Assembly: GCA_016937575.1 (NCBI GenBank)
Contig: JAFHKN010000002.1
Coordinates: 1,612,001 to 1,676,000 of the forward strand
Source of the DNA: Roseomonas aeriglobus
GTDB taxonomy: Bacteria; Pseudomonadota; Alphaproteobacteria; Sphingomonadales; Sphingomonadaceae
Direction of reading: 5' to 3'
DNA length: 64,000 nucleotides
Made by a program: the position numbers and the translations under genes. The number at the start of each line of letters is the position of its first letter. Within the stretch, counting starts at the first letter, position 1. The notes under the pieces were generated by a model that did no database searches, had not been told where the DNA came from, and saw nothing but the letters and a program-made list of their open reading frames with translations. Below, in pieces: positions 1 to 64,000 of the stretch.

Positions 1-668
1 GTCGCCGCGATCGCGACGGCTTCGCAGTACAGGCGGATCGCACGGCTTGCGTCATCGTTCGCCGGGACCGGGAAGGCGATGCCGTCCGGGCTGACGTTCG
101 AATCGAGGATCGCGACGACCGGGATGCCCAGCGTGTTCGCTTCCTTGATCGCCAGCTCTTCCTTGTTCGCGTCGATCACGAACATGATGTCCGGCACGCC
201 GCCCATGTCCTTGATACCGCCCAGCGACAGCTCGAGCTTGTCGCGCTCGCGGGTCAGCTGCAGGACTTCCTTCTTGGTCAGACCGGTGGTGTCACCCGAC
301 AGCTGCTCGTCCAGCGCCTTGAAACGCTTGATCGACCCCGAGATGGTCTTCCAGTTGGTGAGCATGCCACCGAGCCAGCGGTGGTTGACGTAATACTGAC
401 CGGCCTTGCGCGCAGCTTCCGCGATCGGCTCCTGCGCCTGGCGCTTGGTGCCGACGAACAGGACCTTGCCGCCGCCGGCGACGGTCGAGCTGATGAATTC
501 CAGCGCGCGCGCGAACAGCGGAACGGTCTGCGACAGGTCGAGGATGTGCACGCCGTTGCGATCGCCGAAAATGTACGGCTTCATCTTCGGGTTCCAGCGG
601 TGGGTCTGGTGGCCGAAGTGAGCGCCCGATTCGAGCAACGCGTGCATGGAGACGACAGGAGCCGCCAT
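1..668 (-). CDS. rpsB: 30S ribosomal protein S2 (C-terminal end outside window)
   Basis: The reverse strand encodes ribosomal protein S2, a structural protein of the small subunit needed for S1 binding and initiation. The N-terminus reads [20 protein letters not shown], and the S2 signatures for the [23 protein letters not shown] and [12 protein letters not shown] stretches all follow. The start ATG at 668 is preceded by an AAAGGA ribosome site. About 222 codons are visible; the C-terminus lies left of base 1. In most bacteria tsf follows rpsB, so it would be expected outside the window to the left. The upstream 300 bases are shared with a divergent SOS-type promoter. Confidence 0.97.
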
Positions 669-834
669 AGGATAGGTCCTTTCCGGTTAAGCCTCTGGGA
701 AGCGATGACCGGCCGTGTGATGCGCTCAAAGCGCCGGCGGGCACCGGGTTATGTGCTTCCCATGCGGGGTTGAGGCGGCGCGCTTAGTCCAAGTTTCGGA
801 ACGATGCAAGCGCTCTAAGTGGAACAAAAAGAGA

Positions 835-864
835 TTGACACCCGGAACGATAGAGGAACATAAA
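835..864 (+). promoter_or_regulatory. SOS-type promoter with LexA box between -35 and -10
   Basis: A perfect -35 hexamer TTGACA (835-840) is followed 18 bases later by CATAAA (859-864). Between them sits GAAC-GATAGAG-GAAC (845-859), an exact match to the GAAC-N7-GAAC LexA operator of alphaproteobacteria. The operator occupies the whole spacer, so bound LexA would block RNA polymerase. Transcription would run rightward into the small membrane-protein gene starting at 981, leaving a leader of about 110 bases. The leader holds a 7-bp hairpin (GTTCCGA/TCGGAAC, 891-909) and a possible 28-codon upstream frame (889-975) without a clear ribosome site. The rest of 669-980 is the divergent rpsB leader with nothing else recognised. 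Confidence 0.75.
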
Positions 865-980
865 GGCATCACCGCCCGAACAGAGCGGATGTTCCGACTT
901 TTTCGGAACAACTTATGTGGTCAAGCGTCTGGATTCATTGAGTTTCGGGTCAACGAAGCTCGGCAGGGAGCCTGAGGGTG

Positions 981-1208
981 ATGGCAATTCTCTCATACGC
1001 AGTGTTCGGTGCGGCTTTTGTGGCTGCGGCCTGGGCGATCTGGGCAACGATTGCGCCCCAATATGCGCGCATCGTGGATCTGCTCGTCAACGGTCCGGTC
1101 GTCACCCCGTTGTTGCCGGCGCCGGTTCCGGCGCGCAGCAATCTTCGCAACGTCAGGGTGCAGGGGCTGGCGGCATCGCCGCGATCGCCGCAGCGCGCTG
1201 CCGCCTGA
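981..1208 (+). CDS. Small single-span membrane protein, putative SOS-induced
   Basis: A 75-residue protein. Residues about 2-24 form one strong hydrophobic segment (MAILSYAVFGAAFVAAAWAI), followed by a short amphipathic stretch around residues 28-40 and then a Pro/Ala/Arg-rich tail that should be disordered. The ATG at 981 has GGGAG/GAGGG purine-rich sequence just upstream; a GTG at 978 is an alternative. I do not recognise a family. Its only visible control is the LexA-box promoter at 835-864, so it should be induced by DNA damage. Small inner-membrane SOS proteins in Caulobacter (SidA) inhibit division; a similar role here is inference only. The 3' 56 bases overlap the end of pssA on the other strand. 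Confidence 0.6.
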   Translation: MAILSYAVFGAAFVAAAWAIWATIAPQYARIVDLLVNGPVVTPLLPAPVPARSNLRNVRVQGLAASPRSPQRAAA

Positions 1209-1986
1209 TCTTCGCGTACGACCGGACGCTGAACGGCAGCGTCAGAAGGTACAGGATCGTCACGACGCTCAGCGTCTGCCAGGGGGCGGAAATCACGGCG
1301 GCCCCCACCGCGACGATCACGACGATCGCTTCGAACCGGATATTCCGGCGCAGTTTCAGCGACGACCAACTGTATGTCGCGAGGCTCGACACCATCAGCA
1401 CCGCGATCAGTGCGATCCACGGCGCCATCAGCCACGGCGATCGCAGCCAGGGCTCGCCGGTGACGAACCAGAGATACATCGGCAATAGCGCGAGCGCTGC
1501 GCCGGCCGGCGCTGGAACGCCGGTCAGGAACCCCGCCGATTTATGGGGCTGGTCGGCGACGTCGATCCGGGCGTTGAAGCGCGCCAGACGAAGCGCGGCG
1601 AACACGGCATACACCAGCGCGCAGATCCATCCGATCCGGGGTTCGGCCTGAAGCGACCAGAGATAGATCACGATTGCCGGTGTGACCCCGAAATCGATCG
1701 CGTCGGCGAGCGAATCGAGCTCAGCACCGAACCGGCTTTCACCGCGCAGCATCCGCGCGATACGCCCATCGATTCCATCGAGAGCCGCGGCGACCATGAT
1801 GAAGATCACCGACCGCTCCCAGTCGCCACCGATCGCGTAGCGGATCGCGGTCAGACCGGCACAGAGCGCCAGCGCGGTAATTGCATTGGGCACCAACGCC
1901 CGCAGCGGGATGCCACGGTCCGCCCGCTCGGTGCGGTCCCGCCGCCTCAGCGCGAAGCGCGGCTCGCGGAGCGGCTCACTGGGCAA
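1153..1986 (-). CDS. pssA: CDP-diacylglycerol--serine O-phosphatidyltransferase
   Basis: Makes phosphatidylserine from CDP-diacylglycerol and serine in the inner membrane, the first step to phosphatidylethanolamine. The CDP-alcohol phosphotransferase signature D-G-x2-A-R-x8-G-x3-D-x3-D is seen in [11 protein letters not shown]...GAELDSLAD. About seven hydrophobic segments follow, and the tail is Ala/Pro-rich. I place the start at TTG 1986, which overlaps the psd stop codon region by 11 bases and gives 277 residues, a normal length for the family. No ATG or GTG lies between the psd end and the conserved GIPLRA segment except a GTG within it that would truncate the N-terminus. Translated from the psd message. 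Confidence 0.93.
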
Positions 1987-2722
1987 CGCCAATGGCCCTT
2001 TGCACGCCGACACGGCCGATGATCGTCTCGCCGGCCACCGCGCGCTGACCGAGCGCGACCTGCGGCTCATAGCCGTCGGGCAGATAGACCTCGACGCGGC
2101 TGCCGAAGCGGATCAGGCCGATGCGCTGTCCGACCGCGACGATATCGCCGACCTTGGTGAAGGTCATGATCCGCCGTGCCACGAGACCTGCGATCTGCGT
2201 GAAGCCGACCTTCGTCCCGTCCGCGCCCTCGACCACGAAATGCTGTCGCTCGTTTTCATCCGACGCCTTGTCGAGATCGGCGTTCAGGAATTTGCCCGAG
2301 ATATAGACGACCTGGCGGATCGTCCCCGAGATCGGCGTACGGTTGATGTGCACGTCGAACACCGACATGAACACCGACACACGCACGAGCGGTGCATCGC
2401 CCAGCCCCTGCGGCCCGGCCAATTCCCGCGGCACCGGAACGCGCTCGATCATCGTGACGAGCCCGTCGGCGGGCGAGACGATCAGCCCCTCCCCCTGCGG
2501 TGTCGTCCGGATCGGATCGCGGAAGAAGGCGGCGACCCAGATGGTCAGGCCGATGAACGGCCACGCCCAGAACCAACCACCCAGCCACAGCGCGAGTAGG
2601 GCTAGGCCGCCGGCGATGATCGTGTATTTCCGTCCCTCTGGGTGGACGCTCGGAAACCGCCACTTGACGGTCGTCGTAACGGGCAGGCCGCCGGGGCCTT
2701 CGGGCTTGGAAAGCGAAGTCAT
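1976..2722 (-). CDS. psd: Phosphatidylserine decarboxylase
   Basis: Decarboxylates phosphatidylserine to phosphatidylethanolamine. The enzyme is made as a proenzyme that cleaves itself to create a pyruvoyl cofactor. Near the C-terminus the [11 protein letters not shown] segment carries the Gly-Ser cleavage site of the short, one-chain (PSD-A) class. A hydrophobic segment lies at about residues 35-65 ([16 protein letters not shown]). The start ATG at 2722 gives 248 residues; a TTG at 2758 would add 12 residues, but neither has a convincing ribosome site. The downstream pssA overlaps the end, so the two consecutive pathway enzymes are one transcription and translation unit. Confidence 0.93.
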
Positions 2723-2800
2723 TATGGTTCGATTAGACGTCGTGGCATCCCCTGACAACGCCGGATGCGGAGGTATCGATCCGGCGCGCGGCGGCGAACG

Positions 2801-3487
2801 TCAGATGCCGGTCCACTGCAAACCGGCCGGAAGGTCGGATGCCGAGAAGTCGACCTGAAGAACGCGCCGGTGGTTAGCCGAGATCGCCGCATCCGAGGCA
2901 TGAAGGATTGGCGTCGCATATACCCAGACATCGCCTGCCCGGGCCGTACATCGATAGATTCCACAACGGTCGACCGCATCGGGAACCGCCATGACCGGAA
3001 TCCGGCCGAGGAGATGCGAACCGGGTGCGATCAAGAGCGGCGCGTTCGAATCCGGCACGTCGTCCAGATGCACCCGCACGGTCAGCATACCAGCCAGCAC
3101 GCCGAAAGGCGGTTCGACATGATGCAATCCTGCCTTCATGGTCCAGGCGCCGAAGCCATCCACGTCCGCCCTGTTCCGCACGCAAATGGTCCGATCCTGA
3201 TGCCACCCGAGCGACCAATTCGTCGCTGGCGACTTGTCGAACAGAATCGCCCGGACTGCGCGGGCATCTGGGCCCAGCAGGTTCGTGACAAGCGCCCCGA
3301 TGTTACCCGGAGCACGCAGGACCGACCTGAGCGATGCGATGCCATGCAATCGCACGCCTGCACGATCCTGCGGGATCGCTTCGGCAATTGCGTGCAAGGT
3401 CGTCAGGTCGGGCAATGCCGCTCCGACGTAGCACTGCGCGCCATCTGCGGCCAACGTCAGGGGGCGTCTGTCGACAGTGTCGCTCAT
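2801..3487 (-). CDS. Phytanoyl-CoA dioxygenase (PhyH) family protein
   Basis: A 228-residue Fe(II)/2-oxoglutarate-type oxygenase. The iron-binding facial triad is visible as His and Asp in GWHQDRT and a distal His in APGSHLLGRI, with an Arg in the RRVLQVDF stretch that would hold 2-oxoglutarate. The double-stranded beta-helix signature order (HxD ... H ... R) is intact, so it should be active. The substrate cannot be read from sequence; relatives hydroxylate fatty acyl-CoAs, secondary metabolites or small acids. The start ATG at 3487 begins MSDTVDRRPL. It stands alone, divergent from icd, with about 115 bases between the two starts. Confidence 0.82.
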   Translation of the reverse strand: MSDTVDRRPLTLAADGAQCYVGAALPDLTTLHAIAEAIPQDRAGVRLHGIASLRSVLRAPGNIGALVTNLLGPDARAVRAILFDKSPATNWSLGWHQDRTICVRNRADVDGFGAWTMKAGLHHVEPPFGVLAGMLTVRVHLDDVPDSNAPLLIAPGSHLLGRIPVMAVPDAVDRCGIYRCTARAGDVWVYATPILHASDAAISANHRRVLQVDFSASDLPAGLQWTGI

Positions 3488-3602
3488 CCAGACAGCTAAG
3501 CGTGCGCACCAGCGATCGCAACGATCCTCTCGGCACGGTTGATCCCTGCGGCCCCCTCCCCTAGACGCGCCGTCAAACCCTCGTTTTAAGGACGAAAAGA
3601 GC

Positions 3603-4826
3603 ATGGCGAAGATCAAGGTGAAAACGCCCGTCGTGGAGATCGACGGCGACGAAATGACGCGGATCATCTGGGAATGGATCCGTGAGCGCCTGATCAAGCC
3701 CTATCTCGACATCGACCTGAAGTATTACGATCTGTCGGTTCAGAAGCGCGACGAGACCAACGACCAGATCACGATCGATTCGGCGAACGCGATCAAGGAA
3801 TATGGCGTCGGCGTGAAGTGCGCGACGATCACCCCGGACGAAGCGCGCGTCGAGGAGTTCAATCTCAAGGAAATGTGGAAGTCGCCGAACGGCACCATCC
3901 GCAACATCCTGGGCGGCGTCGTCTTCCGCGAGCCGATCGTCATCAGCAACGTCCCGCGCCTGATCCCGGGCTGGACCAAGCCGATCGTCGTCGGCCGTCA
4001 CGCCTTCGGCGACCAGTATCGCGCGACCGATTTCAAGGTGCCGGGCCCGGGCAAGCTGCGCATGGTCTGGGAAGGCGAGAACGGCGAGAAGATCGAGAAG
4101 GACGTGTTCAACTTCCCCGCGGCCGGCGTCGCGATGGGCATGTACAACCTCGACGACTCGATCCGCGACTTCGCGCGTGCCTCGTTCAACTACGGCCTGA
4201 ACCTGAAGTGGCCGGTGTATCTGTCGACCAAGAACACGATCCTGAAGGCCTATGACGGCCGCTTCAAGGACCTGTTCCAGGAAGTGTTCGACACCGAAGG
4301 CTTTGCCGAGAAGTTCAAGGAAGCCGGCATCGTCTACGAACATCGCCTGATCGACGACATGGTCGCCTCGGCGCTCAAGTGGAGCGGCGAATTCGTGTGG
4401 GCGTGCAAGAACTATGACGGCGACGTCCAGTCGGACCAGGTCGCACAAGGCTTCGGCTCGCTCGGCCTGATGACCTCGGTCCTGCTGTCGCCGGACGGCA
4501 AGACGGTCGAGGCGGAAGCCGCGCATGGCACCGTTACCCGCCACTATCGCCAGCACCAGCAGGGCAAGGCGACGTCGACCAACCCGATCGCGTCGATCTT
4601 CGCCTGGACCGGCGGCCTAAAGTTCCGCGGCAAGTTCGACGATACGCCCGACGTCACCCGCTTCGCCGAGACGCTGGAACAGGTCTGCATCGAGACGGTC
4701 GAAAGCGGTCAGATGACCAAGGATCTCGCGATCCTGATCGGCCCGGATCAGCCGTGGATGACGACCGAACAGTTCTTCGAGGCGGTCCGCCAGAACCTCG
4801 AGAACAAGATGGCTGCCTGGCAGTAG
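3603..4826 (+). CDS. icd: NADP-dependent isocitrate dehydrogenase
   Basis: Oxidises isocitrate to 2-oxoglutarate and CO2 with NADP in the TCA cycle. At 407 residues it belongs to the homodimeric, eukaryote-like subfamily rather than the E. coli type: it starts [20 protein letters not shown], has the substrate-phosphate motif around [12 protein letters not shown], and the dehydrogenase signature near [35 protein letters not shown] with downstream TNP is the NADP-binding region. An AAGGA-type site lies 5' of the ATG (GGACGAAAAGAGC). Convergent with the small exported protein at 4836, with only nine bases between stops. Confidence 0.97.
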
Positions 4827-4835
4827 AGAACGACG

Positions 4836-5357
4836 TCAGCGACGGCGAAACTCGGCCACGAGTCCGCCGTCGCCTTCGATCGTGGCCGCCCTCCCCGGCA
4901 CAAGCTGCACGGCGCCGCGAGTCTCGACGATCCGCACTGCATTGCACTGTCCCCTGACCGGTCGCGTCCACCGGACGATGACATACATGATACCGTTCGT
5001 ATCGGGACGCCCGCCCGGAGCGGTCGACCGGGCCGGCGTCAGCGACACGTTAATCTCGCGGCGGTTGGGCTGGATCAACTGGACGTCACGGCAGCTGTCA
5101 TCCGCCGGCTCGGTCACGCTCTTCTGCCAATTGGCGCCGGTCCGCGTGCCGATCGACACGGTCTCCTCGGCCAGTACGCCTTCCGACGAGCGCAACCTGA
5201 AGTCGATTTGAAACCGTTCCTCTGCGGCCACCGGGCCTTGGAAGACGGGAAAGCTCAATCGCGCGGCAGGAGAAGGCGGCGCGGGCGGCGCGGGCGGCGC
5301 GGACGGGAGCGAGGCCGCGGCCTGAAGCAGCACGGGAGCGAGCAGGACCACGGTCAT
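4836..5357 (-). CDS. Hypothetical exported protein, Pro/Ala-rich N-terminus
   Basis: A 173-residue protein that I cannot assign to a family. Residues 1-15 (MTVVLLAPVLLQAAA) are a short signal-like hydrophobic stretch, followed by a Pro/Ala-rich linker of about 20 residues and then a predicted beta-rich domain with two Cys (in DDSCRDV and RGQCNAV) that could form a disulphide in the periplasm. The start ATG at 5357 has a GGAGGA ribosome site five bases upstream; a GTG at 5360 is too close to that site. Single gene facing the icd terminus. Confidence 0.7.
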   Translation of the reverse strand: MTVVLLAPVLLQAAASLPSAPPAPPAPPSPAARLSFPVFQGPVAAEERFQIDFRLRSSEGVLAEETVSIGTRTGANWQKSVTEPADDSCRDVQLIQPNRREINVSLTPARSTAPGGRPDTNGIMYVIVRWTRPVRGQCNAVRIVETRGAVQLVPGRAATIEGDGGLVAEFRRR

Positions 5358-5508
5358 CACTTCCTCCGAATCGGACGCTCTGTGCCTAATCCGTGGTCCT
5401 TGCCCGTTCGCGAAGAAAGCTGCTTAACCGGCCCCGGCCGGACATTTCCGAACGAGAAACGCCGTCGACGATCGTTTCGGTCATGACAGCGTCGCGATCC
5501 TGTTCATA

Positions 5509-7290
5509 ATGGCCGGCATGGCGCTCAACCTCGGCAATCACCAGTTTTCGGACGCTCTCGTCATCCTCGGTGCCGCGGGGATCGTCATCCCCGCCTTCGC
5601 GCGGTTTCGCATCAGCCCGGTCATCGGCTTCATCCTCGTCGGTATCCTCGTCGGCCCGGCGGGACTGAGCACGCTGATGCCGCAGGCGCCGTGGCTATAT
5701 TACGTCACGATCAGCGATCCGGAGTCGATCGAGCCCTTCGCGGAGCTGGGCATCATCCTTCTCCTGTTCACGATCGGCCTGGAGCTGTCGTTCAAGCGGC
5801 TGTGGACGATGCGGCGGCTGGTGTTCGGCCTGGGTGCGTTCGAATTGCTTGTCGCGGCCGCCGTCATTGCGCTTGGGCTGCATCTGATCGGCCAGGCGTG
5901 GGCCGGGTCGATCGGGCTGGGCCTGGCGCTTGCGCTGTCGTCGACCGCGCTGGTCCTTCCCCTCGTCGGTGCGGCAAGCCAGGTCGGGCGGCCGGCGTTC
6001 GCGATGTTGCTGTTCGAGGATCTGGCGCTCGTCCCGATCATCTTCGCGCTGGGGGCGATGGCGCCGACCGCAGGCGCGGACGGCTGGGCGAACCTGGGTA
6101 CGGTTGCGATCCGTGGCGCGATCGCCGTCGCAGCGCTGTACGTCGCGGGGCGATTCGTCCTGCCGCGACTGTTCGCGCAGGCGGCCCGGACCAAGAACCC
6201 CGAACTCTTCCTCGCCGCCAGCCTGCTGGTCGTCATCGTCGCCAGCCTGATCACGACCGCTGCGGGCCTGTCGCCGATCGTCGGCGCGCTGCTTGCCGGG
6301 CTGCTGATCGCCGAAACCGAATATCGCGAAGAGGTCGAGGTGATGACCGAGCCCTTCAAGGGCCTGGCGCTCGGCGTGTTCCTGCTCACGGTCGGCATGC
6401 GGCTCGACCTGCGACTGATCATGGCCAACTGGCCGTCGCTGTTGGCGGCGATCATCGGCGTCATGGCGGTCAAGATCGTGGTCACGACCGGTGTCCTGCG
6501 GTTCACCGGCACGCGCACCGGCACCGCGGCGGAAACGGGGGTGCTGATGTCGAGCCCCTCGGAAACCACGCTAATTGTGCTCGGCGTAGCCACGCAGGCC
6601 GCCCTCATCCAGCCTTCGACGGCCGCCTTCTGGACGACGGTGACCGCAATCGGCCTGACGATCACACCCCTCCTTGCCAAGGCCGGCCAAGGCATCGCGC
6701 GACGGATCGACCGGCAGGAGCGAATGGCCGATCCTGAGGTCGATACCGATCGCCCCGGCACCGTCATCATCGGCTTCGGGCGCGTCGGGCGGACGGTGGC
6801 CGACATGCTGCGGGTCCATAACAAACCGTTCGTTGCGGTGGATGCCGACATCGATGGCGTGAACGCCGCGCGCAAGCAGGGCTATCCGGTCATTTTCGGG
6901 GATGTCGCGCGCTCGGAGATGGTCGATCGCCTGCGGCTGGGCCACGCCGATGCGCTGATCCTGACGATGGATGATCCGGTACTGACGGTCAGCCTGGCGC
7001 GACGCGTGCGGGCGTGGGTGCCCAAGCTGCCGATCATCGCCCGCGCCCGTGACGCGGCCCATGCCGCCGAACTCTACAAGGCGGGAGTCACCGACGCGGT
7101 GCCAGAGACGCTCGAAAGCTCGCTTCAGCTGTCGGAAGCCGTTCTGGTCGATATCGGCGTCGCGATGGGGCCGGTCATCGCCTCCATTCACGAAAAGCGC
7201 GACGAGATGCGCCAGCAGATCAAGGCCGCCGCCGACCTCGATCGCGAACCGCGCATCCGTCGTGTCCGCCGCACGGGCGAACTCGGCTGA
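5509..7290 (+). CDS. CPA2-family cation:proton antiporter with RCK domain (KefB/KefC-like)
   Basis: A 593-residue inner-membrane monovalent cation/proton antiporter. Residues about 10-400 form a Na+/H+ exchanger domain with 12-13 hydrophobic segments, including FRISPVIGFILVGILVGPAG and the conserved LALALSSTALVLPL and LLFEDLALVPI segments. Residues about 420-535 are a TrkA-N/RCK nucleotide-binding domain with the Rossmann motif GFGRVGRTVADML and an acidic VDAD at the end of beta-2. No TrkA-C domain follows. The first of two closely spaced ATGs (5509, 5518) is used. Likely role is K+ efflux or pH homeostasis gated by NAD(H); whether it is glutathione-adduct gated like Kef is not visible. Confidence 0.88.
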   Translation: MAGMALNLGNHQFSDALVILGAAGIVIPAFARFRISPVIGFILVGILVGPAGLSTLMPQAPWLYYVTISDPESIEPFAELGIILLLFTIGLELSFKRLWTMRRLVFGLGAFELLVAAAVIALGLHLIGQAWAGSIGLGLALALSSTALVLPLVGAASQVGRPAFAMLLFEDLALVPIIFALGAMAPTAGADGWANLGTVAIRGAIAVAALYVAGRFVLPRLFAQAARTKNPELFLAASLLVVIVASLITTAAGLSPIVGALLAGLLIAETEYREEVEVMTEPFKGLALGVFLLTVGMRLDLRLIMANWPSLLAAIIGVMAVKIVVTTGVLRFTGTRTGTAAETGVLMSSPSETTLIVLGVATQAALIQPSTAAFWTTVTAIGLTITPLLAKAGQGIARRIDRQERMADPEVDTDRPGTVIIGFGRVGRTVADMLRVHNKPFVAVDADIDGVNAARKQGYPVIFGDVARSEMVDRLRLGHADALILTMDDPVLTVSLARRVRAWVPKLPIIARARDAAHAAELYKAGVTDAVPETLESSLQLSEAVLVDIGVAMGPVIASIHEKRDEMRQQIKAAADLDREPRIRRVRRTGELG

Positions 7291-7379
7291 ACGGGGAAGA
7301 CAGGTACAGTTCAGCCCGGAAACCGTATCCAGTCACGGATCGTTACCCCTGCGATCCAACACCAAGACTGGAGAAGACC

Positions 7380-7937
7380 ATGACGTTTTTCGCGACCGCC
7401 CTGCTGCTCGGCACTGCCGCGGCGCCGGCCGCGCTGGCCCAAACTGCCACTGCGACTCCTGCGCCTGCGACGCCCGCCCCCGCTGCCCAGACCGCGCCGC
7501 AAGGCCCGGCCGTCGGTGTGACCGTGAAGGATACGGCGAACGGCGAGGTCGGCACGATCGAGGCGATCAACGGCGATCTCGCCGTCATCAACACCGGCAC
7601 GAACAAGGTCAGCTATCCGCTGAACGCGATGACGCCGACACCGACCGGCCCGATCATCGCCCTCACCAAGGCCCAGCTGGATGCAAGCTTCGTCGAACAA
7701 CAGGCGAAAGCCGCGGCGGAACTGCAGACCCGCCTCACCGCGGGCACCGAAGTGTTCGCTCGCGACGGGACGACCAAACTGGGCACGATCAAGGCGGTGG
7801 ATGCCGAATTCGTGACGCTGACAACCACCGCGGGCAAGGACGTACGGTTGCCCAAGGGCGGGTTCGCGACGGGTCGGGTCGGGCTCGTCATCGGCCTGAC
7901 CGCGGCTGAGTTCACCGCGGCAACCGCCGGGGCGTAA
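7380..7937 (+). CDS. Hypothetical exported protein with two PRC-barrel-like repeats
   Basis: A 185-residue protein with a clear signal peptide (MTFFATALLLGTAAAPAALA, cleavage after ALA) and then a Thr/Pro/Ala linker to about residue 40. The mature part is an internal duplication: residues about 43-100 and 122-182 each carry a strand-rich G-T-I-x-A-x-x-x-x-x-V-T/I pattern and end in a similar LTKAQLDA / LTAAEFTA helix. The pattern resembles PRC-barrel proteins. GGAGAAGACC just precedes the start. No known function; likely periplasmic. A strong hairpin lies ten bases past the stop. Confidence 0.75.
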   Translation: MTFFATALLLGTAAAPAALAQTATATPAPATPAPAAQTAPQGPAVGVTVKDTANGEVGTIEAINGDLAVINTGTNKVSYPLNAMTPTPTGPIIALTKAQLDASFVEQQAKAAAELQTRLTAGTEVFARDGTTKLGTIKAVDAEFVTLTTTAGKDVRLPKGGFATGRVGLVIGLTAAEFTAATAGA

Positions 7938-7947
7938 TCATGATGTG

Positions 7948-7972
7948 GCCCCTCCCCTATCCGGGGAGGGGC
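7948..7972. terminator. Bidirectional hairpin terminator between convergent genes
   Basis: GCCCCTCCCC (7948-7957) pairs perfectly with GGGGAGGGGC (7963-7972) across a five-base loop, a 10-bp GC stem followed on the plus strand by ACTTTTAC. It sits between the stop of the exported repeat protein and the stop of alaS, so it can serve both directions. Confidence 0.75.
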
Positions 7973-7976
7973 ACTT

Positions 7977-10619
7977 TTACGCGGAAAGCGCTGCCCGGAC
8001 CGCGTCGAGCGCTGCCGCAGCATTGGTGCCGTTTGGCCCTCCGCCCTGCGCCATGTCCGGACGACCACCGCCGCCTTGCCCGCCGACCGCGGCAACCGCA
8101 GCCTTCACCAGATCGACCGCATTCAGCCGATCCTTCAGGTCGTCGGTCACGCCGACCGCGACCGTCGCGCGGCCGTCGTTCACCGCAACGAGGGCCGCAA
8201 CGCCCGATCCGATCCGCCCCTTGGCCTCGTCGACCGCGCCGCGCAGACCCTTTGCTTCGAACCCGTCGAGCACCTGGCCGACGAAAGCGACCCCGCCGAT
8301 CGTTTCCGGCCCGGCTGCTTCGGCCTTGCCTCCACCGCCGAGCGCCAATGCCTTCTTGGCCTCGGCCAGTTCGCGCTCGAGCCGCCGCTTCTCTTCCACC
8401 AGCGTCGCGACGCGCGCCGGGACCTCGTCGGGCGATGCCTTGAGCGCCGCTGCCGCTTCCCTCAACTTGTCGTCGCGCGACTGGAGATATCCGCGCGCGG
8501 CCTCGCCGGTCAGCGCCTCGATGCGGCGGACGCCCGAGCTGACCGCGCTTTCACCAACGATCTTCAGGAGCCCGATCTCGCCCAGCGCGCTGACGTGCGT
8601 GCCGCCACACAGCTCGACCGAATAGGTCTTGCCCCCATCGTCGGTGCCCATCGAAACGACGCGGACTTCGTCGCCGTATTTCTCGCCGAACAGTGCCATC
8701 GCGCCCATTGCGATCGCATCGTCGGGGGTCATCAGGCGCGTCGTGACGGGCGTGTTTGCACGAACCTGCGCGTTGACCTGCGTTTCGACGTCGCTGAGCT
8801 CGGCCGCGGACATGCTGTTCGGGTGCGACACGTCGAAGCGCAGCCGGTCGGGCGAGACCAGCGAGCCTTTCTGCGCGACGTGGGTTCCCAAACGCTGGCG
8901 CAGCGCCTCGTGCAACAGATGCGTCGCGGAGTGGTTGGCGCGAATCTGCGCACGGCGATCGCGATCGATCGTCAGGCGAACCGTATCGCCGACCTTCAGC
9001 GTCCCGCTGTCGATCGTCGCCACATGGCCGTGGAGCTTGCCGACATGCTTCTGCGTATCTGAAACGGTCGCCGATACGCCGTCACCGGTAATCGTGCCGG
9101 CATCGCCGACCTGGCCACCGCTCTCGGCATAGAAAGGCGTCTGATTGACCAGCACTTCGACCGTCTCGCCGGTCGTCGCGCTGTCGACGCGCGCGCCGTC
9201 CTTGACGAGGGCGATGACCTGCCCCTCGCCGACGTCGTTGGCGTAGCCGGTGAATTCGGTCGCCCCCTCTTCGGCGATGTCGAACCACACGTCGTCCGAC
9301 GCCTTGGCGCCCGACCCCTTCCACGCGGCGCGCGCGGCGGCCTTCTGCTCGGCCATCGCGGCATCGAAGCCGGCGCGGTCAACCGCGATGCCTTGCGGAC
9401 GCAACGCATCCTCGGTCAGGTCATAGGGAAAGCCATAGGTGTCGTAGAGCTTGAACGCAGTCGCACCGGGCAGGGTGCTGCCTTCGCCCATGTCGCCGGT
9501 CGCCTCGTCGAGCAGCTTCAGGCCATTCGCCAGCGTGCGGCGGAAACGCGTTTCCTCCTGCAACAGCGTCGCTTCGATCAGCGGCTGGGCGCGGACGAGC
9601 TCGGGGAAGGCGCCGCCCATCTCGGCGACCAGGCTGGGGACCAGACGATGCATCAGCGGGTCCTTCGCACCCAGCAGGTGCGCGTGACGCATCGCGCGGC
9701 GCATGATGCGGCGAAGCACATAGCCGCGGCCTTCGTTTGCCGGCAGGACGCCGTCGGCAACCAGGAAGCCGGCCGAGCGCAGGTGATCGGCGATCACGCG
9801 GTGGCTCGCCTGATTGTCGCCGGTCGTCGCCGTGCCGGTCAGCGCGCCGCTTTCCGCGATCAGGGCCTTGAAGGTATCGGTGTCGTAGTTGTCATGGACA
9901 CCCTGAAGCACGGCTGCAACGCGTTCCAGACCCATGCCGGTGTCGATCGACGGACGCGGCAGGTCGCCGACGATCTCGTCCGCTTCCTGCAGGAACTGCA
10001 TGAAGACGAGGTTCCAGATCTCGACGAAGCGGTCGCCGTCTTCCTCCGGCGAGCCTGGAGGGCCGCCCCAGATATGGTCGCCATGGTCGTAGAAGATCTC
10101 CGAGCACGGCCCGCACGGTCCGTCCGATCCCATCGCCCAGAAATTGTCCTTGGTCGGGATGCGGATGATCCGCTCCTCGGGCAGCCCGGCGATCTTCTTC
10201 CAGAGGTCGAACGCCTGATCATCGGTATGATAGACGGTCGCCGTCAGCTTCTCTGCCGGCAGCCCCCATTCCTTCGTTAGCAGCGTCCAGGCGTGCGTGA
10301 TCGCCTGTTCCTTGAAATAGTCGCCGAAGGAAAAATTCCCGAGCATCTCGAAGAAGGTGTGGTGCCGCGCCGTATAGCCGACATTGTCGAGGTCGTTGTG
10401 CTTGCCGCCGGCGCGGACGCACTTCTGCGACGAGGTCGCGGTCGAATAGGGCCGGCTTTCGAGACCCGTGAACACGTTCTTGAACGGCACCATGCCGGCG
10501 TTCACGAACATCAGCGTCGGGTCGTTCTGCGGAACGAGCGGCGCCGAGGGCACGATCTGATGCCCGGCCTTGCCGAAATAGTCGAGGAACGAGCGGCGGA
10601 TGTCGTTGGTCGAAGTCAT
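7977..10619 (-). CDS. alaS: Alanyl-tRNA synthetase
   Basis: Charges tRNA-Ala with alanine. The 880 residues show the class II catalytic core at the N-terminus ([20 protein letters not shown], then [16 protein letters not shown] and the [19 protein letters not shown] motif 2 region), the editing domain with the zinc-binding [12 protein letters not shown] and the distal CGGTHV, and a C-terminal DHHA1-type C-Ala domain ending in [13 protein letters not shown]. The ATG at 10619 is chosen because it matches the universal AlaS N-terminus; an upstream in-frame codon at 10652 would add 11 unconserved residues. recA lies upstream on the same strand about 6 kb away, with other genes in between. Confidence 0.97.
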
Positions 10620-10701
10620 GGGCGTTGCGCTTAGGCGAGGCGCGGGCTGCACTCAAGCGCCCGAACGTGGTAGGGTCGGGACGAACCGGGGGAGAAGGAC
10701 G

Positions 10702-12354
10702 ATGCGACTGCACGTGACGGGGGCGCTGGCCGCACTCCTGATGCCCGCCCTGGGCGCGCAGGACCTGCCGAAGACGGAGGCGCCGCCCGCGTCCGCGCAC
10801 CCGATCTGCGGTGGCGATGACGTTGCGGCAAAGCGACCGACCTTGCTGGAGGGATATGGCAAGGGTGGCTGGACAATCTCGACCAAGGTGCCCGCGGCAC
10901 AGGCGTTCTTCGACAACGGCATGCAATTGGGTGCCGCCTTCGCGCATAAGGCATCGATTGCGGCGATGCAGGAAGCGGCTCGGCTCGATCCCGGCTGTGC
11001 GATGTGTGCATGGGGCGACGCCTGGGCGTCGGGGCCGACGCTCAATTACGACAGCGAGCCGGATGAGACCGCAAAGCTGCTGATCCGCGCGAAGCAGGCG
11101 CAGGCCCTGGCGGCGACTTCGGGCACGCCGCTCGAACGGGCGCTGACGGACGCCTTGGTGTTGCGGTATCAGCCGGGCAAGCCGAATGCGGGGGCGATCG
11201 CCTATGCGAACGCGATGGATGCACTCGCGCGCGCCCATCCGACCGACGTCGCCATCGGCACGCTTGCCGCGGACGCGATGCTGCTGGCGGGTACGCGGGA
11301 GAAGGACGGCCGGCCGATGATCGACCGCTCGATCGTCCTTCTGCAAGACGCATTGGCGCGCGATCCGGATTATTCGCCGGCGATCCATTTCTACATTCAC
11401 GCGACCGAAATCGCCGACGTGCCTGACCGGGCGACACCCTATGCCGACCGCCTGCGCGCGCTGGCACCCAAGGCTAGCCACCTCGTTCATATGCCGAGCC
11501 ACACTTACTACTGGATCGGCCGGTACCAGGACGCCGCCGACGCCAATGTCGCGGCGGTGAAGCTGGGCATCGAGAACGGCAAGCGGCTGGGGATGACCGG
11601 GCCGGACGGTGTCTGGGACCTGCCCTATCACGCGCACAACGTCCATTTCGGCGTCGGCGGCGCGATGATGTCGGGCGATAAGGATGCCGCGTTGCTGCTC
11701 AGCGACCCGTTGGTCGACGTGGCAACACGGCGCGACGAGGGATCGGTGTTCTGGCAGGCCATCGCCGGCATGGGCTACGCCGCCGAAGGCCGGTTCGCCG
11801 AGCCTGCCAAGGTGCTTTCCCTGCCCCAACCCAAGCTGCCCTATGCACGCGCCTTCTGGCACTATGCTCGCGGCGAGGCGCTGGCGCGGCAGGGCAAGGC
11901 GACCGAAGTCCGCGTCGAAGCGGATGCTATCAACCGACAATTGCGCGGCTTGGACGATACGTCTGGGCAGCGATTGGCAAAGATCGCCGCACTTGTGCTC
12001 GGCGGACGCGCGGCGATGCTCGATAACGATCCGCGCAAGGCGGCAAAATTCTATGCGGCGGCGGCCAAGATCGAGGAGGCCAAGCCGATCTCCCAATATT
12101 CCGACCCGCCGGTGTGGTGGTATCCGCCGCGGCGGTCACTGGCCGAAGCCAGGCTGGCGATGGGGGACGCTCGCGCCGCGCTGGCGGAGGCGGATGCGAC
12201 GCTGAAGCGGCGGCCGAACGATCCCATGACCTTGTCGATCCGGGCGCGCGCGCAAGCGGCGCTGGGGAATGCGGGCGCTGCCGGGCGCGATGCGCGCAAC
12301 GCGCTGGCGGGATGGCGTGGCAAGCGCGCGATGTTCGGGCGCGGGATGATCTAA
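10702..12354 (+). CDS. Exported tetratricopeptide-repeat protein
   Basis: A 550-residue protein with a signal peptide (MRLHVTGALAALLMPALGAQ) and alpha-helical TPR-like repeats through its length, clearest in AFFDNGMQLGAAFAHKASIA and in the C-terminal SLAEARLAMGDARAALAEAD repeats. The segment with CAMCAWGDAWASGP and the HATEIADVPDRATPYADRL and HLVHMPSHTYYWIGRY motifs is typical of a conserved family of bacterial TPR proteins of unknown function. The start ATG at 10702 follows GGAGAAGGAC. Divergent from alaS. Probably a periplasmic scaffold; partner unknown. Confidence 0.82.
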   Translation: MRLHVTGALAALLMPALGAQDLPKTEAPPASAHPICGGDDVAAKRPTLLEGYGKGGWTISTKVPAAQAFFDNGMQLGAAFAHKASIAAMQEAARLDPGCAMCAWGDAWASGPTLNYDSEPDETAKLLIRAKQAQALAATSGTPLERALTDALVLRYQPGKPNAGAIAYANAMDALARAHPTDVAIGTLAADAMLLAGTREKDGRPMIDRSIVLLQDALARDPDYSPAIHFYIHATEIADVPDRATPYADRLRALAPKASHLVHMPSHTYYWIGRYQDAADANVAAVKLGIENGKRLGMTGPDGVWDLPYHAHNVHFGVGGAMMSGDKDAALLLSDPLVDVATRRDEGSVFWQAIAGMGYAAEGRFAEPAKVLSLPQPKLPYARAFWHYARGEALARQGKATEVRVEADAINRQLRGLDDTSGQRLAKIAALVLGGRAAMLDNDPRKAAKFYAAAAKIEEAKPISQYSDPPVWWYPPRRSLAEARLAMGDARAALAEADATLKRRPNDPMTLSIRARAQAALGNAGAAGRDARNALAGWRGKRAMFGRGMI

Positions 12355-12360
12355 CGACCT

Positions 12361-12384
12361 CCCTCTCCCCTTCGGGAGAGAGGG
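12361..12384. terminator. Probable hairpin terminator
   Basis: CTCTCCC (12363-12369) pairs with GGGAGAG (12374-12380) around a CTTC loop, extended outside by an imperfect CCC/GGG clamp, and is followed by GCTTTC. It lies between two convergent genes, seven bases past the stop of the TPR protein. It also resembles the CCCTCTCCCC-type intergenic repeats seen elsewhere in the window. Confidence 0.5.
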
Positions 12385-12387
12385 CTT

Positions 12388-13638
12388 TCAAACGGGCGCG
12401 TCGATCGACGCCGGCGGCTCGCTGAACCACGTCGGTCCTGCCGCCGTCATGTAGAAACAATCCTCCAGGCGCACGCCGAACCTGCCCGGCAGATATATCC
12501 CCGGCTCGTTCGAAAAGCACATCCCCGCCGCCAACCGCGTGGTCTCGCCGTGAACGAGGTTCACCGGCTCATGCCCGTCCATCCCGATGCCGTGCCCGGT
12601 CCTGTGCGACAACCCCGGCAGCCGATAGCGCGGACCATAGCCCTTCGCCTCGTAGCTCGCCCGCACCGCATCATCGACGCTGCCCGCAGTGGCGCCGATC
12701 CGCGCGGCGGCATAGGCGGTCGCCTGCCCCGCCCGGACATCATCCCATATCTTGCGCACCGCCGCCGGCACACTGCCCTTCACGAAGGTTCGCGAGACGT
12801 CCGACTGATAGCCCTGCACCGTGCAGCCGCAATCCATCAGAACGACCGACCCCTGTTTGACGACCTGCGGCTTGCGCGTCCCGTGCGGCAGAGCAGCGGC
12901 TTCGTCGACCAGCGCCATCGAGAATTCCGGACTGCCGCCGAGCTTGCGAGTTGCAGCGCTCATCATCGCGCCGATCTCCGCGCCGGTCATTCCGACTTCG
13001 ACCCGCGGCACGGTGAAGCGGTAAGCCGCGATCGTCACGTCGGTTGCGAGTTGCATCAACGCGATCTCCGCGGATGTCTTGATCATCCGGCAACCGCGCA
13101 CGACAGGATTGGCCGATACGAGCCGCGCGTTCGGCAGCGCGCGCTGCAGACCATCGACCGCGAAATAGCGCACCGTCTCTTCAATCCCGATCGGTCGGGC
13201 GTCGAGCTTTCGCTCCTTCAGGAAGGCGGCGACCAGCTTCAACGGATCCTCGTCCTCTTGCCACACGCGCACCTCTGCGGGCACGCCGAGCGATTCGCGG
13301 ACCGAAGGCTCCTCGAAGAAGGGCGTCACGACCAGCGCCTCGCCCTCGACCGGCAGGACCGCCGCGGTCAGCCGCTCGCTGCGCCCCCAACGCACCCCGG
13401 TGAAGTAGATCAGGCTCGATCCTGGCTCGATCAGCACCGCGCCGATGCCGCTCGCCTTCATCAGAGCCTGCGCCCGCGCGACCCGCTTTGCGCGCTCCGC
13501 CGCACCGATCGGCACCGCGTCGGTCGTCAGGTCGCGCAACGCCGACAGATCCGGTTCGGCGGCGCGGAGCAGCCCCGGACGGATGAAAAGCGGCAGCGCG
13601 GCGGCGCCGGCGACAAGGGTGCGACGGGTCAGGATCAT
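12388..13638 (-). CDS. Tat-exported M24 family metallopeptidase (aminopeptidase P-like)
   Basis: A 416-residue pita-bread metallopeptidase predicted to cleave Xaa-Pro N-termini. The N-terminus has a twin-arginine signal (LTRRTLVAGAAALPLF), so it is exported folded. Residues about 45-190 are the creatinase/prolidase N-domain. The catalytic domain keeps all five metal ligands: two Asp in VLMDCGCTVQGYQSDVSRTF, His in HRTGHGIGMDGHE, Glu in FSNEPGIYL and Glu in VRLEDCFYM. The start ATG at 13638 puts the RR motif near the N-terminus as expected. Single gene, divergent from the symporter at 13714. Confidence 0.9.
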   Translation of the reverse strand: MILTRRTLVAGAAALPLFIRPGLLRAAEPDLSALRDLTTDAVPIGAAERAKRVARAQALMKASGIGAVLIEPGSSLIYFTGVRWGRSERLTAAVLPVEGEALVVTPFFEEPSVRESLGVPAEVRVWQEDEDPLKLVAAFLKERKLDARPIGIEETVRYFAVDGLQRALPNARLVSANPVVRGCRMIKTSAEIALMQLATDVTIAAYRFTVPRVEVGMTGAEIGAMMSAATRKLGGSPEFSMALVDEAAALPHGTRKPQVVKQGSVVLMDCGCTVQGYQSDVSRTFVKGSVPAAVRKIWDDVRAGQATAYAAARIGATAGSVDDAVRASYEAKGYGPRYRLPGLSHRTGHGIGMDGHEPVNLVHGETTRLAAGMCFSNEPGIYLPGRFGVRLEDCFYMTAAGPTWFSEPPASIDAPV

Positions 13639-13713
13639 GGTTTCGAACGATAGGGTGCTTGACCGCGCGGTCGCAATCCCCTTCCCTGCGCGGCACTTTC
13701 GGGGAGAGATTCT

Positions 13714-15036
13714 TTGGCCAAGCGGCTGACCTATTACATTCTCGGCGCGCTGATCGCCGGCATCGTGTGCGGCCTGGTGCTGAACGCGATCTTCGCCGGC
13801 GGCGATGCCGGACAGGAGACGCTGAAGTCGATCGCCTATTATCTGTCGATCGTCACCACCGTGTTCCTGCGCCTGATCAAGATGATCATCGCGCCGCTCG
13901 TCTTCTCGACGCTGGTCGTGGGCATTGCACACATGGGGGATACCGCGGCGCTGGGCCGCGTCGGCTTGCGGTCGATCCTCTGGTTCGTCGGCGCCAGCCT
14001 GCTGTCGCTGACGCTTGGGCTGATCCTGGTCAACCTGTTCCAGCCTGGCGTGGGCCTCGGTATCCCGATCCCGCCGGCCGATGCCGCAAGCGGCGTCGAC
14101 AAGGCTGCGTTCGATTTCAAAAATTTCGTCGCCCACGTCTTCCCCGCCTCCGGCATCGAGGCGATGGCGAACAACGAAATCCTGCAGATCGTGATCTTCT
14201 CGGTCTTCATCGGCGTCGCGATCACCGCGGTCGGCGAGAAGGCCGCGCCTCTGGTCAAAGGGATTGAGGCGCTGGTGCAGGTCATGCTGCAGGTGACCAA
14301 CTACGTCATGCGCTTCGCCCCCTTCGCGGTGTTCGCGGCGGTGACCGCGACGCTGGCGGAGCGGGGGCCCGAGATCCTCGGCACGCTCGGCTATTTCATG
14401 CTCACCTTCTACATCGCGCTCGGGCTGTTGTGGTGCGTGCTGATCGGCATCTGTTACCTGCTGGTCGGCAAGCGCACGGGCCTGCTGGTGAAGTATATTC
14501 GCGATCCGCTGCTGCTGGCCTTCACCACCGCGTCATCGGAAGCCGCCTATCCGCGCACGCTGGAGGCACTCGACCGGTTCGGCGTGCCGCCGCGTATCGC
14601 CAGCTTCGTGCTGCCGCTCGGCTATTCGTTCAACCTCGACGGGTCGATGATCTACATGACCTTCGCGACGATGTTCATCGCGCAGGCCTACGGCATCGAA
14701 ATGACGCTGGGTCACCAGATCACCATGCTGCTGATCCTGATGGTCACGTCGAAGGGCATCGCCGGCGTTCCGCGCGCCAGCCTGGTCGTGATCGCGGGCA
14801 CCCTGTCGTTCTTCGATATTCCCGAAGCAGGCCTGCTGCTGATCCTGGCGATCGACCATTTCCTCGACATGGGCCGATCGGCAACCAACGTCGTGGGGAA
14901 CGCCGTCGCCGCCACCGTCATCGCCAAGTGGGAGGGCGATCGGCTCGATCCAATCGAAAGCCCGGTCATCGACGCACCAACGGCGCCGAGCGGCCATGGA
15001 CCGGCGGAGGATTTCGACAGCTTTCGGAAGATCTGA
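13714..15036 (+). CDS. Dicarboxylate/amino acid:cation symporter (DAACS family)
   Basis: A 440-residue sodium- or proton-coupled uptake carrier for C4-dicarboxylates or glutamate. It shows eight long hydrophobic segments and the two re-entrant hairpins of the family: the serine-rich TTASSEAAYPRTLEAL in HP1 and GIAGVPRASLVVIAGTL in HP2, plus the cation/substrate segment SFNLDGSMIYMTFATMFIAQ and the C-terminal DMGRSATNVVGNAVAA. The start is a TTG at 13714 preceded by GGGGAGAG. Substrate choice between dicarboxylate and acidic amino acid cannot be settled by eye. Confidence 0.92.
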   Translation: MAKRLTYYILGALIAGIVCGLVLNAIFAGGDAGQETLKSIAYYLSIVTTVFLRLIKMIIAPLVFSTLVVGIAHMGDTAALGRVGLRSILWFVGASLLSLTLGLILVNLFQPGVGLGIPIPPADAASGVDKAAFDFKNFVAHVFPASGIEAMANNEILQIVIFSVFIGVAITAVGEKAAPLVKGIEALVQVMLQVTNYVMRFAPFAVFAAVTATLAERGPEILGTLGYFMLTFYIALGLLWCVLIGICYLLVGKRTGLLVKYIRDPLLLAFTTASSEAAYPRTLEALDRFGVPPRIASFVLPLGYSFNLDGSMIYMTFATMFIAQAYGIEMTLGHQITMLLILMVTSKGIAGVPRASLVVIAGTLSFFDIPEAGLLLILAIDHFLDMGRSATNVVGNAVAATVIAKWEGDRLDPIESPVIDAPTAPSGHGPAEDFDSFRKI

Positions 15037-15045
15037 GGCATTTTC

Positions 15046-15077
15046 ACGGTCATGCCGGGCCGAGCCGGCATGACCGT
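15046..15077. terminator. Hairpin between convergent genes
   Basis: ACGGTCATGCCGG (15046-15058) pairs perfectly with CCGGCATGACCGT (15065-15077) over a six-base loop, a 13-bp stem placed nine bases after the symporter stop and ten before the GST stop. There is a TTTT run on its left edge (AAAA on the other strand), so termination by this stem is likely but not of the classic T-tail kind. Confidence 0.6.
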
Positions 15078-15086
15078 ACGCTTCGA

Positions 15087-15713
15087 TCAGGCGTAAGCGT
15101 AAGGGCCGCCGGCCGCCAACGCCCGCTGATAGGCGGGGCGCGCATGAATCTTTTCCAGCCATGCGACCGTCGCTGGGCGGCCGGCGTCGAGCCCGGCGCG
15201 GTGGCGCGCAGCCTCCAGCGGGAAGCTCATCATCACGTCGGCGGCAGTCATCGCGTCGCCGGCGAACCATGCCCGGCTGGCAAGCTCGCGTTCGACCCAG
15301 TCGAGATGCACGTCGATCATCGGCTGAATGCGCTTTTGCCCGCGCTTGCCGAGGAACGGGATACGGCCGAGCACCAGCTTCAGGAGCAGCGGCGGCATCA
15401 GCGACCCTTCGGCATAATGGAGGAAATGACGGTAGCGCAGCAGCCCGTCACGATGCGCGGGCGCGCCGAGCCGGCCGTCCGCCTTTTCAACCAGATATTC
15501 GACGATCGCGCCCGTCTCGGCGATGGTGCGCTCGCCATCGGTCAGGATCGGCGATTTGCCGAGCGGGTGAACCTGGCGTAGCTCGCTGGGCGCCAGCATC
15601 GTCACCGGGTTCCGCTCGTAGCGCTTGACCGTATAAGGCAGGTCCAGTTCCTCGAGCAGCCACAGCACACGCTGCGATCGGCTGTTTTCGAGATGGTGAA
15701 CGGTCAGCGTCAT
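15087..15713 (-). CDS. Glutathione S-transferase family protein
   Basis: A 208-residue cytosolic GST. The thioredoxin-like N-domain begins MTLTVHHLENSRSQRVLWLL, with the glutathione-contacting Ser in ENSRS, the cis-Pro loop GKSPIL and the ETGAIVEYL signature; the all-alpha C-domain follows with the N-capping SxxD-like AMTAADVMMS. I choose ATG 15713 because GGAGAGG lies at good spacing; ATG 15719 abuts that site. Role is detoxification or thiol chemistry; specific substrate unknown. The methyltransferase ends 21 bases upstream of it on the same strand and may be co-transcribed. Confidence 0.88.
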   Translation of the reverse strand: MTLTVHHLENSRSQRVLWLLEELDLPYTVKRYERNPVTMLAPSELRQVHPLGKSPILTDGERTIAETGAIVEYLVEKADGRLGAPAHRDGLLRYRHFLHYAEGSLMPPLLLKLVLGRIPFLGKRGQKRIQPMIDVHLDWVERELASRAWFAGDAMTAADVMMSFPLEAARHRAGLDAGRPATVAWLEKIHARPAYQRALAAGGPYAYA

Positions 15714-15734
15714 CGGCATCCTCTCCCTTATCGG

Positions 15735-16643
15735 TCAGGCAATGGCCGACCATATCCAGCCCGCGGCGGGGAAGTCGACCGCGTCCGCAGTGCAGTAACG
15801 CTCGATGGCGCCGCGCAACCGATCCACGGACCCGGCCCGGTCCCCGTCCGGCTGTTGTCGCAACGCTGCGGCAGCCGGTCCGATCCGCTGCAGGAAATCG
15901 AGCGCGTCGCCCAACGGATCGTCGCCCGCGCCGGCGCGATAGGCGAAATCGACCGGCACGGCCTCGGCGCCTCGCCATCCGGCCGTCGCCAGGATGGTCG
16001 CGACACGGTCGCGATCGGCGAAGGCGAACGGCCCCGGGCCCTCGCCGGGCGGCGCCAGGCCAAGCGCCTTCGCTGGGGCCGTTGCGAAGCCGTTGTCGGT
16101 CCATGCGCGAAAGCACGAGAAAACCAGGCTCGCGCCGGGTGCGGCTGCCTGTCGAAGCGTGGCGAAGGCGACGACGGGGTCGTCGAAGAACATCACGCCG
16201 TGACGGGAATAGAGCAGATCGAAAGGCGCATGGGTGGCGGCGAGGTCAAGAACGTCGCCTGCAAGAAATATAGCGTCGGCCCGATGCGACCCGCGCTCCC
16301 GCGCCGGCGTAAGCGCATGGCCTTCCTGCGGATCACCGGCCGCCCGCGGTTCCCGCATGCACAGACGCGATGCTATGGAGTGCCGTTCGTTCGCAACCGC
16401 CACCAGCTGTTCGGACAGATCGACACCGATGATCGCCGCATCTGGCCGGGCCGCTGTCAGCGCCAGGCTTGTGCCGCCCGCGCCGCACCCGATGTCGAGT
16501 GCGCGGAAGGGTCCCTCCGGCGCCGCGGCAAGGATGGCGGCATCGAGGCGGCGGGATAGATCAGCGAAACTGCGGTCCGTGCGTCGCCACTCCGCTGCCC
16601 ACACATCACCGACGCGCCCGGTCCAATCTGTAGCGTTGGTCAC
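15735..16643 (-). CDS. Class I SAM-dependent methyltransferase with hydrophilic insertion
   Basis: A 302-residue methyltransferase. Motif I is ALDIGCGAGGTSLAL (about residues 48-62), motif II ends in IIGVDLS, and the post-I acidic residue and motif IV region appear in FLAGDVLDL and FDLLYSRHGVMFF. Between the helix ending VAVANERH and FLAGDVLDL there is an unexpected stretch of about 30 residues rich in Arg, Glu, Pro and His (REPRAAGDPQEGHALTPARE and neighbours), absent from the usual Rossmann layout. It reads through in frame. The substrate is unknown. It starts at ATG 16643 with a tandem/inverted TTGAG repeat just upstream (16660-16702). Confidence 0.82.
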   Translation of the reverse strand: MTNATDWTGRVGDVWAAEWRRTDRSFADLSRRLDAAILAAAPEGPFRALDIGCGAGGTSLALTAARPDAAIIGVDLSEQLVAVANERHSIASRLCMREPRAAGDPQEGHALTPARERGSHRADAIFLAGDVLDLAATHAPFDLLYSRHGVMFFDDPVVAFATLRQAAAPGASLVFSCFRAWTDNGFATAPAKALGLAPPGEGPGPFAFADRDRVATILATAGWRGAEAVPVDFAYRAGAGDDPLGDALDFLQRIGPAAAALRQQPDGDRAGSVDRLRGAIERYCTADAVDFPAAGWIWSAIA

Positions 16644-16659
16644 TCTCGACCCCTGGCTA

Positions 16660-16702
16660 AGTTGAGAAAGTTGAGACGTGCGGCACGGCCGTTCTCAACT
16701 TT
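16660..16702. repeat. Tandem AGTTGAGA copies and long inverted repeat
   Basis: AGTTGAGA occurs twice in tandem (16660-16667 and 16669-16676). The second copy, as AAAGTTGAGA (16667-16676), pairs perfectly with TCTCAACTTT (16693-16702) over a 16-base GC-rich spacer that itself can fold. It lies between the end of recA and the methyltransferase start at 16643, so it may be an operator for the methyltransferase or an extra terminator for recA. Confidence 0.6.
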
Positions 16703-16716
16703 TGCCCAAACGCGAA

Positions 16717-16743
16717 AGGGCTCGCCCACGCTGGACGAGCCCT
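16717..16743 (-). terminator. recA terminator
   Basis: Read on the minus strand, AGGGCTCG pairs with CGAGCCCT over an 11-base loop and is followed by TTTCGCGTTT. It lies 58 bases past the recA stop with no gene in between. Confidence 0.65.
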
Positions 16744-16800
16744 CCCGATTCTTGCCCTGCGACCGGCCGCCGGCCGGTGCGACGTGGACGCGGCGAACGA

Positions 16801-17871
16801 TCAGAGATCGTCGTCCGCGTCGGGGCCGGTCATCATTTCCTCTGCGACCTTTTCGGTGCGCTGGCGGATCGCCTTTTCCAGGCGGTCCATGAGTTCCGGG
16901 TTCTCCTTCAGGAACGTCTTGGCGTTCTCGCGGCCCTGGCCGATGCGGATGCTGTCGTAGCTGAACCACGCCCCCGCCTTTTCGACGATGCCCGCCTTCA
17001 CGCCCAAGTCCAGAATCTCGCCGATCTTCGAGATGCCTTCGCCATACATGATGTCGAATTCGACCTGCTTGAACGGCGGGGCGACCTTGTTCTTCACCAC
17101 CTTTACGCGCGTGGCGTTGCCGATGATGTCCTCGCGGTCCTTGATCTGACCCGTGCGGCGGATGTCGAGGCGGACGGACGCATAGAATTTCAGCGCGTTG
17201 CCGCCTGTCGTCGTCTCCGGATTGCCGTACATCACGCCGATCTTCATGCGCAGCTGGTTGATGAAGATCACCATGCAGCGCGAGCGGCTGATCGAGCCGG
17301 TCAGTTTGCGCAGCGACTGCGACATCAGACGTGCCTGAAGCCCGACGTGACTGTCGCCCATCTCACCTTCGATTTCCGCACGCGGAACAAGGGCGGCAAC
17401 CGAATCGACCACCAGCACGTCGATCGCGTTCGAGCGGACCAAGGTATCGGTGATCTCGAGCGCCTGTTCGCCGGTATCCGGCTGCGAGACGATAAGTTCG
17501 TCGATGTTGACGCCCAGCTTCTTCGCATAGACGGGGTCGAGCGCGTGTTCGGCGTCGACGAATGCGGCGGTCCCGCCGTTCTTCTGCGCCTCCGCGATCA
17601 CGTGCAGCGCAAGCGTGGTCTTGCCCGAGCTTTCCGGACCATAGACCTCGATCACGCGGCCGCGCGGCAGGCCGCCGACGCCAAGTGCGATGTCGAGCCC
17701 GAGCGATCCGGTCGAGATCGCCTCGACCTGCATCGCCTCCTTCTGACCCAGCTTCATCGCCGAGCCCTTGCCGAACGCGCGGTCGATCTGCGCGAGGGCG
17801 GCATCCAGTGCCTTTTGCCGATCCGAATTCGTTGCCATGCCGCTGTCGATGACCTTCAGGTTCGCTGCCAT
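16801..17871 (-). CDS. recA: Recombinase A
   Basis: RecA, the ATP-dependent strand-exchange protein and LexA co-protease. 356 residues. Walker A is GPESSGKT (residues 78-85), Walker B-like [10 protein letters not shown], and the DNA-binding loops are in the [20 protein letters not shown] and [20 protein letters not shown] regions. The acidic C-terminus ends PDADDDL. ATG 17871 gives the N-terminus [11 protein letters not shown], typical for sphingomonads; ATG 17838 is a shorter alternative. A LexA box about 80-90 bases upstream (17949-17963) shows SOS autocontrol. Single-gene transcript ended by the hairpin at 16717-16743. Confidence 0.98.
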
Positions 17872-17948
17872 GTGGGAAGCTCCGTCGCTAGGGCATCCAT
17901 CCGCCCGGTTCAACTTAACTGCGTCTATGTACTGATTATGTTCCACGA

Positions 17949-17963
17949 GAACAAGGGCGGAAC
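17949..17963. promoter_or_regulatory. LexA box of recA
   Basis: GAAC-AAGGGCG-GAAC, an exact alphaproteobacterial SOS operator (GTTC-N7-GTTC on the recA strand). A third half site, GTTC at 17940-17943, is placed five bases from the box. CATAAT on the recA strand (17935-17940) is a likely -10, so the box would cover the -35 region. Confidence 0.85.
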
Positions 17964-18037
17964 ATCGATTTTTCTGTGGTCAAATCGAACCTTTCCGCCA
18001 CACTCGTCCGCGCATCATCCGATCGAGGTTTCCGCCC

Positions 18038-19534
18038 GTGCCACTCGTCGCCCTTGTCGCCGCTCTGCTCCTTCAGGCTGCTCCCGCAACCGCGGATCCG
18101 GACACGCGAGCCTGGTGGGCCACTACCGCTGCGCTTTCGAACGATGCGATGGGCGGCCGCGACGTGGGCAGTGCGGAACATGAGCGCGCCGCCAGACTGG
18201 TCGCCGCGCGCCTGGCCAGAGCGGGCGTCCAGCCCGCGGGCGAGGGCGGCGGCTGGTTCCAGCACGTGCCGATGGAGGAAATGGCGATTTCTCGCGCGAC
18301 GATCCAGGTCGGTGGACGGCCGCTGCGTTTTCTTCACGATCTGTACGCCCTGCCCGGCCAGGTGCCTGCCGCGATCGATCGCCCCCTTGCCTACCGCGGC
18401 TATTGCGCGCCCGAGGCCCTGGGGGACGTGCGCGGCAAGATCGTCCTGTGCCACGGGTCGCGGCGGCCGGGCATGCCGTCCCCGGCCGACCGGATCGCGG
18501 CACTCCGCAAAGGCGGCGCCGAGGGGCTGATCACCATCGCCGACCCGGGTTTTACCGTGGAGCCCCCGCGGTGGCCCTATGCCTATGCCCGCGCGGTACG
18601 ATTGCGCAGCAGCCTGGTCGTGCCCGCATCGTTGCCACAGATGACGCTCCGCGCGGGCGCGCTTACGACGGTGCTGGCGGGGAGCGGTCAGGACGCCGCC
18701 GCATTGATCGCCGCCGGCAGCGCGGGCCGTCCCCTCCCCGCCTTCGACCTGACCGCGAGCTTTGCCGCGACGTTCACGATGACCCACCGCAGCATCGGCG
18801 CGTCGAACGTGCTGGGCATCCTGCCCGGCACCGACCCTGCCCTCGCCGACCAGGCCATCGTCCTGACCGCGCATCTCGACGGCTATGGTCACGGCACACC
18901 GGTCGACGGCGACGGACTGTATAACGGCACGCTCGATGACGCCGCCTATGTCGCGCTGCTGGTGCGACTGGCCGAACGGCGCGGCGGCAAGGGCTTTCGG
19001 CGACCGATCCTCTTCGCGATCGTCACCGGCGAGGAGAAGGGGCTGCTCGGCACGCGCTGGTTCCTCGACCACCCGACCATTCCGCGCTCGCGGATGGCCG
19101 CGAACATCAACCTCGACCAGCTGCGGCCGATCTTCCCGCTCGAGTTGCTGACGGTTCATGCGCTCGACGCAACGACCCTGGGGGACGATGCCCGCGCGGT
19201 GGCGCAGGGAATGGGCGTCGCGATTCAGGCCGATCCGGAACCCGAGCGTAACCTGCTTCGCCGTTCGGATCATTGGCCGTTCCTTCAGGCAGGCGTGCCC
19301 GCGACCAGCTTCGTCTTCGGCTATCGACCCGGCAGTCCGAGCGAGGCGATCTATCGCCGCTGGTACGTGACCGGTTACCATACGCCGAAGGACGATCTGC
19401 AGCAGCCGATCGACTGGAAGGCCGCGACCGACTTCAATCGCTTTTTCTACACCTTGGTCGATCGCGTCGCGAGCCAGGATACGGCGCCGGGATGGAAAGC
19501 CGGCGGGAAAGCCCAGCTCGGCCTTACCCCTTAG
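18038..19534 (+). CDS. Exported M28 family zinc aminopeptidase
   Basis: A 498-residue zinc metallopeptidase. Residues 1-18 (MPLVALVAALLLQAAPATA) are a signal peptide. A protease-associated-like insert covers about residues 110-210. The M28 metal ligands are all present: His in LTAHLDGYG, Asp in NGTLDDAAYVA, the Glu pair in VTGEEKGLLGTRW, Asp in NINLDQL and His in VTGYHTPKDD. It should be a periplasmic or outer-membrane-side aminopeptidase. The start is GTG 18038 (CCCGTGCCACTC), giving the hydrophobic N-terminus. Divergent from recA; the stop overlaps the DUF1467 gene by 11 bases. Confidence 0.88.
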   Translation: MPLVALVAALLLQAAPATADPDTRAWWATTAALSNDAMGGRDVGSAEHERAARLVAARLARAGVQPAGEGGGWFQHVPMEEMAISRATIQVGGRPLRFLHDLYALPGQVPAAIDRPLAYRGYCAPEALGDVRGKIVLCHGSRRPGMPSPADRIAALRKGGAEGLITIADPGFTVEPPRWPYAYARAVRLRSSLVVPASLPQMTLRAGALTTVLAGSGQDAAALIAAGSAGRPLPAFDLTASFAATFTMTHRSIGASNVLGILPGTDPALADQAIVLTAHLDGYGHGTPVDGDGLYNGTLDDAAYVALLVRLAERRGGKGFRRPILFAIVTGEEKGLLGTRWFLDHPTIPRSRMAANINLDQLRPIFPLELLTVHALDATTLGDDARAVAQGMGVAIQADPEPERNLLRRSDHWPFLQAGVPATSFVFGYRPGSPSEAIYRRWYVTGYHTPKDDLQQPIDWKAATDFNRFFYTLVDRVASQDTAPGWKAGGKAQLGLTP

Positions 19535-19802
19535 CGTCCTCGCCGCGCGTCCAGTCGAGCATCTCCGGCGTCACCCACCCATTGACGTAGTTCAGGTAAT
19601 AGACACCGAACAGGATTGTCGCGACGATCGTCACGCGCAACGCGATGCGGCCGGCCGGGAAATGATGTGGCGCGCTGTCGGCCTGACCGGGGATACGGTC
19701 TCCCCCCACTTCGTCGGTCGTGCGCACGCCGAACGGCAGGACGAGAAACACGGAGAACGCCCAGAACAGGACGTAGATGGCCAGGGCGGATGTCCAACGC
19801 AT
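19524..19802 (-). CDS. DUF1467 family small membrane protein
   Basis: A 92-residue protein with two hydrophobic spans (SALAIYVLFWAFSVFLVLPF and VTIVATILFGVYYLNYV) joined by a short loop carrying RTTDEVG and PG-rich sequence. That arrangement is the DUF1467 family of alphaproteobacteria, often found beside mce/ribonuclease or GST genes; function unknown. The start ATG at 19802 places the first span directly at the N-terminus. Convergent overlap with the M28 peptidase gene. Confidence 0.8.
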   Translation of the reverse strand: MRWTSALAIYVLFWAFSVFLVLPFGVRTTDEVGGDRIPGQADSAPHHFPAGRIALRVTIVATILFGVYYLNYVNGWVTPEMLDWTRGEDAKG

Positions 19803-19863
19803 GGCCGCGGTCCTAGCGCGAGACGGCGGCGCTGCCCACAGGCGTGTCGCACCGCCGACGCAC

Positions 19864-19890
19864 AAAAAAAGGGGCGGCCGGAGCCACCCC
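19864..19890 (-). terminator. Intrinsic terminator of the tonB-exbBD operon
   Basis: On the minus strand GGGGTGGC pairs with GCCGCCCC (one G-U pair) around a TCCG tetraloop and is followed by seven T. It lies 36 bases beyond the last exbD stop. This is the clearest rho-independent terminator in the window. Confidence 0.92.
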
Positions 19891-19925
19891 TCGCTTTCCG
19901 CGTCGCGGGTCCAATCCGGGAAGGA

Positions 19926-20348
19926 TCAGAAGGCGTTGCGATACTGTTCGTTGCCGACGAAGCCCAGCTTCGACACGTTCGCGCGCTTGATGATCGCGAG
20001 AACCTGGTCGACCTTCTCGTACCGGGCCGAGGGGTCCGGACGGAAGTGCAGTTCGGGCTGCGGTGCCATCACGACCGTGCGGTCGAGATACTGGCGCAGC
20101 GTCACCTCGTCGATCGGCGCGCCGTTCCAGTAGGTCTGGCCCTGCGGGTCGATCGTCAGCGTGTTCTTGTCCGACTGGATATCCTGTCGGTTGTTCGAAT
20201 TCTGCGGAAGGTCGACCTTCACCGCATGCGTCTGAACCGGGATGGTGATGATGAACATGATGAGGAGCACGAGCATGACGTCGATCAACGGCGTCGTGTT
20301 CATTTCCATCATCGGCTCGCCGTCGTCCTTGCCGCCGCTCATAGCCAT
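19926..20348 (-). CDS. exbD: ExbD/TolR biopolymer transport protein (second copy)
   Basis: A 140-residue inner-membrane protein with a short cytoplasmic N-terminus, one span (PLIDVMLVLLIMFIITIPV) carrying the essential Asp of the family, and a periplasmic domain ending in KRANVSKLGFVGNEQ. With ExbB it forms the proton-driven motor that energises TonB. It is the fourth and last gene of the operon, 32 bases after the first exbD. The two ExbD copies differ throughout the periplasmic domain, so they are not a recent duplication. Confidence 0.93.
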   Translation of the reverse strand: MAMSGGKDDGEPMMEMNTTPLIDVMLVLLIMFIITIPVQTHAVKVDLPQNSNNRQDIQSDKNTLTIDPQGQTYWNGAPIDEVTLRQYLDRTVVMAPQPELHFRPDPSARYEKVDQVLAIIKRANVSKLGFVGNEQYRNAF

Positions 20349-20380
20349 TTCGAGATACTCCTAGACTGTGCCGCAGCGGC

Positions 20381-20857
20381 TTACTGGCGAACCGTGCCGG
20401 TGCCGGCGGGCGGTTCGGAGATGAAGCCGACCTTGGCATAACCGGCGGCCTGCATCGTATAGACCGCGCCACCGATGCACTTGTACGGCGTGTTCACGTC
20501 ACCGCGGATGTGCACTTCGGGGATGTCGTCCGGGGTGATGTTGGACCCCAGGCGATCAACCACGCCCTTGAGCTTGGCAACACCGCGGTCGAGCAGTTCC
20601 TGGCTGGTCACCGGGGTCATGCCCCAGGCCACCGTGCACTGATCGCCGTTGCCGGTGACCGCGAGCAGGACGTTTTCCGGCTTCGTCGTCGTCACTTCAT
20701 ACGCGACCTTCGGCAGCGTCAGCGGGATCGACTGGACCACGACCGGGACCGCGATCAGGAAGATGATGAGGAGCACCAGCATGACGTCGACGAGCGGCGT
20801 CGTGTTGATGTCCGACATGGGGGTGGAGTCGTCGCCACCACCTGAACTCATCGCCAT
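20381..20857 (-). CDS. exbD: ExbD/TolR biopolymer transport protein (first copy)
   Basis: A 158-residue ExbD with N-terminal SDINTTPLVDVMLVLLIIFL, where the Asp in the membrane span is the proton-carrying residue. Compared with the copy at 19926 its periplasmic domain is longer and contains two Cys (GDQCTVAW and PYKCIGG) that could form a disulphide. Located after exbB with about 108 bases between them. Two adjacent exbD genes behind one exbB is a known arrangement in Sphingomonas and Xanthomonas type TonB loci. Confidence 0.93.
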   Translation of the reverse strand: MAMSSGGGDDSTPMSDINTTPLVDVMLVLLIIFLIAVPVVVQSIPLTLPKVAYEVTTTKPENVLLAVTGNGDQCTVAWGMTPVTSQELLDRGVAKLKGVVDRLGSNITPDDIPEVHIRGDVNTPYKCIGGAVYTMQAAGYAKVGFISEPPAGTGTVRQ

Positions 20858-20965
20858 TGCGAGCTTTTCCTATTCTACGTGTCGGCCCTTTGCGGCTCCC
20901 TGAAGAACCGTGCGGGGCTGGTCCGGGATCGCGCACCCGACGGATGCGCGATCCCGGCAGTCCCA

Positions 20966-21772
20966 TTACGCCTTGGTCTGCACGCCACCGGTCTGGCCGG
21001 CGGTCGTCGTCGCAGCCGGCTTGGCCGGAGCGGCCGGCTTCACCGGGGCGGTCTTGGCAGCGGCGGTCGGACGGACGGCGCCGTTCGAGGCCAGGAAGCC
21101 CAGCACGTCGTTCGAGAAGGCCGACAGGTCTTCCGCGATCGACTTGTTGCGACGCTGCAGCCAGTTGTAGGCAAGCACGGCCGGAACCGCGACGGCCAGA
21201 CCCAGCGCGGTCATGATGAGCGCTTCACCGACCGGGCCGGCGACCGCGTCGATCGACGCCTGACCGGCAGCGCCGATCTTGATGAGCGCGCGGTAGATGC
21301 CGATAACCGTACCGAACAGACCGATGAACGGCGCGGTCGCGCCGACGGTCGCGAGGAAGGCGAGGCCGGTGCCGAGCTTGGCGTTGATCGCCGCTTCCGA
21401 ACGCGCGAGCGAGCCGTGCAGCCAGTCGTGCGCTTCGACCGGATCGGTCAGCTTGGCATGCTGGTCCTGCGCGGTGATGCCGTCGTCGACGATCTGGCGA
21501 TAGGCCGAGTTCTTCTCGAGCTTGGCGGCGCCTTCACGCAGCGAGTTCGAGGTCCAGAAGCCGGTGCGCACGCGCTTGGCCTGGTTGATGACCTTCTGCT
21601 GCTCGAACAGCTTCGTGAACATGATGTAGAACGAAACGATCGAGAAGGCGCAGAGGATGAGGAACACGGTCCAGGCGATCGTGCCGCCCTGTTCCAGTGC
21701 CGCCCACAGGCCGTACGGGTTTTCGCCCGCTGCCGCGCCGTTGGTTGCCGCGGCGAGAATGGTGGTGATCAT
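20966..21772 (-). CDS. exbB: ExbB/TolQ/MotA proton channel protein
   Basis: A 268-residue inner-membrane channel subunit. Three hydrophobic segments are at about residues 30-52 (IAWTVFLILCAFSIVSFYIM), 138-165 (LAFLATVGATAPFIGLFGTV) and 180-205 (ALIMTALGLAVAVPAVLAYN), the classic ExbB pattern with conserved Thr/Gly/Pro. The C-terminus is an Ala/Pro/Lys/Thr tail of about 40 residues that is longer than in E. coli ExbB. Second gene of the tonB operon; the gap after tonB is about 84 bases. Confidence 0.94.
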   Translation of the reverse strand: MITTILAAATNGAAAGENPYGLWAALEQGGTIAWTVFLILCAFSIVSFYIMFTKLFEQQKVINQAKRVRTGFWTSNSLREGAAKLEKNSAYRQIVDDGITAQDQHAKLTDPVEAHDWLHGSLARSEAAINAKLGTGLAFLATVGATAPFIGLFGTVIGIYRALIKIGAAGQASIDAVAGPVGEALIMTALGLAVAVPAVLAYNWLQRRNKSIAEDLSAFSNDVLGFLASNGAVRPTAAAKTAPVKPAAPAKPAATTTAGQTGGVQTKA

Positions 21773-21856
21773 TGCTCGGTTGGTCCTTTTACGAAAAGCG
21801 TATCTTGGTGAGAATTCGAGGGGAGCGGCCGATGCGCTGTGGCACCGGCGCGGTCC

Positions 21857-22540
21857 TTACTGTTCCAGCTGCCAGCGGATCGCCAACGGGTAGCTGGACG
21901 CCACCGGGTTGCCGTCTTCGTCCTTCGCCGGCGTGAAGCGCACCCGGCTCCGCGAGATGCGGCAGGTCGCATCGTCGAGGTCGCGGTTGCCGCTCGACGA
22001 GGTAACCCGACAGTCGGTGACGCGACCATCGACGCCAACCGTCAACGTCGCCGCGACTCGACCCTCTGCGCCTTCACGGCGGGCCGTCGGCGGATAGTTG
22101 TCCGGTCCGAAGAACTGGCTCACATTGCCCTTCAGGCCAGCCTTCTGACTGATCTTGGGGGGTGCCGGCGGCGCGGGCGGAGCCGGCGGCGCAGGTGGGG
22201 CGGGCGGAGCCGGCGGCGGCGCCGTATAGGCCGGCGGCGGCGTCGTCTGCGCCTGCATCACCACCGGCGGTGCGACCGTCTGGACGATCGGCGGCGGGGT
22301 GACGAGGACCGGCGGCGGCGGAGTCGACGGCTGGTCCGGCGGCGGCGGTGGCGGAGGCACCTCCTCCGGCGGGGGCGGCGGCTCCTCGACCTCGAACGTC
22401 GTCAGCTTTTCCTGGGTTTTCTTGATATACTGATAGGCGAGGCCCGTCACAAAGGCGTAGCCTATCACAGCGTGAATCAGGGCAACGATGACAAGCGCCA
22501 CCACCCGACTCCCGCTCATATTCTTGTCAGCGTAGGCCAT
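21857..22540 (-). CDS. tonB: TonB family energy transducer
   Basis: A 227-residue TonB. A cytoplasmic N-terminus leads into one span with the His of the family (VVALVIVALIHAVIGYAFV), then an extreme Pro-rich linker (residues about 52-140, including runs of PPPP and repeated APP), and a C-terminal domain with the YP motif (NYPPTARREGAEG) and VTSSSGNRDLDDATCR. This would contact TonB boxes of outer-membrane receptors. The linker is encoded by low-complexity GGC/GGT repeats between about 22150 and 22390. First gene of tonB-exbB-exbD-exbD; I see no clear Fur site in the 240 bases upstream. Confidence 0.94.
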   Translation of the reverse strand: MAYADKNMSGSRVVALVIVALIHAVIGYAFVTGLAYQYIKKTQEKLTTFEVEEPPPPPEEVPPPPPPPDQPSTPPPPVLVTPPPIVQTVAPPVVMQAQTTPPPAYTAPPPAPPAPPAPPAPPAPPAPPKISQKAGLKGNVSQFFGPDNYPPTARREGAEGRVAATLTVGVDGRVTDCRVTSSSGNRDLDDATCRISRSRVRFTPAKDEDGNPVASSYPLAIRWQLEQ

Positions 22541-22779
22541 TCAGCTACGAAACTCCCTCATGACTGACTGAGGCGGGCGGCGACTTCCACGCGGTTTTGC
22601 GTCCTCTGCCACTGCCTACCTTCTGCCGCAGACGTTATGCCATCGCGCGACAGGGCCATGCGGCTCTATCACATGGTTCCTGTGACGCAAACGCTTTGTC
22701 GGGCGCAACAAACGTACGGGCGGAAAAGGACAAAATTATTTCTGTATCGTTCAGGGTCGCCACGCTAACGCTTTCGATC

Positions 22780-23619
22780 ATGCTGACCCCGCTTAACCTT
22801 TTCGCCCCGATCACGTTCATATCGGCAGTTTTTGCCGCATTTCCGTCGCAAAGCGCGCAGAACATGGCACCTTCCGGGCAGCCGTCCGCCAGCTATGCGA
22901 GTGTGGCGGACCGGGTGATCGCCGCGCCGTTGCTGATCGACGCCACCATCCGCGATGCGACGAAGCTCAAGCCGGCGGAGGCGCCCGACGTCCGGCCCGG
23001 ATTCGCACGATTCTATGTCGTAGCCGACGTCGGCGCGCTGATTCGGGGACCGGCCGAGGTGTCGGCGCGAGTCTCCTACCTGGCCGACGTGCCGCTGGAC
23101 GCCCGGGGCAAGGCGCCGAAGCTCAAGAAGATGCGCGTCCTGCTGTTCGCACGGCCCGTGCCGGGGCGCGCGGGCGAGATCCAGCTGCTCGGCCCCGACG
23201 GGCAGCAGCCCTGGACGCCGACGCTCGACGCGCGCATCCGCAGCATATCACGCGAGGTTGTGGCGTCCGATGCCCCGCCGGCGATCCGGGCGGTCGGCAA
23301 TGCCTTTCACGTCGCCGGCTCGCTTCCGGGCGAAGGCGAAACGCAAATTTTCCTGACGACCGCAGACAATCGCCCCGTATCGCTGTCGATCCTGCGTCGG
23401 CCGGGCGAGCAACGCCGCTGGGCGGTGGCGCTCAGCGAGATCGTCGACGAGGCCGCCGGCCCACCCGCGCGCGATACGCTGCTCTGGTATCGGCTCGCCT
23501 GCGGGCTGCCCCGCGCCCTGCCCGACCGGTCGGTCGCGGCGATGGAGCCGATGGATGCCGCGATCGCGCGCGAGGATTACGCCTTCGTCCTGGCGCAACT
23601 GGGGCCCTGCACACGCTGA
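22780..23619 (+). CDS. Hypothetical exported protein
   Basis: About 279 residues that I do not recognise. The N-terminus (MLTPLNLFAPITFISAVFAA) looks like a signal peptide cleaved near SQSAQ. The mature part is beta-rich with recurrent VRPGFARFYVVADVGALIRG and YLADVPLDARGKAPKLKKM segments, resembling periplasmic proteins of unknown function in sphingomonads. The start is uncertain: ATG 22780 has no ribosome site, whereas GAAAAGGAC lies 40 bases upstream in front of an open in-frame stretch whose only nearby initiator would be a rare ATT (about 22735-22740). Divergent from tonB with a 240-base shared upstream region in which nothing else is recognised. Confidence 0.65.
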   Translation: MLTPLNLFAPITFISAVFAAFPSQSAQNMAPSGQPSASYASVADRVIAAPLLIDATIRDATKLKPAEAPDVRPGFARFYVVADVGALIRGPAEVSARVSYLADVPLDARGKAPKLKKMRVLLFARPVPGRAGEIQLLGPDGQQPWTPTLDARIRSISREVVASDAPPAIRAVGNAFHVAGSLPGEGETQIFLTTADNRPVSLSILRRPGEQRRWAVALSEIVDEAAGPPARDTLLWYRLACGLPRALPDRSVAAMEPMDAAIAREDYAFVLAQLGPCTR

Positions 23620-23690
23620 TTCCCCGAATTGGCCGGGAATATCTGCCTGGGCTCTTGCAGGATGGCGTTGGCACGCGCATCGCTTGATCC

Positions 23691-24218
23691 ATGTGGAATC
23701 CCCTCAAGATTCGCCGTACCGATGCGGGGGACCTTGCACGGCTGCATCTGGTGATCGAACGGGCCTACCGCGGCGAGACGGCGCGCCGCGGCTGGACGCA
23801 TGAAGCCGACCTGCTGAGCGGTCCGCGCACTACCGAACACGTCCTGACCGAAATCGTCGGCGATCCGCGTCAACGGTTGCTGTCCGCGTGGCTGGGACCG
23901 GAGCCGGTCGGGTGCGTGGCGATCGCCGACCGCGGCGGCGGGCTGGCCTACCTCGGCCAGCTGTGCGTCGAGCCCGAGTTGCAGGCCGGCGGCATCGGCC
24001 GGCAGCTGATCGGTGCGGCGGAGGCCACGGCGGCGACAGTGTTCCGTGCCGACCGAATCGAAATGACGGTGATCGAAAGCCGGATCGAGCTGATCGCCTA
24101 TTATCAGCGGCGCGGCTATGCGGTGACGGGCGAGCGGCGCGACTTTCCGATCGCGCTCGAACCGCCCTTATATATGTCGGTGCTCGAAAAGCCGCTCAGA
24201 GCGCTTGCCCGGCCCTGA
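23691..24218 (+). CDS. GNAT family N-acetyltransferase
   Basis: A 175-residue acetyl-CoA-dependent acyltransferase. The acetyl-CoA-binding motif A is LGQLCVEPELQAGGIGRQLI (the Q/R-x-x-G-x-G/A segment AGGIGRQL), and motif B is ELIAYYQRRGYAVTGERRDF. The substrate amine cannot be read from sequence. It starts at ATG 23691 and ends 22 bases before trpF; the spacing suggests it could be the first gene of the trp transcript. Confidence 0.87.
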   Translation: MWNPLKIRRTDAGDLARLHLVIERAYRGETARRGWTHEADLLSGPRTTEHVLTEIVGDPRQRLLSAWLGPEPVGCVAIADRGGGLAYLGQLCVEPELQAGGIGRQLIGAAEATAATVFRADRIEMTVIESRIELIAYYQRRGYAVTGERRDFPIALEPPLYMSVLEKPLRALARP

Positions 24219-24240
24219 GCCGCGCGGCATGGCGCGGACC

Positions 24241-24879
24241 ATGTCCGTCACAGCCAAGATCTGCGGCCTTTCGACGCCAGAGACGATCGACGCAGCCGTT
24301 CGCCACGGCGCGCGCCACATCGGGCTGGTCTTCTTCCCGCCCAGTCCGCGCCATGTCGATTTCGACCAGGCGCGGGGGCTCGCCGCGCACGTGCCGGCGC
24401 ATGCGGGAATCGTCGGCGTCTTCGTCGATCCCGACGATTCGCTGGTCGATGCTGCGGTTGCGGCAGGCGAGCTCGATATCCTGCAACTCCACAAGACCGC
24501 CCCCGATCGCGTGGCCGCGTTGAAGCGCCGCACGGGGCTCGAGACTTGGGCGGCGGTCGCGGTGAAGACACGCGCCGACCTCGATTCGGCACGCGGTTTC
24601 GTCGGCGCGGCGGATCGCATTCTCTATGATGCCAAGACGCCCGAAGGCGCCGCCTTGCCCGGGGGCATGGGGCTACGCTTCGACTGGACGCTGCTCGACG
24701 GCTATCGTCATCCCCTGCCCTGGGCGTTGTCCGGGGGACTTGATCCCGACAATGTCGCCGCCGCGGCAAGCCGGACGGGCGCGACGCTCGTCGACGTCTC
24801 CTCCGGCGTCGAAAGCGCGCCCGGCGTGAAGGATGTGGACAGGATCGCGCGCTTCCTTCAAGCGGTTCGGCACTTATGA
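24241..24879 (+). CDS. trpF: Phosphoribosylanthranilate isomerase
   Basis: Third step of tryptophan synthesis from anthranilate: isomerises N-(5-phosphoribosyl)anthranilate to the carboxyphenylamino-deoxyribulose phosphate. 212 residues, a TIM barrel with the catalytic Cys in [12 protein letters not shown], the catalytic Asp in LYDAKTPEG, and phosphate loops [10 protein letters not shown] and [11 protein letters not shown] 24241 is used because it gives the normal KICG start. The TGA overlaps the trpB ATG by four bases. Confidence 0.96.
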
Positions 24880-26105
24880 ACGCTCCCAATTCCTTCCGCG
24901 CCCAGCCCGACGAGCGGGGCCATTTCGGCGATTACGGCGGCCGTTACGTCGCCGAAACGCTGATGCCGCTGATCCTGGACCTGGAGCGCGAATATCGCGC
25001 GGCGCAGGCCGATCCCGCCTTCGCCGCCGAGTTCGACGACCTGCTCGAACATTATGTCGGCCGGCCCAGCCCGCTCTATTACGCCGAGCGGCTGACCGAG
25101 GCGCTGCGCGAGAGCGCGCCGGAGGGCAAGGGGGCGGAGGTCTGGTTCAAGCGCGACGAGCTGAACCACACCGGCGCGCACAAGATCAACAATTGCATCG
25201 GCCAGATCCTGCTCGCGCGGCGGATGGGCAAGACGCGGATCATCGCCGAGACGGGCGCGGGCCAGCACGGGGTTGCGACCGCCACCGTCTGCGCGCGCTT
25301 TGGCCTGCCCTGTACCATCTTCATGGGCGCGAAGGACGTCGAACGGCAGGCGCCGAACGTGTTCCGCATGAAGCTGCTCGGTGCCGAGGTCCGCCCGGTG
25401 AAGTCGGGCGCGGCGACGCTGAAGGATGCGATGAACGAGGCGTTGCGGGACTGGGTCGCGAACGTCCACGACACCTTCTACATTATCGGCACTGCGGCCG
25501 GCCCGCATCCGTATCCGGAGCTGGTCCGCGACTTCCAGAGCGTGATCGGCCGCGAGGCGCGCGAACAGATGCTGTCGCGCACCGGGCGCCTGCCCGACCT
25601 GCTGGTCGCGGCAATCGGCGGCGGGTCGAACGCGATCGGGCTGTTCCACCCGTTCCTCGACGACGCCGATGTCGCGATGCTGGGCGTCGAGGCGGCGGGC
25701 GAAGGGCTGGATGCGAAGCACGCCGCGAGCCTTGCGGGCGGTTTCCCCGGTGTCCTCCATGGCAACAAGACCTATCTGTTGCAGGACGACGACGGCCAGA
25801 TCGCCGAGGCGCACTCGATCTCGGCGGGCCTCGACTATCCGGGCATCGGGCCGGAACACAGCTGGCTGAAGGACATCGGCCGCGTCGAATATACGAGCGT
25901 GACCGACACCGAGGCGCTCGACGCCTTCCAGTTGCTCTGCCGCACCGAAGGCATCATCCCCGCGCTCGAACCCAGCCATGCCATCGCCGCGGTCGCCAAA
26001 CGCGCGCGCGAGATGGATCGCGGCCAGGTTATCCTGGCGAACCTGTGCGGGCGTGGCGACAAGGACATCTTCACCGTCGCCGAGGCGCTGGGGGTGGCGA
26101 TATGA
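24876..26105 (+). CDS. trpB: Tryptophan synthase beta subunit
   Basis: Condenses indole with serine to tryptophan using PLP. 409 residues, of normal length. The PLP lysine is in HTGAHKINN, followed by the serine/phosphate loop [10 protein letters not shown] and GGGSNAIG that grips the PLP phosphate, and [12 protein letters not shown] near the C-terminus. Starts inside the trpF stop (ATGA at 24876) and its own stop overlaps the next small gene in the same way, so translation is coupled along the whole run. Confidence 0.98.
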
Positions 26106-26329
26106 GCGCGACGGGTGGAAGTCTCACGAAGTTTTTGGCGACAGCAGTTTTGACTTTGATCGTCGCTGAGCTGGTTGGTCGGGCCTTGTCGACATGGTTC
26201 GACGTGGAACCCTTCTACGATCAAAATAGTGGCTGGCTCCATATGGTCGTCGTTGGGCCGGTCGTTACTTGGGCGTTCTTTCGCTTCAAGGTGATCGAGC
26301 GTTTGCGCGAACGGGGACACATTCAATGA
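26102..26329 (+). CDS. Small two-span membrane protein embedded between trpB and trpA
   Basis: A 75-residue protein with two predicted membrane spans: residues about 9-28 ([20 protein letters not shown]) and 47-64 ([18 protein letters not shown]), separated by an acidic loop ([13 protein letters not shown]), with a basic C-terminus. Its ATG overlaps the trpB stop (ATGA, 26102-26105) and its TGA overlaps the trpA start (ATGA, 26326-26329), so it is translated between the two tryptophan synthase subunits. The coding sequence is visibly more AT-rich than its neighbours. I do not recognise a family. The exact double coupling strongly supports that it is a real gene; the function is unknown. Confidence 0.8.
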
Positions 26330-27114
26330 CCCGCCTCGCCACCGCCTTCACCCGCGGCCCCGCGCTTGTCACGTTTGTGACGGCGGGCGACCCGACGCCG
26401 GCCGCGACGCCAGCGATCCTCGACGCGCTCGTCGCCGGGGGCGCGGACGTGATCGAGCTCGGCATGCCGTTCACCGATCCGATGGCCGACGGCCCCGCCA
26501 TTCAGGCTGCGAACATCCGCAGCCTGGGCGCCGGCACGACCACCGCCGACATCCTGTCGATCGCAAGGGGCTTTCGCGCGCGGCACCCGGACGTGCCCCT
26601 GGTCCTGATGGGCTATGCCAACCCGATGCTGCGCCGCGGGCCGGAATGGTTCGCGGACGCCTGCGCCGAGGCCGGCATCGATGGCGTGATCTGCGTCGAC
26701 ATTCCGCCCGAGGAGGATGACGCACTCGGGCCGGCGTTGCGCGCCAAGTGCATCGATCCGATCCGTCTCGCCACGCCGACGACCGATATCGCGCGCCTGC
26801 CCACCGTGCTCGATGGCGCGAGCGGATTCGTCTATTATGTCTCGGTCGCCGGAATCACCGGGCTGCAACAGGCTGCGCAATCCTCGATCGAGGACGCGGT
26901 CGCCCGCCTGAAGGCAGCGACGGACGTCCCCGTCGCGGTCGGCTTCGGCATCCGCACGCCCGATCAGGCCGCCGCCGTCGCGCGCGTGGCCGACGGAGTC
27001 GTCGTCGGCTCCGCGATCGTCAACCTCGTCGCCCAGCACGGCGCCGATGCCGCCGAGCCGGTGCGTGCCTATATCGACACCCTGAAAACCGCCATCAGCA
27101 AGGCCATAACATGA
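26326..27114 (+). CDS. trpA: Tryptophan synthase alpha subunit
   Basis: Cleaves indole-3-glycerol phosphate to indole and G3P. 262 residues, TIM barrel. The catalytic Glu is in [17 protein letters not shown] and the catalytic Asp in [11 protein letters not shown]; the phosphate loops are [13 protein letters not shown] and [10 protein letters not shown]. The ATG at 26326 sits inside the stop of the small membrane-protein gene. Its own stop overlaps the accD start (ATGA, 27111-27114). Separation of trpA from trpB by another gene is unusual. Confidence 0.97.
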
Positions 27115-27965
27115 GCTGGATCGACCGCGTCCGCAACGCGATCCCCTTCGTCACCAAGCGCGAGACGCCCGACAACCTCTGGCACAAGTGCAAGGGGTGC
27201 GGGCAAATGGTGTTCGTGAAGGAGCTGGAGGAAAATCAGCACGTCTGCCCGAAGTGCCAGCATCACGAGCGCATCGGCGGGCGCCTGCGCTTCGCATATC
27301 ATTTCGACGAGGGCAGCTGGAGCGTGCTGCCCAATCCGCGCGTCGCCGAGGACCCGCTGAAGTTCCGCGATTCGAAGCGCTACACCGATCGCCTGAAGAC
27401 CGCGCGCACCGACACGGGCGAGCAGGATGCGTATCTGAACGCGGTCGGCACGATCGACGGCCACCGCGCGGTCATCGGGGTGCAGGACTTCGCCTTCATG
27501 GGCGGATCGATGGGTCAATTCGTCGGCGAAGCCTTCATCGCCGGCTGTGAAGCCGCGATCCGCGAAGGCGCGCCCTATATCGTCTTCACCGCCAGCGGCG
27601 GTGCGCGCATGCAGGAGGGTATCCTGAGCCTGATGCAGATGCCGCGCTCGACCGTCGCGATCGAGATGCTGCATGATGCGGGCCTGCCCTACATCGTCGT
27701 GCTGACTGACCCGACGTCGGGCGGCGTGATGGCGGCCTATGCGATGCTGGGCGACGTCCAGATCGCCGAGCCCAACGCAACCCTGGCCTTCACCGGCCGC
27801 CGCGTGATCGAAAGCACCATCCGAGAGAAGCTGCCGGAAGATTTCCAGACGTCCGAATATTACCGCGACCACGGACTGATCGACATGGTGACGCACCGGC
27901 ACGAGCTGAAGGAAACGCTGGGCAGGCTGGTCGGCTATCTCGCCGGTAGCCGGATGGCGGCGTAA
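27111..27965 (+). CDS. accD: Acetyl-CoA carboxylase carboxyltransferase subunit beta
   Basis: Beta subunit of the carboxyl transferase that makes malonyl-CoA, the first committed step of fatty-acid synthesis. 284 residues. A four-Cys zinc ribbon lies at the N-terminus (KCKGCGQM and HVCPKCQHH), and the crotonase-like core carries [12 protein letters not shown] and [17 protein letters not shown]. Coupled to trpA by a four-base overlap; trp-accD-folC is a conserved gene order in alphaproteobacteria. Confidence 0.98.
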
Positions 27966-27974
27966 GCAAGGAAA

Positions 27975-28085
27975 GCCCTCTCCCCTTCAGGGGAAGGGGT
28001 TGGGAGAGGGGGAGGTCTCACCGAGAGCGACGCTCGCGGCAAGGCCCCTCTCCCCAGCCCTCTCCCCGCAAGCGGGGAGAGGGAG
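27975..28085. repeat. GC-rich intergenic repeat (CCCTCTCCCC family)
   Basis: Between accD and folC the sequence holds nested complementary runs: CCCTCTCCCC and GGGAGAGGGG, with CCCCTTCAGGGG-type arms near 27985 and CTCTCCCCGCAAGCGGGGAG near 28060-28085. It can fold into two hairpins, the second abutting the folC start. The same word family occurs at 12361, 34864 and 61274, so it is a dispersed element rather than a local terminator. Confidence 0.6.
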
Positions 28086-28090
28086 TCGCT

Positions 28091-29413
28091 ATGGACCACG
28101 CCACCTCCACCTCCCCCGCCGTCCAGGCGCAACTTGACCGGCTGACAATGCTGTCGCCCGGTGCCGATATCCTCGGGCTGGGGCGTATCCGTGCCTTGCT
28201 CGACCGACTCGGCAACCCCGAGCGGCGACTCCCGCCGGTGTTTCACGTTGCCGGCACCAACGGCAAGGGTTCGACCTGCGCCTTCCTGCGTGCCGCGCTG
28301 GAGGCGGAAGGGCACCGGGTCCACGCTTATACCTCCCCCCATCTCGTCCGATTCAACGAACGCATCCGCGTCGCGGGCAGGCTGATCGAAGACGACGCGC
28401 TCGCCCCCTTGCTCGCGCGTGTCCTCGACGTCGCCGACGGGATCGGTGCGAGCTTCTTCGAAGTTTCGACCGCCGCGGCGTTTCTGACCTTCGCCGAGAC
28501 GCCGGCTGAGGCATGCGTTGTGGAGGTGGGACTGGGCGGACGGCTCGACGCGACGAACGTCGTCGCCGATCCCGCCGCTTGCGGCATTGCTCAGCTGGGG
28601 ATCGACCATCAGGCCTTCCTCGGCGATAGCGCCGAAGGGATTGCGCGAGAGAAGGCGGGGATTGCCAAGCCCGGACGCCCGTTGGTCACGCTGTCCTACG
28701 CCGACAGCGTCAACGCCGCGGTGCGCGAGGTTGCGTTGACGAGCGCTGCCGACCTTCAGGTTCAGGGCGCTGCGTGGCGTTTCGTCACCGATCCCGCGTC
28801 ACGGGAAGCACGTCATTATCGCCCCGTCGACGGCGCGGCGATCGTCACGCCGTGGCCTGCTCTTGCCGGCGATCACCAGGTCACCAACCTCGCACTCGCC
28901 GTCGCGATGGTGCAGGCACAGGACCGGGTTCGCGTCTCGCCGGCCGCCTTCGCCACGGCCGCTACCGCGGTGCGCTGGCCGGCGCGGATGCAGCGGCTGA
29001 CCGCGGGCCCTCTGACGGCGCGGCTGCCGGCCGGCACACCGGTCTGGCTCGACGGCGGTCATAACGAACCTGCGGCAAAGGCCGTGGCGGAAACGCTCGC
29101 GACGATGGCGGCGGGACGCAAGGTCGATCTGGTCGTGGGCATGCTCGCCAACAAGGACGCCCGCGGCTTCCTCGCCCCGATCCTGCCGCTCGCCCGGTCG
29201 CTGACGGGCGTCCCGACACCGGGCCACGATCACCACGCGCCGAATGAACTGGCCGCGATCGCACGGGCCGCCGGCGTTCCGGGCCGGACCGCGCCGGACG
29301 TGCGATCCGCCTTCGATGCGCTGTCGGCGACCGGCACGCAGGCGGTTGCGGTGCTCGGCTCGCTCTATCTTGCCGGCGAAGTGCTCGCGGAAAACCACGA
29401 GCTGCCGGACTGA
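28091..29413 (+). CDS. folC: Bifunctional dihydrofolate synthase/folylpolyglutamate synthase
   Basis: Adds glutamate to dihydropteroate and extends polyglutamate tails of folates. 440 residues of the Mur-ligase fold. The ATP loop is VAGTNGKGSTCAF, with the central signature VEVGLGGRLDATNVV and the C-domain segment LDGGHNEPAAKAVAETL. The start ATG at 28091 follows AGGGAGTCGCT. It closes the conserved trp-accD-folC run, after a repeat-bearing gap of 125 bases. Confidence 0.95.
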   Translation: MDHATSTSPAVQAQLDRLTMLSPGADILGLGRIRALLDRLGNPERRLPPVFHVAGTNGKGSTCAFLRAALEAEGHRVHAYTSPHLVRFNERIRVAGRLIEDDALAPLLARVLDVADGIGASFFEVSTAAAFLTFAETPAEACVVEVGLGGRLDATNVVADPAACGIAQLGIDHQAFLGDSAEGIAREKAGIAKPGRPLVTLSYADSVNAAVREVALTSAADLQVQGAAWRFVTDPASREARHYRPVDGAAIVTPWPALAGDHQVTNLALAVAMVQAQDRVRVSPAAFATAATAVRWPARMQRLTAGPLTARLPAGTPVWLDGGHNEPAAKAVAETLATMAAGRKVDLVVGMLANKDARGFLAPILPLARSLTGVPTPGHDHHAPNELAAIARAAGVPGRTAPDVRSAFDALSATGTQAVAVLGSLYLAGEVLAENHELPD

Positions 29414-29421
29414 TCATTATT

Positions 29422-29440
29422 GCGATTGACTATCAATAGC
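29422..29440. promoter_or_regulatory. Fur-box-like 19-mer
   Basis: GCGATTGACTATCAATAGC matches the 19-base E. coli Fur consensus at 13 positions when read on the minus strand, in an AT-rich island between folC and the DUF6628-like gene (48 bases before its start). Match counted by eye; sphingomonad Fur sites may differ from the E. coli consensus. Confidence 0.3.
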
Positions 29441-29487
29441 GCAGTGGCGAACATGGTGGCCTGACGTTCGCAACCAGAGTCGCGCCC

Positions 29488-29910
29488 ATGTCCACCACTC
29501 ACGCCTTCACCATCCTGCCCCGGCTTCAGCCCGAAGACCCGGCGCCGCGCCTGCTACTGTTCGCCTTTCGTCAAATGGGGTCGCACGGCGTCGACGATGC
29601 TGCGGCGGCGCACGCGTTCGTCACCGCTTTCGGCAAGGATTTCCGCCGCCCCCTGATCCTGCTGCGCACGCTGATGCTGGAATTGTCGGCGGCAGCGCAG
29701 CGCCCGCTGCAGATCGCGCCGTGGTGCTGTGCGCGGATGACCGGGTGCGAGGGTGCGGTTCTATCGGTCGTCGGCAAGAGCCTGACCAATGAGGCTGCGG
29801 CCGAACTGCTGCTTGCCGATCTACTCGGTACACGCGACGCGAAAGGCCCCCTGGCGACGGCGACCGCGCTATCGATCGCCTTCGCCGACCTGGGGATGCC
29901 GTTAGGCTGA
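29488..29910 (+). CDS. Small soluble protein, DUF6628-like
   Basis: A 140-residue protein, apparently cytosolic, with no signal or membrane span. It has a conserved-looking core, LLLFAFRQMGSHGVDDAAAA followed by DFRRPLILLRTLMLELSAAA, and a Cys pair in IAPWCCARMTGCE. The arrangement agrees with the sphingomonad family I know as DUF6628, from memory and therefore tentative. A Fur-box-like sequence lies 48 bases upstream. Function unknown; the three Cys could bind metal. Its end overlaps the convergent MFS gene by nine bases. Confidence 0.65.
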   Translation: MSTTHAFTILPRLQPEDPAPRLLLFAFRQMGSHGVDDAAAAHAFVTAFGKDFRRPLILLRTLMLELSAAAQRPLQIAPWCCARMTGCEGAVLSVVGKSLTNEAAAELLLADLLGTRDAKGPLATATALSIAFADLGMPLG

Positions 29911-31236
29911 GGCGCCGGCGCGGGCGTCGCCCTCGCCTTCCGTGCCAGCAGTGCCGATCGAGCGGTCGATGATCCCGCTGCGGGCCATCCACCAGAACAG
30001 CAGCACGCCCGGCAGCGCGACCAGCGTCGTGATCCAGTAGAAGCCCGCCCAGCCGAACGCATCGACTAGGTCGCTCGCCACTGCGACGTTCAGGAAGCGC
30101 CCGACGATGCTCGCCGCCGAACTGATCAGCGCATATTGCGCGGCGGTGAAGCGCAGGTCGCACAGCGCCGAGAAATAGGCGACGACCGTCACGCTGCCGA
30201 TGCCGCTCGCGATATTCTCGAACGTCATCGCGCCGGCCAGGATCGTGTTGCTGTGCCCGGCATTCGCCAGGATCGCGAAGCTGGCATTCGACACCGCCAT
30301 CAGCACCAGGCTGAGCAGCACCGACCGCTTCAGGCCCAGGCGCGCATAGAGGACGCCGCCGATGAAGATGCCGATCAGATAGGCCCAGAATCCGATGCCG
30401 ACGTCGAACAGCGCGATCTCGTCATTGGTGAACCCAAGATCGTCGAGCAGCAGGCGCAGGACGAGCTGCCCCAGCGTGTCGCCGATCTTGTGGATCAGGA
30501 TGAACACCAGCAGCAGCAGCGCGCCCGATCGCTTGAAGAATTCGACGAATGGCCCGACGATCGACGCCCAGATCTCGCCCATCCCGCGCCGGCCAGTTGG
30601 CTCGCGGTGGCGATCGGGCTCGCCGAACAGCAGCGCGACGCCGATCGCCGGCAGCGCAAAAAGCGCGCAGATCAGGTAAGAGACGTTCCACCCGACGCGC
30701 GCCGCGAGCACCAGGGCAAGGCCGCCCGTCAGAACCGACCCGACGCGCCAGCCATACTGAATCATCCCCGACCCGACGCCGAGCTGGTACGGCTTCAGGA
30801 TCTCGATGCGATAGGCGTCGATGACGATGTCGTAGGTCGCACCCGCCACCCCGACGATGATCGCCGCAACGACCGTCGCCCAAAGCTGGGCGCCCGGATC
30901 GACCCGCGCCAGATTGGCAACCGCGGCCATCACCAGCACGCCGGCGAAGATCATCCACGACACGCGCTGCCCCAGCCGGCCGAGCACCGGCAGGCGGATG
31001 CCGTCGACCATCCATGCCCACAGCGGCTTGAAATTGTAGACGAGAAACGCGAGCGTGAAGGCGGTGATCGTTTTCTTGTCGATGTTGCTCTGCGCCAGCC
31101 GCGTCGTCAGCGTCGCGCCGATCAGGGTGAAGCACAGCCCCGACGAGATGCCGAGGAAGAAGGTCGCGAGCGGCGCGCGTTCGAAATAGGGGCGCAGTCC
31201 ACCCCACTTGCTGCCCGCTTCGCTTACGCTCGCCAT
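29902..31236 (-). CDS. MFS transporter, AmpG-like
   Basis: A 444-residue permease with 12 predicted spans. N-terminal [19 protein letters not shown], the loop [12 protein letters not shown] and segment [19 protein letters not shown] match the AmpG/peptidoglycan-recycling branch of the major facilitator superfamily, which imports GlcNAc-anhydro-muropeptides; acetyl-CoA transporters look similar, so assignment is probable rather than certain. The start ATG at 31236 gives a short soluble N-terminus. Divergent from the Rieske oxygenase at 31293. Confidence 0.82.
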
Positions 31237-31292
31237 ACTTGCTCCCACGCCCCAAAGGCGCGAAACTAGCGGAAAATTTCGGGAGAGGAAGG

Positions 31293-32414
31293 GTGAACGC
31301 ACCGACCGAGGGACAACGTGCGCTCGCCGCGCGGCTGGCGGCGGGCGGGGATTGCGCCGACACACTCACCTATGTCGATGCTGCTGCCTATACCGACCCC
31401 GCGCGCCATGCCGCCGAACGCGCAGCGATCTTTGACCGGGTGCCGCTGGTCATCGCACCGTCCGCCCTGCTGCCCGACCGCAACATGGCGGTGCCGCATG
31501 ACGGGTTCGGCAAGCCGCTGCTCATCACCCGCGACGGCCAGGGGCAGATCCACGTCTTCCTGAACGTCTGTCGCCACCGCGGGACCCGGCTGGTCGAGGG
31601 CGACGCGTGCGTGAAGGCGCCGCGGCTGGTCTGTCCCTATCACGCCTGGGCCTATGCCACCGACGGTCGGCTGGCCGGCGTGCCGCGTGGCGACAGCTTT
31701 CCGGGTCTCGACAAGGCGGCGTATGGCCTGCGCGAGTTGCCGGCGCGGGAAATCGGCGGGCTGATCTGGTTCGCGTTCGACGACGCCGCGGACTTCGCCG
31801 ATGCCGAGGCGCTGGCACCGGACTTCGCCGCCTTCGACCTTGCCGGTCACCACCTCTTCCGCCGCCGCACGCACGACGTACCGGCCAATTGGAAGCTGGT
31901 GATGGATGCCTTTCTGGAGAGCTATCACCTCTCGCGCCTGCACGCCGACACGATCGGCAAGTTCTTCAAGGACGGCGTCGCGGCAGCGGACACGATCGGC
32001 GTGCATCAACGCTCCGCCGTAGGCCGCGCCGCGGAGGATGCGGCGCTTACCGCCAGCGACTGGGCGGTGCTGCGCGGGGCGATCACCTTCACCTATCAGA
32101 TGTTTCCCGGCACCGTGCTTGCGGCAAGCCCCGATTACATCAACCTGATGGTGCTGATGCCACAGTCGGAAGCCCGTGTGCTGATCGAGAATTTCATGCT
32201 GATCCCGCAAGCGCCCGCAACAGACAAGGCGCGCGATCATTGGGAGCGGAGCTGGGCGCTGCTCGACCGCGGCGTGTTCGGATCGGAAGATTTTCGCGCC
32301 GCGGCGCTCTGCCAGCAAGGGCTTGAGTCAGGCTCGCTGGAACGGGTGACACTCGGCGGGCTGGAGCATGGGATACGGGTGTTCCATGACCAGGTGGAGG
32401 GGCGGCTTTCGTAA
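31293..32414 (+). CDS. Rieske aromatic-ring-hydroxylating oxygenase, alpha subunit family
   Basis: A 373-residue oxygenase. The Rieske cluster ligands are C93-x-H95 (VCRHRGTRL) and C114-x2-H117 (VCPYHAWAY). The catalytic domain holds the mononuclear iron site around [15 protein letters not shown] with its two His. The start is GTG 31293 behind GGGAGAGGAAGG. No beta subunit, ferredoxin or reductase gene is adjacent, so electron partners lie elsewhere. Substrate unknown; relatives act on aromatic rings, carnitine, choline or quaternary amines. Confidence 0.85.
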
Positions 32415-32426
32415 CATCGGCCCCGA

Positions 32427-32524
32427 ACCGTCATCCCCGCGGAGGCGGGGATAAATTCTGGCTGACCGTAATGAGACTCGCCGCCTCCAGCGACTATCGA
32501 TCCCCGCCTTCGCGGGATGACGGT
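32427..32524. repeat. REP-type inverted pair
   Basis: ACCGTCATCCCCGC followed by GGAGGCGGGGAT (32427-32452) is mirrored by ATCCCCGCC followed by TTCGCGGGATGACGGT (32500-32524), giving a roughly 98-base element with about 25-base arms, each arm itself a hairpin. It fills the gap between the Rieske gene and the response regulator. A degenerate relative is at 37681-37775. Confidence 0.75.
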
Positions 32525-32531
32525 AATTTGG

Positions 32532-32960
32532 CTAGACTGTCGCGAACAGGCTGAAGCTCGACGGCAAGCGTTTCGGCATCTTGCCGTCCATCACCTTTTC
32601 GAGTGCACCGATCGCGTTCAGCAGGTCGCGCTGGGCATAGGGTTTCGACAGGCAGCCGACCGCCAGCGCCTTGGCATCGCCGGGGCAATTTCCCGTCACG
32701 AACACCACCTTGATCCCGCGAGCCGCCGCGGCCTGGGCCACGCTCACGCCGCTGCCATCCGACAGGTTCACGTCGACCAGCACGAGATGAATGTCCTCGT
32801 CGCTCTCGATCGCGCCGCACGCGTCGGCGACGGTATCGAATGTCCCGACGATCTCGAAACCCTCGCTCGTCAGGAAATGCTCGGTATCGAAGGCAACCAG
32901 CGGCTCGTCCTCGACGACGAGGATCCGCGTGATCCGGCGCTCCTTCTTGGCGAACAGCAT
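32532..32960 (-). CDS. Single-domain response regulator (receiver)
   Basis: A 142-residue protein that is essentially one receiver domain: acidic pair in LVVEDEPLV, phospho-acceptor Asp in LVLVDVNLSDG, the switch Thr in VVFVTGN and the invariant Lys in GCLSKPYAQ. No output domain follows. Such receivers in alphaproteobacteria often work with HWE/HisKA_2 kinases; one such kinase lies 5 kb away at 37776. No kinase is adjacent. Ends near the REP pair. Confidence 0.9.
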   Translation of the reverse strand: MLFAKKERRITRILVVEDEPLVAFDTEHFLTSEGFEIVGTFDTVADACGAIESDEDIHLVLVDVNLSDGSGVSVAQAAAARGIKVVFVTGNCPGDAKALAVGCLSKPYAQRDLLNAIGALEKVMDGKMPKRLPSSFSLFATV

Positions 32961-33077
32961 ATCCCTCGTTTCTGCGCCGGTGTCCTAGCACCTGATTACG
33001 AAGCCGTAACGCGCAAGCCGCATTCGGGACGCAAAGTTTTTTTGTCACCCTTCGTCCTGCACGCTAAGGCGCGGATC

Positions 33078-34325
33078 GTGCAGACTTCAGGACAGAAAGA
33101 GCCGCAGCGGATCGCCAAGCTGCTCGCCCGCGCCGGCGTCGCGTCACGGCGCGAGATCGAGCGGATGATCGCCGAGGGCCGGATCGCAATCGATGGCGTG
33201 CCCATCGACACGCCCGCCACCCTCCTCACCTCGCTGCGCGGCGTGACCGTCGATGGCGAGGCGGTGAAGGACGCTTCCCCCGCCCGGCTGTTCCTGTTCA
33301 ACAAACCCGCGGGCACGTTGACCGCGGCGGTCGACTATAACGGCCGCAAGACGATCTACGACGTGCTGCCGAAGGACCTGCCACGGCTGATGCCGGTCGG
33401 TCGGCTCGATCTCAACACCGAAGGCCTGTTGTTGCTGACGACCGATGGCGAGTTGAAGCGCCAGTTGGAACTGCCCGCGACCGGCGTCGAGCGATCCTAT
33501 CGCGCGCGGGCCTATGGCGACGTCACGCAGGCGCAGCTGGAGGAGCTGATCGATGGCGTGGAGGTCGATGGCGTCCGCTATGGACCGATCGACGCCAATC
33601 TCGAACGCCGCACCGGTGCGAACGTCTGGGTCGAAATGGTGTTGACCGAGGGCAAGAACCGCGAAGTCCGTCGCGTGCTCGAATATCTGGGCTTGCAGGT
33701 CTCGCGCCTCATTCGCACGCGCTACGGCCCGTTCGTGCTCGGCGACCTTCCGGTCGGTGGGATCGGCGAAGTGCGGCAGGTCGACCTGATCCAGTTCCGC
33801 GCGAGCCTGAAGGGCAACAAGGCGAAGGCGGTCGAGGAGGCGCGCGCCAATCCGGTGACGGCGCGCATGCCGCAGCCGAAGCGCGAGCCGGGGCCGGATG
33901 CGGAGACGCCTGCACCCCGCGCCGAGCGCAAGCCCGCGGTGGATCGCCGGGTCACACTGGCGAAACAGACCCGCCGCCAGGAAGAGGCGAGTGCTGCCCC
34001 CGACGCCAGGCCCACCCGTGCGCCGGCGAAGGCCGGAGCCGTGGCCGCGGCCGGTCGCCGATCGTCAACGCCCCGGCCTTCGCCGGAGCACGACGAGGGC
34101 GGGCGGTCGAACCGGACCCGTCGCGGCGCTGCTCCACGCCCCGAACGCGCCACCAAGGCCTATGAAGGCCGCGAGACGCGTGACGACCTCGCCACTTCGC
34201 GCCCCCGCGGTCCCCGGCCCGATGCCGAGCCGACCACCGCGAAACCCCGCCCGAAGCGCGGCGCCGGCTGGGCCAAGGCCAAGCCCAAGGCGCGGCCGGG
34301 CAAGCCCCGGAAGCCCCGTTCATGA
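33078..34325 (+). CDS. rluB: 23S rRNA pseudouridine synthase RluB-like, with basic tail
   Basis: Makes pseudouridine in 23S rRNA (position 2605 in E. coli). An S4 RNA-binding domain at residues about 8-55 (IAKLLARAGVASRREIERMI) precedes the synthase core with its catalytic Asp in VGRLDLNTEGLLLLTTDGEL and the RQVRRVLEYLGL-type motif (EVRRVLEYLGLQVSRLIR). 415 residues in total; the last 150 or so are Arg/Lys/Pro/Ala-rich and disordered, longer than in E. coli. Inside that tail a palindromic repeat (34018-34091) is translated. The start GTG at 33078 is the nearest before the S4 domain. The stop overlaps the rsmD start. Confidence 0.93.
   Translation: MQTSGQKEPQRIAKLLARAGVASRREIERMIAEGRIAIDGVPIDTPATLLTSLRGVTVDGEAVKDASPARLFLFNKPAGTLTAAVDYNGRKTIYDVLPKDLPRLMPVGRLDLNTEGLLLLTTDGELKRQLELPATGVERSYRARAYGDVTQAQLEELIDGVEVDGVRYGPIDANLERRTGANVWVEMVLTEGKNREVRRVLEYLGLQVSRLIRTRYGPFVLGDLPVGGIGEVRQVDLIQFRASLKGNKAKAVEEARANPVTARMPQPKREPGPDAETPAPRAERKPAVDRRVTLAKQTRRQEEASAAPDARPTRAPAKAGAVAAAGRRSSTPRPSPEHDEGGRSNRTRRGAAPRPERATKAYEGRETRDDLATSRPRGPRPDAEPTTAKPRPKRGAGWAKAKPKARPGKPRKPRS
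34018..34091. repeat. REP-like inverted repeat inside rluB
   Basis: GTGCGCCGGCGAAGGCCGG (34018-34036) is mirrored by CCGGCCTTCGCCGGAGCAC (34073-34091) with one mismatch and a 36-base spacer. It is read in frame as part of the disordered RluB tail (segments APAKAGAVAAAG and TPRPSPEHDEG). The arms have the look of the dispersed intergenic repeats of sphingomonads. Confidence 0.75.
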
Positions 34326-34861
34326 GGATCATCGCCGGACAGTGGCGCGGACGCCCGCTCGCCGCGCCTGCGGGCGACGCGACCCGCCCGACCGCAGACC
34401 GCACGCGCGAGGCGTTGTTCTCGATGCTGCAGAGCCGGGTCGGCACTTTCGAAGACCTGGCGGTCGCCGATCTGTTCGCCGGTTCCGGCGCGCTGGGGCT
34501 GGAGGCGCTGTCGCGCGGCGCGGCGTCGTGTCTGTTCGTCGAACAGGACCGCGCCGCGCTGGATGCCCTGAAGGCGAATATCGCCAAGCTTGATGCGAAG
34601 GGCGCGGAGGTTCGGGCGTCGTCCGTCCTGGCGCTCGGCCCGGCCCGTGCGCCGCTCGACCTGATCCTGATGGACCCCCCCTATGCCAGCGGCGCCGGCA
34701 ATGTCGCGCTCGACAAGCTGGCGCGGCTCGGATGGACGACCCCGGCGACCTGGGTAAGCATCGAGACGGGCAGGACCGAGGACGTCGACGTCGCTGGCTT
34801 CGCGATCGAGGCCGAGCGGGTGCACGGCAAGGCGAAGATCACATTGCTGCGGGCGGTGTAA
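34322..34861 (+). CDS. rsmD: 16S rRNA (guanine(966)-N(2))-methyltransferase
   Basis: Methylates G966 of 16S rRNA. 179 residues, the normal size. It opens MRIIAGQWRGRPLAAPAG, has the TRPTADRTREALFSML signature, the SAM loop VADLFAGSGALGLEAL and the catalytic LMDPPYAS (DPPY). Its ATG overlaps the rluB stop (ATGA), so two rRNA-modifying enzymes are translated together. The following 160 bases (34862-35024) hold CCCTCTCCCC-type repeats and the M20 terminator. Confidence 0.96.
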   Translation: MRIIAGQWRGRPLAAPAGDATRPTADRTREALFSMLQSRVGTFEDLAVADLFAGSGALGLEALSRGAASCLFVEQDRAALDALKANIAKLDAKGAEVRASSVLALGPARAPLDLILMDPPYASGAGNVALDKLARLGWTTPATWVSIETGRTEDVDVAGFAIEAERVHGKAKITLLRAV

Positions 34862-34999
34862 TCCCCTCTCCCCATGGGAGAGGGTTCCGCAGGCCTGGCA
34901 GCTTGCTGCCTCGTCGGAGCTGGGTGAGGGTGTCACCGCGTCGATAGCGCCATCGGCCTCATCCAAGCTCCGCTGACCGGCAAGTCGGTAAGCTGCGCT

Positions 35000-35023
35000 A
35001 TCCTTCTCCCTCCGGAGAAGGAT
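35000..35023 (-). terminator. Hairpin terminator of the M20 gene
   Basis: ATCCTTCTCC (35000-35009) pairs perfectly with GGAGAAGGAT (35014-35023) over a four-base loop. It begins one base past the amidohydrolase stop (35025) on the minus strand; no long T tail follows. Confidence 0.6.
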
Positions 35024-35024
35024 T

Positions 35025-36326
35025 TCAGCTTTTCGGCCCCAGCAACTCCAGCACCGCCGCGGTCATCGCTGTCGCGCCCGTCACGATCGCCGGCTCGGCC
35101 TCCACCTTGAGCAGCGGCGAATGGTGCGATGCGACCGCCGGCCCGGTGCCGTTCGCCGCTGCCTCCAGCGTCGCCCGCGGCGTGCCGCCGACCGCGAAAT
35201 AATAGCCCGGCACCTTCAGGTCCGGCTGGACGAGATAGGCGAAATCCTCCGCGCCCATTCCGTTCTGCTCGAACGGGATCACCGCAGCGGCGCCCATGTC
35301 GCGGGCCAGGGCGGCGTTCAGCCGGCGGGCGAGCTTTGCGTCGTTGATCGTCGTCGGCGTGCCTTCGCTGACGGTGACCTTCGGCAGCTTGTCGTCGGGC
35401 ATGCCATTCAGCCGACCGACGCCTTCTGCAACACGCTTGATCCCTGCAAGCAACTGCGCGCGGGTCTTCTCGTCGTTCGCGCGGACGGTGACCTGCAATC
35501 GCGCCTCGTCCGAGATGATGTTGTGCTTCGTCCCCGCGTGGAACGAGCCGACCGTGATGACGCCCGGGACCAGCGGCGCACGTTCGCGGCTGATCAGCCC
35601 CTGCAATGCGATGACGATCTGGCTCGCCATGTACACCGGGTCCTTGCCGGTATTGGGCGACGCGCCGTGCGCACCGACGCCGGGCACGACGATGTCCACC
35701 GAGTCGGCCGACGAATATTGGATGCCCTCCGACGCGGCGACGGTGCCGGTCGGCTGCTGGGCAGACACGTGGAAGGCCAGTGCATAGTCGGGCTTGGGAA
35801 AACGGGTGTACAGCCCGTCCTTCAGCATCGCCGCCGCGCCGCCGACGCGCTCCTCGGCAGGCTGGACGATCATCACGACCGTGCCCTTCCACCGGTCCTT
35901 CATCGCCGCCAATCGACGCGCGGTCGCGACCATCGCGGTGATGTGGGTGTCGTGGCCGCACGCGTGCATCACCGGGCTCTCGACGCCATCCACACCGACC
36001 TGGCGCGCCACCGACATGTTGGGCAGCCCGCTGGCTTCCTTCACCGGCAGGCCGTCCATGTCGGCACGCAGCAACACTGTCGGACCGGGGCCGTTGGTCA
36101 TCACCGCGACGACGCCGGTACCGCCGACCTTCTCGGTCACCGTCGCACCGGTCTTGCGCAGCTCGGCCGCCATCCGCGCCGCGGTATTGACCTCCTTGAA
36201 GCTCAATTCCGGGTTCCGGTGGAACCAGTCGAACAGCGCGGCCAGGTCCTTCCGGTAATCCGCGCGGATCGCGGCTTCGTAATCGGGCGCAGGACTGACG
36301 GCGGCAAGCAACAGCGGCAGGATCAT
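35025..36326 (-). CDS. Exported M20 family amidohydrolase
   Basis: A 433-residue dizinc amidohydrolase related to hippurate hydrolases and N-acyl-amino-acid amidohydrolases. A short signal sequence (MILPLLLAAVSPAP) opens it. Metal ligands: Asp in LLRADMDGLPV, Cys/His pair in MHACGHDTHI, the Glu pair in QPAEERVGGA, and a C-terminal His in VASHHSPL. It probably hydrolyses N-acyl or peptide substrates in the periplasm. The ATG at 36326 lies two bases past the stop of the MFS gene, so the two form an operon: the permease may import the product. Confidence 0.9.
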   Translation of the reverse strand: MILPLLLAAVSPAPDYEAAIRADYRKDLAALFDWFHRNPELSFKEVNTAARMAAELRKTGATVTEKVGGTGVVAVMTNGPGPTVLLRADMDGLPVKEASGLPNMSVARQVGVDGVESPVMHACGHDTHITAMVATARRLAAMKDRWKGTVVMIVQPAEERVGGAAAMLKDGLYTRFPKPDYALAFHVSAQQPTGTVAASEGIQYSSADSVDIVVPGVGAHGASPNTGKDPVYMASQIVIALQGLISRERAPLVPGVITVGSFHAGTKHNIISDEARLQVTVRANDEKTRAQLLAGIKRVAEGVGRLNGMPDDKLPKVTVSEGTPTTINDAKLARRLNAALARDMGAAAVIPFEQNGMGAEDFAYLVQPDLKVPGYYFAVGGTPRATLEAAANGTGPAVASHHSPLLKVEAEPAIVTGATAMTAAVLELLGPKS

Positions 36327-36328
36327 GG

Positions 36329-37609
36329 TCAAACCCCCTCGAGCGGAACCGGCGCGGCCGGACGTTGACGTAAGAGCAACAGCGCGACGAGGCTGAGTGC
36401 CGTCGCCGCGCTCAGGTACAGGCCGACATAGGCGAGACCGCCCTTCAGCGTCAGCCACTGCGAGATAAGCGGGGTCAGCCCGCCGCCCAGTACGCCCGCG
36501 ATGTTGAAGGTCATCGACGCGCCGGTGTAGCGCACTCGCGGCGGGAACAGCCCCGGCAGCCATGCGCCGAGCGGCCCATAGACGAAACCCATCGCCAGCA
36601 GCGCAAGCGACAGGAAGATGAAGGCGCCGAACAGCGAGCTTTGCATCAGCGGTGCGATGACGAAGCCGAGCAGGATCGTCGCGACGCACCCGCCCGCCAG
36701 CACGCGCCGCTCGTCGAAGCGATTGTCCGCCAACCACGCCGCCGAATAGATGCCGACGGCCATGAACAGGATCGCGACCAGCTGGATGCTCAGAAATTCC
36801 TGCATCGTGTAGCCGAGCGTCTTTGTGCCGTAGCCGAGCAGGAAGGCCGTTCCGACATAATAGGTCGCGAAACAGGCGATCGCGCCGACGGTGCCCCCGA
36901 CCAGCATTCGCCAGTGATCGTTCAGCAGCTCGGCCAGCGGCACCTTGGGCGGCGGCGCTTCCTTCAGCGACCGGGCGAATTCCGGCGTCTCGGTCAGCTT
37001 GAGGCGGATATAGAGGCCCACCGCGACCAGCAGCGCGCTGATCGCGAACGGCAGGCGCCAGCCCCAGTCGCGAAACTGATCCGGAGTCAGCACCACGCCC
37101 AGGATCAGGAACAGGCCGTTGGCGGCGATGAATCCCGCCGGCGCCCCCATCTGCGGTGCACTTCCATAGCGCGCGCGCCAGCCCGGCGGAGCATTTTCGA
37201 CCGCCAGCAATGCCGCCCCGCCCCATTCCCCACCCAGACCGAAGCCCTGGCCGAAGCGCAGCACGCACAGCGCGAACGGCGCGATCCACCCGGCCTGCTC
37301 ATATGTCGGCAATATGGCGACGAGTGTTGTCGAGATACCCATCGTCAGCAGCGAAGCGACCAACGTCGACTTGCGCCCGATCCGGTCGCCGAAATGCCCG
37401 AAGAACGCCGCGCCGACCGGCCGCGCGAAAAACGCGACCGCCAGCGTCGCGAAAGCCGCCATCTGTTGCAGCCCTGGATCGTGCGAGGGGAAGAAGATGC
37501 TTCCGAATACCAGGCTCGCCGCGGTTGCGTAGATGTAGAAGTCGTAGAATTCGATGGCCGTGCCGACGAAACTGGCGGTCAGCACGCGGCGATGTGACGG
37601 TGCGGTCAA
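36329..37609 (-). CDS. MFS transporter, metabolite:H+ symporter (MHS) family
   Basis: A 426-residue permease of 12 spans. The N-terminus FVGTAIEFYDFYIYATAASL and the loop RPVGAAFFGHFGDRIGRKST are hallmarks of the MHS family (ShiA, KgtP, ProP relatives); the second signature GQGFGLGGEWGGAALLAVE is also present. Likely substrate is an organic acid or amino acid. Cotranscribed with the M20 hydrolase at 35025, the substrate may be its product. Confidence 0.92.
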   Translation of the reverse strand: MTAPSHRRVLTASFVGTAIEFYDFYIYATAASLVFGSIFFPSHDPGLQQMAAFATLAVAFFARPVGAAFFGHFGDRIGRKSTLVASLLTMGISTTLVAILPTYEQAGWIAPFALCVLRFGQGFGLGGEWGGAALLAVENAPPGWRARYGSAPQMGAPAGFIAANGLFLILGVVLTPDQFRDWGWRLPFAISALLVAVGLYIRLKLTETPEFARSLKEAPPPKVPLAELLNDHWRMLVGGTVGAIACFATYYVGTAFLLGYGTKTLGYTMQEFLSIQLVAILFMAVGIYSAAWLADNRFDERRVLAGGCVATILLGFVIAPLMQSSLFGAFIFLSLALLAMGFVYGPLGAWLPGLFPPRVRYTGASMTFNIAGVLGGGLTPLISQWLTLKGGLAYVGLYLSAATALSLVALLLLRQRPAAPVPLEGV

Positions 37610-37680
37610 GTGGCGGTCCTCCCCCGGTCGTGGACGATAGAGCGGTGGCGGGTCAGGGCAAGCCCTCGCCCGCCAAACTC

Positions 37681-37775
37681 GTCAACCCCGCGCAGGCGGG
37701 GATACGACCTGACTGGCGGTTGCGAGACCTACGTCGTTCAACGATCCTTGATCACCGCCTTTGCAGGGCCAACGA
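37681..37775. repeat. Degenerate REP-type element
   Basis: GTCAACCCCGCGCAGGCGGGGAT (37681-37703) resembles one arm of the pair at 32427-32524; the counterpart near 37750-37770 (GATCACCGCCTTTGCAGGGCC) is decayed. It fills the gap between the MHS gene and the kinase gene; no other feature is seen there. Confidence 0.45.
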
Positions 37776-38801
37776 TCACCCCTGGGCCCCCGGCAGCACC
37801 AGCGTCGCCCTTGCCCCGACCGCCCCCGTCAGATCGAACCGCCCGCCCCGCGACTTCGCCAACATCGTCGCGATCCGAAGGCCGAGGCTCGACGACGCAC
37901 CGCCATCGAACCCCTCGGGCAGGCCGTGGCCGTCGTCCTCGACGCTGACGACGATCTCGCCGCTCGCGGTATCGCGCAGCACGCGCACGTCGATCGCGCC
38001 GGAGCGATCGTCGGCAAAGCCATGCTCGACCGCGTTGGCGACCGCCTCCGACACGATCAGGGCAGTCGGGATCGCCGTGTCAGGCTCGATCCCGATCGTC
38101 GCGTCCCCCGTCACCGTCAGTGTGACGTCGCCGCGCCCGGTCGCGTCGATGACGCCCCGGCACAATTCGTCGAGGAAGGGCACCAGTCGGTGCGCGGTAC
38201 CGCTGGGGTCGTAGAGCTGCCGGCTGATCCGCCCGATCAGCTCCAGCCGGCGTGCTGCCTCCGTCAGCGCCGCCCGGGCGTCGGGATCGCTCAGCTGGCG
38301 GGTCTGTACCGTCAGCAGCGCTGCTGCGACCTGCAGATTGTTCGATACTCGGTGCTGGAGCTCGCGAAACAGCAGCTCGCGCGTCTCGGCCATCACCCGG
38401 TTCGCTTCCCGTTCGGCCGCCAGCCGGCGATTGCCGCTCTGCATCCAGTGGACCAGCACCAGGTCGGTAACGACGACGAAAAGGTAAAAGCCGAGTGCGA
38501 TCACCGCACCCAGGTTCAGGACGAGCGAATAGCGCGGGGTCAGGAAGAAATACCACGCAAGGAACCCGCAGATCACCGCCGACACCGCGCCCAGCCGCAC
38601 GCCGAACAGGAACGACGTCACGATCACCGCGGGAAAGAAGCTGACGTACGGAAACCCCGGCGGCAACCAGGGGTCGGCCGCTTCCCGCATCGCCAACGCG
38701 ATCCCGGCGATGAGCAACGTCGCGATCGTGCCCAGCCATGGGCGATCCTGATAAAGCGGGAACCGCTCGATCCAGCGCGATTGGCCGCTGGTCCCGCTCA
38801 C
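37776..38801 (-). CDS. HisKA_2-type sensor histidine kinase with DUF4118-like membrane sensor
   Basis: A 341-residue kinase. Four hydrophobic segments at residues about 24-120 (IATLLIAGIALAMREA, VSFFPAVIVTSFLFGV, VSAVICGFLAWYFFL, VIALGFYLFVVVTDLVL) form a DUF4118-like sensor with no periplasmic domain. The dimerisation helix carries the phospho-His in FRELQHRVSNNLQVAAALL, followed by the ATPase N-box in VSEAVANAVEHGF and the G-box VEDDGHGLPEG. No receiver is adjacent. The GTG start at 38801 overlaps the stop of the GFA-protein gene by four bases. Confidence 0.9.
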   Translation of the reverse strand: MSGTSGQSRWIERFPLYQDRPWLGTIATLLIAGIALAMREAADPWLPPGFPYVSFFPAVIVTSFLFGVRLGAVSAVICGFLAWYFFLTPRYSLVLNLGAVIALGFYLFVVVTDLVLVHWMQSGNRRLAAEREANRVMAETRELLFRELQHRVSNNLQVAAALLTVQTRQLSDPDARAALTEAARRLELIGRISRQLYDPSGTAHRLVPFLDELCRGVIDATGRGDVTLTVTGDATIGIEPDTAIPTALIVSEAVANAVEHGFADDRSGAIDVRVLRDTASGEIVVSVEDDGHGLPEGFDGGASSSLGLRIATMLAKSRGGRFDLTGAVGARATLVLPGAQG

Positions 38802-39202
38802 CCCCCCATCCCCGGGAAACGCGCAAATTTCGGCAAATCGTGGATCGTCTCCAGCCAGCGTGGCGCCTCCGCCGTCTGGATCAGGACGACCGGCGGGACG
38901 GCGTCGGGATCATCGAACGTTGCCGACTGGATATCGACCTGTCCCGGAAACACCGTCGCCGAATAAAAGAATAGTCCCGTCCCGCAAGTCCCGCAGAACT
39001 GGCGGATCGACTCGGCCGACGAGTTATAGCTGATCGGGGTACCGACGATCGTCACCTTGTCCTGATCGAACAGTGCCCAGCCGACGGGCGTCGCCCCCGC
39101 CGACTTGCGGCAGTCGGCACAGCAGCACAGCGCATTGTGGTGCGGCTGCCCCTCGGCTGTGTACCGAATCGCACCGCACTGGCAGCCGCCGGTAATCGCC
39201 AT
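38798..39202 (-). CDS. GFA family (glutathione-dependent formaldehyde-activating-like) protein
   Basis: A 134-residue zinc protein of the Gfa fold. Cys are arranged as GGCQCGAIRY, ALCCCADCRK and FCGTCGTGL, the seven-Cys pattern that binds zinc in this family. True formaldehyde activity is proven for few members, so function is open. It is translationally coupled to the downstream histidine kinase (its TGA overlaps the kinase GTG), which hints at a sensory or redox partnership. Confidence 0.88.
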   Translation of the reverse strand: MAITGGCQCGAIRYTAEGQPHHNALCCCADCRKSAGATPVGWALFDQDKVTIVGTPISYNSSAESIRQFCGTCGTGLFFYSATVFPGQVDIQSATFDDPDAVPPVVLIQTAEAPRWLETIHDLPKFARFPGMGG

Positions 39203-39231
39203 GGCCGCATCCCCTTGTTTCTGCGCGGACC

Positions 39232-39263
39232 TTGCCCCGCTCGCTGACGTTCTCTACCTGTTC
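39232..39263 (+). promoter_or_regulatory. uvrD promoter with LexA box
   Basis: GTTC-TCTACCT-GTTC (39249-39263) is an exact alphaproteobacterial LexA operator ending four bases before the uvrD ATG. A -35-like TTGCCC (39232-39237) and -10-like TACCTG (39255-39260), 17 bases apart, would start transcription at or next to the ATG at 39268, so the operator covers the -10 and start point and the mRNA would have almost no leader. Confidence 0.7.
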
Positions 39264-39267
39264 GCCG

Positions 39268-41589
39268 ATGCCAGCGCCAGCCCCCCACCCCGACGAGCCA
39301 TCCTATCTGACCGGCCTGAACGACCCTCAGCGCGAAGCCGTGCTGACGACCGAAGGCCCGGTGCTGGTTCTCGCCGGCGCCGGCACCGGCAAGACCGCGG
39401 CACTGACGGCGCGGCTGGCGCATCTGCTCTACACGCGCAAGGCGTACCCGTCGGAGATCCTGAGCGTCACCTTCACCAATAAGGCGGCCAAGGAAATGCG
39501 CGAGCGCGTCGGCCGGCTGGTCGGCGACATGGTGGAGGGGATGCCGTGGCTCGGCACCTTCCACAGCATCGGCGCGAAGATGCTGCGGCGGCATGCCGAA
39601 CTCGTCGGGCTGCAGTCGAACTTCACCATCCTCGACACCGACGACCAGATCCGCCTGCTCAAGACGCTGATCGCCGACGCCGACATCGATGAGAAGCGGT
39701 TTCCCGCACGCAGTCTCGCAGGCTTCATCGACAGCTGGAAGAACAAGGGGCTGACGCCGGCGCAACTCGATGCCGGGGAAAGCGAACTCTACGCCAACGG
39801 CAAGGGCCAGCAGCTCTATCAGGCCTATCAGGACCGGCTGAAGACGCTGAACGCCTGCGATTTCGGCGACCTGCTGCTCCACAGCCTCGTGATCCTGCGG
39901 ACCAATCGCGAAGTGCTGGAACAGTATCAGCGGCGCTTCCGCTATATCATGGTCGACGAATATCAGGACACCAACAGCGTCCAGTACCTCTGGCTGCGGC
40001 TGCTGGCGCAGGAGCGCAAGAACATCGCCTGCGTCGGCGACGACGACCAGTCGATCTATTCGTGGCGCGGGGCGCAGGTCGAAAACATCCTGAAGTTCGA
40101 ACGCGACTTTCCCGGTGCGGTGGTCATCCGGCTGGAGCAGAATTACCGGTCCACCCCCCATATCCTGGGGGCGGCATCGGGTGTCATCGCCAACAACGGC
40201 GGACGGCTCGGCAAGACACTCTGGACCGAGCTGGACGCGGGCGAGAAGGTGAAGGTCATCGGCGTCTGGGACGGGCCCGAGGAGGCCCGCCGCGTCGGGC
40301 AGGAGATCGAGGCGTGCCAGGTCGCCGGCAAGAGCCTCGACGACATCGCGATCCTGGTTCGCGCGCAGCACCAGACTCGCGAATTCGAAGACCGCTTCAT
40401 CGCGATCGGCATGCCGTACCGTATCGTCGGCGGTTTCCGCTTCTATGAGCGCGCCGAAATCCGCGACGCGCTGGCCTATCTCCGCGTCATCGCGCAACCG
40501 GCAGACGACCTCGCCTTCGAACGTATCGTCAATGTGCCCAAGCGCGGCCTTGGCGACAAAGCTGTTTCAAAGCTCCATCAGCTTGCCCGCGCGCTCGGCG
40601 TCCCGCTGAGCGAGGCGGCTGCGCGGATTCTCGACACCGACGAGATGACCGGGGCTGCCAGGAAGTCGCTCGGGCGGCTGGTGGCCGATTTCGCCAGTTG
40701 GCGGACGAAGGGGGCGGACTTGCCGCACGCCGAACTCGCTCGGCAGATGCTCGACGAAAGCGGCTATACCGCGATGCTCCAGGCCGATCGCTCCGCCGAA
40801 GCTGCCGGTCGCCTCGAAAATCTGAGCGAACTTGTCCGCGCGATGGAGGAATATGACTCGCTCGGCGCGTTCCTCGAACACGTCAGCCTGGTGATGGAGA
40901 ACGACGGCGGCAACCGCGGCGCGCAGGTGACGATCATGACGATCCACGCCGCCAAGGGGCTGGAGTTCGACACCGTCTTCTGTGCGGGGTGGGAAGAAGG
41001 GCTGTTCCCCTCGCAGCGCTCGCTCGACGAAGGTGGCCTCGCCAGTCTCGAGGAGGAACGCCGCCTCGCCTATGTCGCGATCACCCGCGCACGCCGCCGC
41101 GCGATCATCCTTCACGCTGCCAATCGCCGCATCTACGGTCAGTGGAATTCGAGCATCCCGTCGCGCTTCGTCGGCGAGCTGCCCAAGCACCATATCGACG
41201 AGGAAACGACGATGTCGGGCGGCGAATCCCTGTGGCGTGCCAACTGGAGCGACCGCGCCGATCCCTTCGCCGACGTCGCCAGGGGAACCGGCCGCGGCCC
41301 CGGCTGGCAGCGCGCGGCGGGTGTCGGCGGCGGCGTCGACGTGAAGAACCCCGGCGGCAGCTTCACCAGCCGCACGTTCACCCGCGAAGCCCCCCGCGTG
41401 AAGGAAGCCACTCGCAGCGCAGTCAGCCTCGGCAACAAGGGCCGCGACGATCTCTCGATGGGCCAGCGCGTCTTTCACCAGAAGTTCGGCTACGGCGAGA
41501 TCGTCGAGATCGAAGGCAACAAGCTGGAGATCGACTTCGAACAGGCCGGGCGGAAGCGGGTGATGGATAGTTTCGTGATAGCGGGGTGA
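39268..41589 (+). CDS. uvrD: UvrD/PcrA-type DNA helicase
   Basis: ATP-dependent 3'-5' helicase for nucleotide-excision and mismatch repair. 773 residues, superfamily 1A. Walker A is GAGTGKT (GAGTGKTAALTARL), motif II DEYQDTN, motif III GDDDQSIYSWRGA, motif IV QNYRSTPHIL, motif V TIHAAKGLEFDTVF and motif VI VAITRARRRAIIL. A Gly-rich linker and a Tudor-like end (GQRVFHQKFGYGEIVEIEG) complete the PcrA architecture. The ATG at 39268 has no ribosome site, consistent with the leaderless promoter. Divergent from the GFA gene. Confidence 0.95.
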   Translation: MPAPAPHPDEPSYLTGLNDPQREAVLTTEGPVLVLAGAGTGKTAALTARLAHLLYTRKAYPSEILSVTFTNKAAKEMRERVGRLVGDMVEGMPWLGTFHSIGAKMLRRHAELVGLQSNFTILDTDDQIRLLKTLIADADIDEKRFPARSLAGFIDSWKNKGLTPAQLDAGESELYANGKGQQLYQAYQDRLKTLNACDFGDLLLHSLVILRTNREVLEQYQRRFRYIMVDEYQDTNSVQYLWLRLLAQERKNIACVGDDDQSIYSWRGAQVENILKFERDFPGAVVIRLEQNYRSTPHILGAASGVIANNGGRLGKTLWTELDAGEKVKVIGVWDGPEEARRVGQEIEACQVAGKSLDDIAILVRAQHQTREFEDRFIAIGMPYRIVGGFRFYERAEIRDALAYLRVIAQPADDLAFERIVNVPKRGLGDKAVSKLHQLARALGVPLSEAAARILDTDEMTGAARKSLGRLVADFASWRTKGADLPHAELARQMLDESGYTAMLQADRSAEAAGRLENLSELVRAMEEYDSLGAFLEHVSLVMENDGGNRGAQVTIMTIHAAKGLEFDTVFCAGWEEGLFPSQRSLDEGGLASLEEERRLAYVAITRARRRAIILHAANRRIYGQWNSSIPSRFVGELPKHHIDEETTMSGGESLWRANWSDRADPFADVARGTGRGPGWQRAAGVGGGVDVKNPGGSFTSRTFTREAPRVKEATRSAVSLGNKGRDDLSMGQRVFHQKFGYGEIVEIEGNKLEIDFEQAGRKRVMDSFVIAG

Positions 41590-41623
41590 GCGAGACAGGC
41601 TTTGATTTCGACTGCGTCGGTGT

Positions 41624-41644
41624 TATAGTCAGAAATATAGTCAG
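41624..41644 (+). promoter_or_regulatory. Direct-repeat operator upstream of the toxin-antitoxin operon
   Basis: TATAGTCAG occurs at 41624-41632 and 41636-41644, a perfect 9-base direct repeat with 12-base period ending ten bases before the antitoxin ATG. The repeated TATAGT also has the form of a -10 hexamer. It is the expected place for autorepression by a Phd-type antitoxin. The region is AT-richer than its surroundings. Confidence 0.6.
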
Positions 41645-41654
41645 GAATGCCACG

Positions 41655-41894
41655 ATGAAGCATGTCAATCTCGCCGACGCAAAGGCCCGGTTCAGTGAGT
41701 TGGTTCATGAAGCCGTTGCTGGCGAAACCGTCGTAATCACCCGGCATGGCAAGCAAGTCGCGAAGCTGGTGCAGGACGCGCCCGAGAAAGTTAAGGTCGA
41801 TGTCGCCGCACTTCGCAAGGCGGCAAAGTCCATTCCGTATCAAACCGAATCCGCCGCTGACCTCGTTCGTCGGATGCGGGATAGCGGTTTCTGA
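41655..41894 (+). CDS. Phd/YefM-type antitoxin
   Basis: A 79-residue type II antitoxin. The N-terminal DNA-binding fold has the family signature MKHVNLADAKARFSELVHEA with GETVVITRHGKQVAKLV, and the C-terminal toxin-binding segment (SIPYQTESAADLVRRMRDSG) is polar and probably disordered alone. ATG 41655 follows the direct-repeat operator. Its TGA shares one base with the toxin ATG (TGATG, 41892-41896), giving tight coupling. Confidence 0.93.
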   Translation: MKHVNLADAKARFSELVHEAVAGETVVITRHGKQVAKLVQDAPEKVKVDVAALRKAAKSIPYQTESAADLVRRMRDSGF

Positions 41895-42319
41895 TGATCT
41901 ATCTCGACACGTCGGCGGTGATTTCCGCGATTACCGATGAAGCCGACAGTGATCGCATTTGGAATTGGCTGGATGACCAGGACGCGGGCACGCTGTTCGT
42001 CAGCGATTGGACGCATACCGAAGTCTCCAGTGCGTTGTCGATCAAGGTGCGCACGGGGCAGCTCTCCGTCGATGATCGCGCGGTTGCCCTGTCTTCGTGG
42101 CGCCGTTTTCTTGGTGCGAGTTTGAGCACGCTTGGCTGCACGGTCGAACATTTTAGACAGGCGACTTTGATCGCTGACCGTCACCATCTCGGGGTGCGCG
42201 CGCCGGACGCACTTCACATCGCCATCGCCGCCGGCGCGGGTTTTCGCCTCGTAACCCTCGACAGAACTATGGCCGCTGCCGCGCCACTACTAGGCGTGCC
42301 GCTCGAACCGCTCGACTGA
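41894..42319 (+). CDS. vapC: VapC-type PIN-domain RNase toxin
   Basis: A 141-residue PIN-domain ribonuclease. The acidic quartet is complete: D5 in YLDTSAVIS, E43 in HTEVSSAL, D105 in RAPDALHIA and D123 in VTLDRTM. It should cleave RNA when freed from the antitoxin. Gene order antitoxin-toxin with a one-base overlap. A VapC paired with a Phd/YefM-type antitoxin is a common mixed pairing in alphaproteobacteria. Confidence 0.93.
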   Translation: MIYLDTSAVISAITDEADSDRIWNWLDDQDAGTLFVSDWTHTEVSSALSIKVRTGQLSVDDRAVALSSWRRFLGASLSTLGCTVEHFRQATLIADRHHLGVRAPDALHIAIAAGAGFRLVTLDRTMAAAAPLLGVPLEPLD

Positions 42320-42408
42320 GCCGGCCCATTCAGGAACCATATCGTTCTCAACCCGTATCGACTCCGCTGTCCGCACCCCTGCGGGCCACACAATGCAGGA
42401 CGTCGATC

Positions 42409-42966
42409 ATGACCCGCTTCAAGACTATCGCCATCCTCGCCGCCAGCGCATGCGCGGCCGTCGCCCTTCCCGCCGCCGCGCAGACCACGGCTGAGCAACA
42501 GCGGTTCGATGCCGCGCAGCAGCGGTTCGACCGCGAGTACCAGCTCTTCCGCGATGAGATGGATCGCTATCGCGCCGCCGCCGCGCGCAATGGCGGTTAC
42601 GCGCCGCGGCCGGGCACGCCCTACCGCCAGGCGCCCGATTACCGCGCCGAGGGCTATGACAGCTACGAGGACTGGCGTGACGAGGGCGGTTATGACCCCG
42701 CGCGCTACTACCGCAACGGCACCCAGTATCGCGAGCGTGTCCTCGGGCCCGACGAGCGCGTCTATTCGGGCAATGACGGCCGCTATTACTGCCGCCGCAG
42801 CGACGGCACGACCGGCCTGATCGTCGGCGGCGCGGCGGGCGGCCTGCTCGGCAACGTCATCGATGGCGGACGCTCGCGCACGGTCGGCACGCTTCTCGGT
42901 GCCGCCGCCGGTGCGCTTGGCGGCCGGGCGATCGAGCGGAGCAACGACCAGATCCGCTGCCGCTAA
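42409..42966 (+). CDS. Glycine-zipper 2TM protein (17-kDa surface antigen-like)
   Basis: A 185-residue exported protein. Signal peptide MTRFKTIAILAASACAAVALPAAAQ, then a Tyr/Arg/Asp-rich charged middle (GYDSYEDWRDEGGYDPARYY), and a C-terminal glycine zipper (TTGLIVGGAAGGLLGNVIDG plus TVGTLLGAAAGALGGRAIE) of the Rickettsia 17-kDa antigen type. The two zippers would insert in a membrane as a hairpin. No lipobox Cys at the cleavage site, so it is not a lipoprotein. Envelope role unknown. Confidence 0.82.
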   Translation: MTRFKTIAILAASACAAVALPAAAQTTAEQQRFDAAQQRFDREYQLFRDEMDRYRAAAARNGGYAPRPGTPYRQAPDYRAEGYDSYEDWRDEGGYDPARYYRNGTQYRERVLGPDERVYSGNDGRYYCRRSDGTTGLIVGGAAGGLLGNVIDGGRSRTVGTLLGAAAGALGGRAIERSNDQIRCR

Positions 42967-43112
42967 AACCCAACCGTCCGCACTCCTGCGGGAAGCGGGA
43001 GCGCGGGAACCACACGCCCTCGCGCGCGTACACGCGTGCGCGGGGGTTGTGGGTAGCCATCGTGGGGGCTAGGGCGTAACGTCACCGTAACACCCCACGA
43101 AAGCTTGTACCT

Positions 43113-45868
<2,756 letters not shown>

Positions 45869-45872
<4 letters not shown>

Positions 45873-46219
45873 GCCAGCCCTCCACGGCCTATAAGGTGCT
45901 GACCCAGGATCAGATGGACGCCCTGGAAGCGGACGGTACGTTCGCCGGCTCGGCTGTCGATCTGGCCGACGGCTACATCCACTTGTCGACCGCGACGCAG
46001 CTGACGGAAACGGTCGACAAGCATTTCGCCGGCCAGTCGAACCTGCATGTCGTGGCGGTCAACCTCGACGCGCTGGGCGACGCGGTGCGGTGGGAAGAAA
46101 GCCGCGGCGGCCAGCTGTTTCCCCACGTCTACGGGCCGCTGCCGCTGTCGGCGGTCGTCGCCTATTCCCCTCTCGAACGCGACGCGGCGGCGCAAGTCCG
46201 CTTGCCGGTGACGGGCTGA
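45869..46219 (+). CDS. DUF952 family protein
   Basis: A 116-residue protein of the DUF952 family (function unknown; fold related to ADP-ribosyl/tRNA-2'-phosphotransferase-like small proteins). The signature is in YKVLTQDQMDALEADGTFAG, DGYIHLSTATQLTETVDKHF and LFPHVYGPLPLSAV. The GTG start at 45869 overlaps the gyrA stop (GTGA), so it is translated from the gyrA message. Confidence 0.85.
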
Positions 46220-46304
46220 GGACGGCTTACGACCTTCATCGCGCGCGAGCGGAAGCATTGCAGGTCCGACCCGGGCCACTCGGTCCGGGCCGGCCGTGCC
46301 GCGA

Positions 46305-48137
46305 TCAGGTGCAGGCGCGCCCCGTCTCCTTGTCGCCGCTGAGCGTGTAGTTCAGCGTCCACCCCCCGAACTCCACGTTCGGGTCGCAAGCGTCCTGCGA
46401 TCCGGTGCGCGGCGTCGCCCCCTCGATCTTCACGGTGTAGGGAAACCGCGTGCCCTTCACCGGCTTGCCGTTTTCCTGCCAGCCTAGCGTTTCGTAGACA
46501 TACGGCGTGGCGCTGACGACGAGGTACATCTTGGCGCCGGCCTGCGGGGCCATCCGCACACTGGCGCTCGCTCTGCCCTCCACCGTGGTCATCCGCGCAT
46601 ATGCAGGGGTGCCGTCGGCCGCGACCGAAACAAGGGTGAAGCGCCAGGCCGCCTGGTTGCTCGTAGTGTCTCCGTTCAGCGTGACCGTCACCTGCTGATC
46701 GGACGTCGTCAGCGGGACGATGTGCGTGCCCCATTGCAACAACGGCCGCTTCGACGGGGGGGCGAACAGTGTCGCATCCGACGTGCTGGCAGCTGCCAGC
46801 GGCGTATAGAAGTTCGCCAACCGCGTCGTCGTGCGAGTCGCGCGAAGCGCATCGGCCATCGCGCGTTGGTTGAAAAAGTCCATCGTCACCAGGCGGGCGC
46901 CATACCAGCCGATATCGTCGGCGAAGGACGCATAGCCGTTCGGATAGATGCCCTTTTCCTTCGCGAGCCGCACGAAGGCCTGAAAATAGTCTTCGGTCGT
47001 CGCACCTGTGGTCGTGCGCAGATTGTTCAACCATGTGCCGAAGACGAGGTCGCGGGTCTTGTCCTGTTCGAACAGGTACGTGAAGATCGGATTTGCCCCG
47101 TACCGGGCGGGGGAGAACAGGAAACTGTTTTCCAACTGATTCAGATAGCTGGCGTAAGAAGCGTAATAGGACGGCGTGACTGCGAAGGAATTCCACTCGG
47201 CGCCGGTTTCCCAGATCACCCCGGCGTCACCCTTGTCGCGGAAGCCACCGGAATAAAATTGAATCACATGGCCGAATTCATGGACGATGATCGGCGATCC
47301 CTTTTCCAGTTCCGTCATCGAGAGGTTGATATATTCGGCGGCGGTATTGCCGCACCCCCGCAGATCGTCGGTGTTCGCCAGCGGGCGGCCGGAGCCGCAG
47401 AAGAACACGTCGACCTTTCGCCGGTCGGCGCTGTTGGCGTAGGGCATCGGCGCATTCAGGATGTCGCGATTGATCAGCCACTGCTTCTCCAGCCACTCGC
47501 CCGTGTCCTGCGCAACCTGGTCCGCTGTTCGTCCCTGTCTGCCAGCTACGACGTAGAGTTCGCTCTGCGTGTTCGTGCCGTACCAGATCGCGAAATGCTG
47601 AGTCTGATGGAGCTTCAGTTTCCCCTGCTCGACGAGCTCGGGCGACGTCATGCCGCTACGATAGGTCAGCCGGTAGCTGGCGGTGTCGGGGACCAGAGGA
47701 TGCTGCGCCATCGCATCCGCGATGACCGTCTGATCCGCGTCGCTGAACGATTCCGCGCGATATTGCCGGCGGCAACCGTCCGCCGCCTCCAGCAGGACGG
47801 TGCGACGCGAGGCGCCGTAATCTTCGCCATAGGCCAGGATCAATCTGGCCTGGAACGGTGCGCCGAAGGCGCTGCCGAGTGCGCGGTCGGGCTCGGCGGG
47901 CTCGGCCGTCGCCTTCGGCGTCCACGTCCGGAGTTGCGCCTGCCCCCAGGGAAGGCGGCTCGACTTGCTCTGGCAGCCGACGACCGTCGGCTGTTCGGGG
48001 GGCGGCGGCGTCGGAGCAGGGGAGACTGGCGCCGCCACGATGGTCGATCCGCTCTCGCTTGCACCGCCGCCGCCGCAAGCCGCGAGCAGCGAGCAAAGTA
48101 TCGTAGAAACACTCAGGTCTTTGAACCGCCCTTTCAC
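46305..48137 (-). CDS. Putative secreted lipoprotein zinc metallopeptidase
   Basis: A 610-residue protein with a lipobox (LLAAC, Cys at residue 21) followed by a Gly/Ser/Pro-rich linker, so it should be anchored to the outer membrane. The core carries a zincin motif H286-E-F-G-H290 (SPIIVHEFGHVIQFYSGGF), with a downstream Glu in VIWETGAEWNSF as the candidate third ligand. The C-terminal 150 residues are beta-rich. Several Cys pairs suggest disulphides. I place the start at GTG 48137 because GGGAGGG lies seven bases upstream; in-frame ATG 48158 has none. It stands alone, preceded by an AT-rich palindrome (48165-48177). Confidence 0.78.
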   Translation of the reverse strand: MKGRFKDLSVSTILCSLLAACGGGGASESGSTIVAAPVSPAPTPPPPEQPTVVGCQSKSSRLPWGQAQLRTWTPKATAEPAEPDRALGSAFGAPFQARLILAYGEDYGASRRTVLLEAADGCRRQYRAESFSDADQTVIADAMAQHPLVPDTASYRLTYRSGMTSPELVEQGKLKLHQTQHFAIWYGTNTQSELYVVAGRQGRTADQVAQDTGEWLEKQWLINRDILNAPMPYANSADRRKVDVFFCGSGRPLANTDDLRGCGNTAAEYINLSMTELEKGSPIIVHEFGHVIQFYSGGFRDKGDAGVIWETGAEWNSFAVTPSYYASYASYLNQLENSFLFSPARYGANPIFTYLFEQDKTRDLVFGTWLNNLRTTTGATTEDYFQAFVRLAKEKGIYPNGYASFADDIGWYGARLVTMDFFNQRAMADALRATRTTTRLANFYTPLAAASTSDATLFAPPSKRPLLQWGTHIVPLTTSDQQVTVTLNGDTTSNQAAWRFTLVSVAADGTPAYARMTTVEGRASASVRMAPQAGAKMYLVVSATPYVYETLGWQENGKPVKGTRFPYTVKIEGATPRTGSQDACDPNVEFGGWTLNYTLSGDKETGRACT

Positions 48138-48164
48138 GTCCACCCCTCCCAACGACATTGTTAC

Positions 48165-48177
48165 GTATATCGTATAC
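48165..48177. promoter_or_regulatory. Operator-like palindrome
   Basis: GTATA-TCG-TATAC (48165-48177), perfect, embedded in an AT-rich island 28 bases upstream of the metallopeptidase start. The form is like GntR-family operators. The rest of 48178-48448 (271 bases) holds no gene I can support, including small ones. Confidence 0.45.
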
Positions 48178-48448
48178 ATATGTAGTCATGCGTCAATTGG
48201 ATGGCTTCAGAATGGGCGTATTGAACCAGCGGTCGGCATCCAGCCGCCGAAAAGCCGGTGCCTCGCAGCGCGGTCGATCATTCCAGGTGGCAAGGCGACG
48301 CTGGCTGAGCTAGCGGAGGCGAACTCCCGCGCCTTACGCACCCGATGACGCTGCAGGCCAGCTTTCAGCGGACACGTCGGCGCTCGATCATCACTCGACC
48401 GACGTCGGTGCGGTTGCGAACTTAGTAATCGCGAGGAAGCAGCCCCGA
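48178..48448. other. Gene-poor intergenic stretch
   Basis: With the palindrome region this is a 311-base gap between two divergent genes. I read all frames and see no protein with a start, ribosome site and family resemblance, no tRNA-like fold and no clear repeat. It may contain remnants; nothing can be claimed. Confidence 0.5.
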
Positions 48449-49114
48449 ATGACCCCGCGCGAACTCCTCGATACCGCCCCCGTCCCCGGCGGTGCGCCGC
48501 TGCGTCTGTTTCGCCACGGCCGCGACCATATCATCATGCTCGACCGCAACGAGTTGATGAACACGCGGATGAGCGGGTCGGAGGAAGCGCTGGCGACGAT
48601 GACGATCGATCGCCTCGGCAACCGCCCCGCCCCGCATCTCCTGATCGGCGGCTATGGTATGGGCTTCACTTTGCGGGCGGCACTGGCGAAGCTCGGCAAG
48701 GGCGCTCGAGTCACCGTCGCCGAACTAGTGCCGCAGATCATCGACTGGGCCAGAGGGCCAATGGTCGAACTGACCGGCGACTGCCTCGACGATCCGCGGA
48801 CCACCATCAAGATCGGGGACGTTGCCGACGCGATCCGGAATGGGCGGTATGACGCCATCCTGCTCGACGTGGACAACGGACCGGACGGCGTGGTGCGGGA
48901 TGCGAATGATCGGCTTTACTCGATGGCCGGGCTCGAACGCGCGCGCCAGGCGCTCACGGCTGGTGGTGTCCTCGCCGTCTGGTCGGCGGGCGATGACGCC
49001 AGCTTCACCCGCCGGTTGAAGGACAGCGGTTTCCACGTCGAAGAGGTCGCCGTCCGCGCGCGCAGCAATGGCAAAGGCCCGCGACACGTCATCTGGTTCG
49101 CCACGCGGCGCTGA
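48449..49114 (+). CDS. Spermidine synthase-like (SAM-fold) protein
   Basis: A 221-residue Rossmann-fold protein resembling the spermidine/spermine synthase family. The SAM/decarboxylated-SAM loop is LLIGGYGMGFTLRAALAKLG, the acidic post-loop is VTVAELVPQ, and ILLDVDNGPDG is the region where true synthases carry the catalytic Asp. It lacks the N-terminal tetramerisation beta-domain of genuine spermidine synthases, so aminopropyl transfer is not certain. The start ATG at 48449 follows GAGGAAG. Confidence 0.75.
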   Translation: MTPRELLDTAPVPGGAPLRLFRHGRDHIIMLDRNELMNTRMSGSEEALATMTIDRLGNRPAPHLLIGGYGMGFTLRAALAKLGKGARVTVAELVPQIIDWARGPMVELTGDCLDDPRTTIKIGDVADAIRNGRYDAILLDVDNGPDGVVRDANDRLYSMAGLERARQALTAGGVLAVWSAGDDASFTRRLKDSGFHVEEVAVRARSNGKGPRHVIWFATRR

Positions 49115-49155
49115 CCCGGCCACCCCTCGACATCGCTCGGAACGAGCGATCGCGT

Positions 49156-49587
49156 TCACGGCGTCAGATCGATTACCTTCTCCCCGGCCCCTTCTGCTGC
49201 CAGCAGCAGCGTGCGGTGGCACACCGATGGGTCACGCTCGAAACACAGCAGGGCGCTGGGCATCTCCGCGGCCAGCACGCGCATCCGAACGGCCTCCGCC
49301 TGAGCCTCGGGCAGCTCGAGCTGGCCGGCGTAAACCGACTCCAACGTCGCCCGATCGCCCTTCTTCGCCGCGTCGCGCCCGGGCTTGGGCGTGCCGAGCG
49401 CCTTCAGATGCACGTAATCGATGCCGCGTTCGGCGAGCGACGCGGCCAGCGACGATTTCGAGAAACCCGGCCGACGAGACAGCGGCAGCTGCCGCACGTC
49501 GATGACCCGCTTCACGCCCGCCCGCTCGAGCGCGGCGATCACGTCGGCCTGCGTCGCGCCTTCATAGCCGATGGTGTAGATCGTCAC
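49156..49587 (-). CDS. DUF488 domain protein
   Basis: A 143-residue protein of the DUF488 family. Signature pieces are TIYTIGYEGATQADVIAAL at the N-terminus, VIDVRQLPLSRRPGFSKSSL, and LLCFERDPSVCHRTLLL with the paired Cys/His region near the C-terminus. The function of the family is unknown. Its first 26 bases overlap the end of the lysoplasmalogenase gene, so the two are coupled. Confidence 0.88.
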   Translation of the reverse strand: MTIYTIGYEGATQADVIAALERAGVKRVIDVRQLPLSRRPGFSKSSLAASLAERGIDYVHLKALGTPKPGRDAAKKGDRATLESVYAGQLELPEAQAEAVRMRVLAAEMPSALLCFERDPSVCHRTLLLAAEGAGEKVIDLTP

Positions 49588-50224
49588 GCGCCTGCTCCTG
49601 AGCGACGAGCGTCGACACGACGCCCCAGGCGATCAACGCCTGAGCGGCAAAATAGGTCGGCCAGATCAAGAGGGTCGGAAGACCGCTGTCGGCCAGAACG
49701 CTGGCTCGGGCGAACAAGAGCAGGTCCGACGTCACGAACAGCCACGCGCCGACGATCGGCCAGCGCCCGAAACGGCCAAGGCTCGCCGCCCCGGCCATCC
49801 CGCCAAGCGCCGCCGCGTAAGCCGCCACGCCGATCGCGCCTGTCAGTGCATAGCCCAGGACGGACACGCCGGCGGCGCAGACAAGAACGACCGCCCCTCC
49901 CCGCCGCCAGGCGCCGCGCGCGTAAAGGGCAATGCCAAGCAAATGACCGATCAGGAATGCGAACCCACCGGCGACAAGGCCGTGCGTTTCGAGCAGCACG
50001 TCGCCGGTTGCGCCCGCCGCAAGCACCGTCGCAATCGCCCATCCCTCGACCCCGTCAGCATGGCGTGCGGCCCATAGCGCAAGCAGCCCGACGCCGAAGC
50101 CCTTCCATGCGACCATGTCGGGGCCCTGCAAAGCCAGCTTGTCGGCCACGAAATAGCTCACGCCGACGAACAGCGCGAATAAGAACAGAATCTGCGGACG
50201 GGCACGAAGGTCGATTGACATCAT
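49562..50224 (-). CDS. YhhN family lysoplasmalogenase
   Basis: A 220-residue polytopic membrane protein of the YhhN/TMEM86 family, which in characterised members hydrolyses the vinyl-ether bond of lysoplasmalogens. About seven hydrophobic segments are seen, with the conserved acidic positions in VLAAGATGDVLLET and WLFVTSDLLLFARAS. Divergent from the GbsR-like gene, 44 bases apart, with an operator-like element (50241-50259) between the starts, so the two directions probably share control. Downstream DUF488 overlaps its 3' end. Confidence 0.82.
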   Translation of the reverse strand: MMSIDLRARPQILFLFALFVGVSYFVADKLALQGPDMVAWKGFGVGLLALWAARHADGVEGWAIATVLAAGATGDVLLETHGLVAGGFAFLIGHLLGIALYARGAWRRGGAVVLVCAAGVSVLGYALTGAIGVAAYAAALGGMAGAASLGRFGRWPIVGAWLFVTSDLLLFARASVLADSGLPTLLIWPTYFAAQALIAWGVVSTLVAQEQARDDLHHRL

Positions 50225-50240
50225 CCGATCATGATCGTAA

Positions 50241-50259
50241 TTTCTGCAATAACAGTAAA
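50241..50259. promoter_or_regulatory. Operator-like element between lysoplasmalogenase and regulator genes
   Basis: TTTCTG-N5-ACAGTAAA, an imperfect palindrome ending nine bases before the GbsR-like start. A related pair of half sites, TTTCTGT...ACAGTAAA, recurs at 50863-50899 at a wider spacing. Likely binding site of the adjacent regulator, by inference from position and recurrence. Confidence 0.4.
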
Positions 50260-50268
50260 GAGTGTTTC

Positions 50269-50817
50269 ATGCGACTCATCGATCATCCGGATGCCAAGGC
50301 CTTCATCCTTCATTGGGGGGAGATGGGAACGCAGTGGGGCGTCAACCGGTCCGTGTCGCAAATCCATGCCCTCCTCTACCTCTCCGACGAGCCGTTGACG
50401 GCCGAGGCGATCGTCGAGGCCCTGGGGCTCGCTCGCTCCAACGTGTCCACTGCGCTGCGCGAACTTCAGTCCTATCGCATCGTCCGCCGTGTCCATGTCG
50501 AAGGCGACCGCCGCGACCATTTCGTTGCTGAAACCGACCTGTGGGACATGCTGATGCGGATCGCGGAGGAGCGCAAGCGTCGCGAGATCGATCCGACGAT
50601 CGCCCTTCTCGGCGAACTGGCGGAACGTCTTGGCGCGGACGACAGCGCCCCGCCCCACGTCCGCGCGCGCATTGCGCGGATGCACGAATTCCTGACGACG
50701 CTCGGCGGCTGGTACGACCAGGTTCGCGTGCTCCCGAAGCCGACTCTGGTCGCGCTGATGAAACTGGGCGGCAAGGTCGCGAAGTTCCTTCCCGGAAAAT
50801 CGAAAAAGGCTGACTGA
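50269..50817 (+). CDS. GbsR/MarR family transcriptional regulator
   Basis: A 182-residue winged-helix regulator. The helix-turn-helix and wing are in SVSQIHALLYLSDEPLTAEA and SNVSTALRELQSYRIVRRVH with EGDRRDHFVAE in the wing; the remainder is helical and probably dimerises. Relatives (GbsR, OpuR) repress osmolyte or membrane-lipid genes. The start ATG is 50269. It heads an operon with the desaturase (17-base gap) and a membrane protein (16-base gap). Confidence 0.88.
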   Translation: MRLIDHPDAKAFILHWGEMGTQWGVNRSVSQIHALLYLSDEPLTAEAIVEALGLARSNVSTALRELQSYRIVRRVHVEGDRRDHFVAETDLWDMLMRIAEERKRREIDPTIALLGELAERLGADDSAPPHVRARIARMHEFLTTLGGWYDQVRVLPKPTLVALMKLGGKVAKFLPGKSKKAD

Positions 50818-50834
50818 CGTGTAGGAGGCATCCC

Positions 50835-51707
50835 ATGACGACCGCACTCGCATGCAATTCTTTTTCTGTAATTACCGAAACTATCGGAACAACAGTAAAT
50901 ACGACCGATCGCAGGTACTTACTCCGTGCCGTACGTTGGCGCGACCTGACCGCGATGCGCGTTCGGGACGGATTGGTCGAGTGCCTTCATCCGCTGCCCT
51001 GGATCGGCCTGTCCTGGGCGTGCGCAGGAGCGGGTTGGTGGGTGCCGGCGACCGGCGCGGCCTTCATGATATTCCTGACCGCCCTGCGGCTGAACCACGA
51101 GGCGATCCACAACAATCTCGGTTTCTCTGCCCGGGGTCATCGCATCGTCCTGCACGCACTGAGCGCCTTGATGCTTGGATCGAACAGCGCGGTTGCGTTC
51201 AATCACCTTCGCCACCACCGTCATGTCGGCCATGCCGACGATCTGGAAGGCAAGTGCGGCACGATGCCGGCGTGGCGCGTGCTGCTCTACGGCCCGGTCT
51301 TCCCGATCGAGATGCACCGTTCCGCCTGGGCGAAGGGCGGGCCGGTGCTGCGGCGGCGGATGGCGATCGACTTCGTGCTCAACGGCGGTGTTGTCGCGGC
51401 GGCTATCGGCAGCGGATCCCCCGTCCTTCTGTTTCACGTCGCTGCGATGCTGGTGGCGCAGTGCCTGACCGCCTTTTTCGCCGTGTGGATCACGCATCAC
51501 GGCTGCGACGGCGACGCTGCGATCGCGCGCACTCAAAGGTCGCCGCTGGTGAACCTGCTGACCTACAACATGTTCCTGCATCTCGAGCATCACCTGTTCC
51601 CCGCGGTGCCAGTGAAGCGCCTCGCGCGGCTGGCCGCACGGCTCGACGCCGTTTGCCCCACGCTGACCGCAAACGCGCGGTCCGTCATTCCCACCCCGTT
51701 CCGCTGA
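50835..51707 (+). CDS. Fatty acid desaturase family protein
   Basis: A 290-residue membrane di-iron desaturase. The histidine boxes are complete: H88-x3-H92 (NHEAIHNN), H124-x2-HH (NHLRHHRHVGH) and H249-x2-HH (HLEHHLFP), with four or so hydrophobic spans between. The start ATG at 50835 has GTAGGAGG upstream. Its first 25 codons are AT-rich and contain the operator-like half sites at 50863-50899; the conserved family N-terminus begins near RYLLRAVRWRDLTA (about residue 27). Acts on membrane acyl chains; regiospecificity unknown. Confidence 0.9.
   Translation: MTTALACNSFSVITETIGTTVNTTDRRYLLRAVRWRDLTAMRVRDGLVECLHPLPWIGLSWACAGAGWWVPATGAAFMIFLTALRLNHEAIHNNLGFSARGHRIVLHALSALMLGSNSAVAFNHLRHHRHVGHADDLEGKCGTMPAWRVLLYGPVFPIEMHRSAWAKGGPVLRRRMAIDFVLNGGVVAAAIGSGSPVLLFHVAAMLVAQCLTAFFAVWITHHGCDGDAAIARTQRSPLVNLLTYNMFLHLEHHLFPAVPVKRLARLAARLDAVCPTLTANARSVIPTPFR
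50863..50899. promoter_or_regulatory. Second operator-like element, inside the desaturase start region
   Basis: TTTCTGT and ACAGTAAA half sites flank an inner inverted repeat CCGA-AACTA-TCGG, in an AT-rich island within codons 10-22 of the desaturase gene. Same half sites as 50241-50259 but with a longer spacer. Function inferred only from the similarity. Confidence 0.35.
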
Positions 51708-51723
51708 TCACAGGAGCTGCGCC

Positions 51724-52347
51724 ATGACCGCCCCCACCGACGCCGACATTGCCGCCATGCCCCGGCTAGCCGATGCCGTCCTCGCGAAAGCCCTGCATTG
51801 GGCGGCAACCGAGGAGGAGCGCCTCTATCGCGAGTGCCCGACCGCCTTCTGGCTGGCGCCCGAGGCAAACGACATCATGACACCACCACAGGCCATGACG
51901 ACAGCCACGATCGCGATGACGCCAGAGCCCTCCGACGAAAAGGTCGCGACGGGCCAGGGAAGCGCGATCGGTTTCGCCTCGCTGATTGCCGGCCCCGTCT
52001 TTCTATCCACGCTGAGCCTCGTGACCGAGGGCAATGGTACGCCGATCGGCCGCATCCTGTCCGGCGTCGGCTTGGGCCTGATCTCGGCGCCACTGTCCAT
52101 GCCGGTCGGCGCTATCGCCGCGAGCATGCCGGTGATCCTCGGCGTTGCCCTGCTCAGCTGGCTTGGGCTGAAACACGCGACCGCCCGCCGTCGTAGCCTG
52201 TGGGCGGCTGTCGGCGCGGGCATGGGCCTGATCATCGCCGCCGCCTTCGATGCTGGGATGGCGACGATCCCGCTCGTCTTGACCGCAGTCGCTTGCGCCA
52301 GCGTCGCGCATAGGGCGATCCACTGGACCGACGTCGATTTCGCCTGA
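51724..52347 (+). CDS. Hypothetical membrane protein of the desaturase operon
   Basis: A 207-residue protein I do not recognise. Residues 1-60 are soluble and acidic-to-neutral (ADIAAMPRLADAVLAKALHW), followed by about four hydrophobic segments (SLIAGPVFLSTLSLV, LGLISAPLSMPVGAIAASM, VILGVALLSWLGL, LIIAAAFDAGMATIPLVLTA). Starts 16 bases after the desaturase stop behind GGAGCTGCGCC, so it belongs to the same operon as the GbsR-like regulator and desaturase and may help in the same lipid process. Confidence 0.75.
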   Translation: MTAPTDADIAAMPRLADAVLAKALHWAATEEERLYRECPTAFWLAPEANDIMTPPQAMTTATIAMTPEPSDEKVATGQGSAIGFASLIAGPVFLSTLSLVTEGNGTPIGRILSGVGLGLISAPLSMPVGAIAASMPVILGVALLSWLGLKHATARRRSLWAAVGAGMGLIIAAAFDAGMATIPLVLTAVACASVAHRAIHWTDVDFA

Positions 52348-52383
52348 CCCGTCCAGCCATTGCCCCGCGCGGCTGATCCCGGC

Positions 52384-53772
52384 ATGGGAAAATTCATGCA
52401 GGATCACCAGGTTCATATCATCGGCGGCGGCCTCGCCGGGTCGGAGGCCGCATGGCAGCTGGCGGAGGCGGGCGTCCGCGTGAAGCTCTCAGAAATGCGC
52501 GGCTCGGGCGTATCGACTCCGGCGCATCATACCGATGGCCTCGCCGAGCTCGTCTGTTCGAACAGCTTCCGGTCGGACGATGCCGAAAGCAACGCGGTCG
52601 GCCTGCTGCACCAGGAGATGCGGACGCTCGGCTCGCTGATCTTGCGCCAAGGCGATGCGACTCGCGTCCCGGCGGGCTCGGCGCTGGCGATGGACCGCGA
52701 TGCCTTTTCCGCTGGCGTGACCGCGGCGCTGGAGGGGCATCCCAACATCACCATCGTCCGCGAACGGATCGAGGCGCTGCCGGAGGACGGGCCGACGATC
52801 GTCGCAACGGGTCCGCTGACCGATCCGCTGCTCGCCGACGCTATCGCCGCCGCGACCGGACGCGACGCACTCGCGTTCTTCGATGCGATCGCGCCGATCG
52901 TCCATCGCGACACGATCGACATGGACGTCGCCTGGTTCCAGTCGCGCTGGAACAAGGGCGACGGGTCCGATTACATCAACTGCCCGATGACGAAGGACGA
53001 ATATCTCGCCTTCCACGCCGAACTGCTCGCTGCAGAGAAGACCGAATATAAGGGCTGGGAGGACGTCCCCTATTTCGAAGGCTGCATGCCGATCGAAGTG
53101 ATGGCGGAACGCGGGGTCGAAACGTTGCGCTATGGCCCGATGAAGGGGGTTGGGCTCGACGATCCGAAGACCGGCCGCTGGCCCTATGCCGTCGTCCAGC
53201 TGCGCCAGGACAATGCGCTCGGCACGCTGTGGAACATCGTCGGCTTCCAGACCAAGCTGAAGCATGGCGAGCAGGTCCGCATTTTCCGCACCATCCCCGG
53301 GCTGCAGAACGCCGAGTTCGCACGGCTGGGGGGGCTGCACCGCAACACGTTCATCCGCTCGCCCGAACTGCTTGATCCGACGCTGCGGCTCAAGGCACGG
53401 CCGAACATCCGCTTCGCCGGCCAGATCACCGGCTGTGAGGGCTATGTCGAAAGTGCCGCGGTCGGGCTGATGGCGGGGCGGTTCGCCGCCGCCGAAATCC
53501 TCGGCACGACCATGACCCCGCCCCCGCTCGAGACGGCACTGGGGGCGCTCCTCCACCACATCACCGGTGCGGCGGTGGCGGAGACCTATCAGCCGATGAA
53601 CGTCAACTTCGGCCTGTTTCCCCCGATCGAGGGACGAACGAAGAAGGCCGACCGCAAGCGCATGTACACCGATCGCGCGCGCGCGGCGCTGGGCGCGTGG
53701 CTCAATCCGCCTCCGCCGCCTCGTTCGCCGGCTGCTGCGGCGGACAGCGACGTCGCGCCGGCGACCGCTTGA
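52384..53772 (+). CDS. trmFO: Methylenetetrahydrofolate-tRNA (uracil-5-)-methyltransferase
   Basis: Folate- and FAD-dependent enzyme that makes m5U54 in tRNA. 462 residues. The FAD dinucleotide fold is [20 protein letters not shown], and the family signatures [20 protein letters not shown] and [17 protein letters not shown] are present, ending in a Pro/Ala tail. ATG 52384 is used; ATG 52396 (MQDHQVHII) is equally possible. The last 71 bases overlap the EF-hand gene on the other strand. Confidence 0.96.
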
Positions 53773-54181
53773 CCGCCGTCGTCGCGAACTCGGCGGCGTT
53801 GAGCGTTCCCGACCGGTCGCGGTCGGCGGTCGTGAACTTCGCGGTCGTCTTCGCGGCCCATTCGTCGAACGACAGCCTGCCGTCGCCGTTGGTATCGAGC
53901 TTCGCGTAAGCCTTGCGGCGGCTGGCGAGATATTCGTCCCGCGTGATCGTTGCGTCGCGATCCTTGTCGTAGCGACCGAAGCGCCGCTGTTCGCGGGTCT
54001 GGCGGCTCGCCTCGGGCAGCGCCACTTCGCCATCTGCGTCCTGGGCCTCGCCCGGGCTCGGGCTCGCGGCGCGCGGCTCGGGTACCGGCGGCGCCTCCGT
54101 CGACGCGCTTGAGCGGAACAGGAAGACGCCGGCCCCGACCAGCAGCAGCGCCGATACCACTCCGGCCAGATATCGCAGCAT
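53702..54181 (-). CDS. EF-hand domain protein
   Basis: A 159-residue protein with an N-terminal signal/anchor ([21 protein letters not shown]), a Pro/Ala/Glu linker, and three EF-hand-like loops: [28 protein letters not shown] (canonical D-x-N-x-D-G) and [14 protein letters not shown]. It should sense or buffer calcium in the periplasm. The C-terminus is Arg/Pro-rich and overlaps the end of trmFO by 71 bases on the opposite strand. Confidence 0.83.
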
Positions 54182-54267
54182 CGCCCGATCCCCCGCGTCC
54201 CCGTCGGCGGCAGGCTAAGCGGCGGACCGGCAATCGGCAATGGGGAACAAAAGTCAGAGAGGATCGA

Positions 54268-54930
54268 TCAGCGACCCGTCAGGCGGTGGCGCAGCACCCG
54301 CAGCGAGCGCGCGGCCGGCGACCGGAGCGGGATCGTCGCGAGATGCGCCAGCGCACCGATCGGTCGGCCCGCGCGCGACCAGCGCACCGCGGTCGCCGCG
54401 GTCAGGTGACGATCCGCCAGATGCTGCGCCCGCGCTGCCGCCGCGCGATCGGGACTCTGCGCCGCGAAGTCGACGAGCGCCCACCCCTTCCCCGCCGCGC
54501 CAACCGGGTCGCCCTCCGCCGCACCTAGAATCCGCGCCAGGGCGGCAAACAGCACCGCCCCCCGACGGTCGGCGAATGCCTCGAGCCGGTCGTCATCGAG
54601 CGGTTCGGCGTCAAGCAGCTCCTCCCAGCCTTCGACCATCGCCACGAGCTCGGCACCACGGACGGAGGGCAGGATATGACGCTGGATCGCCTGCAACAGC
54701 GGCTCGGCCGGGGCCGGGCGCGTGTCGAGGGCTTCGATCGCCTGATACCACCAGGTCAGACGCATCTGCGCGACGTGGGCGTCGCGGGTAAAGCGCGCGA
54801 GCGCCGCCAGGCGGGCATCGAGCGCGAAAAGCGTACGCACGGCGTCGCGCCGGTCCGGCGGCAGCCAGGCCAGCGCAAGCGCCCGTTCCGGCTCGACCGC
54901 CGTTTGTCGCAGGTCGCTGCTATCGGCCAT
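54268..54930 (-). CDS. Squalene/phytoene-synthase-like protein lacking the catalytic Asp motifs
   Basis: A 220-residue all-alpha protein with the general pattern of the squalene/phytoene synthase fold (LARFTRDAHVAQMRLTWWYQ is the most family-like piece), but the DxxxD prenyl-diphosphate motifs are not seen where expected (ALDARLAALARF). It is shorter than true synthases. It may be a non-catalytic relative, like the complex-I assembly factor NDUFAF6, or another function altogether. The start ATG at 54930 has AAGGAG upstream. Confidence 0.68.
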   Translation of the reverse strand: MADSSDLRQTAVEPERALALAWLPPDRRDAVRTLFALDARLAALARFTRDAHVAQMRLTWWYQAIEALDTRPAPAEPLLQAIQRHILPSVRGAELVAMVEGWEELLDAEPLDDDRLEAFADRRGAVLFAALARILGAAEGDPVGAAGKGWALVDFAAQSPDRAAAARAQHLADRHLTAATAVRWSRAGRPIGALAHLATIPLRSPAARSLRVLRHRLTGR

Positions 54931-55067
54931 TCTGCTCCTTCGCCCAGCGCGGGTAGCCCGGCTCATAACCGCGCGCCGCGCCTTAATCCAAATTTTACGT
55001 GGTTCCGCCAGAAGGAACTTTGTCAGAGCCATGAGGTGTTCGCGACAAAGGGAGTTTCGCCCGCGCG

Positions 55068-56969
55068 ATGTCTGAAAATCCGAGAGCCGTGGGGCGCGAG
55101 ACGCGCGGATTCCTGATGCGGCTTCTGCACGATGTGCGCGGCAACACGCTCGCCATCATGACCGCTGCGCTCATCCCGCTGGCCGGGCTGGTTGGTGGTG
55201 GCATCGATATCAGTCGCATGTACATGCTGAAGACGCGGCTGCAGCACGCCTGCGACGCCGGCGCGCTCGCCGGGCGAAAGGCGATGGGCGGCGGTACCTG
55301 GTCGTATAACAATAATTACGCGCTGGCGCAGGCGAACCAGTTCTTCGACGGCAACTTCGCATCGGGCGCGTTCAGCTCGACGAACCTGACGCGCAGCTTC
55401 AGCGAAGACGCTGGCGTGGTGTCGGGCACGGCGTCGGCGACCATCCCGATGACGCTGATGAAAATCTTCAAGAAGACCGATGAGACGATCAGCGTCACCT
55501 GCGATGCCGGCATGCGCATTCCGAACACGGACGTGATGTTCGTGCTGGATACCACCGGGTCGATGAGCGAGACCCCGTCGGGCGACACTCAGACGAAGCT
55601 CGCGAGCCTCAAGGAATCGGTAAAGTGCTTCTACGAGATCGTCGCCCGGCTGGACACCGACGCCAATTGCACCACCGGCACCCCCAGCGGCGGTACGGGT
55701 AGCCAGACGCAGGTTCGGTTCGGCTTCGTTCCCTATTCGGTCAACGTGAATGTCGGCAAGCTGCTGCCGACGTCGTGGTTCGCCGACAACGCGCCCTATC
55801 AGACGCGCAAGGCGATGTACGAAACACAGCGCGGCCAGCCCGTCGTGTCCGAATCCGATATCTCCGCGTCCCCCGTCTCGAACGCCGATTGCAACGACGC
55901 GAATATCGCCGCCTACAATTCGACGTCGGCATCCATGTCGGACAATAATAGCGTGAAGACGGTGACGACCGACACGTATAAGCGCAAGAGTTGGACACCG
56001 AACACGTGCACTGCGACGCGCCGTCGAGTCGTTACGACGTACGATATCGCTGAAACCGGGACGACCTTCAGTTTCTGGCGATACGGCCAGCATTCGGTCA
56101 ACGTCGGACGATTGAAGAGCGGCACGTCGTGGCTGAACTCCTTCCAGTGGCCGGTCGGAACAAATGGCGCCAACACCACGATCGCCTGGGATGGATGTAT
56201 CGAGGAGCGGCAGACCGTGTCGCAGTCGAGCTACAACCCGATCCCCTCGGGCGCGAAGGATCTCGATATCGATATGGTGCCGACGGCGGGCGACCCAACG
56301 ACGCAGTGGAAGCCGGCGCTGCAAAATCTGATCTGGTCGCGCGGCGACGGTTCGGGGTGGACGCTGAACACCGTCGACAGCGAAGCAAACATGCAGCGGG
56401 GCCGGACGTACAGCTGCCCGCGCGAGGCGCGTAAGCTCCAGTCTTGGCCTGACGCGACGTTGTTCGGCAATTACGTGGATAGCCTGGTCGCAGGCGGTCA
56501 GACCTATCACGACATTGGTCTGCTCTGGGGCGGCCGCCTGATGTCGCCGACCGGCGTGTTCGCGTCCGAAAACGCAAATACGCCGCAAGGGGGCGAGATC
56601 GAGCGTCACATGGTTTTCATGACCGACGGCGACCCCTGTGCTGAAAGCGAGAATTACGGCGCCTACGGTTTCCAATGGTTCGATCGCAGGACCGTCGGCG
56701 TATCCACTGTCCCGACTAGCGGCTGCAACAATACCGGCAATCTGGTCGCGCAGACCAATGCCCGGACCGAAGCGCTCTGCACCGCAATCAAGAACAAGAA
56801 CATCACCCTGTGGGTCGTCACCTTCGGCAATTTGGCATCGGCCACGGTTACGCGCATGAGGAACTGTGCCTCTACCGGCAGATATTACAGCGCCAACAAT
56901 CGCGCCGAATTGCAGACGACGTTCAAGTCGATCGCCGACCAGATTTCCCAATTGAGGCTGACGCGATGA
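55068..56969 (+). CDS. Tad pilus assembly protein with VWA domain (TadG-like)
   Basis: A 633-residue protein of the Flp/Tad pilus system. A TadE/TadG N-terminus (RGNTLAIMTAALIPLAGLVG) forms one span with a pseudopilin-like peptidase-region helix. It is followed by a von Willebrand A domain with the metal site in MFVLDTTGSMSETPSG, repeated Asn/Thr/Ser-rich segments and the VFMTDGDPC strand, and a C-terminus NRAELQTTFKSIADQISQL typical of the family. First gene of a three-gene operon whose stops and starts overlap by four bases (ATGA at 56966 and 57583). Confidence 0.85.
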   Translation: MSENPRAVGRETRGFLMRLLHDVRGNTLAIMTAALIPLAGLVGGGIDISRMYMLKTRLQHACDAGALAGRKAMGGGTWSYNNNYALAQANQFFDGNFASGAFSSTNLTRSFSEDAGVVSGTASATIPMTLMKIFKKTDETISVTCDAGMRIPNTDVMFVLDTTGSMSETPSGDTQTKLASLKESVKCFYEIVARLDTDANCTTGTPSGGTGSQTQVRFGFVPYSVNVNVGKLLPTSWFADNAPYQTRKAMYETQRGQPVVSESDISASPVSNADCNDANIAAYNSTSASMSDNNSVKTVTTDTYKRKSWTPNTCTATRRRVVTTYDIAETGTTFSFWRYGQHSVNVGRLKSGTSWLNSFQWPVGTNGANTTIAWDGCIEERQTVSQSSYNPIPSGAKDLDIDMVPTAGDPTTQWKPALQNLIWSRGDGSGWTLNTVDSEANMQRGRTYSCPREARKLQSWPDATLFGNYVDSLVAGGQTYHDIGLLWGGRLMSPTGVFASENANTPQGGEIERHMVFMTDGDPCAESENYGAYGFQWFDRRTVGVSTVPTSGCNNTGNLVAQTNARTEALCTAIKNKNITLWVVTFGNLASATVTRMRNCASTGRYYSANNRAELQTTFKSIADQISQLRLTR

Positions 56970-57586
56970 TCGCCGGTATCCGAACCCGTATCGACGGGCT
57001 GCGTGACGACGCGCGGGGGGTTACCGCTGTCGAATTCGCCATCGTCGCCCCGGTGATGTGCCTGTTGCTGATGGGCGCGCTCGACGTCAGCCACACGCTC
57101 TACACCCGTGCGGTGTTGCAGGGCATCGTTCAGAAGACCGCTCGCGATTCGACGCTCGAATCGGGCGCGGAGGAAAACACCCAGACGCAGCTGGACGACA
57201 AGGTCAGGGCGCAGGCCAAGGCCATGTACAACGGCGCCACGATCGTCATCACGCGGCGCTTCTACCGCACTTTCACCGAAGCGGCGGCGGCCCGCGCGGA
57301 GACATATACCGATACCAACGACAACAAGACGTGCGATGCCGGCGAGCCGTACAGCGATGCCAATGGCAACGGTGTCTGGGACCGGGATGGCGGCAACGCC
57401 GGCCAGGGCGGGGCGAAGGATGCAACGCTCTACACGGTTCGCATGACCTACCCCCGTATCGTCCCGGTTGCCGGGTTCGTCGGCCTCGGCACCACGCAGA
57501 CGGTTACCGCACAGACCGTGCTCGAAAATCAGCCGTACGGCGACCAGGCAAGCTACGCCGCGCCGGTCGTCAGGAATTGCACATGA
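56966..57586 (+). CDS. TadE-family pilus protein with calcium-loop repeats
   Basis: A 206-residue pseudopilin-like protein. The TadE hydrophobic helix is at about residues 18-40 (GVTAVEFAIVAPVMCLLLMG). In the middle (about residues 116-141) lie two Asp/Asn loops, DTNDNKTCDAGE and DANGNGVWDRDG, of the thrombospondin-type/dockerin-like calcium-binding kind. Second gene of the Tad operon, with four-base overlaps on both sides. Likely a minor pilin or pilus-tip-type component. Confidence 0.8.
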   Translation: MIAGIRTRIDGLRDDARGVTAVEFAIVAPVMCLLLMGALDVSHTLYTRAVLQGIVQKTARDSTLESGAEENTQTQLDDKVRAQAKAMYNGATIVITRRFYRTFTEAAAARAETYTDTNDNKTCDAGEPYSDANGNGVWDRDGGNAGQGGAKDATLYTVRMTYPRIVPVAGFVGLGTTQTVTAQTVLENQPYGDQASYAAPVVRNCT

Positions 57587-58245
57587 CACTGACCACCCGT
57601 CCCCGTCCCGTGCTGCGCCGGCTGTTCGCCGACCGTCGTGCCGTGGCGCTCGTCGAATTCGCCTATGTCGTGCCCGTCTTCATCGTCATGAGCCTGACCG
57701 GGGCCGAACTGACCAATTTCGTTACGACCCGGATGCGGATCAGCCAGGTGGCGCTGCAGATTGCGGACAATGCCGCACGCATCGGTAACGGCACGCAGTT
57801 GCAGGCAAAGACGGTGTCCGAAGCCGATATCAACGACTTGCTGACCGGCGCTGGACTTCAGGCGGGCGAGCTCGACCTCTATGGTCGCGGACGGGTGATC
57901 GTCACCAGCCTGGAACCCGCGGCGAGCCCGAACACGACCGCCAAATACAAGATCGGCTGGCGGCGCTGTCGTGGGTCGAAGGTCTATACGCCGCTATATA
58001 CCACCGGCCTTGCCTCGCCGACCTTTTCCGACGGGCTCGGCCCGACGGGCCGTAAAGTCACCGCGCCGGACAATGGTGCGACGATGTTCGTCGAGGTTGC
58101 CTACGACTATCGACCGCTCATCAAGACCGGGCTGTTCGGCGACAACCAGATCGTGGAGTTCGCGTCGATGATGGTCCGCGATCGCCGCGATACGTCGACG
58201 GCACCCACAAATACGGAAAACGCGACGATCAGCAGCTGTAGCTGA
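57583..58245 (+). CDS. TadE-like pilus protein
   Basis: A 220-residue protein with the TadE helix RAVALVEFAYVVPVFIVMSL and a soluble domain containing the segments TRMRISQVALQIADNAARI and FVEVAYDYRPLIKTGLF. No calcium loops, two or three Cys near the C-terminus. Last gene of the operon. Its final codons and TGA lie in the 5' arm and loop of a perfect 18-bp hairpin. Confidence 0.8.
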   Translation: MTLTTRPRPVLRRLFADRRAVALVEFAYVVPVFIVMSLTGAELTNFVTTRMRISQVALQIADNAARIGNGTQLQAKTVSEADINDLLTGAGLQAGELDLYGRGRVIVTSLEPAASPNTTAKYKIGWRRCRGSKVYTPLYTTGLASPTFSDGLGPTGRKVTAPDNGATMFVEVAYDYRPLIKTGLFGDNQIVEFASMMVRDRRDTSTAPTNTENATISSCS

Positions 58246-58258
58246 TCGTCGCGTTTTC
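58216..58258 (+). terminator. Hairpin terminator overlapping the end of the Tad operon
   Basis: GAAAACGCGACGATCAGC (58216-58233) pairs perfectly with GCTGATCGTCGCGTTTTC (58241-58258) across a seven-base loop; the stop TGA of the last gene (58243-58245) lies in the right arm. The TTTTC at the end of the arm gives a T-rich edge. An 18-bp perfect stem is unusually long. Confidence 0.85.
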
Positions 58259-58299
58259 GTCGTAGCCCCTTCCCTCGGCTCGGCGCCGGGGTGGCGCGA

Positions 58300-59733
58300 T
58301 CAGCGATAGGTGACCTTCTTCACCGCCGCGACGACCTTGTCCGCAGTGATGAGCGCCAGCTTCTCGAGGTTCGCCGCGTACGGCAGCGGCACGTCCTCAT
58401 TGGTCACGCGCAGCACCGGCGCATCGAGGTCGTCGAAGCCGTCCTCCATCACGATCGCGGTGATTTCCGACGCGATCGAGCAGGTCGGCCAGCCTTCCTC
58501 GACCACGACCAGACGATTGGTCTTTGCGAGCGATTTCAAAACCGTCTTCTTGTCGAGCGGACGTAGCGTGCGCAGGTCGATGACCTCCGCATCGATGCCT
58601 TCCTCGGCCAGCTTGTCGGCGGCTTCGAGCGACACACCGACGCCGATCGAATAGCTGACGAGCGTCACGTCCTTGCCCGGACGCATGATGCGCGCCTTGC
58701 CGATCGGCAGGACGAAATCGTCGAGCTTCGGCACGTCGAACGAGCGACCGTACATCAGCTCGTTTTCGAGGAAGACGACCGGGTCTTCGCTGCGGATCGC
58801 CGCCTTCAGCAGACCCTTGGCGTCCTGTGCGTCATAGGGCGCGATCACGATCAATCCGGGGACGCTGGCGTACCACGGGCCATAGTTCTGCGAATGCTGC
58901 GCACCCACGCGGCTTGCCGCGCCGTTGGGACCGCGGAACACGATCGGGCAGCGCATTTGGCCGCCGGACATGTAGTTGGTCTTCGCGGCCGAATTGATGA
59001 TGTGGTCGATCGCCTGCATCGCGAAGTTGAACGTCATGAACTCGACGATCGGGCGCAGGCCCGACATCGCCGCGCCCGTGCCGATGCCGGCGAAGCCATA
59101 TTCGGTGATCGGCGTGTCGATGACGCGCTTCTCACCGAATTCGTCGAGCAGGCCCTGGGTGACCTTGTAGGCGCCCTGATATTGCGCGACTTCCTCGCCC
59201 ATCACGAACACGCGCTCGTCGGCGCGCATTTCCTCGGCCATCGCGTCGCGCAGCGCTTCGCGAACGGTCAGCTTCACCATCTCGGTGCCCTCGGGCACTT
59301 CGGGGTTCTCGACCTCGGCCTCGTGGCTCGCAGCCTCGAACAGCTGGCGCGCACCGGTCTCGACCTTTTCCTGGGAAGGATGCGCCGAATCCTCGACCTT
59401 GTCGTCCTTCTTGGCGTCGGCCTGAGCCTCCGGCGCGGGCGTATCGTCCTTCGCGGCGGCCGGAGCGGCAGCGGCGGCCGATGCATCCTCGCCCTCGGCG
59501 AGCAACGTCGCGATGACGGTGCCGACCTTCACGTTATCCGTGCCCTCGGCGACCATCAGCTTGCCGATGGTGCCTTCGTCGACGGCTTCGAATTCCATCG
59601 TCGCCTTGTCGGTCTCGATCTCGGCCATGATGTCGCCGGACTTGACCGTGTCGCCTTCCTTGACGAGCCACTTGGCGAGCGTGCCCTCTTCCATCGTGGG
59701 CGACAGTGCCGGCATCTTGATCTCAATCGGCAT
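58300..59733 (-). CDS. pdhB: Pyruvate dehydrogenase E1 component subunit beta, with lipoyl domain
   Basis: Beta subunit of pyruvate dehydrogenase E1 in the alphaproteobacterial form that carries its own lipoyl domain. 477 residues: lipoyl domain at 1-80 with the lipoyl Lys43 in [13 protein letters not shown], an Ala/Pro/Asp/Glu linker, then the E1-beta core ([40 protein letters not shown], and the [11 protein letters not shown] region) with the C-terminal domain [18 protein letters not shown]. Its ATG shares a base with the pdhA stop (TGATG). E2 and E3 are not in the window. Confidence 0.96.
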
Positions 59734-60788
59734 CAGTACGACTCCACCAGCACTTCAGTGTACAGCTCTTCGGGGTCCGGTTCGGGCGCGCTCTCGGCGA
59801 AGTCCGCCGCTTCGTTGACGACCTTGCGGATCTCCTGCTCGACCACCTTCAGGTCGGCCTCGGTCACGCCCTGCGCTTCGAGCAGCTTCTTGACGTGATC
59901 GATCGGGTCCGACTTGTCGCGGACGGCCTGGACCTCGTCGCGGCTGCGATACTTGGCCGGGTCGGACATCGAATGGCCGCGGTAGCGATAGGTCTTCATC
60001 TCGAGGATGATCGGCCCCTTGCCCGCGCGAACCCATTCCAGCGCCGTCTCGGCCGCGCCACGCGACGCGAGCACGTCCATGCCGTCGACCTGGATACCCG
60101 GGATGCGGAACGATTCGCCGCGGCGATACAGCTGGTCTTCCGACGACGCGCGGTTGACGCTGGTGCCCATGGCGTACTGGTTGTTTTCGATCACGAAGAT
60201 GATCGGCAGCTTCCACAGCTCGGCCATGTTGAAGGCTTCGTAGACCTGGCCCTGGTTGGCCGCGCCGTCGCCGAAATAGGCCAGCGTCACGCCGCCGTCG
60301 CCCGAATATTTGTGCTTGAACGCCAGGCCCGCGCCCAGCGACACCTGCGCGCCGACGATGCCGTGGCCGCCGTAGAACTTATGCTCGGTCGAGAACATGT
60401 GCATCGACCCGCCCTTGCCCTTGGAGATGCCGGCGGCACGCCCCGTGAGCTCGGCCATGATGACCTTGGGATCGATGCCATAGGCCAGCATGTGGCCGTG
60501 GTCGCGATATCCGGTGATGACCGAATCCTTGTCGCCGTCCAGCGCCGACTGAAGGCCGACCGCGACCGCTTCCTGGCCGATGTACAGATGGCAGAAGCCG
60601 CCGATCAGGCCCAGACCGTAGAGCTGGCCCGCCTTCTCCTCGAAGCGGCGGATCAGCAGCATCTCCTTGTAGAATTGGAGCAGCTCGTCCTTGGTCGCCT
60701 CATAGGGCTTGGGCTCGGCCGGGCGTTCGCGATTGGAAATCGGCGGCTCGCCGGCGGGAGCGGTGGTGCGTGCAGGGGCTTTGGCCAC
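59733..60788 (-). CDS. pdhA: Pyruvate dehydrogenase E1 component subunit alpha
   Basis: Alpha subunit that binds thiamine diphosphate. 351 residues. Key pieces: [34 protein letters not shown], the TPP motif [20 protein letters not shown] (GDG...NQG) and the phosphorylation-loop-like [16 protein letters not shown]. An Ala/Pro/Glu-rich N-terminal extension of about 25 residues precedes the core. The ATG at 60788 is unambiguous. Follows ftsB; the pdhA-pdhB junction overlaps. Confidence 0.97.
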
Positions 60789-60893
60789 GATGCTAAGAAA
60801 CCTCGTTCCGAACGGAGTCAGGAACAGCGGCTATGGCGGGAAAGTGCACCGGCTGCAACCGGTGGCAAGCGCCGAAAATACCTTACGGAAACG

Positions 60894-61220
60894 TCAATTC
60901 AGCGGGACGATGACCTCGTCCGGGTGAACGACGTTCAGGTTCTTGCGCGTCATCTCGTCGACCATGTCGGGGTTCGCGCGCTTCGGATCGAGCAAGGCGA
61001 CACGGTTCTTGAGTTCGGAGCGCTGCTTGTCGAGCTTCTCATAGTCCGCACGCCGCTTTTCCAGCTGCCGGGAATAGTCGCGGTACGACAGGATGCCGTT
61101 GGGGCCGAGCACCGCATAATAGCCGAAGAACCCCATCAGGATCAGCGCGGCGGCCGGCAGGCCGGCACGGCGAAGGATGGCCAGGGGGGGCGTCTTGGTA
61201 CGGGCGCGGACGGCGGGCAT
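60894..61220 (-). CDS. ftsB: Septum formation initiator FtsB
   Basis: A 108-residue bitopic division protein: one span (LPAAALILMGFFGYYAVLGP) followed by a coiled coil (residues about 48-75) rich in Lys/Arg/Glu/Leu and the family tail KNLNVVHPDEVIVPLN. With FtsL and FtsQ it bridges the divisome. It sits between eno and pdhA, its common place in alphaproteobacteria. The 105 bases to pdhA have no clear terminator, so they may be co-transcribed. Confidence 0.93.
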   Translation of the reverse strand: MPAVRARTKTPPLAILRRAGLPAAALILMGFFGYYAVLGPNGILSYRDYSRQLEKRRADYEKLDKQRSELKNRVALLDPKRANPDMVDEMTRKNLNVVHPDEVIVPLN

Positions 61221-61273
61221 GGGTGATTAATCGCTTAATCAAGCGCTTGGTTCAAGAGTCTGCACTTTAAATT

Positions 61274-61413
61274 CCTCCCCGAGCTTGTCTCGGGGAGGGG
61301 GACCGCCGCCGTAGGCGGGGGTGGAGGGGCAATCCGAGGCCACCGACGGCTGGCAGGCCCCTCCACCACGCCCTTCGGGCGCGGTCCCCCTCCCCCAAAC
61401 GAGCTGGGGGAGG
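61274..61413. repeat. Mosaic inverted-repeat element between ftsB and eno
   Basis: About 140 bases of nested inverted repeats. Hairpin one: CCTCCCCGAG (61274-61283) with CTCGGGGAGG (61289-61298). Long arms: CGGGGAGGGGGACCGC (61291-61306) against GCGGTCCCCCTCCCCC (61381-61396). Inner arms GGGGTGGAGGGGC near 61317-61329 against GCCCCTCCACC near 61358. Hairpin two: CCTCCCCC (61389-61396) with GGGGGAGG (61406-61413). Ends eight bases from the eno stop. Part of the same word family as 27975-28085. Confidence 0.75.
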
Positions 61414-61420
61414 AGCTTTG

Positions 61421-62713
<1,293 letters not shown>

Positions 62714-62832
62714 CTAGATAGAGGGTGGTTTTGCGGGGCGCCTCTAACGGTTCGCCGACCGAACGGCAACGTCGATGGAACCGCCCCGCCCGCCCCTTGT
62801 TGTGGAGGCGAACCGAAGGAAGGCGTCTGATC

Positions 62833-63330
62833 ATGGCGAACGACACTGCAAACGCTGGTAATCTGGACGTGGAATTCACGCCCGAAGCCGGTCTGGAAGA
62901 CCGTTTCAACAACCGCGATGCCGAACAGGGCACGGCAACGACCGAGAAACTGCGCGGTGCCAAGCAACTGGTAAAGGACGAGGCCGGCAAGCTGACCGGC
63001 CAGGCCGGCGACAAGCTGCGCGCCTTCGCCGACGACGGAAAGGCGCGGGCGACCGGTGCGCTCGACGAACTGGCCAAGACGATCGAGGATGCGGCAACGA
63101 CCATCGACGAGAAGGTCGGTTCGCAGTTCGGCGGCTATGCCCGTTCGGCCTCGGGTGCCGTTACGAACTTCGCGGACACGCTGCGCGACAAGGACATCGA
63201 CGATCTGCTCGACGATGCCCGCGACTTCGTCCGCAAGTCGCCCGGCGTTGCGATCGGCGCGGCGGCGGCGGTGGGCTTCGTGCTCGCGCGTCTCGTCCAG
63301 TCGGGCATCGATGCCAACCGCGACGCCTGA
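62833..63330 (+). CDS. YqjD/ElaB-like (DUF883-type) membrane-anchored stress protein
   Basis: A 165-residue protein with a long charged, Ala/Lys/Asp-rich helical body and a single C-terminal span (SPGVAIGAAAAVGFVLARLV). The FVRKSPGVAIGAAAAVGFVL ending is the ElaB/YqjD/DUF883 hallmark; in E. coli such proteins tie ribosomes to the inner membrane in stationary phase. ATG 62833 follows GAAGGAAGGCG. Heads a three-gene run with the next two genes. Divergent from eno, with 131 bases between the starts. Confidence 0.78.
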   Translation: MANDTANAGNLDVEFTPEAGLEDRFNNRDAEQGTATTEKLRGAKQLVKDEAGKLTGQAGDKLRAFADDGKARATGALDELAKTIEDAATTIDEKVGSQFGGYARSASGAVTNFADTLRDKDIDDLLDDARDFVRKSPGVAIGAAAAVGFVLARLVQSGIDANRDA

Positions 63331-63355
63331 CGTCGGCATCGCGAGGGGGACTGGC

Positions 63356-63706
63356 ATGGCGGGATTGCCAAACGAGACGGAGATCGGCGTGGGCGTCGGT
63401 GACGCGATCGTACAGGTCGCCGAAGACGCGCGCGCCTACGCCCTGGCCCAGGTTGACGTCGCGAAGGCGGTCGCAAGCGCACGGTTACGGGCGGCGAAGT
63501 TCGGGCTGATCCTGGGCGTCGCCGCGGTCTTTCTTGCCGGATCGGCACTGACCGCGCTGCTCGTGGGGCTGATCCTGGCGCTCTCCACCCTGACCGGCCC
63601 CCTGCTCGCAACGGCGATCGTCACCGTCGCGGTGCTGGCGATCGCAGGTGTTCTGGGAACGATGGCAGCGTCCCGGCTGTCGCGAGCATTCGGAGGTGGC
63701 GCATGA
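63356..63706 (+). CDS. Phage-holin-type (YqjE-like) two-span membrane protein
   Basis: A 116-residue protein with two hydrophobic segments (LILGVAAVFLAGSALTALLV and LLATAIVTVAVLAIAGVLGT) and an Ala/Arg/Lys-rich N-terminal helix. This is the YqjE/DUF1469 (phage holin family superfamily III) pattern; it is not a phage lysis gene. The ATG at 63356 has GAGGGGGA upstream. Stop overlaps the start of the next gene (ATGA, 63703-63706). Confidence 0.75.
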   Translation: MAGLPNETEIGVGVGDAIVQVAEDARAYALAQVDVAKAVASARLRAAKFGLILGVAAVFLAGSALTALLVGLILALSTLTGPLLATAIVTVAVLAIAGVLGTMAASRLSRAFGGGA

Positions 63707-64000
63707 CCGAAGATGCCACCATCCTCGCTGCGCGTGCGCGCGCCCTGGCCGCCCGTGCGCGGCTCGACGCCTCGCTCGCGGTGGCAAAGCAGCGGCTGAA
63801 TCCCAAGTCACTGGCCGCGGATGCGGTCGGGACTGCCGCGGACAAGGCAAGCATGGCTGCGCAGACCAGCATCCAGGCCGTTCGCGAACGCCCTGCAATA
63901 GCCGCTGCCGTCGCGGGCGCCCTCGGCCTGGCCTTGGCGCACAAGCCACTGCTCGGCTGGGCTGCCGGATTGATCGGTCGCGACGATGCAACCGCGGCGC
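63703..64000 (+). CDS. DUF3618/YqjK-like protein, cut by the window end
   Basis: The frame runs off the right edge after about 99 codons. The visible part has a DUF3618-like helical N-terminus (LAARARLDASLAVAKQRLNP) and a hydrophobic stretch (AIAAAVAGALGLALAHKP). Translated from the preceding gene by a four-base overlap. The full length and tail are unknown. Confidence 0.62.
   Translation, partial: MTEDATILAARARALAARARLDASLAVAKQRLNPKSLAADAVGTAADKASMAAQTSIQAVRERPAIAAAVAGALGLALAHKPLLGWAAGLIGRDDATAA

Follow-up and report, generated by a model that had tools for sequence, protein, structure and literature searches.

SulA of Escherichia coli is an SOS-induced, short-lived and soluble division inhibitor, and the same organism has the LexA-controlled one-span peptides TisB and DinQ, which act on the membrane and are paired with antisense RNAs. 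Outside the bearers of SulA, the SOS-induced one-span proteins known to us are mainly division inhibitors, namely SidA, YneA and SosA. In the parts of the literature consulted, FtsZ is given as the target of SulA, and SidA as an inhibitor of 29 aa that sits in the inner membrane and acts on FtsW (PMC4211646). The SidA locus of Caulobacter crescentus is CCNA_02004 (PMC11034885) and Caulobacter dnaE is CC1926 (PMC1839093), in the parts seen of either source; going by these gene numbers, sidA would adjoin dnaE. YneA of Bacillus subtilis is described, in the section consulted, as an SOS-induced one-span division inhibitor (PMC13396833). The consulted part of a further account credits YneA with a LysM domain and describes SosA of Staphylococcus aureus as a 77-aa one-span SOS-induced division inhibitor conserved by chromosomal place at low identity, with an extracellular C-terminus that is turned over by CtpA and whose extreme end governs turnover (PMC6851548).

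The gene described here would belong to a known kind, that of SOS-controlled small membrane proteins, and its product lies outside the library families.

Architecture of the locus and its promoter

The locus occupies 835..1208 of the window, i.e. of the whole 64-kb stretch of DNA that was analysed, and comprises with its neighbours the following features:

835-840, + strand: -35 element TTGACA (read from the sequence)
845-859, + strand: LexA-type operator GAACGATAGAGGAAC, of the form GAAC-N7-GAAC (from sequence and conserved place)
859-864, + strand: -10-like hexamer CATAAA, overlapping the operator; alternative ACATAA at 858-863
865-980, + strand: untranslated leader, with GAGG at 974-977
981-1208, + strand: ORF of 75 aa for the putative SOS membrane protein; alternative GTG start at 978
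3..668, - strand: rpsB (30S ribosomal protein S2), divergent neighbour, truncated at the window edge
1153..2070, - strand: pssA (CDP-alcohol phosphatidyltransferase of the CDP-diacylglycerol-serine type), convergent; bounds by mechanical start

The operator sits in the promoter spacer and shares its final C with CATAAA. TTGACA and CATAAA are 18 nt apart, or 17 nt if ACATAA is taken as the -10 element, and 116 nt of leader separate CATAAA from the ATG at 981. An earlier, sequence-only reading had noted these three promoter elements, a one-span protein of 75 residues with a Pro/Ala/Arg tail about 115 bases downstream, and an overlap of that tail with pssA on the opposite strand. The elements are indeed read directly at 835-864, the protein is that of the ORF at 981-1208, and the overlap with the 3' end of pssA amounts to 56 bp. 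The GAGG is a plausible ribosome site for the ORF, and the leader further holds an inverted repeat (GTTCCGA-CTTTT-TCGGAAC, at about 892-910). A strict sigma-70 scan of both strands of 600-1600 returned zero promoters, missing also that at 835-864, and Rfam searches of 500-1400 yielded two sub-gathering matches and none above the gathering score. A weak match to the Rfam rpsB sRNA family lies in the rpsB leader (672-766, - strand; 17.1 bits, the gathering score being 40). The neighbours are identified by profile matches: rpsB by PF00318 (3.9e-91) and TIGR01011 (3.5e-93), and pssA by PF01066 (9.2e-22) together with TIGR00473, whose 105.5 bits fall slightly below the cut-off of 107.

GAAC-N7-GAAC occurs four times in the window against 2.0 expected, a count reached in 14 of 100 shuffles; as about two are expected per 64 kb by chance, the box in isolation is weak evidence. 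Two of the other three boxes lie at recA and at the start of a helicase gene, and one (38400) inside a histidine-kinase-like gene, these gene names coming from a reading of the translations. The box at 17949-17963 stands immediately upstream of the minus-strand gene recA (16801-17946). That at 39249-39263 precedes the ATG (39268) of the helicase, which is UvrD/PcrA-like, by 5 bp, and the 64-kb window thus seems to contain three SOS genes. The lexA gene of the same genome likewise has a box, GAACAGACGACGAAC, directly upstream.

Conservation of the operator and the ORF across sphingomonads

Loci were compared from an rpsB anchor, which avoids choosing them by the ORF itself. The resulting set of 70 loci from 54 genera of Sphingomonadaceae consists of the 30 rpsB matches closest to that of the window, with a bias to near relatives, and of 40 chosen by hand, one per further genus from the places listed, genera without a listed place being absent. 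The joint conservation of box and span that the sequence-only reading had suggested looking for is borne out here: GAAC-N7-GAAC is found within 600 bp of rpsB in 59/70 loci and within 1500 bp in 60/70, and each box is followed by an ORF of 45-130 aa with a hydrophobic stretch. Eleven other orders of the tetramers at the same place gave 0-8/70 loci, and GAAC at other spacings gave 1-9/70. A chance box is ruled out by these controls (59/70 vs 0-9/70). With more distant units included (L182, L190 and L199), box and ORF are present in 63/70 loci and 48 of the 54 genera, and absent from the stretch read in the other 7/70. The hydrophobic ORF downstream of the box is weaker evidence: such an ORF follows in just 10/1180 block-shuffled regions, but also follows 82/560 other anchors of the same loci.

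For the family at large, 197 loci were collected, of which 11 were excluded beforehand, as repeat fetches (L031, L032, L033, L044, L046, L051) or as matches outside the unit (L007, L012, L027, L030, L093); 163 of the remaining 186 gave a candidate, representing 157 distinct proteins, with two doubtful rows among them (L003, where the wrong ORF was picked, and L184). In 137 of these 157 loci a TTGAC stands 7-12 nt 5' of a box (vs 16/3768 control windows), and the downstream half-site has the consensus GAACATA. Given this TTGAC-box-GAACATA arrangement, LexA would therefore cover the promoter core. Two or three boxes lie within 300 bp in 43/157 loci. Because the sequence and spacing of the box, the position of TTGAC and the selection on the ORF (see below) are all conserved, the locus stands above chance, and an alphaproteobacterial-type LexA operator that overlaps the promoter and is kept in relatives is well supported. 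A perfect DnaA box (TTATCCACA) is present in 14/157 family leaders (e.g. L005) against 0/157 control stretches, a hint that some lineages have a further input linked to replication.

Further searches started from the protein. The 75-aa protein matched 43/61 genomes at E 0.1; among 30 loci fetched, 24 had both rpsB and pssA, and all 24 carried box and ORF between them. A profile of 20 members (A1) matched 90/396 genomes of the order at E 0.01, including, among the matches listed, 45 of 46 same-genus genomes. When named genomes were scanned with one family member, at least 80 loci came up, nearly all of Sphingomonas and one of them in S. melonis AS2.3, which carries the unit; among the matches listed 77/80 have a box within 260 bp upstream, the three others being a locus cut by a contig end (L301) and two chance matches (L327 and L328). 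Two loci, L049 and L091, encode a clear family protein and have no exact GAAC-N7-GAAC box. The locus L252 (QDFQ01000001.1), titled Arthrobacter sp. TPD3018, carries a Sphingomonas rpsB-unit-pssA locus, and its label or assembly is probably wrong.

Ten family genomes without the unit in the rpsB stretch were re-examined via pssA. Nine gave a pssA match (G434 gave none), and in six of these (G318, G085, G484, G426, G140, G480) the unit converges on pssA; the other three (G094, G100, G088) have no exact unit there, and G100 has a one-mismatch box near rpsB. These genomes bear on the reading that the operator serves rpsB, the ORF being incidental. The box does lie 140-230 bp from rpsB in many loci, but the ORF is under purifying selection, TTGAC-box-GAACATA is directed at the ORF, and the six genomes with the unit at pssA have no rpsB in the fetched stretch, all of which leaves this reading scarcely credible. 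In other families of the order, 16/17 genomes gave a pssA match and 15 of these 16 stretches lack any box, as do seven rpsB stretches. In the remaining genome, G037, there are boxes, and a hydrophobic ORF of 60 aa is directed at pssA from 0.9 kb (locus L352, 399-611; LexA-type box, ORF end VAAE), perhaps an early form of the unit.

Coding status and the overlap with pssA

With the last 24 codons excluded, pooled pS is 0.385 and pN 0.114 over 21 ORF pairs, of which those inside the same clade are not independent; dN/dS ranges from 0 to 0.50 over these pairs, values for the whole ORF having also been computed. This purifying selection rules out a spurious ORF. The coding status of the ORF is thus well supported by sequence comparison, and purifying selection, the box controls and the placement of TTGAC together bear out that both the reading frame and the LexA-type operator before it are conserved.

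A pssA match is present at 149 loci, and at 138 of them the ORF overlaps pssA, in one phase in 136 of the 138; the median overlap is 59 bp across all 149. Some lineages have the unit at a distance from pssA. In at least 114/138 overlapping loci, one and the same PssA motif, [VI]-[RK]-[RQ], faces the stop of the ORF, and this fixed place of the stop fits a maintained gene. The PssA codon opposite the stop is AGG in 74 cases, AGA in one and Lys in 56. As a stop in this phase forces a codon beginning with A, an Arg of PssA must be AGG or AGA there; AGG in PssA was accordingly dropped as independent proof of coding, since the codon choice follows from the stop itself.

A scan of 960-3000 found no terminator-like site, though such a scan may miss terminators. 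As the overlap is common and no such site was seen, transcription into pssA is conceivable, and an effect on phosphatidylserine synthesis can be considered, in which PssA would be lowered either by SOS transcription that runs towards pssA or by the small protein. The frequent overlap and the adjacency to pssA in 6/9 genomes that lack the unit at rpsB are in line with this. Against it, a long coding overlap alone suffices to hold neighbouring genes in place; in 17 loci (two unreliable rows excluded) the stretch read shows either no overlap or no match to pssA; and 3/9 genomes have no exact unit at pssA. We consider such an effect quite unlikely, and no function is to be read into the overlap yet, because the overlap by itself binds the genes and there are lineages without it. 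A damage-to-membrane-lipid switch, whereby SOS induction would arrest division and throttle pssA while an ssrA-like end erased the signal after repair, is given a similarly low probability.

Protein anatomy and the C-terminal end

The window protein has 75 aa, with a short N-terminus devoid of K/R, one hydrophobic stretch and an Arg-rich Pro/Ala/Arg tail ending in RAAA. The median length across the 157 family proteins is 77 aa; as the choice of ORF required a hydrophobic stretch, their having one span is partly built in, and start codons were set by rule. There is no K/R before the span in 151/157, and the tails average 9.3 K+R against 2.9 D+E, with 1358 R to 103 K. By the positive-inside rule, this combination of a K/R-poor N-terminus with a basic tail predicts an N-out/C-in topology with the tail in the cytoplasm. 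In the Pfam, NCBIfam, PHROG and PADLOC libraries there is no fitting family for the small protein. Weak matches to MgtE, Rv1733c, WelK and two PHROGs, each in one of 28 members, were taken as chance.

The proteins end in AA in 137/157 and in VA in a further 11, against 1/45 among the window's long ORFs. Since the organism's own tmRNA tag, ANDNEALAIAA, ends in AIAA, we take the -AA end to resemble a ClpXP/FtsH signal. In the 138 overlapping loci this end lies opposite PssA codons, mostly of a V/I-[RK]-R motif, and these codons may impose it. Seventeen loci, which come from seven genera and exclude L003 and L134 (a stretch that ends before pssA could appear), lack either the overlap or a match to pssA; 14 of them end in AA and the others in LA, TA and VA. 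As all 17 end in A, the A-end seems to be conserved in its own right, although independent cases are fewer than 137/157 implies. The same ends are compatible with a membrane adaptor, whose span would bind a target and whose cytoplasmic -AA end would deliver the pair to ClpXP or FtsH for SOS-induced proteolysis of a membrane protein. The predicted cytoplasmic tail and the retention of the A-end away from pssA suit such a role, but self-removal accounts equally well for the -AA end, no target is known and PssA may cause part of the C-terminal conservation, so that we hold an adaptor to be very unlikely.

Comparison with described SOS-induced proteins

The sphingomonad gene resembles sidA in having a LexA operator at its promoter and in encoding a tiny inner-membrane protein of an alphaproteobacterium. 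SidA, however, has about 29 residues with hardly anything past the span. Outside this order, 9-10 kb upstream of rpsB were read in 40 of 142 genomes of the class with an rpsB match. In seven of the 40 regions (L203, L205, L217, L218, L219, L221, L224), a LexA box is accompanied by a tiny hydrophobic ORF towards dnaE, and inspection added an eighth (L236). These eight ORFs, of 32-47 aa (29 aa in L221 from an inner ATG), lie about 3.8-4.2 kb from rpsB, just upstream of dnaE, and are candidate SidA relatives beyond Caulobacter. In L221, the perfect DnaA box TTATCCACA recurs between the SidA-like ORF and dnaE.

The SidA-like ORFs share their promoter design with the sphingomonad unit but differ in charge pattern and profile: K/R stands before the span in every one of them and is lacking past it, except for one K in L203 and L205. 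As this pattern is the opposite of that in the sphingomonad family, the predicted topology is reversed. An hhalign comparison of the sphingomonad family (A2) with the SidA-like set (A3) gave no alignment, A3 consisting of eight short rows that do not include the Caulobacter sequence. The genome's own dnaE is about 92 kb away and its fetched stretch lacks a box. Further DnaE-like polymerase genes occur in this genome (G000) at C2:2974129-2976495, C5:12878-15808 and C5:243022-245500, one of those on C5 having an in-frame stop.

Kinship with SidA, a protein that the sequence-only reading had named, thus finds no support, given the dnaE place and shorter length of the SidA-like ORFs, their opposite charges and the lack of a profile alignment. 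A true distant homologue, relocated from dnaE to the opposite flank of rpsB and extended by a tail, would explain the common promoter design, the SidA-like ORFs about 4 kb from rpsB in 8/40 regions and the LVFGGA(L/T)-like stretches in single members of both sets. Yet the charge pattern and the gene direction are opposite, the profiles do not align (albeit with just eight short rows in A3) and the likeness of the spans is one of composition, and we deem such descent highly improbable. Since charge pattern and profile differ, the sphingomonad gene looks like a stand-in for sidA and not its orthologue.

By description, SosA is similar in size, in its one span, in conservation by place and, according to the part of its account consulted, in the role of the C-terminus in turnover. 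Its C-terminus is outside, whereas the sphingomonad protein is predicted from its charges to have the C-terminus inside, with an -AA end. YneA differs by the LysM domain after its span: LysM is found in 0/28 members of the sphingomonad family, and the window protein has no Pfam match, PF03846 of SulA included. SulA is moreover soluble, in contrast to the one-span membrane protein described here.

TisB and DinQ are much shorter than the 75-aa protein. A peptide of their kind would have the membrane and not the divisome as its site of action (depolarisation, growth arrest or tolerance), and it would agree with the SOS operator, the small one-span product and the long leader (116 nt here), TisB and DinQ being themselves LexA-controlled in E. 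coli. The greater length and strongly basic tail of the sphingomonad protein, which is under selection, speak against it, as do the alignment of 43 leaders, which gave no consensus fold, and the lack of an Rfam match above gathering at 500-1400; we regard this reading as unlikely.

Proposed function

The features above suggest the following course of events. By analogy with known alphaproteobacterial LexA, LexA sitting between -35 and -10 would block the promoter, and RecA-driven cleavage of LexA would open it. The product would be a 75-aa inner-membrane protein with, as predicted from charges, one span, an Arg-rich cytoplasmic tail and an N-terminus that is short, uncharged and outside. Most likely it would delay division by binding a membrane protein of the divisome, and its -AA end would probably present it to ClpXP or FtsH for removal once the damage is repaired. 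It would do the same job as SidA in Caulobacter or SosA in Staphylococcus, with its tail on the opposite face of the membrane.

We put the chances of this picture as a whole, a LexA-repressed, short-lived membrane protein delaying division during repair, at about even on sequence grounds. Division arrest as such is, by analogy, also about an even call, because the known one-span SOS proteins outside the bearers of SulA are mainly division inhibitors, no SulA was found and the design of SosA is parallel. In favour are the conserved operator and promoter design with purifying selection on the ORF, the same box type at the genome's own lexA and recA, the charge pattern across 157 proteins, and the AA end in most of them, also away from pssA, together with the AIAA of the tmRNA tag. 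The SulA family (PF03846) was found in 0/61 genomes, the E. coli control being matched, and the consulted part of the SosA account offers a 77-aa one-span inhibitor under C-terminal turnover control (PMC6851548). Against this, the -AA end may be imposed by PssA in the 138 overlapping loci; the tails of SidA, YneA and SosA are outside or negligible, so that a cytoplasmic tail needs some other contact; and there are the 7/70 loci without the unit in the stretch read and the two family loci without an exact box. Among functional guesses, a candidate role as an SOS division checkpoint is still the best.

Implications for sphingomonads

In the literature searched, with subscription journals largely outside it, there is no description of this particular gene, nor of the way in which sphingomonads arrest division after DNA damage. 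Most of the sphingomonads examined carry, usually adjoining pssA, a tiny predicted membrane protein under a putative SOS switch, which may be a brake on division during DNA repair. For sphingomonad division arrest, this offers one family-wide candidate with an operator, a predicted topology and a likely turnover signal. If the proposal is true, SOS division brakes would have arisen repeatedly as unrelated one-span proteins, even with opposite orientation in the membrane.
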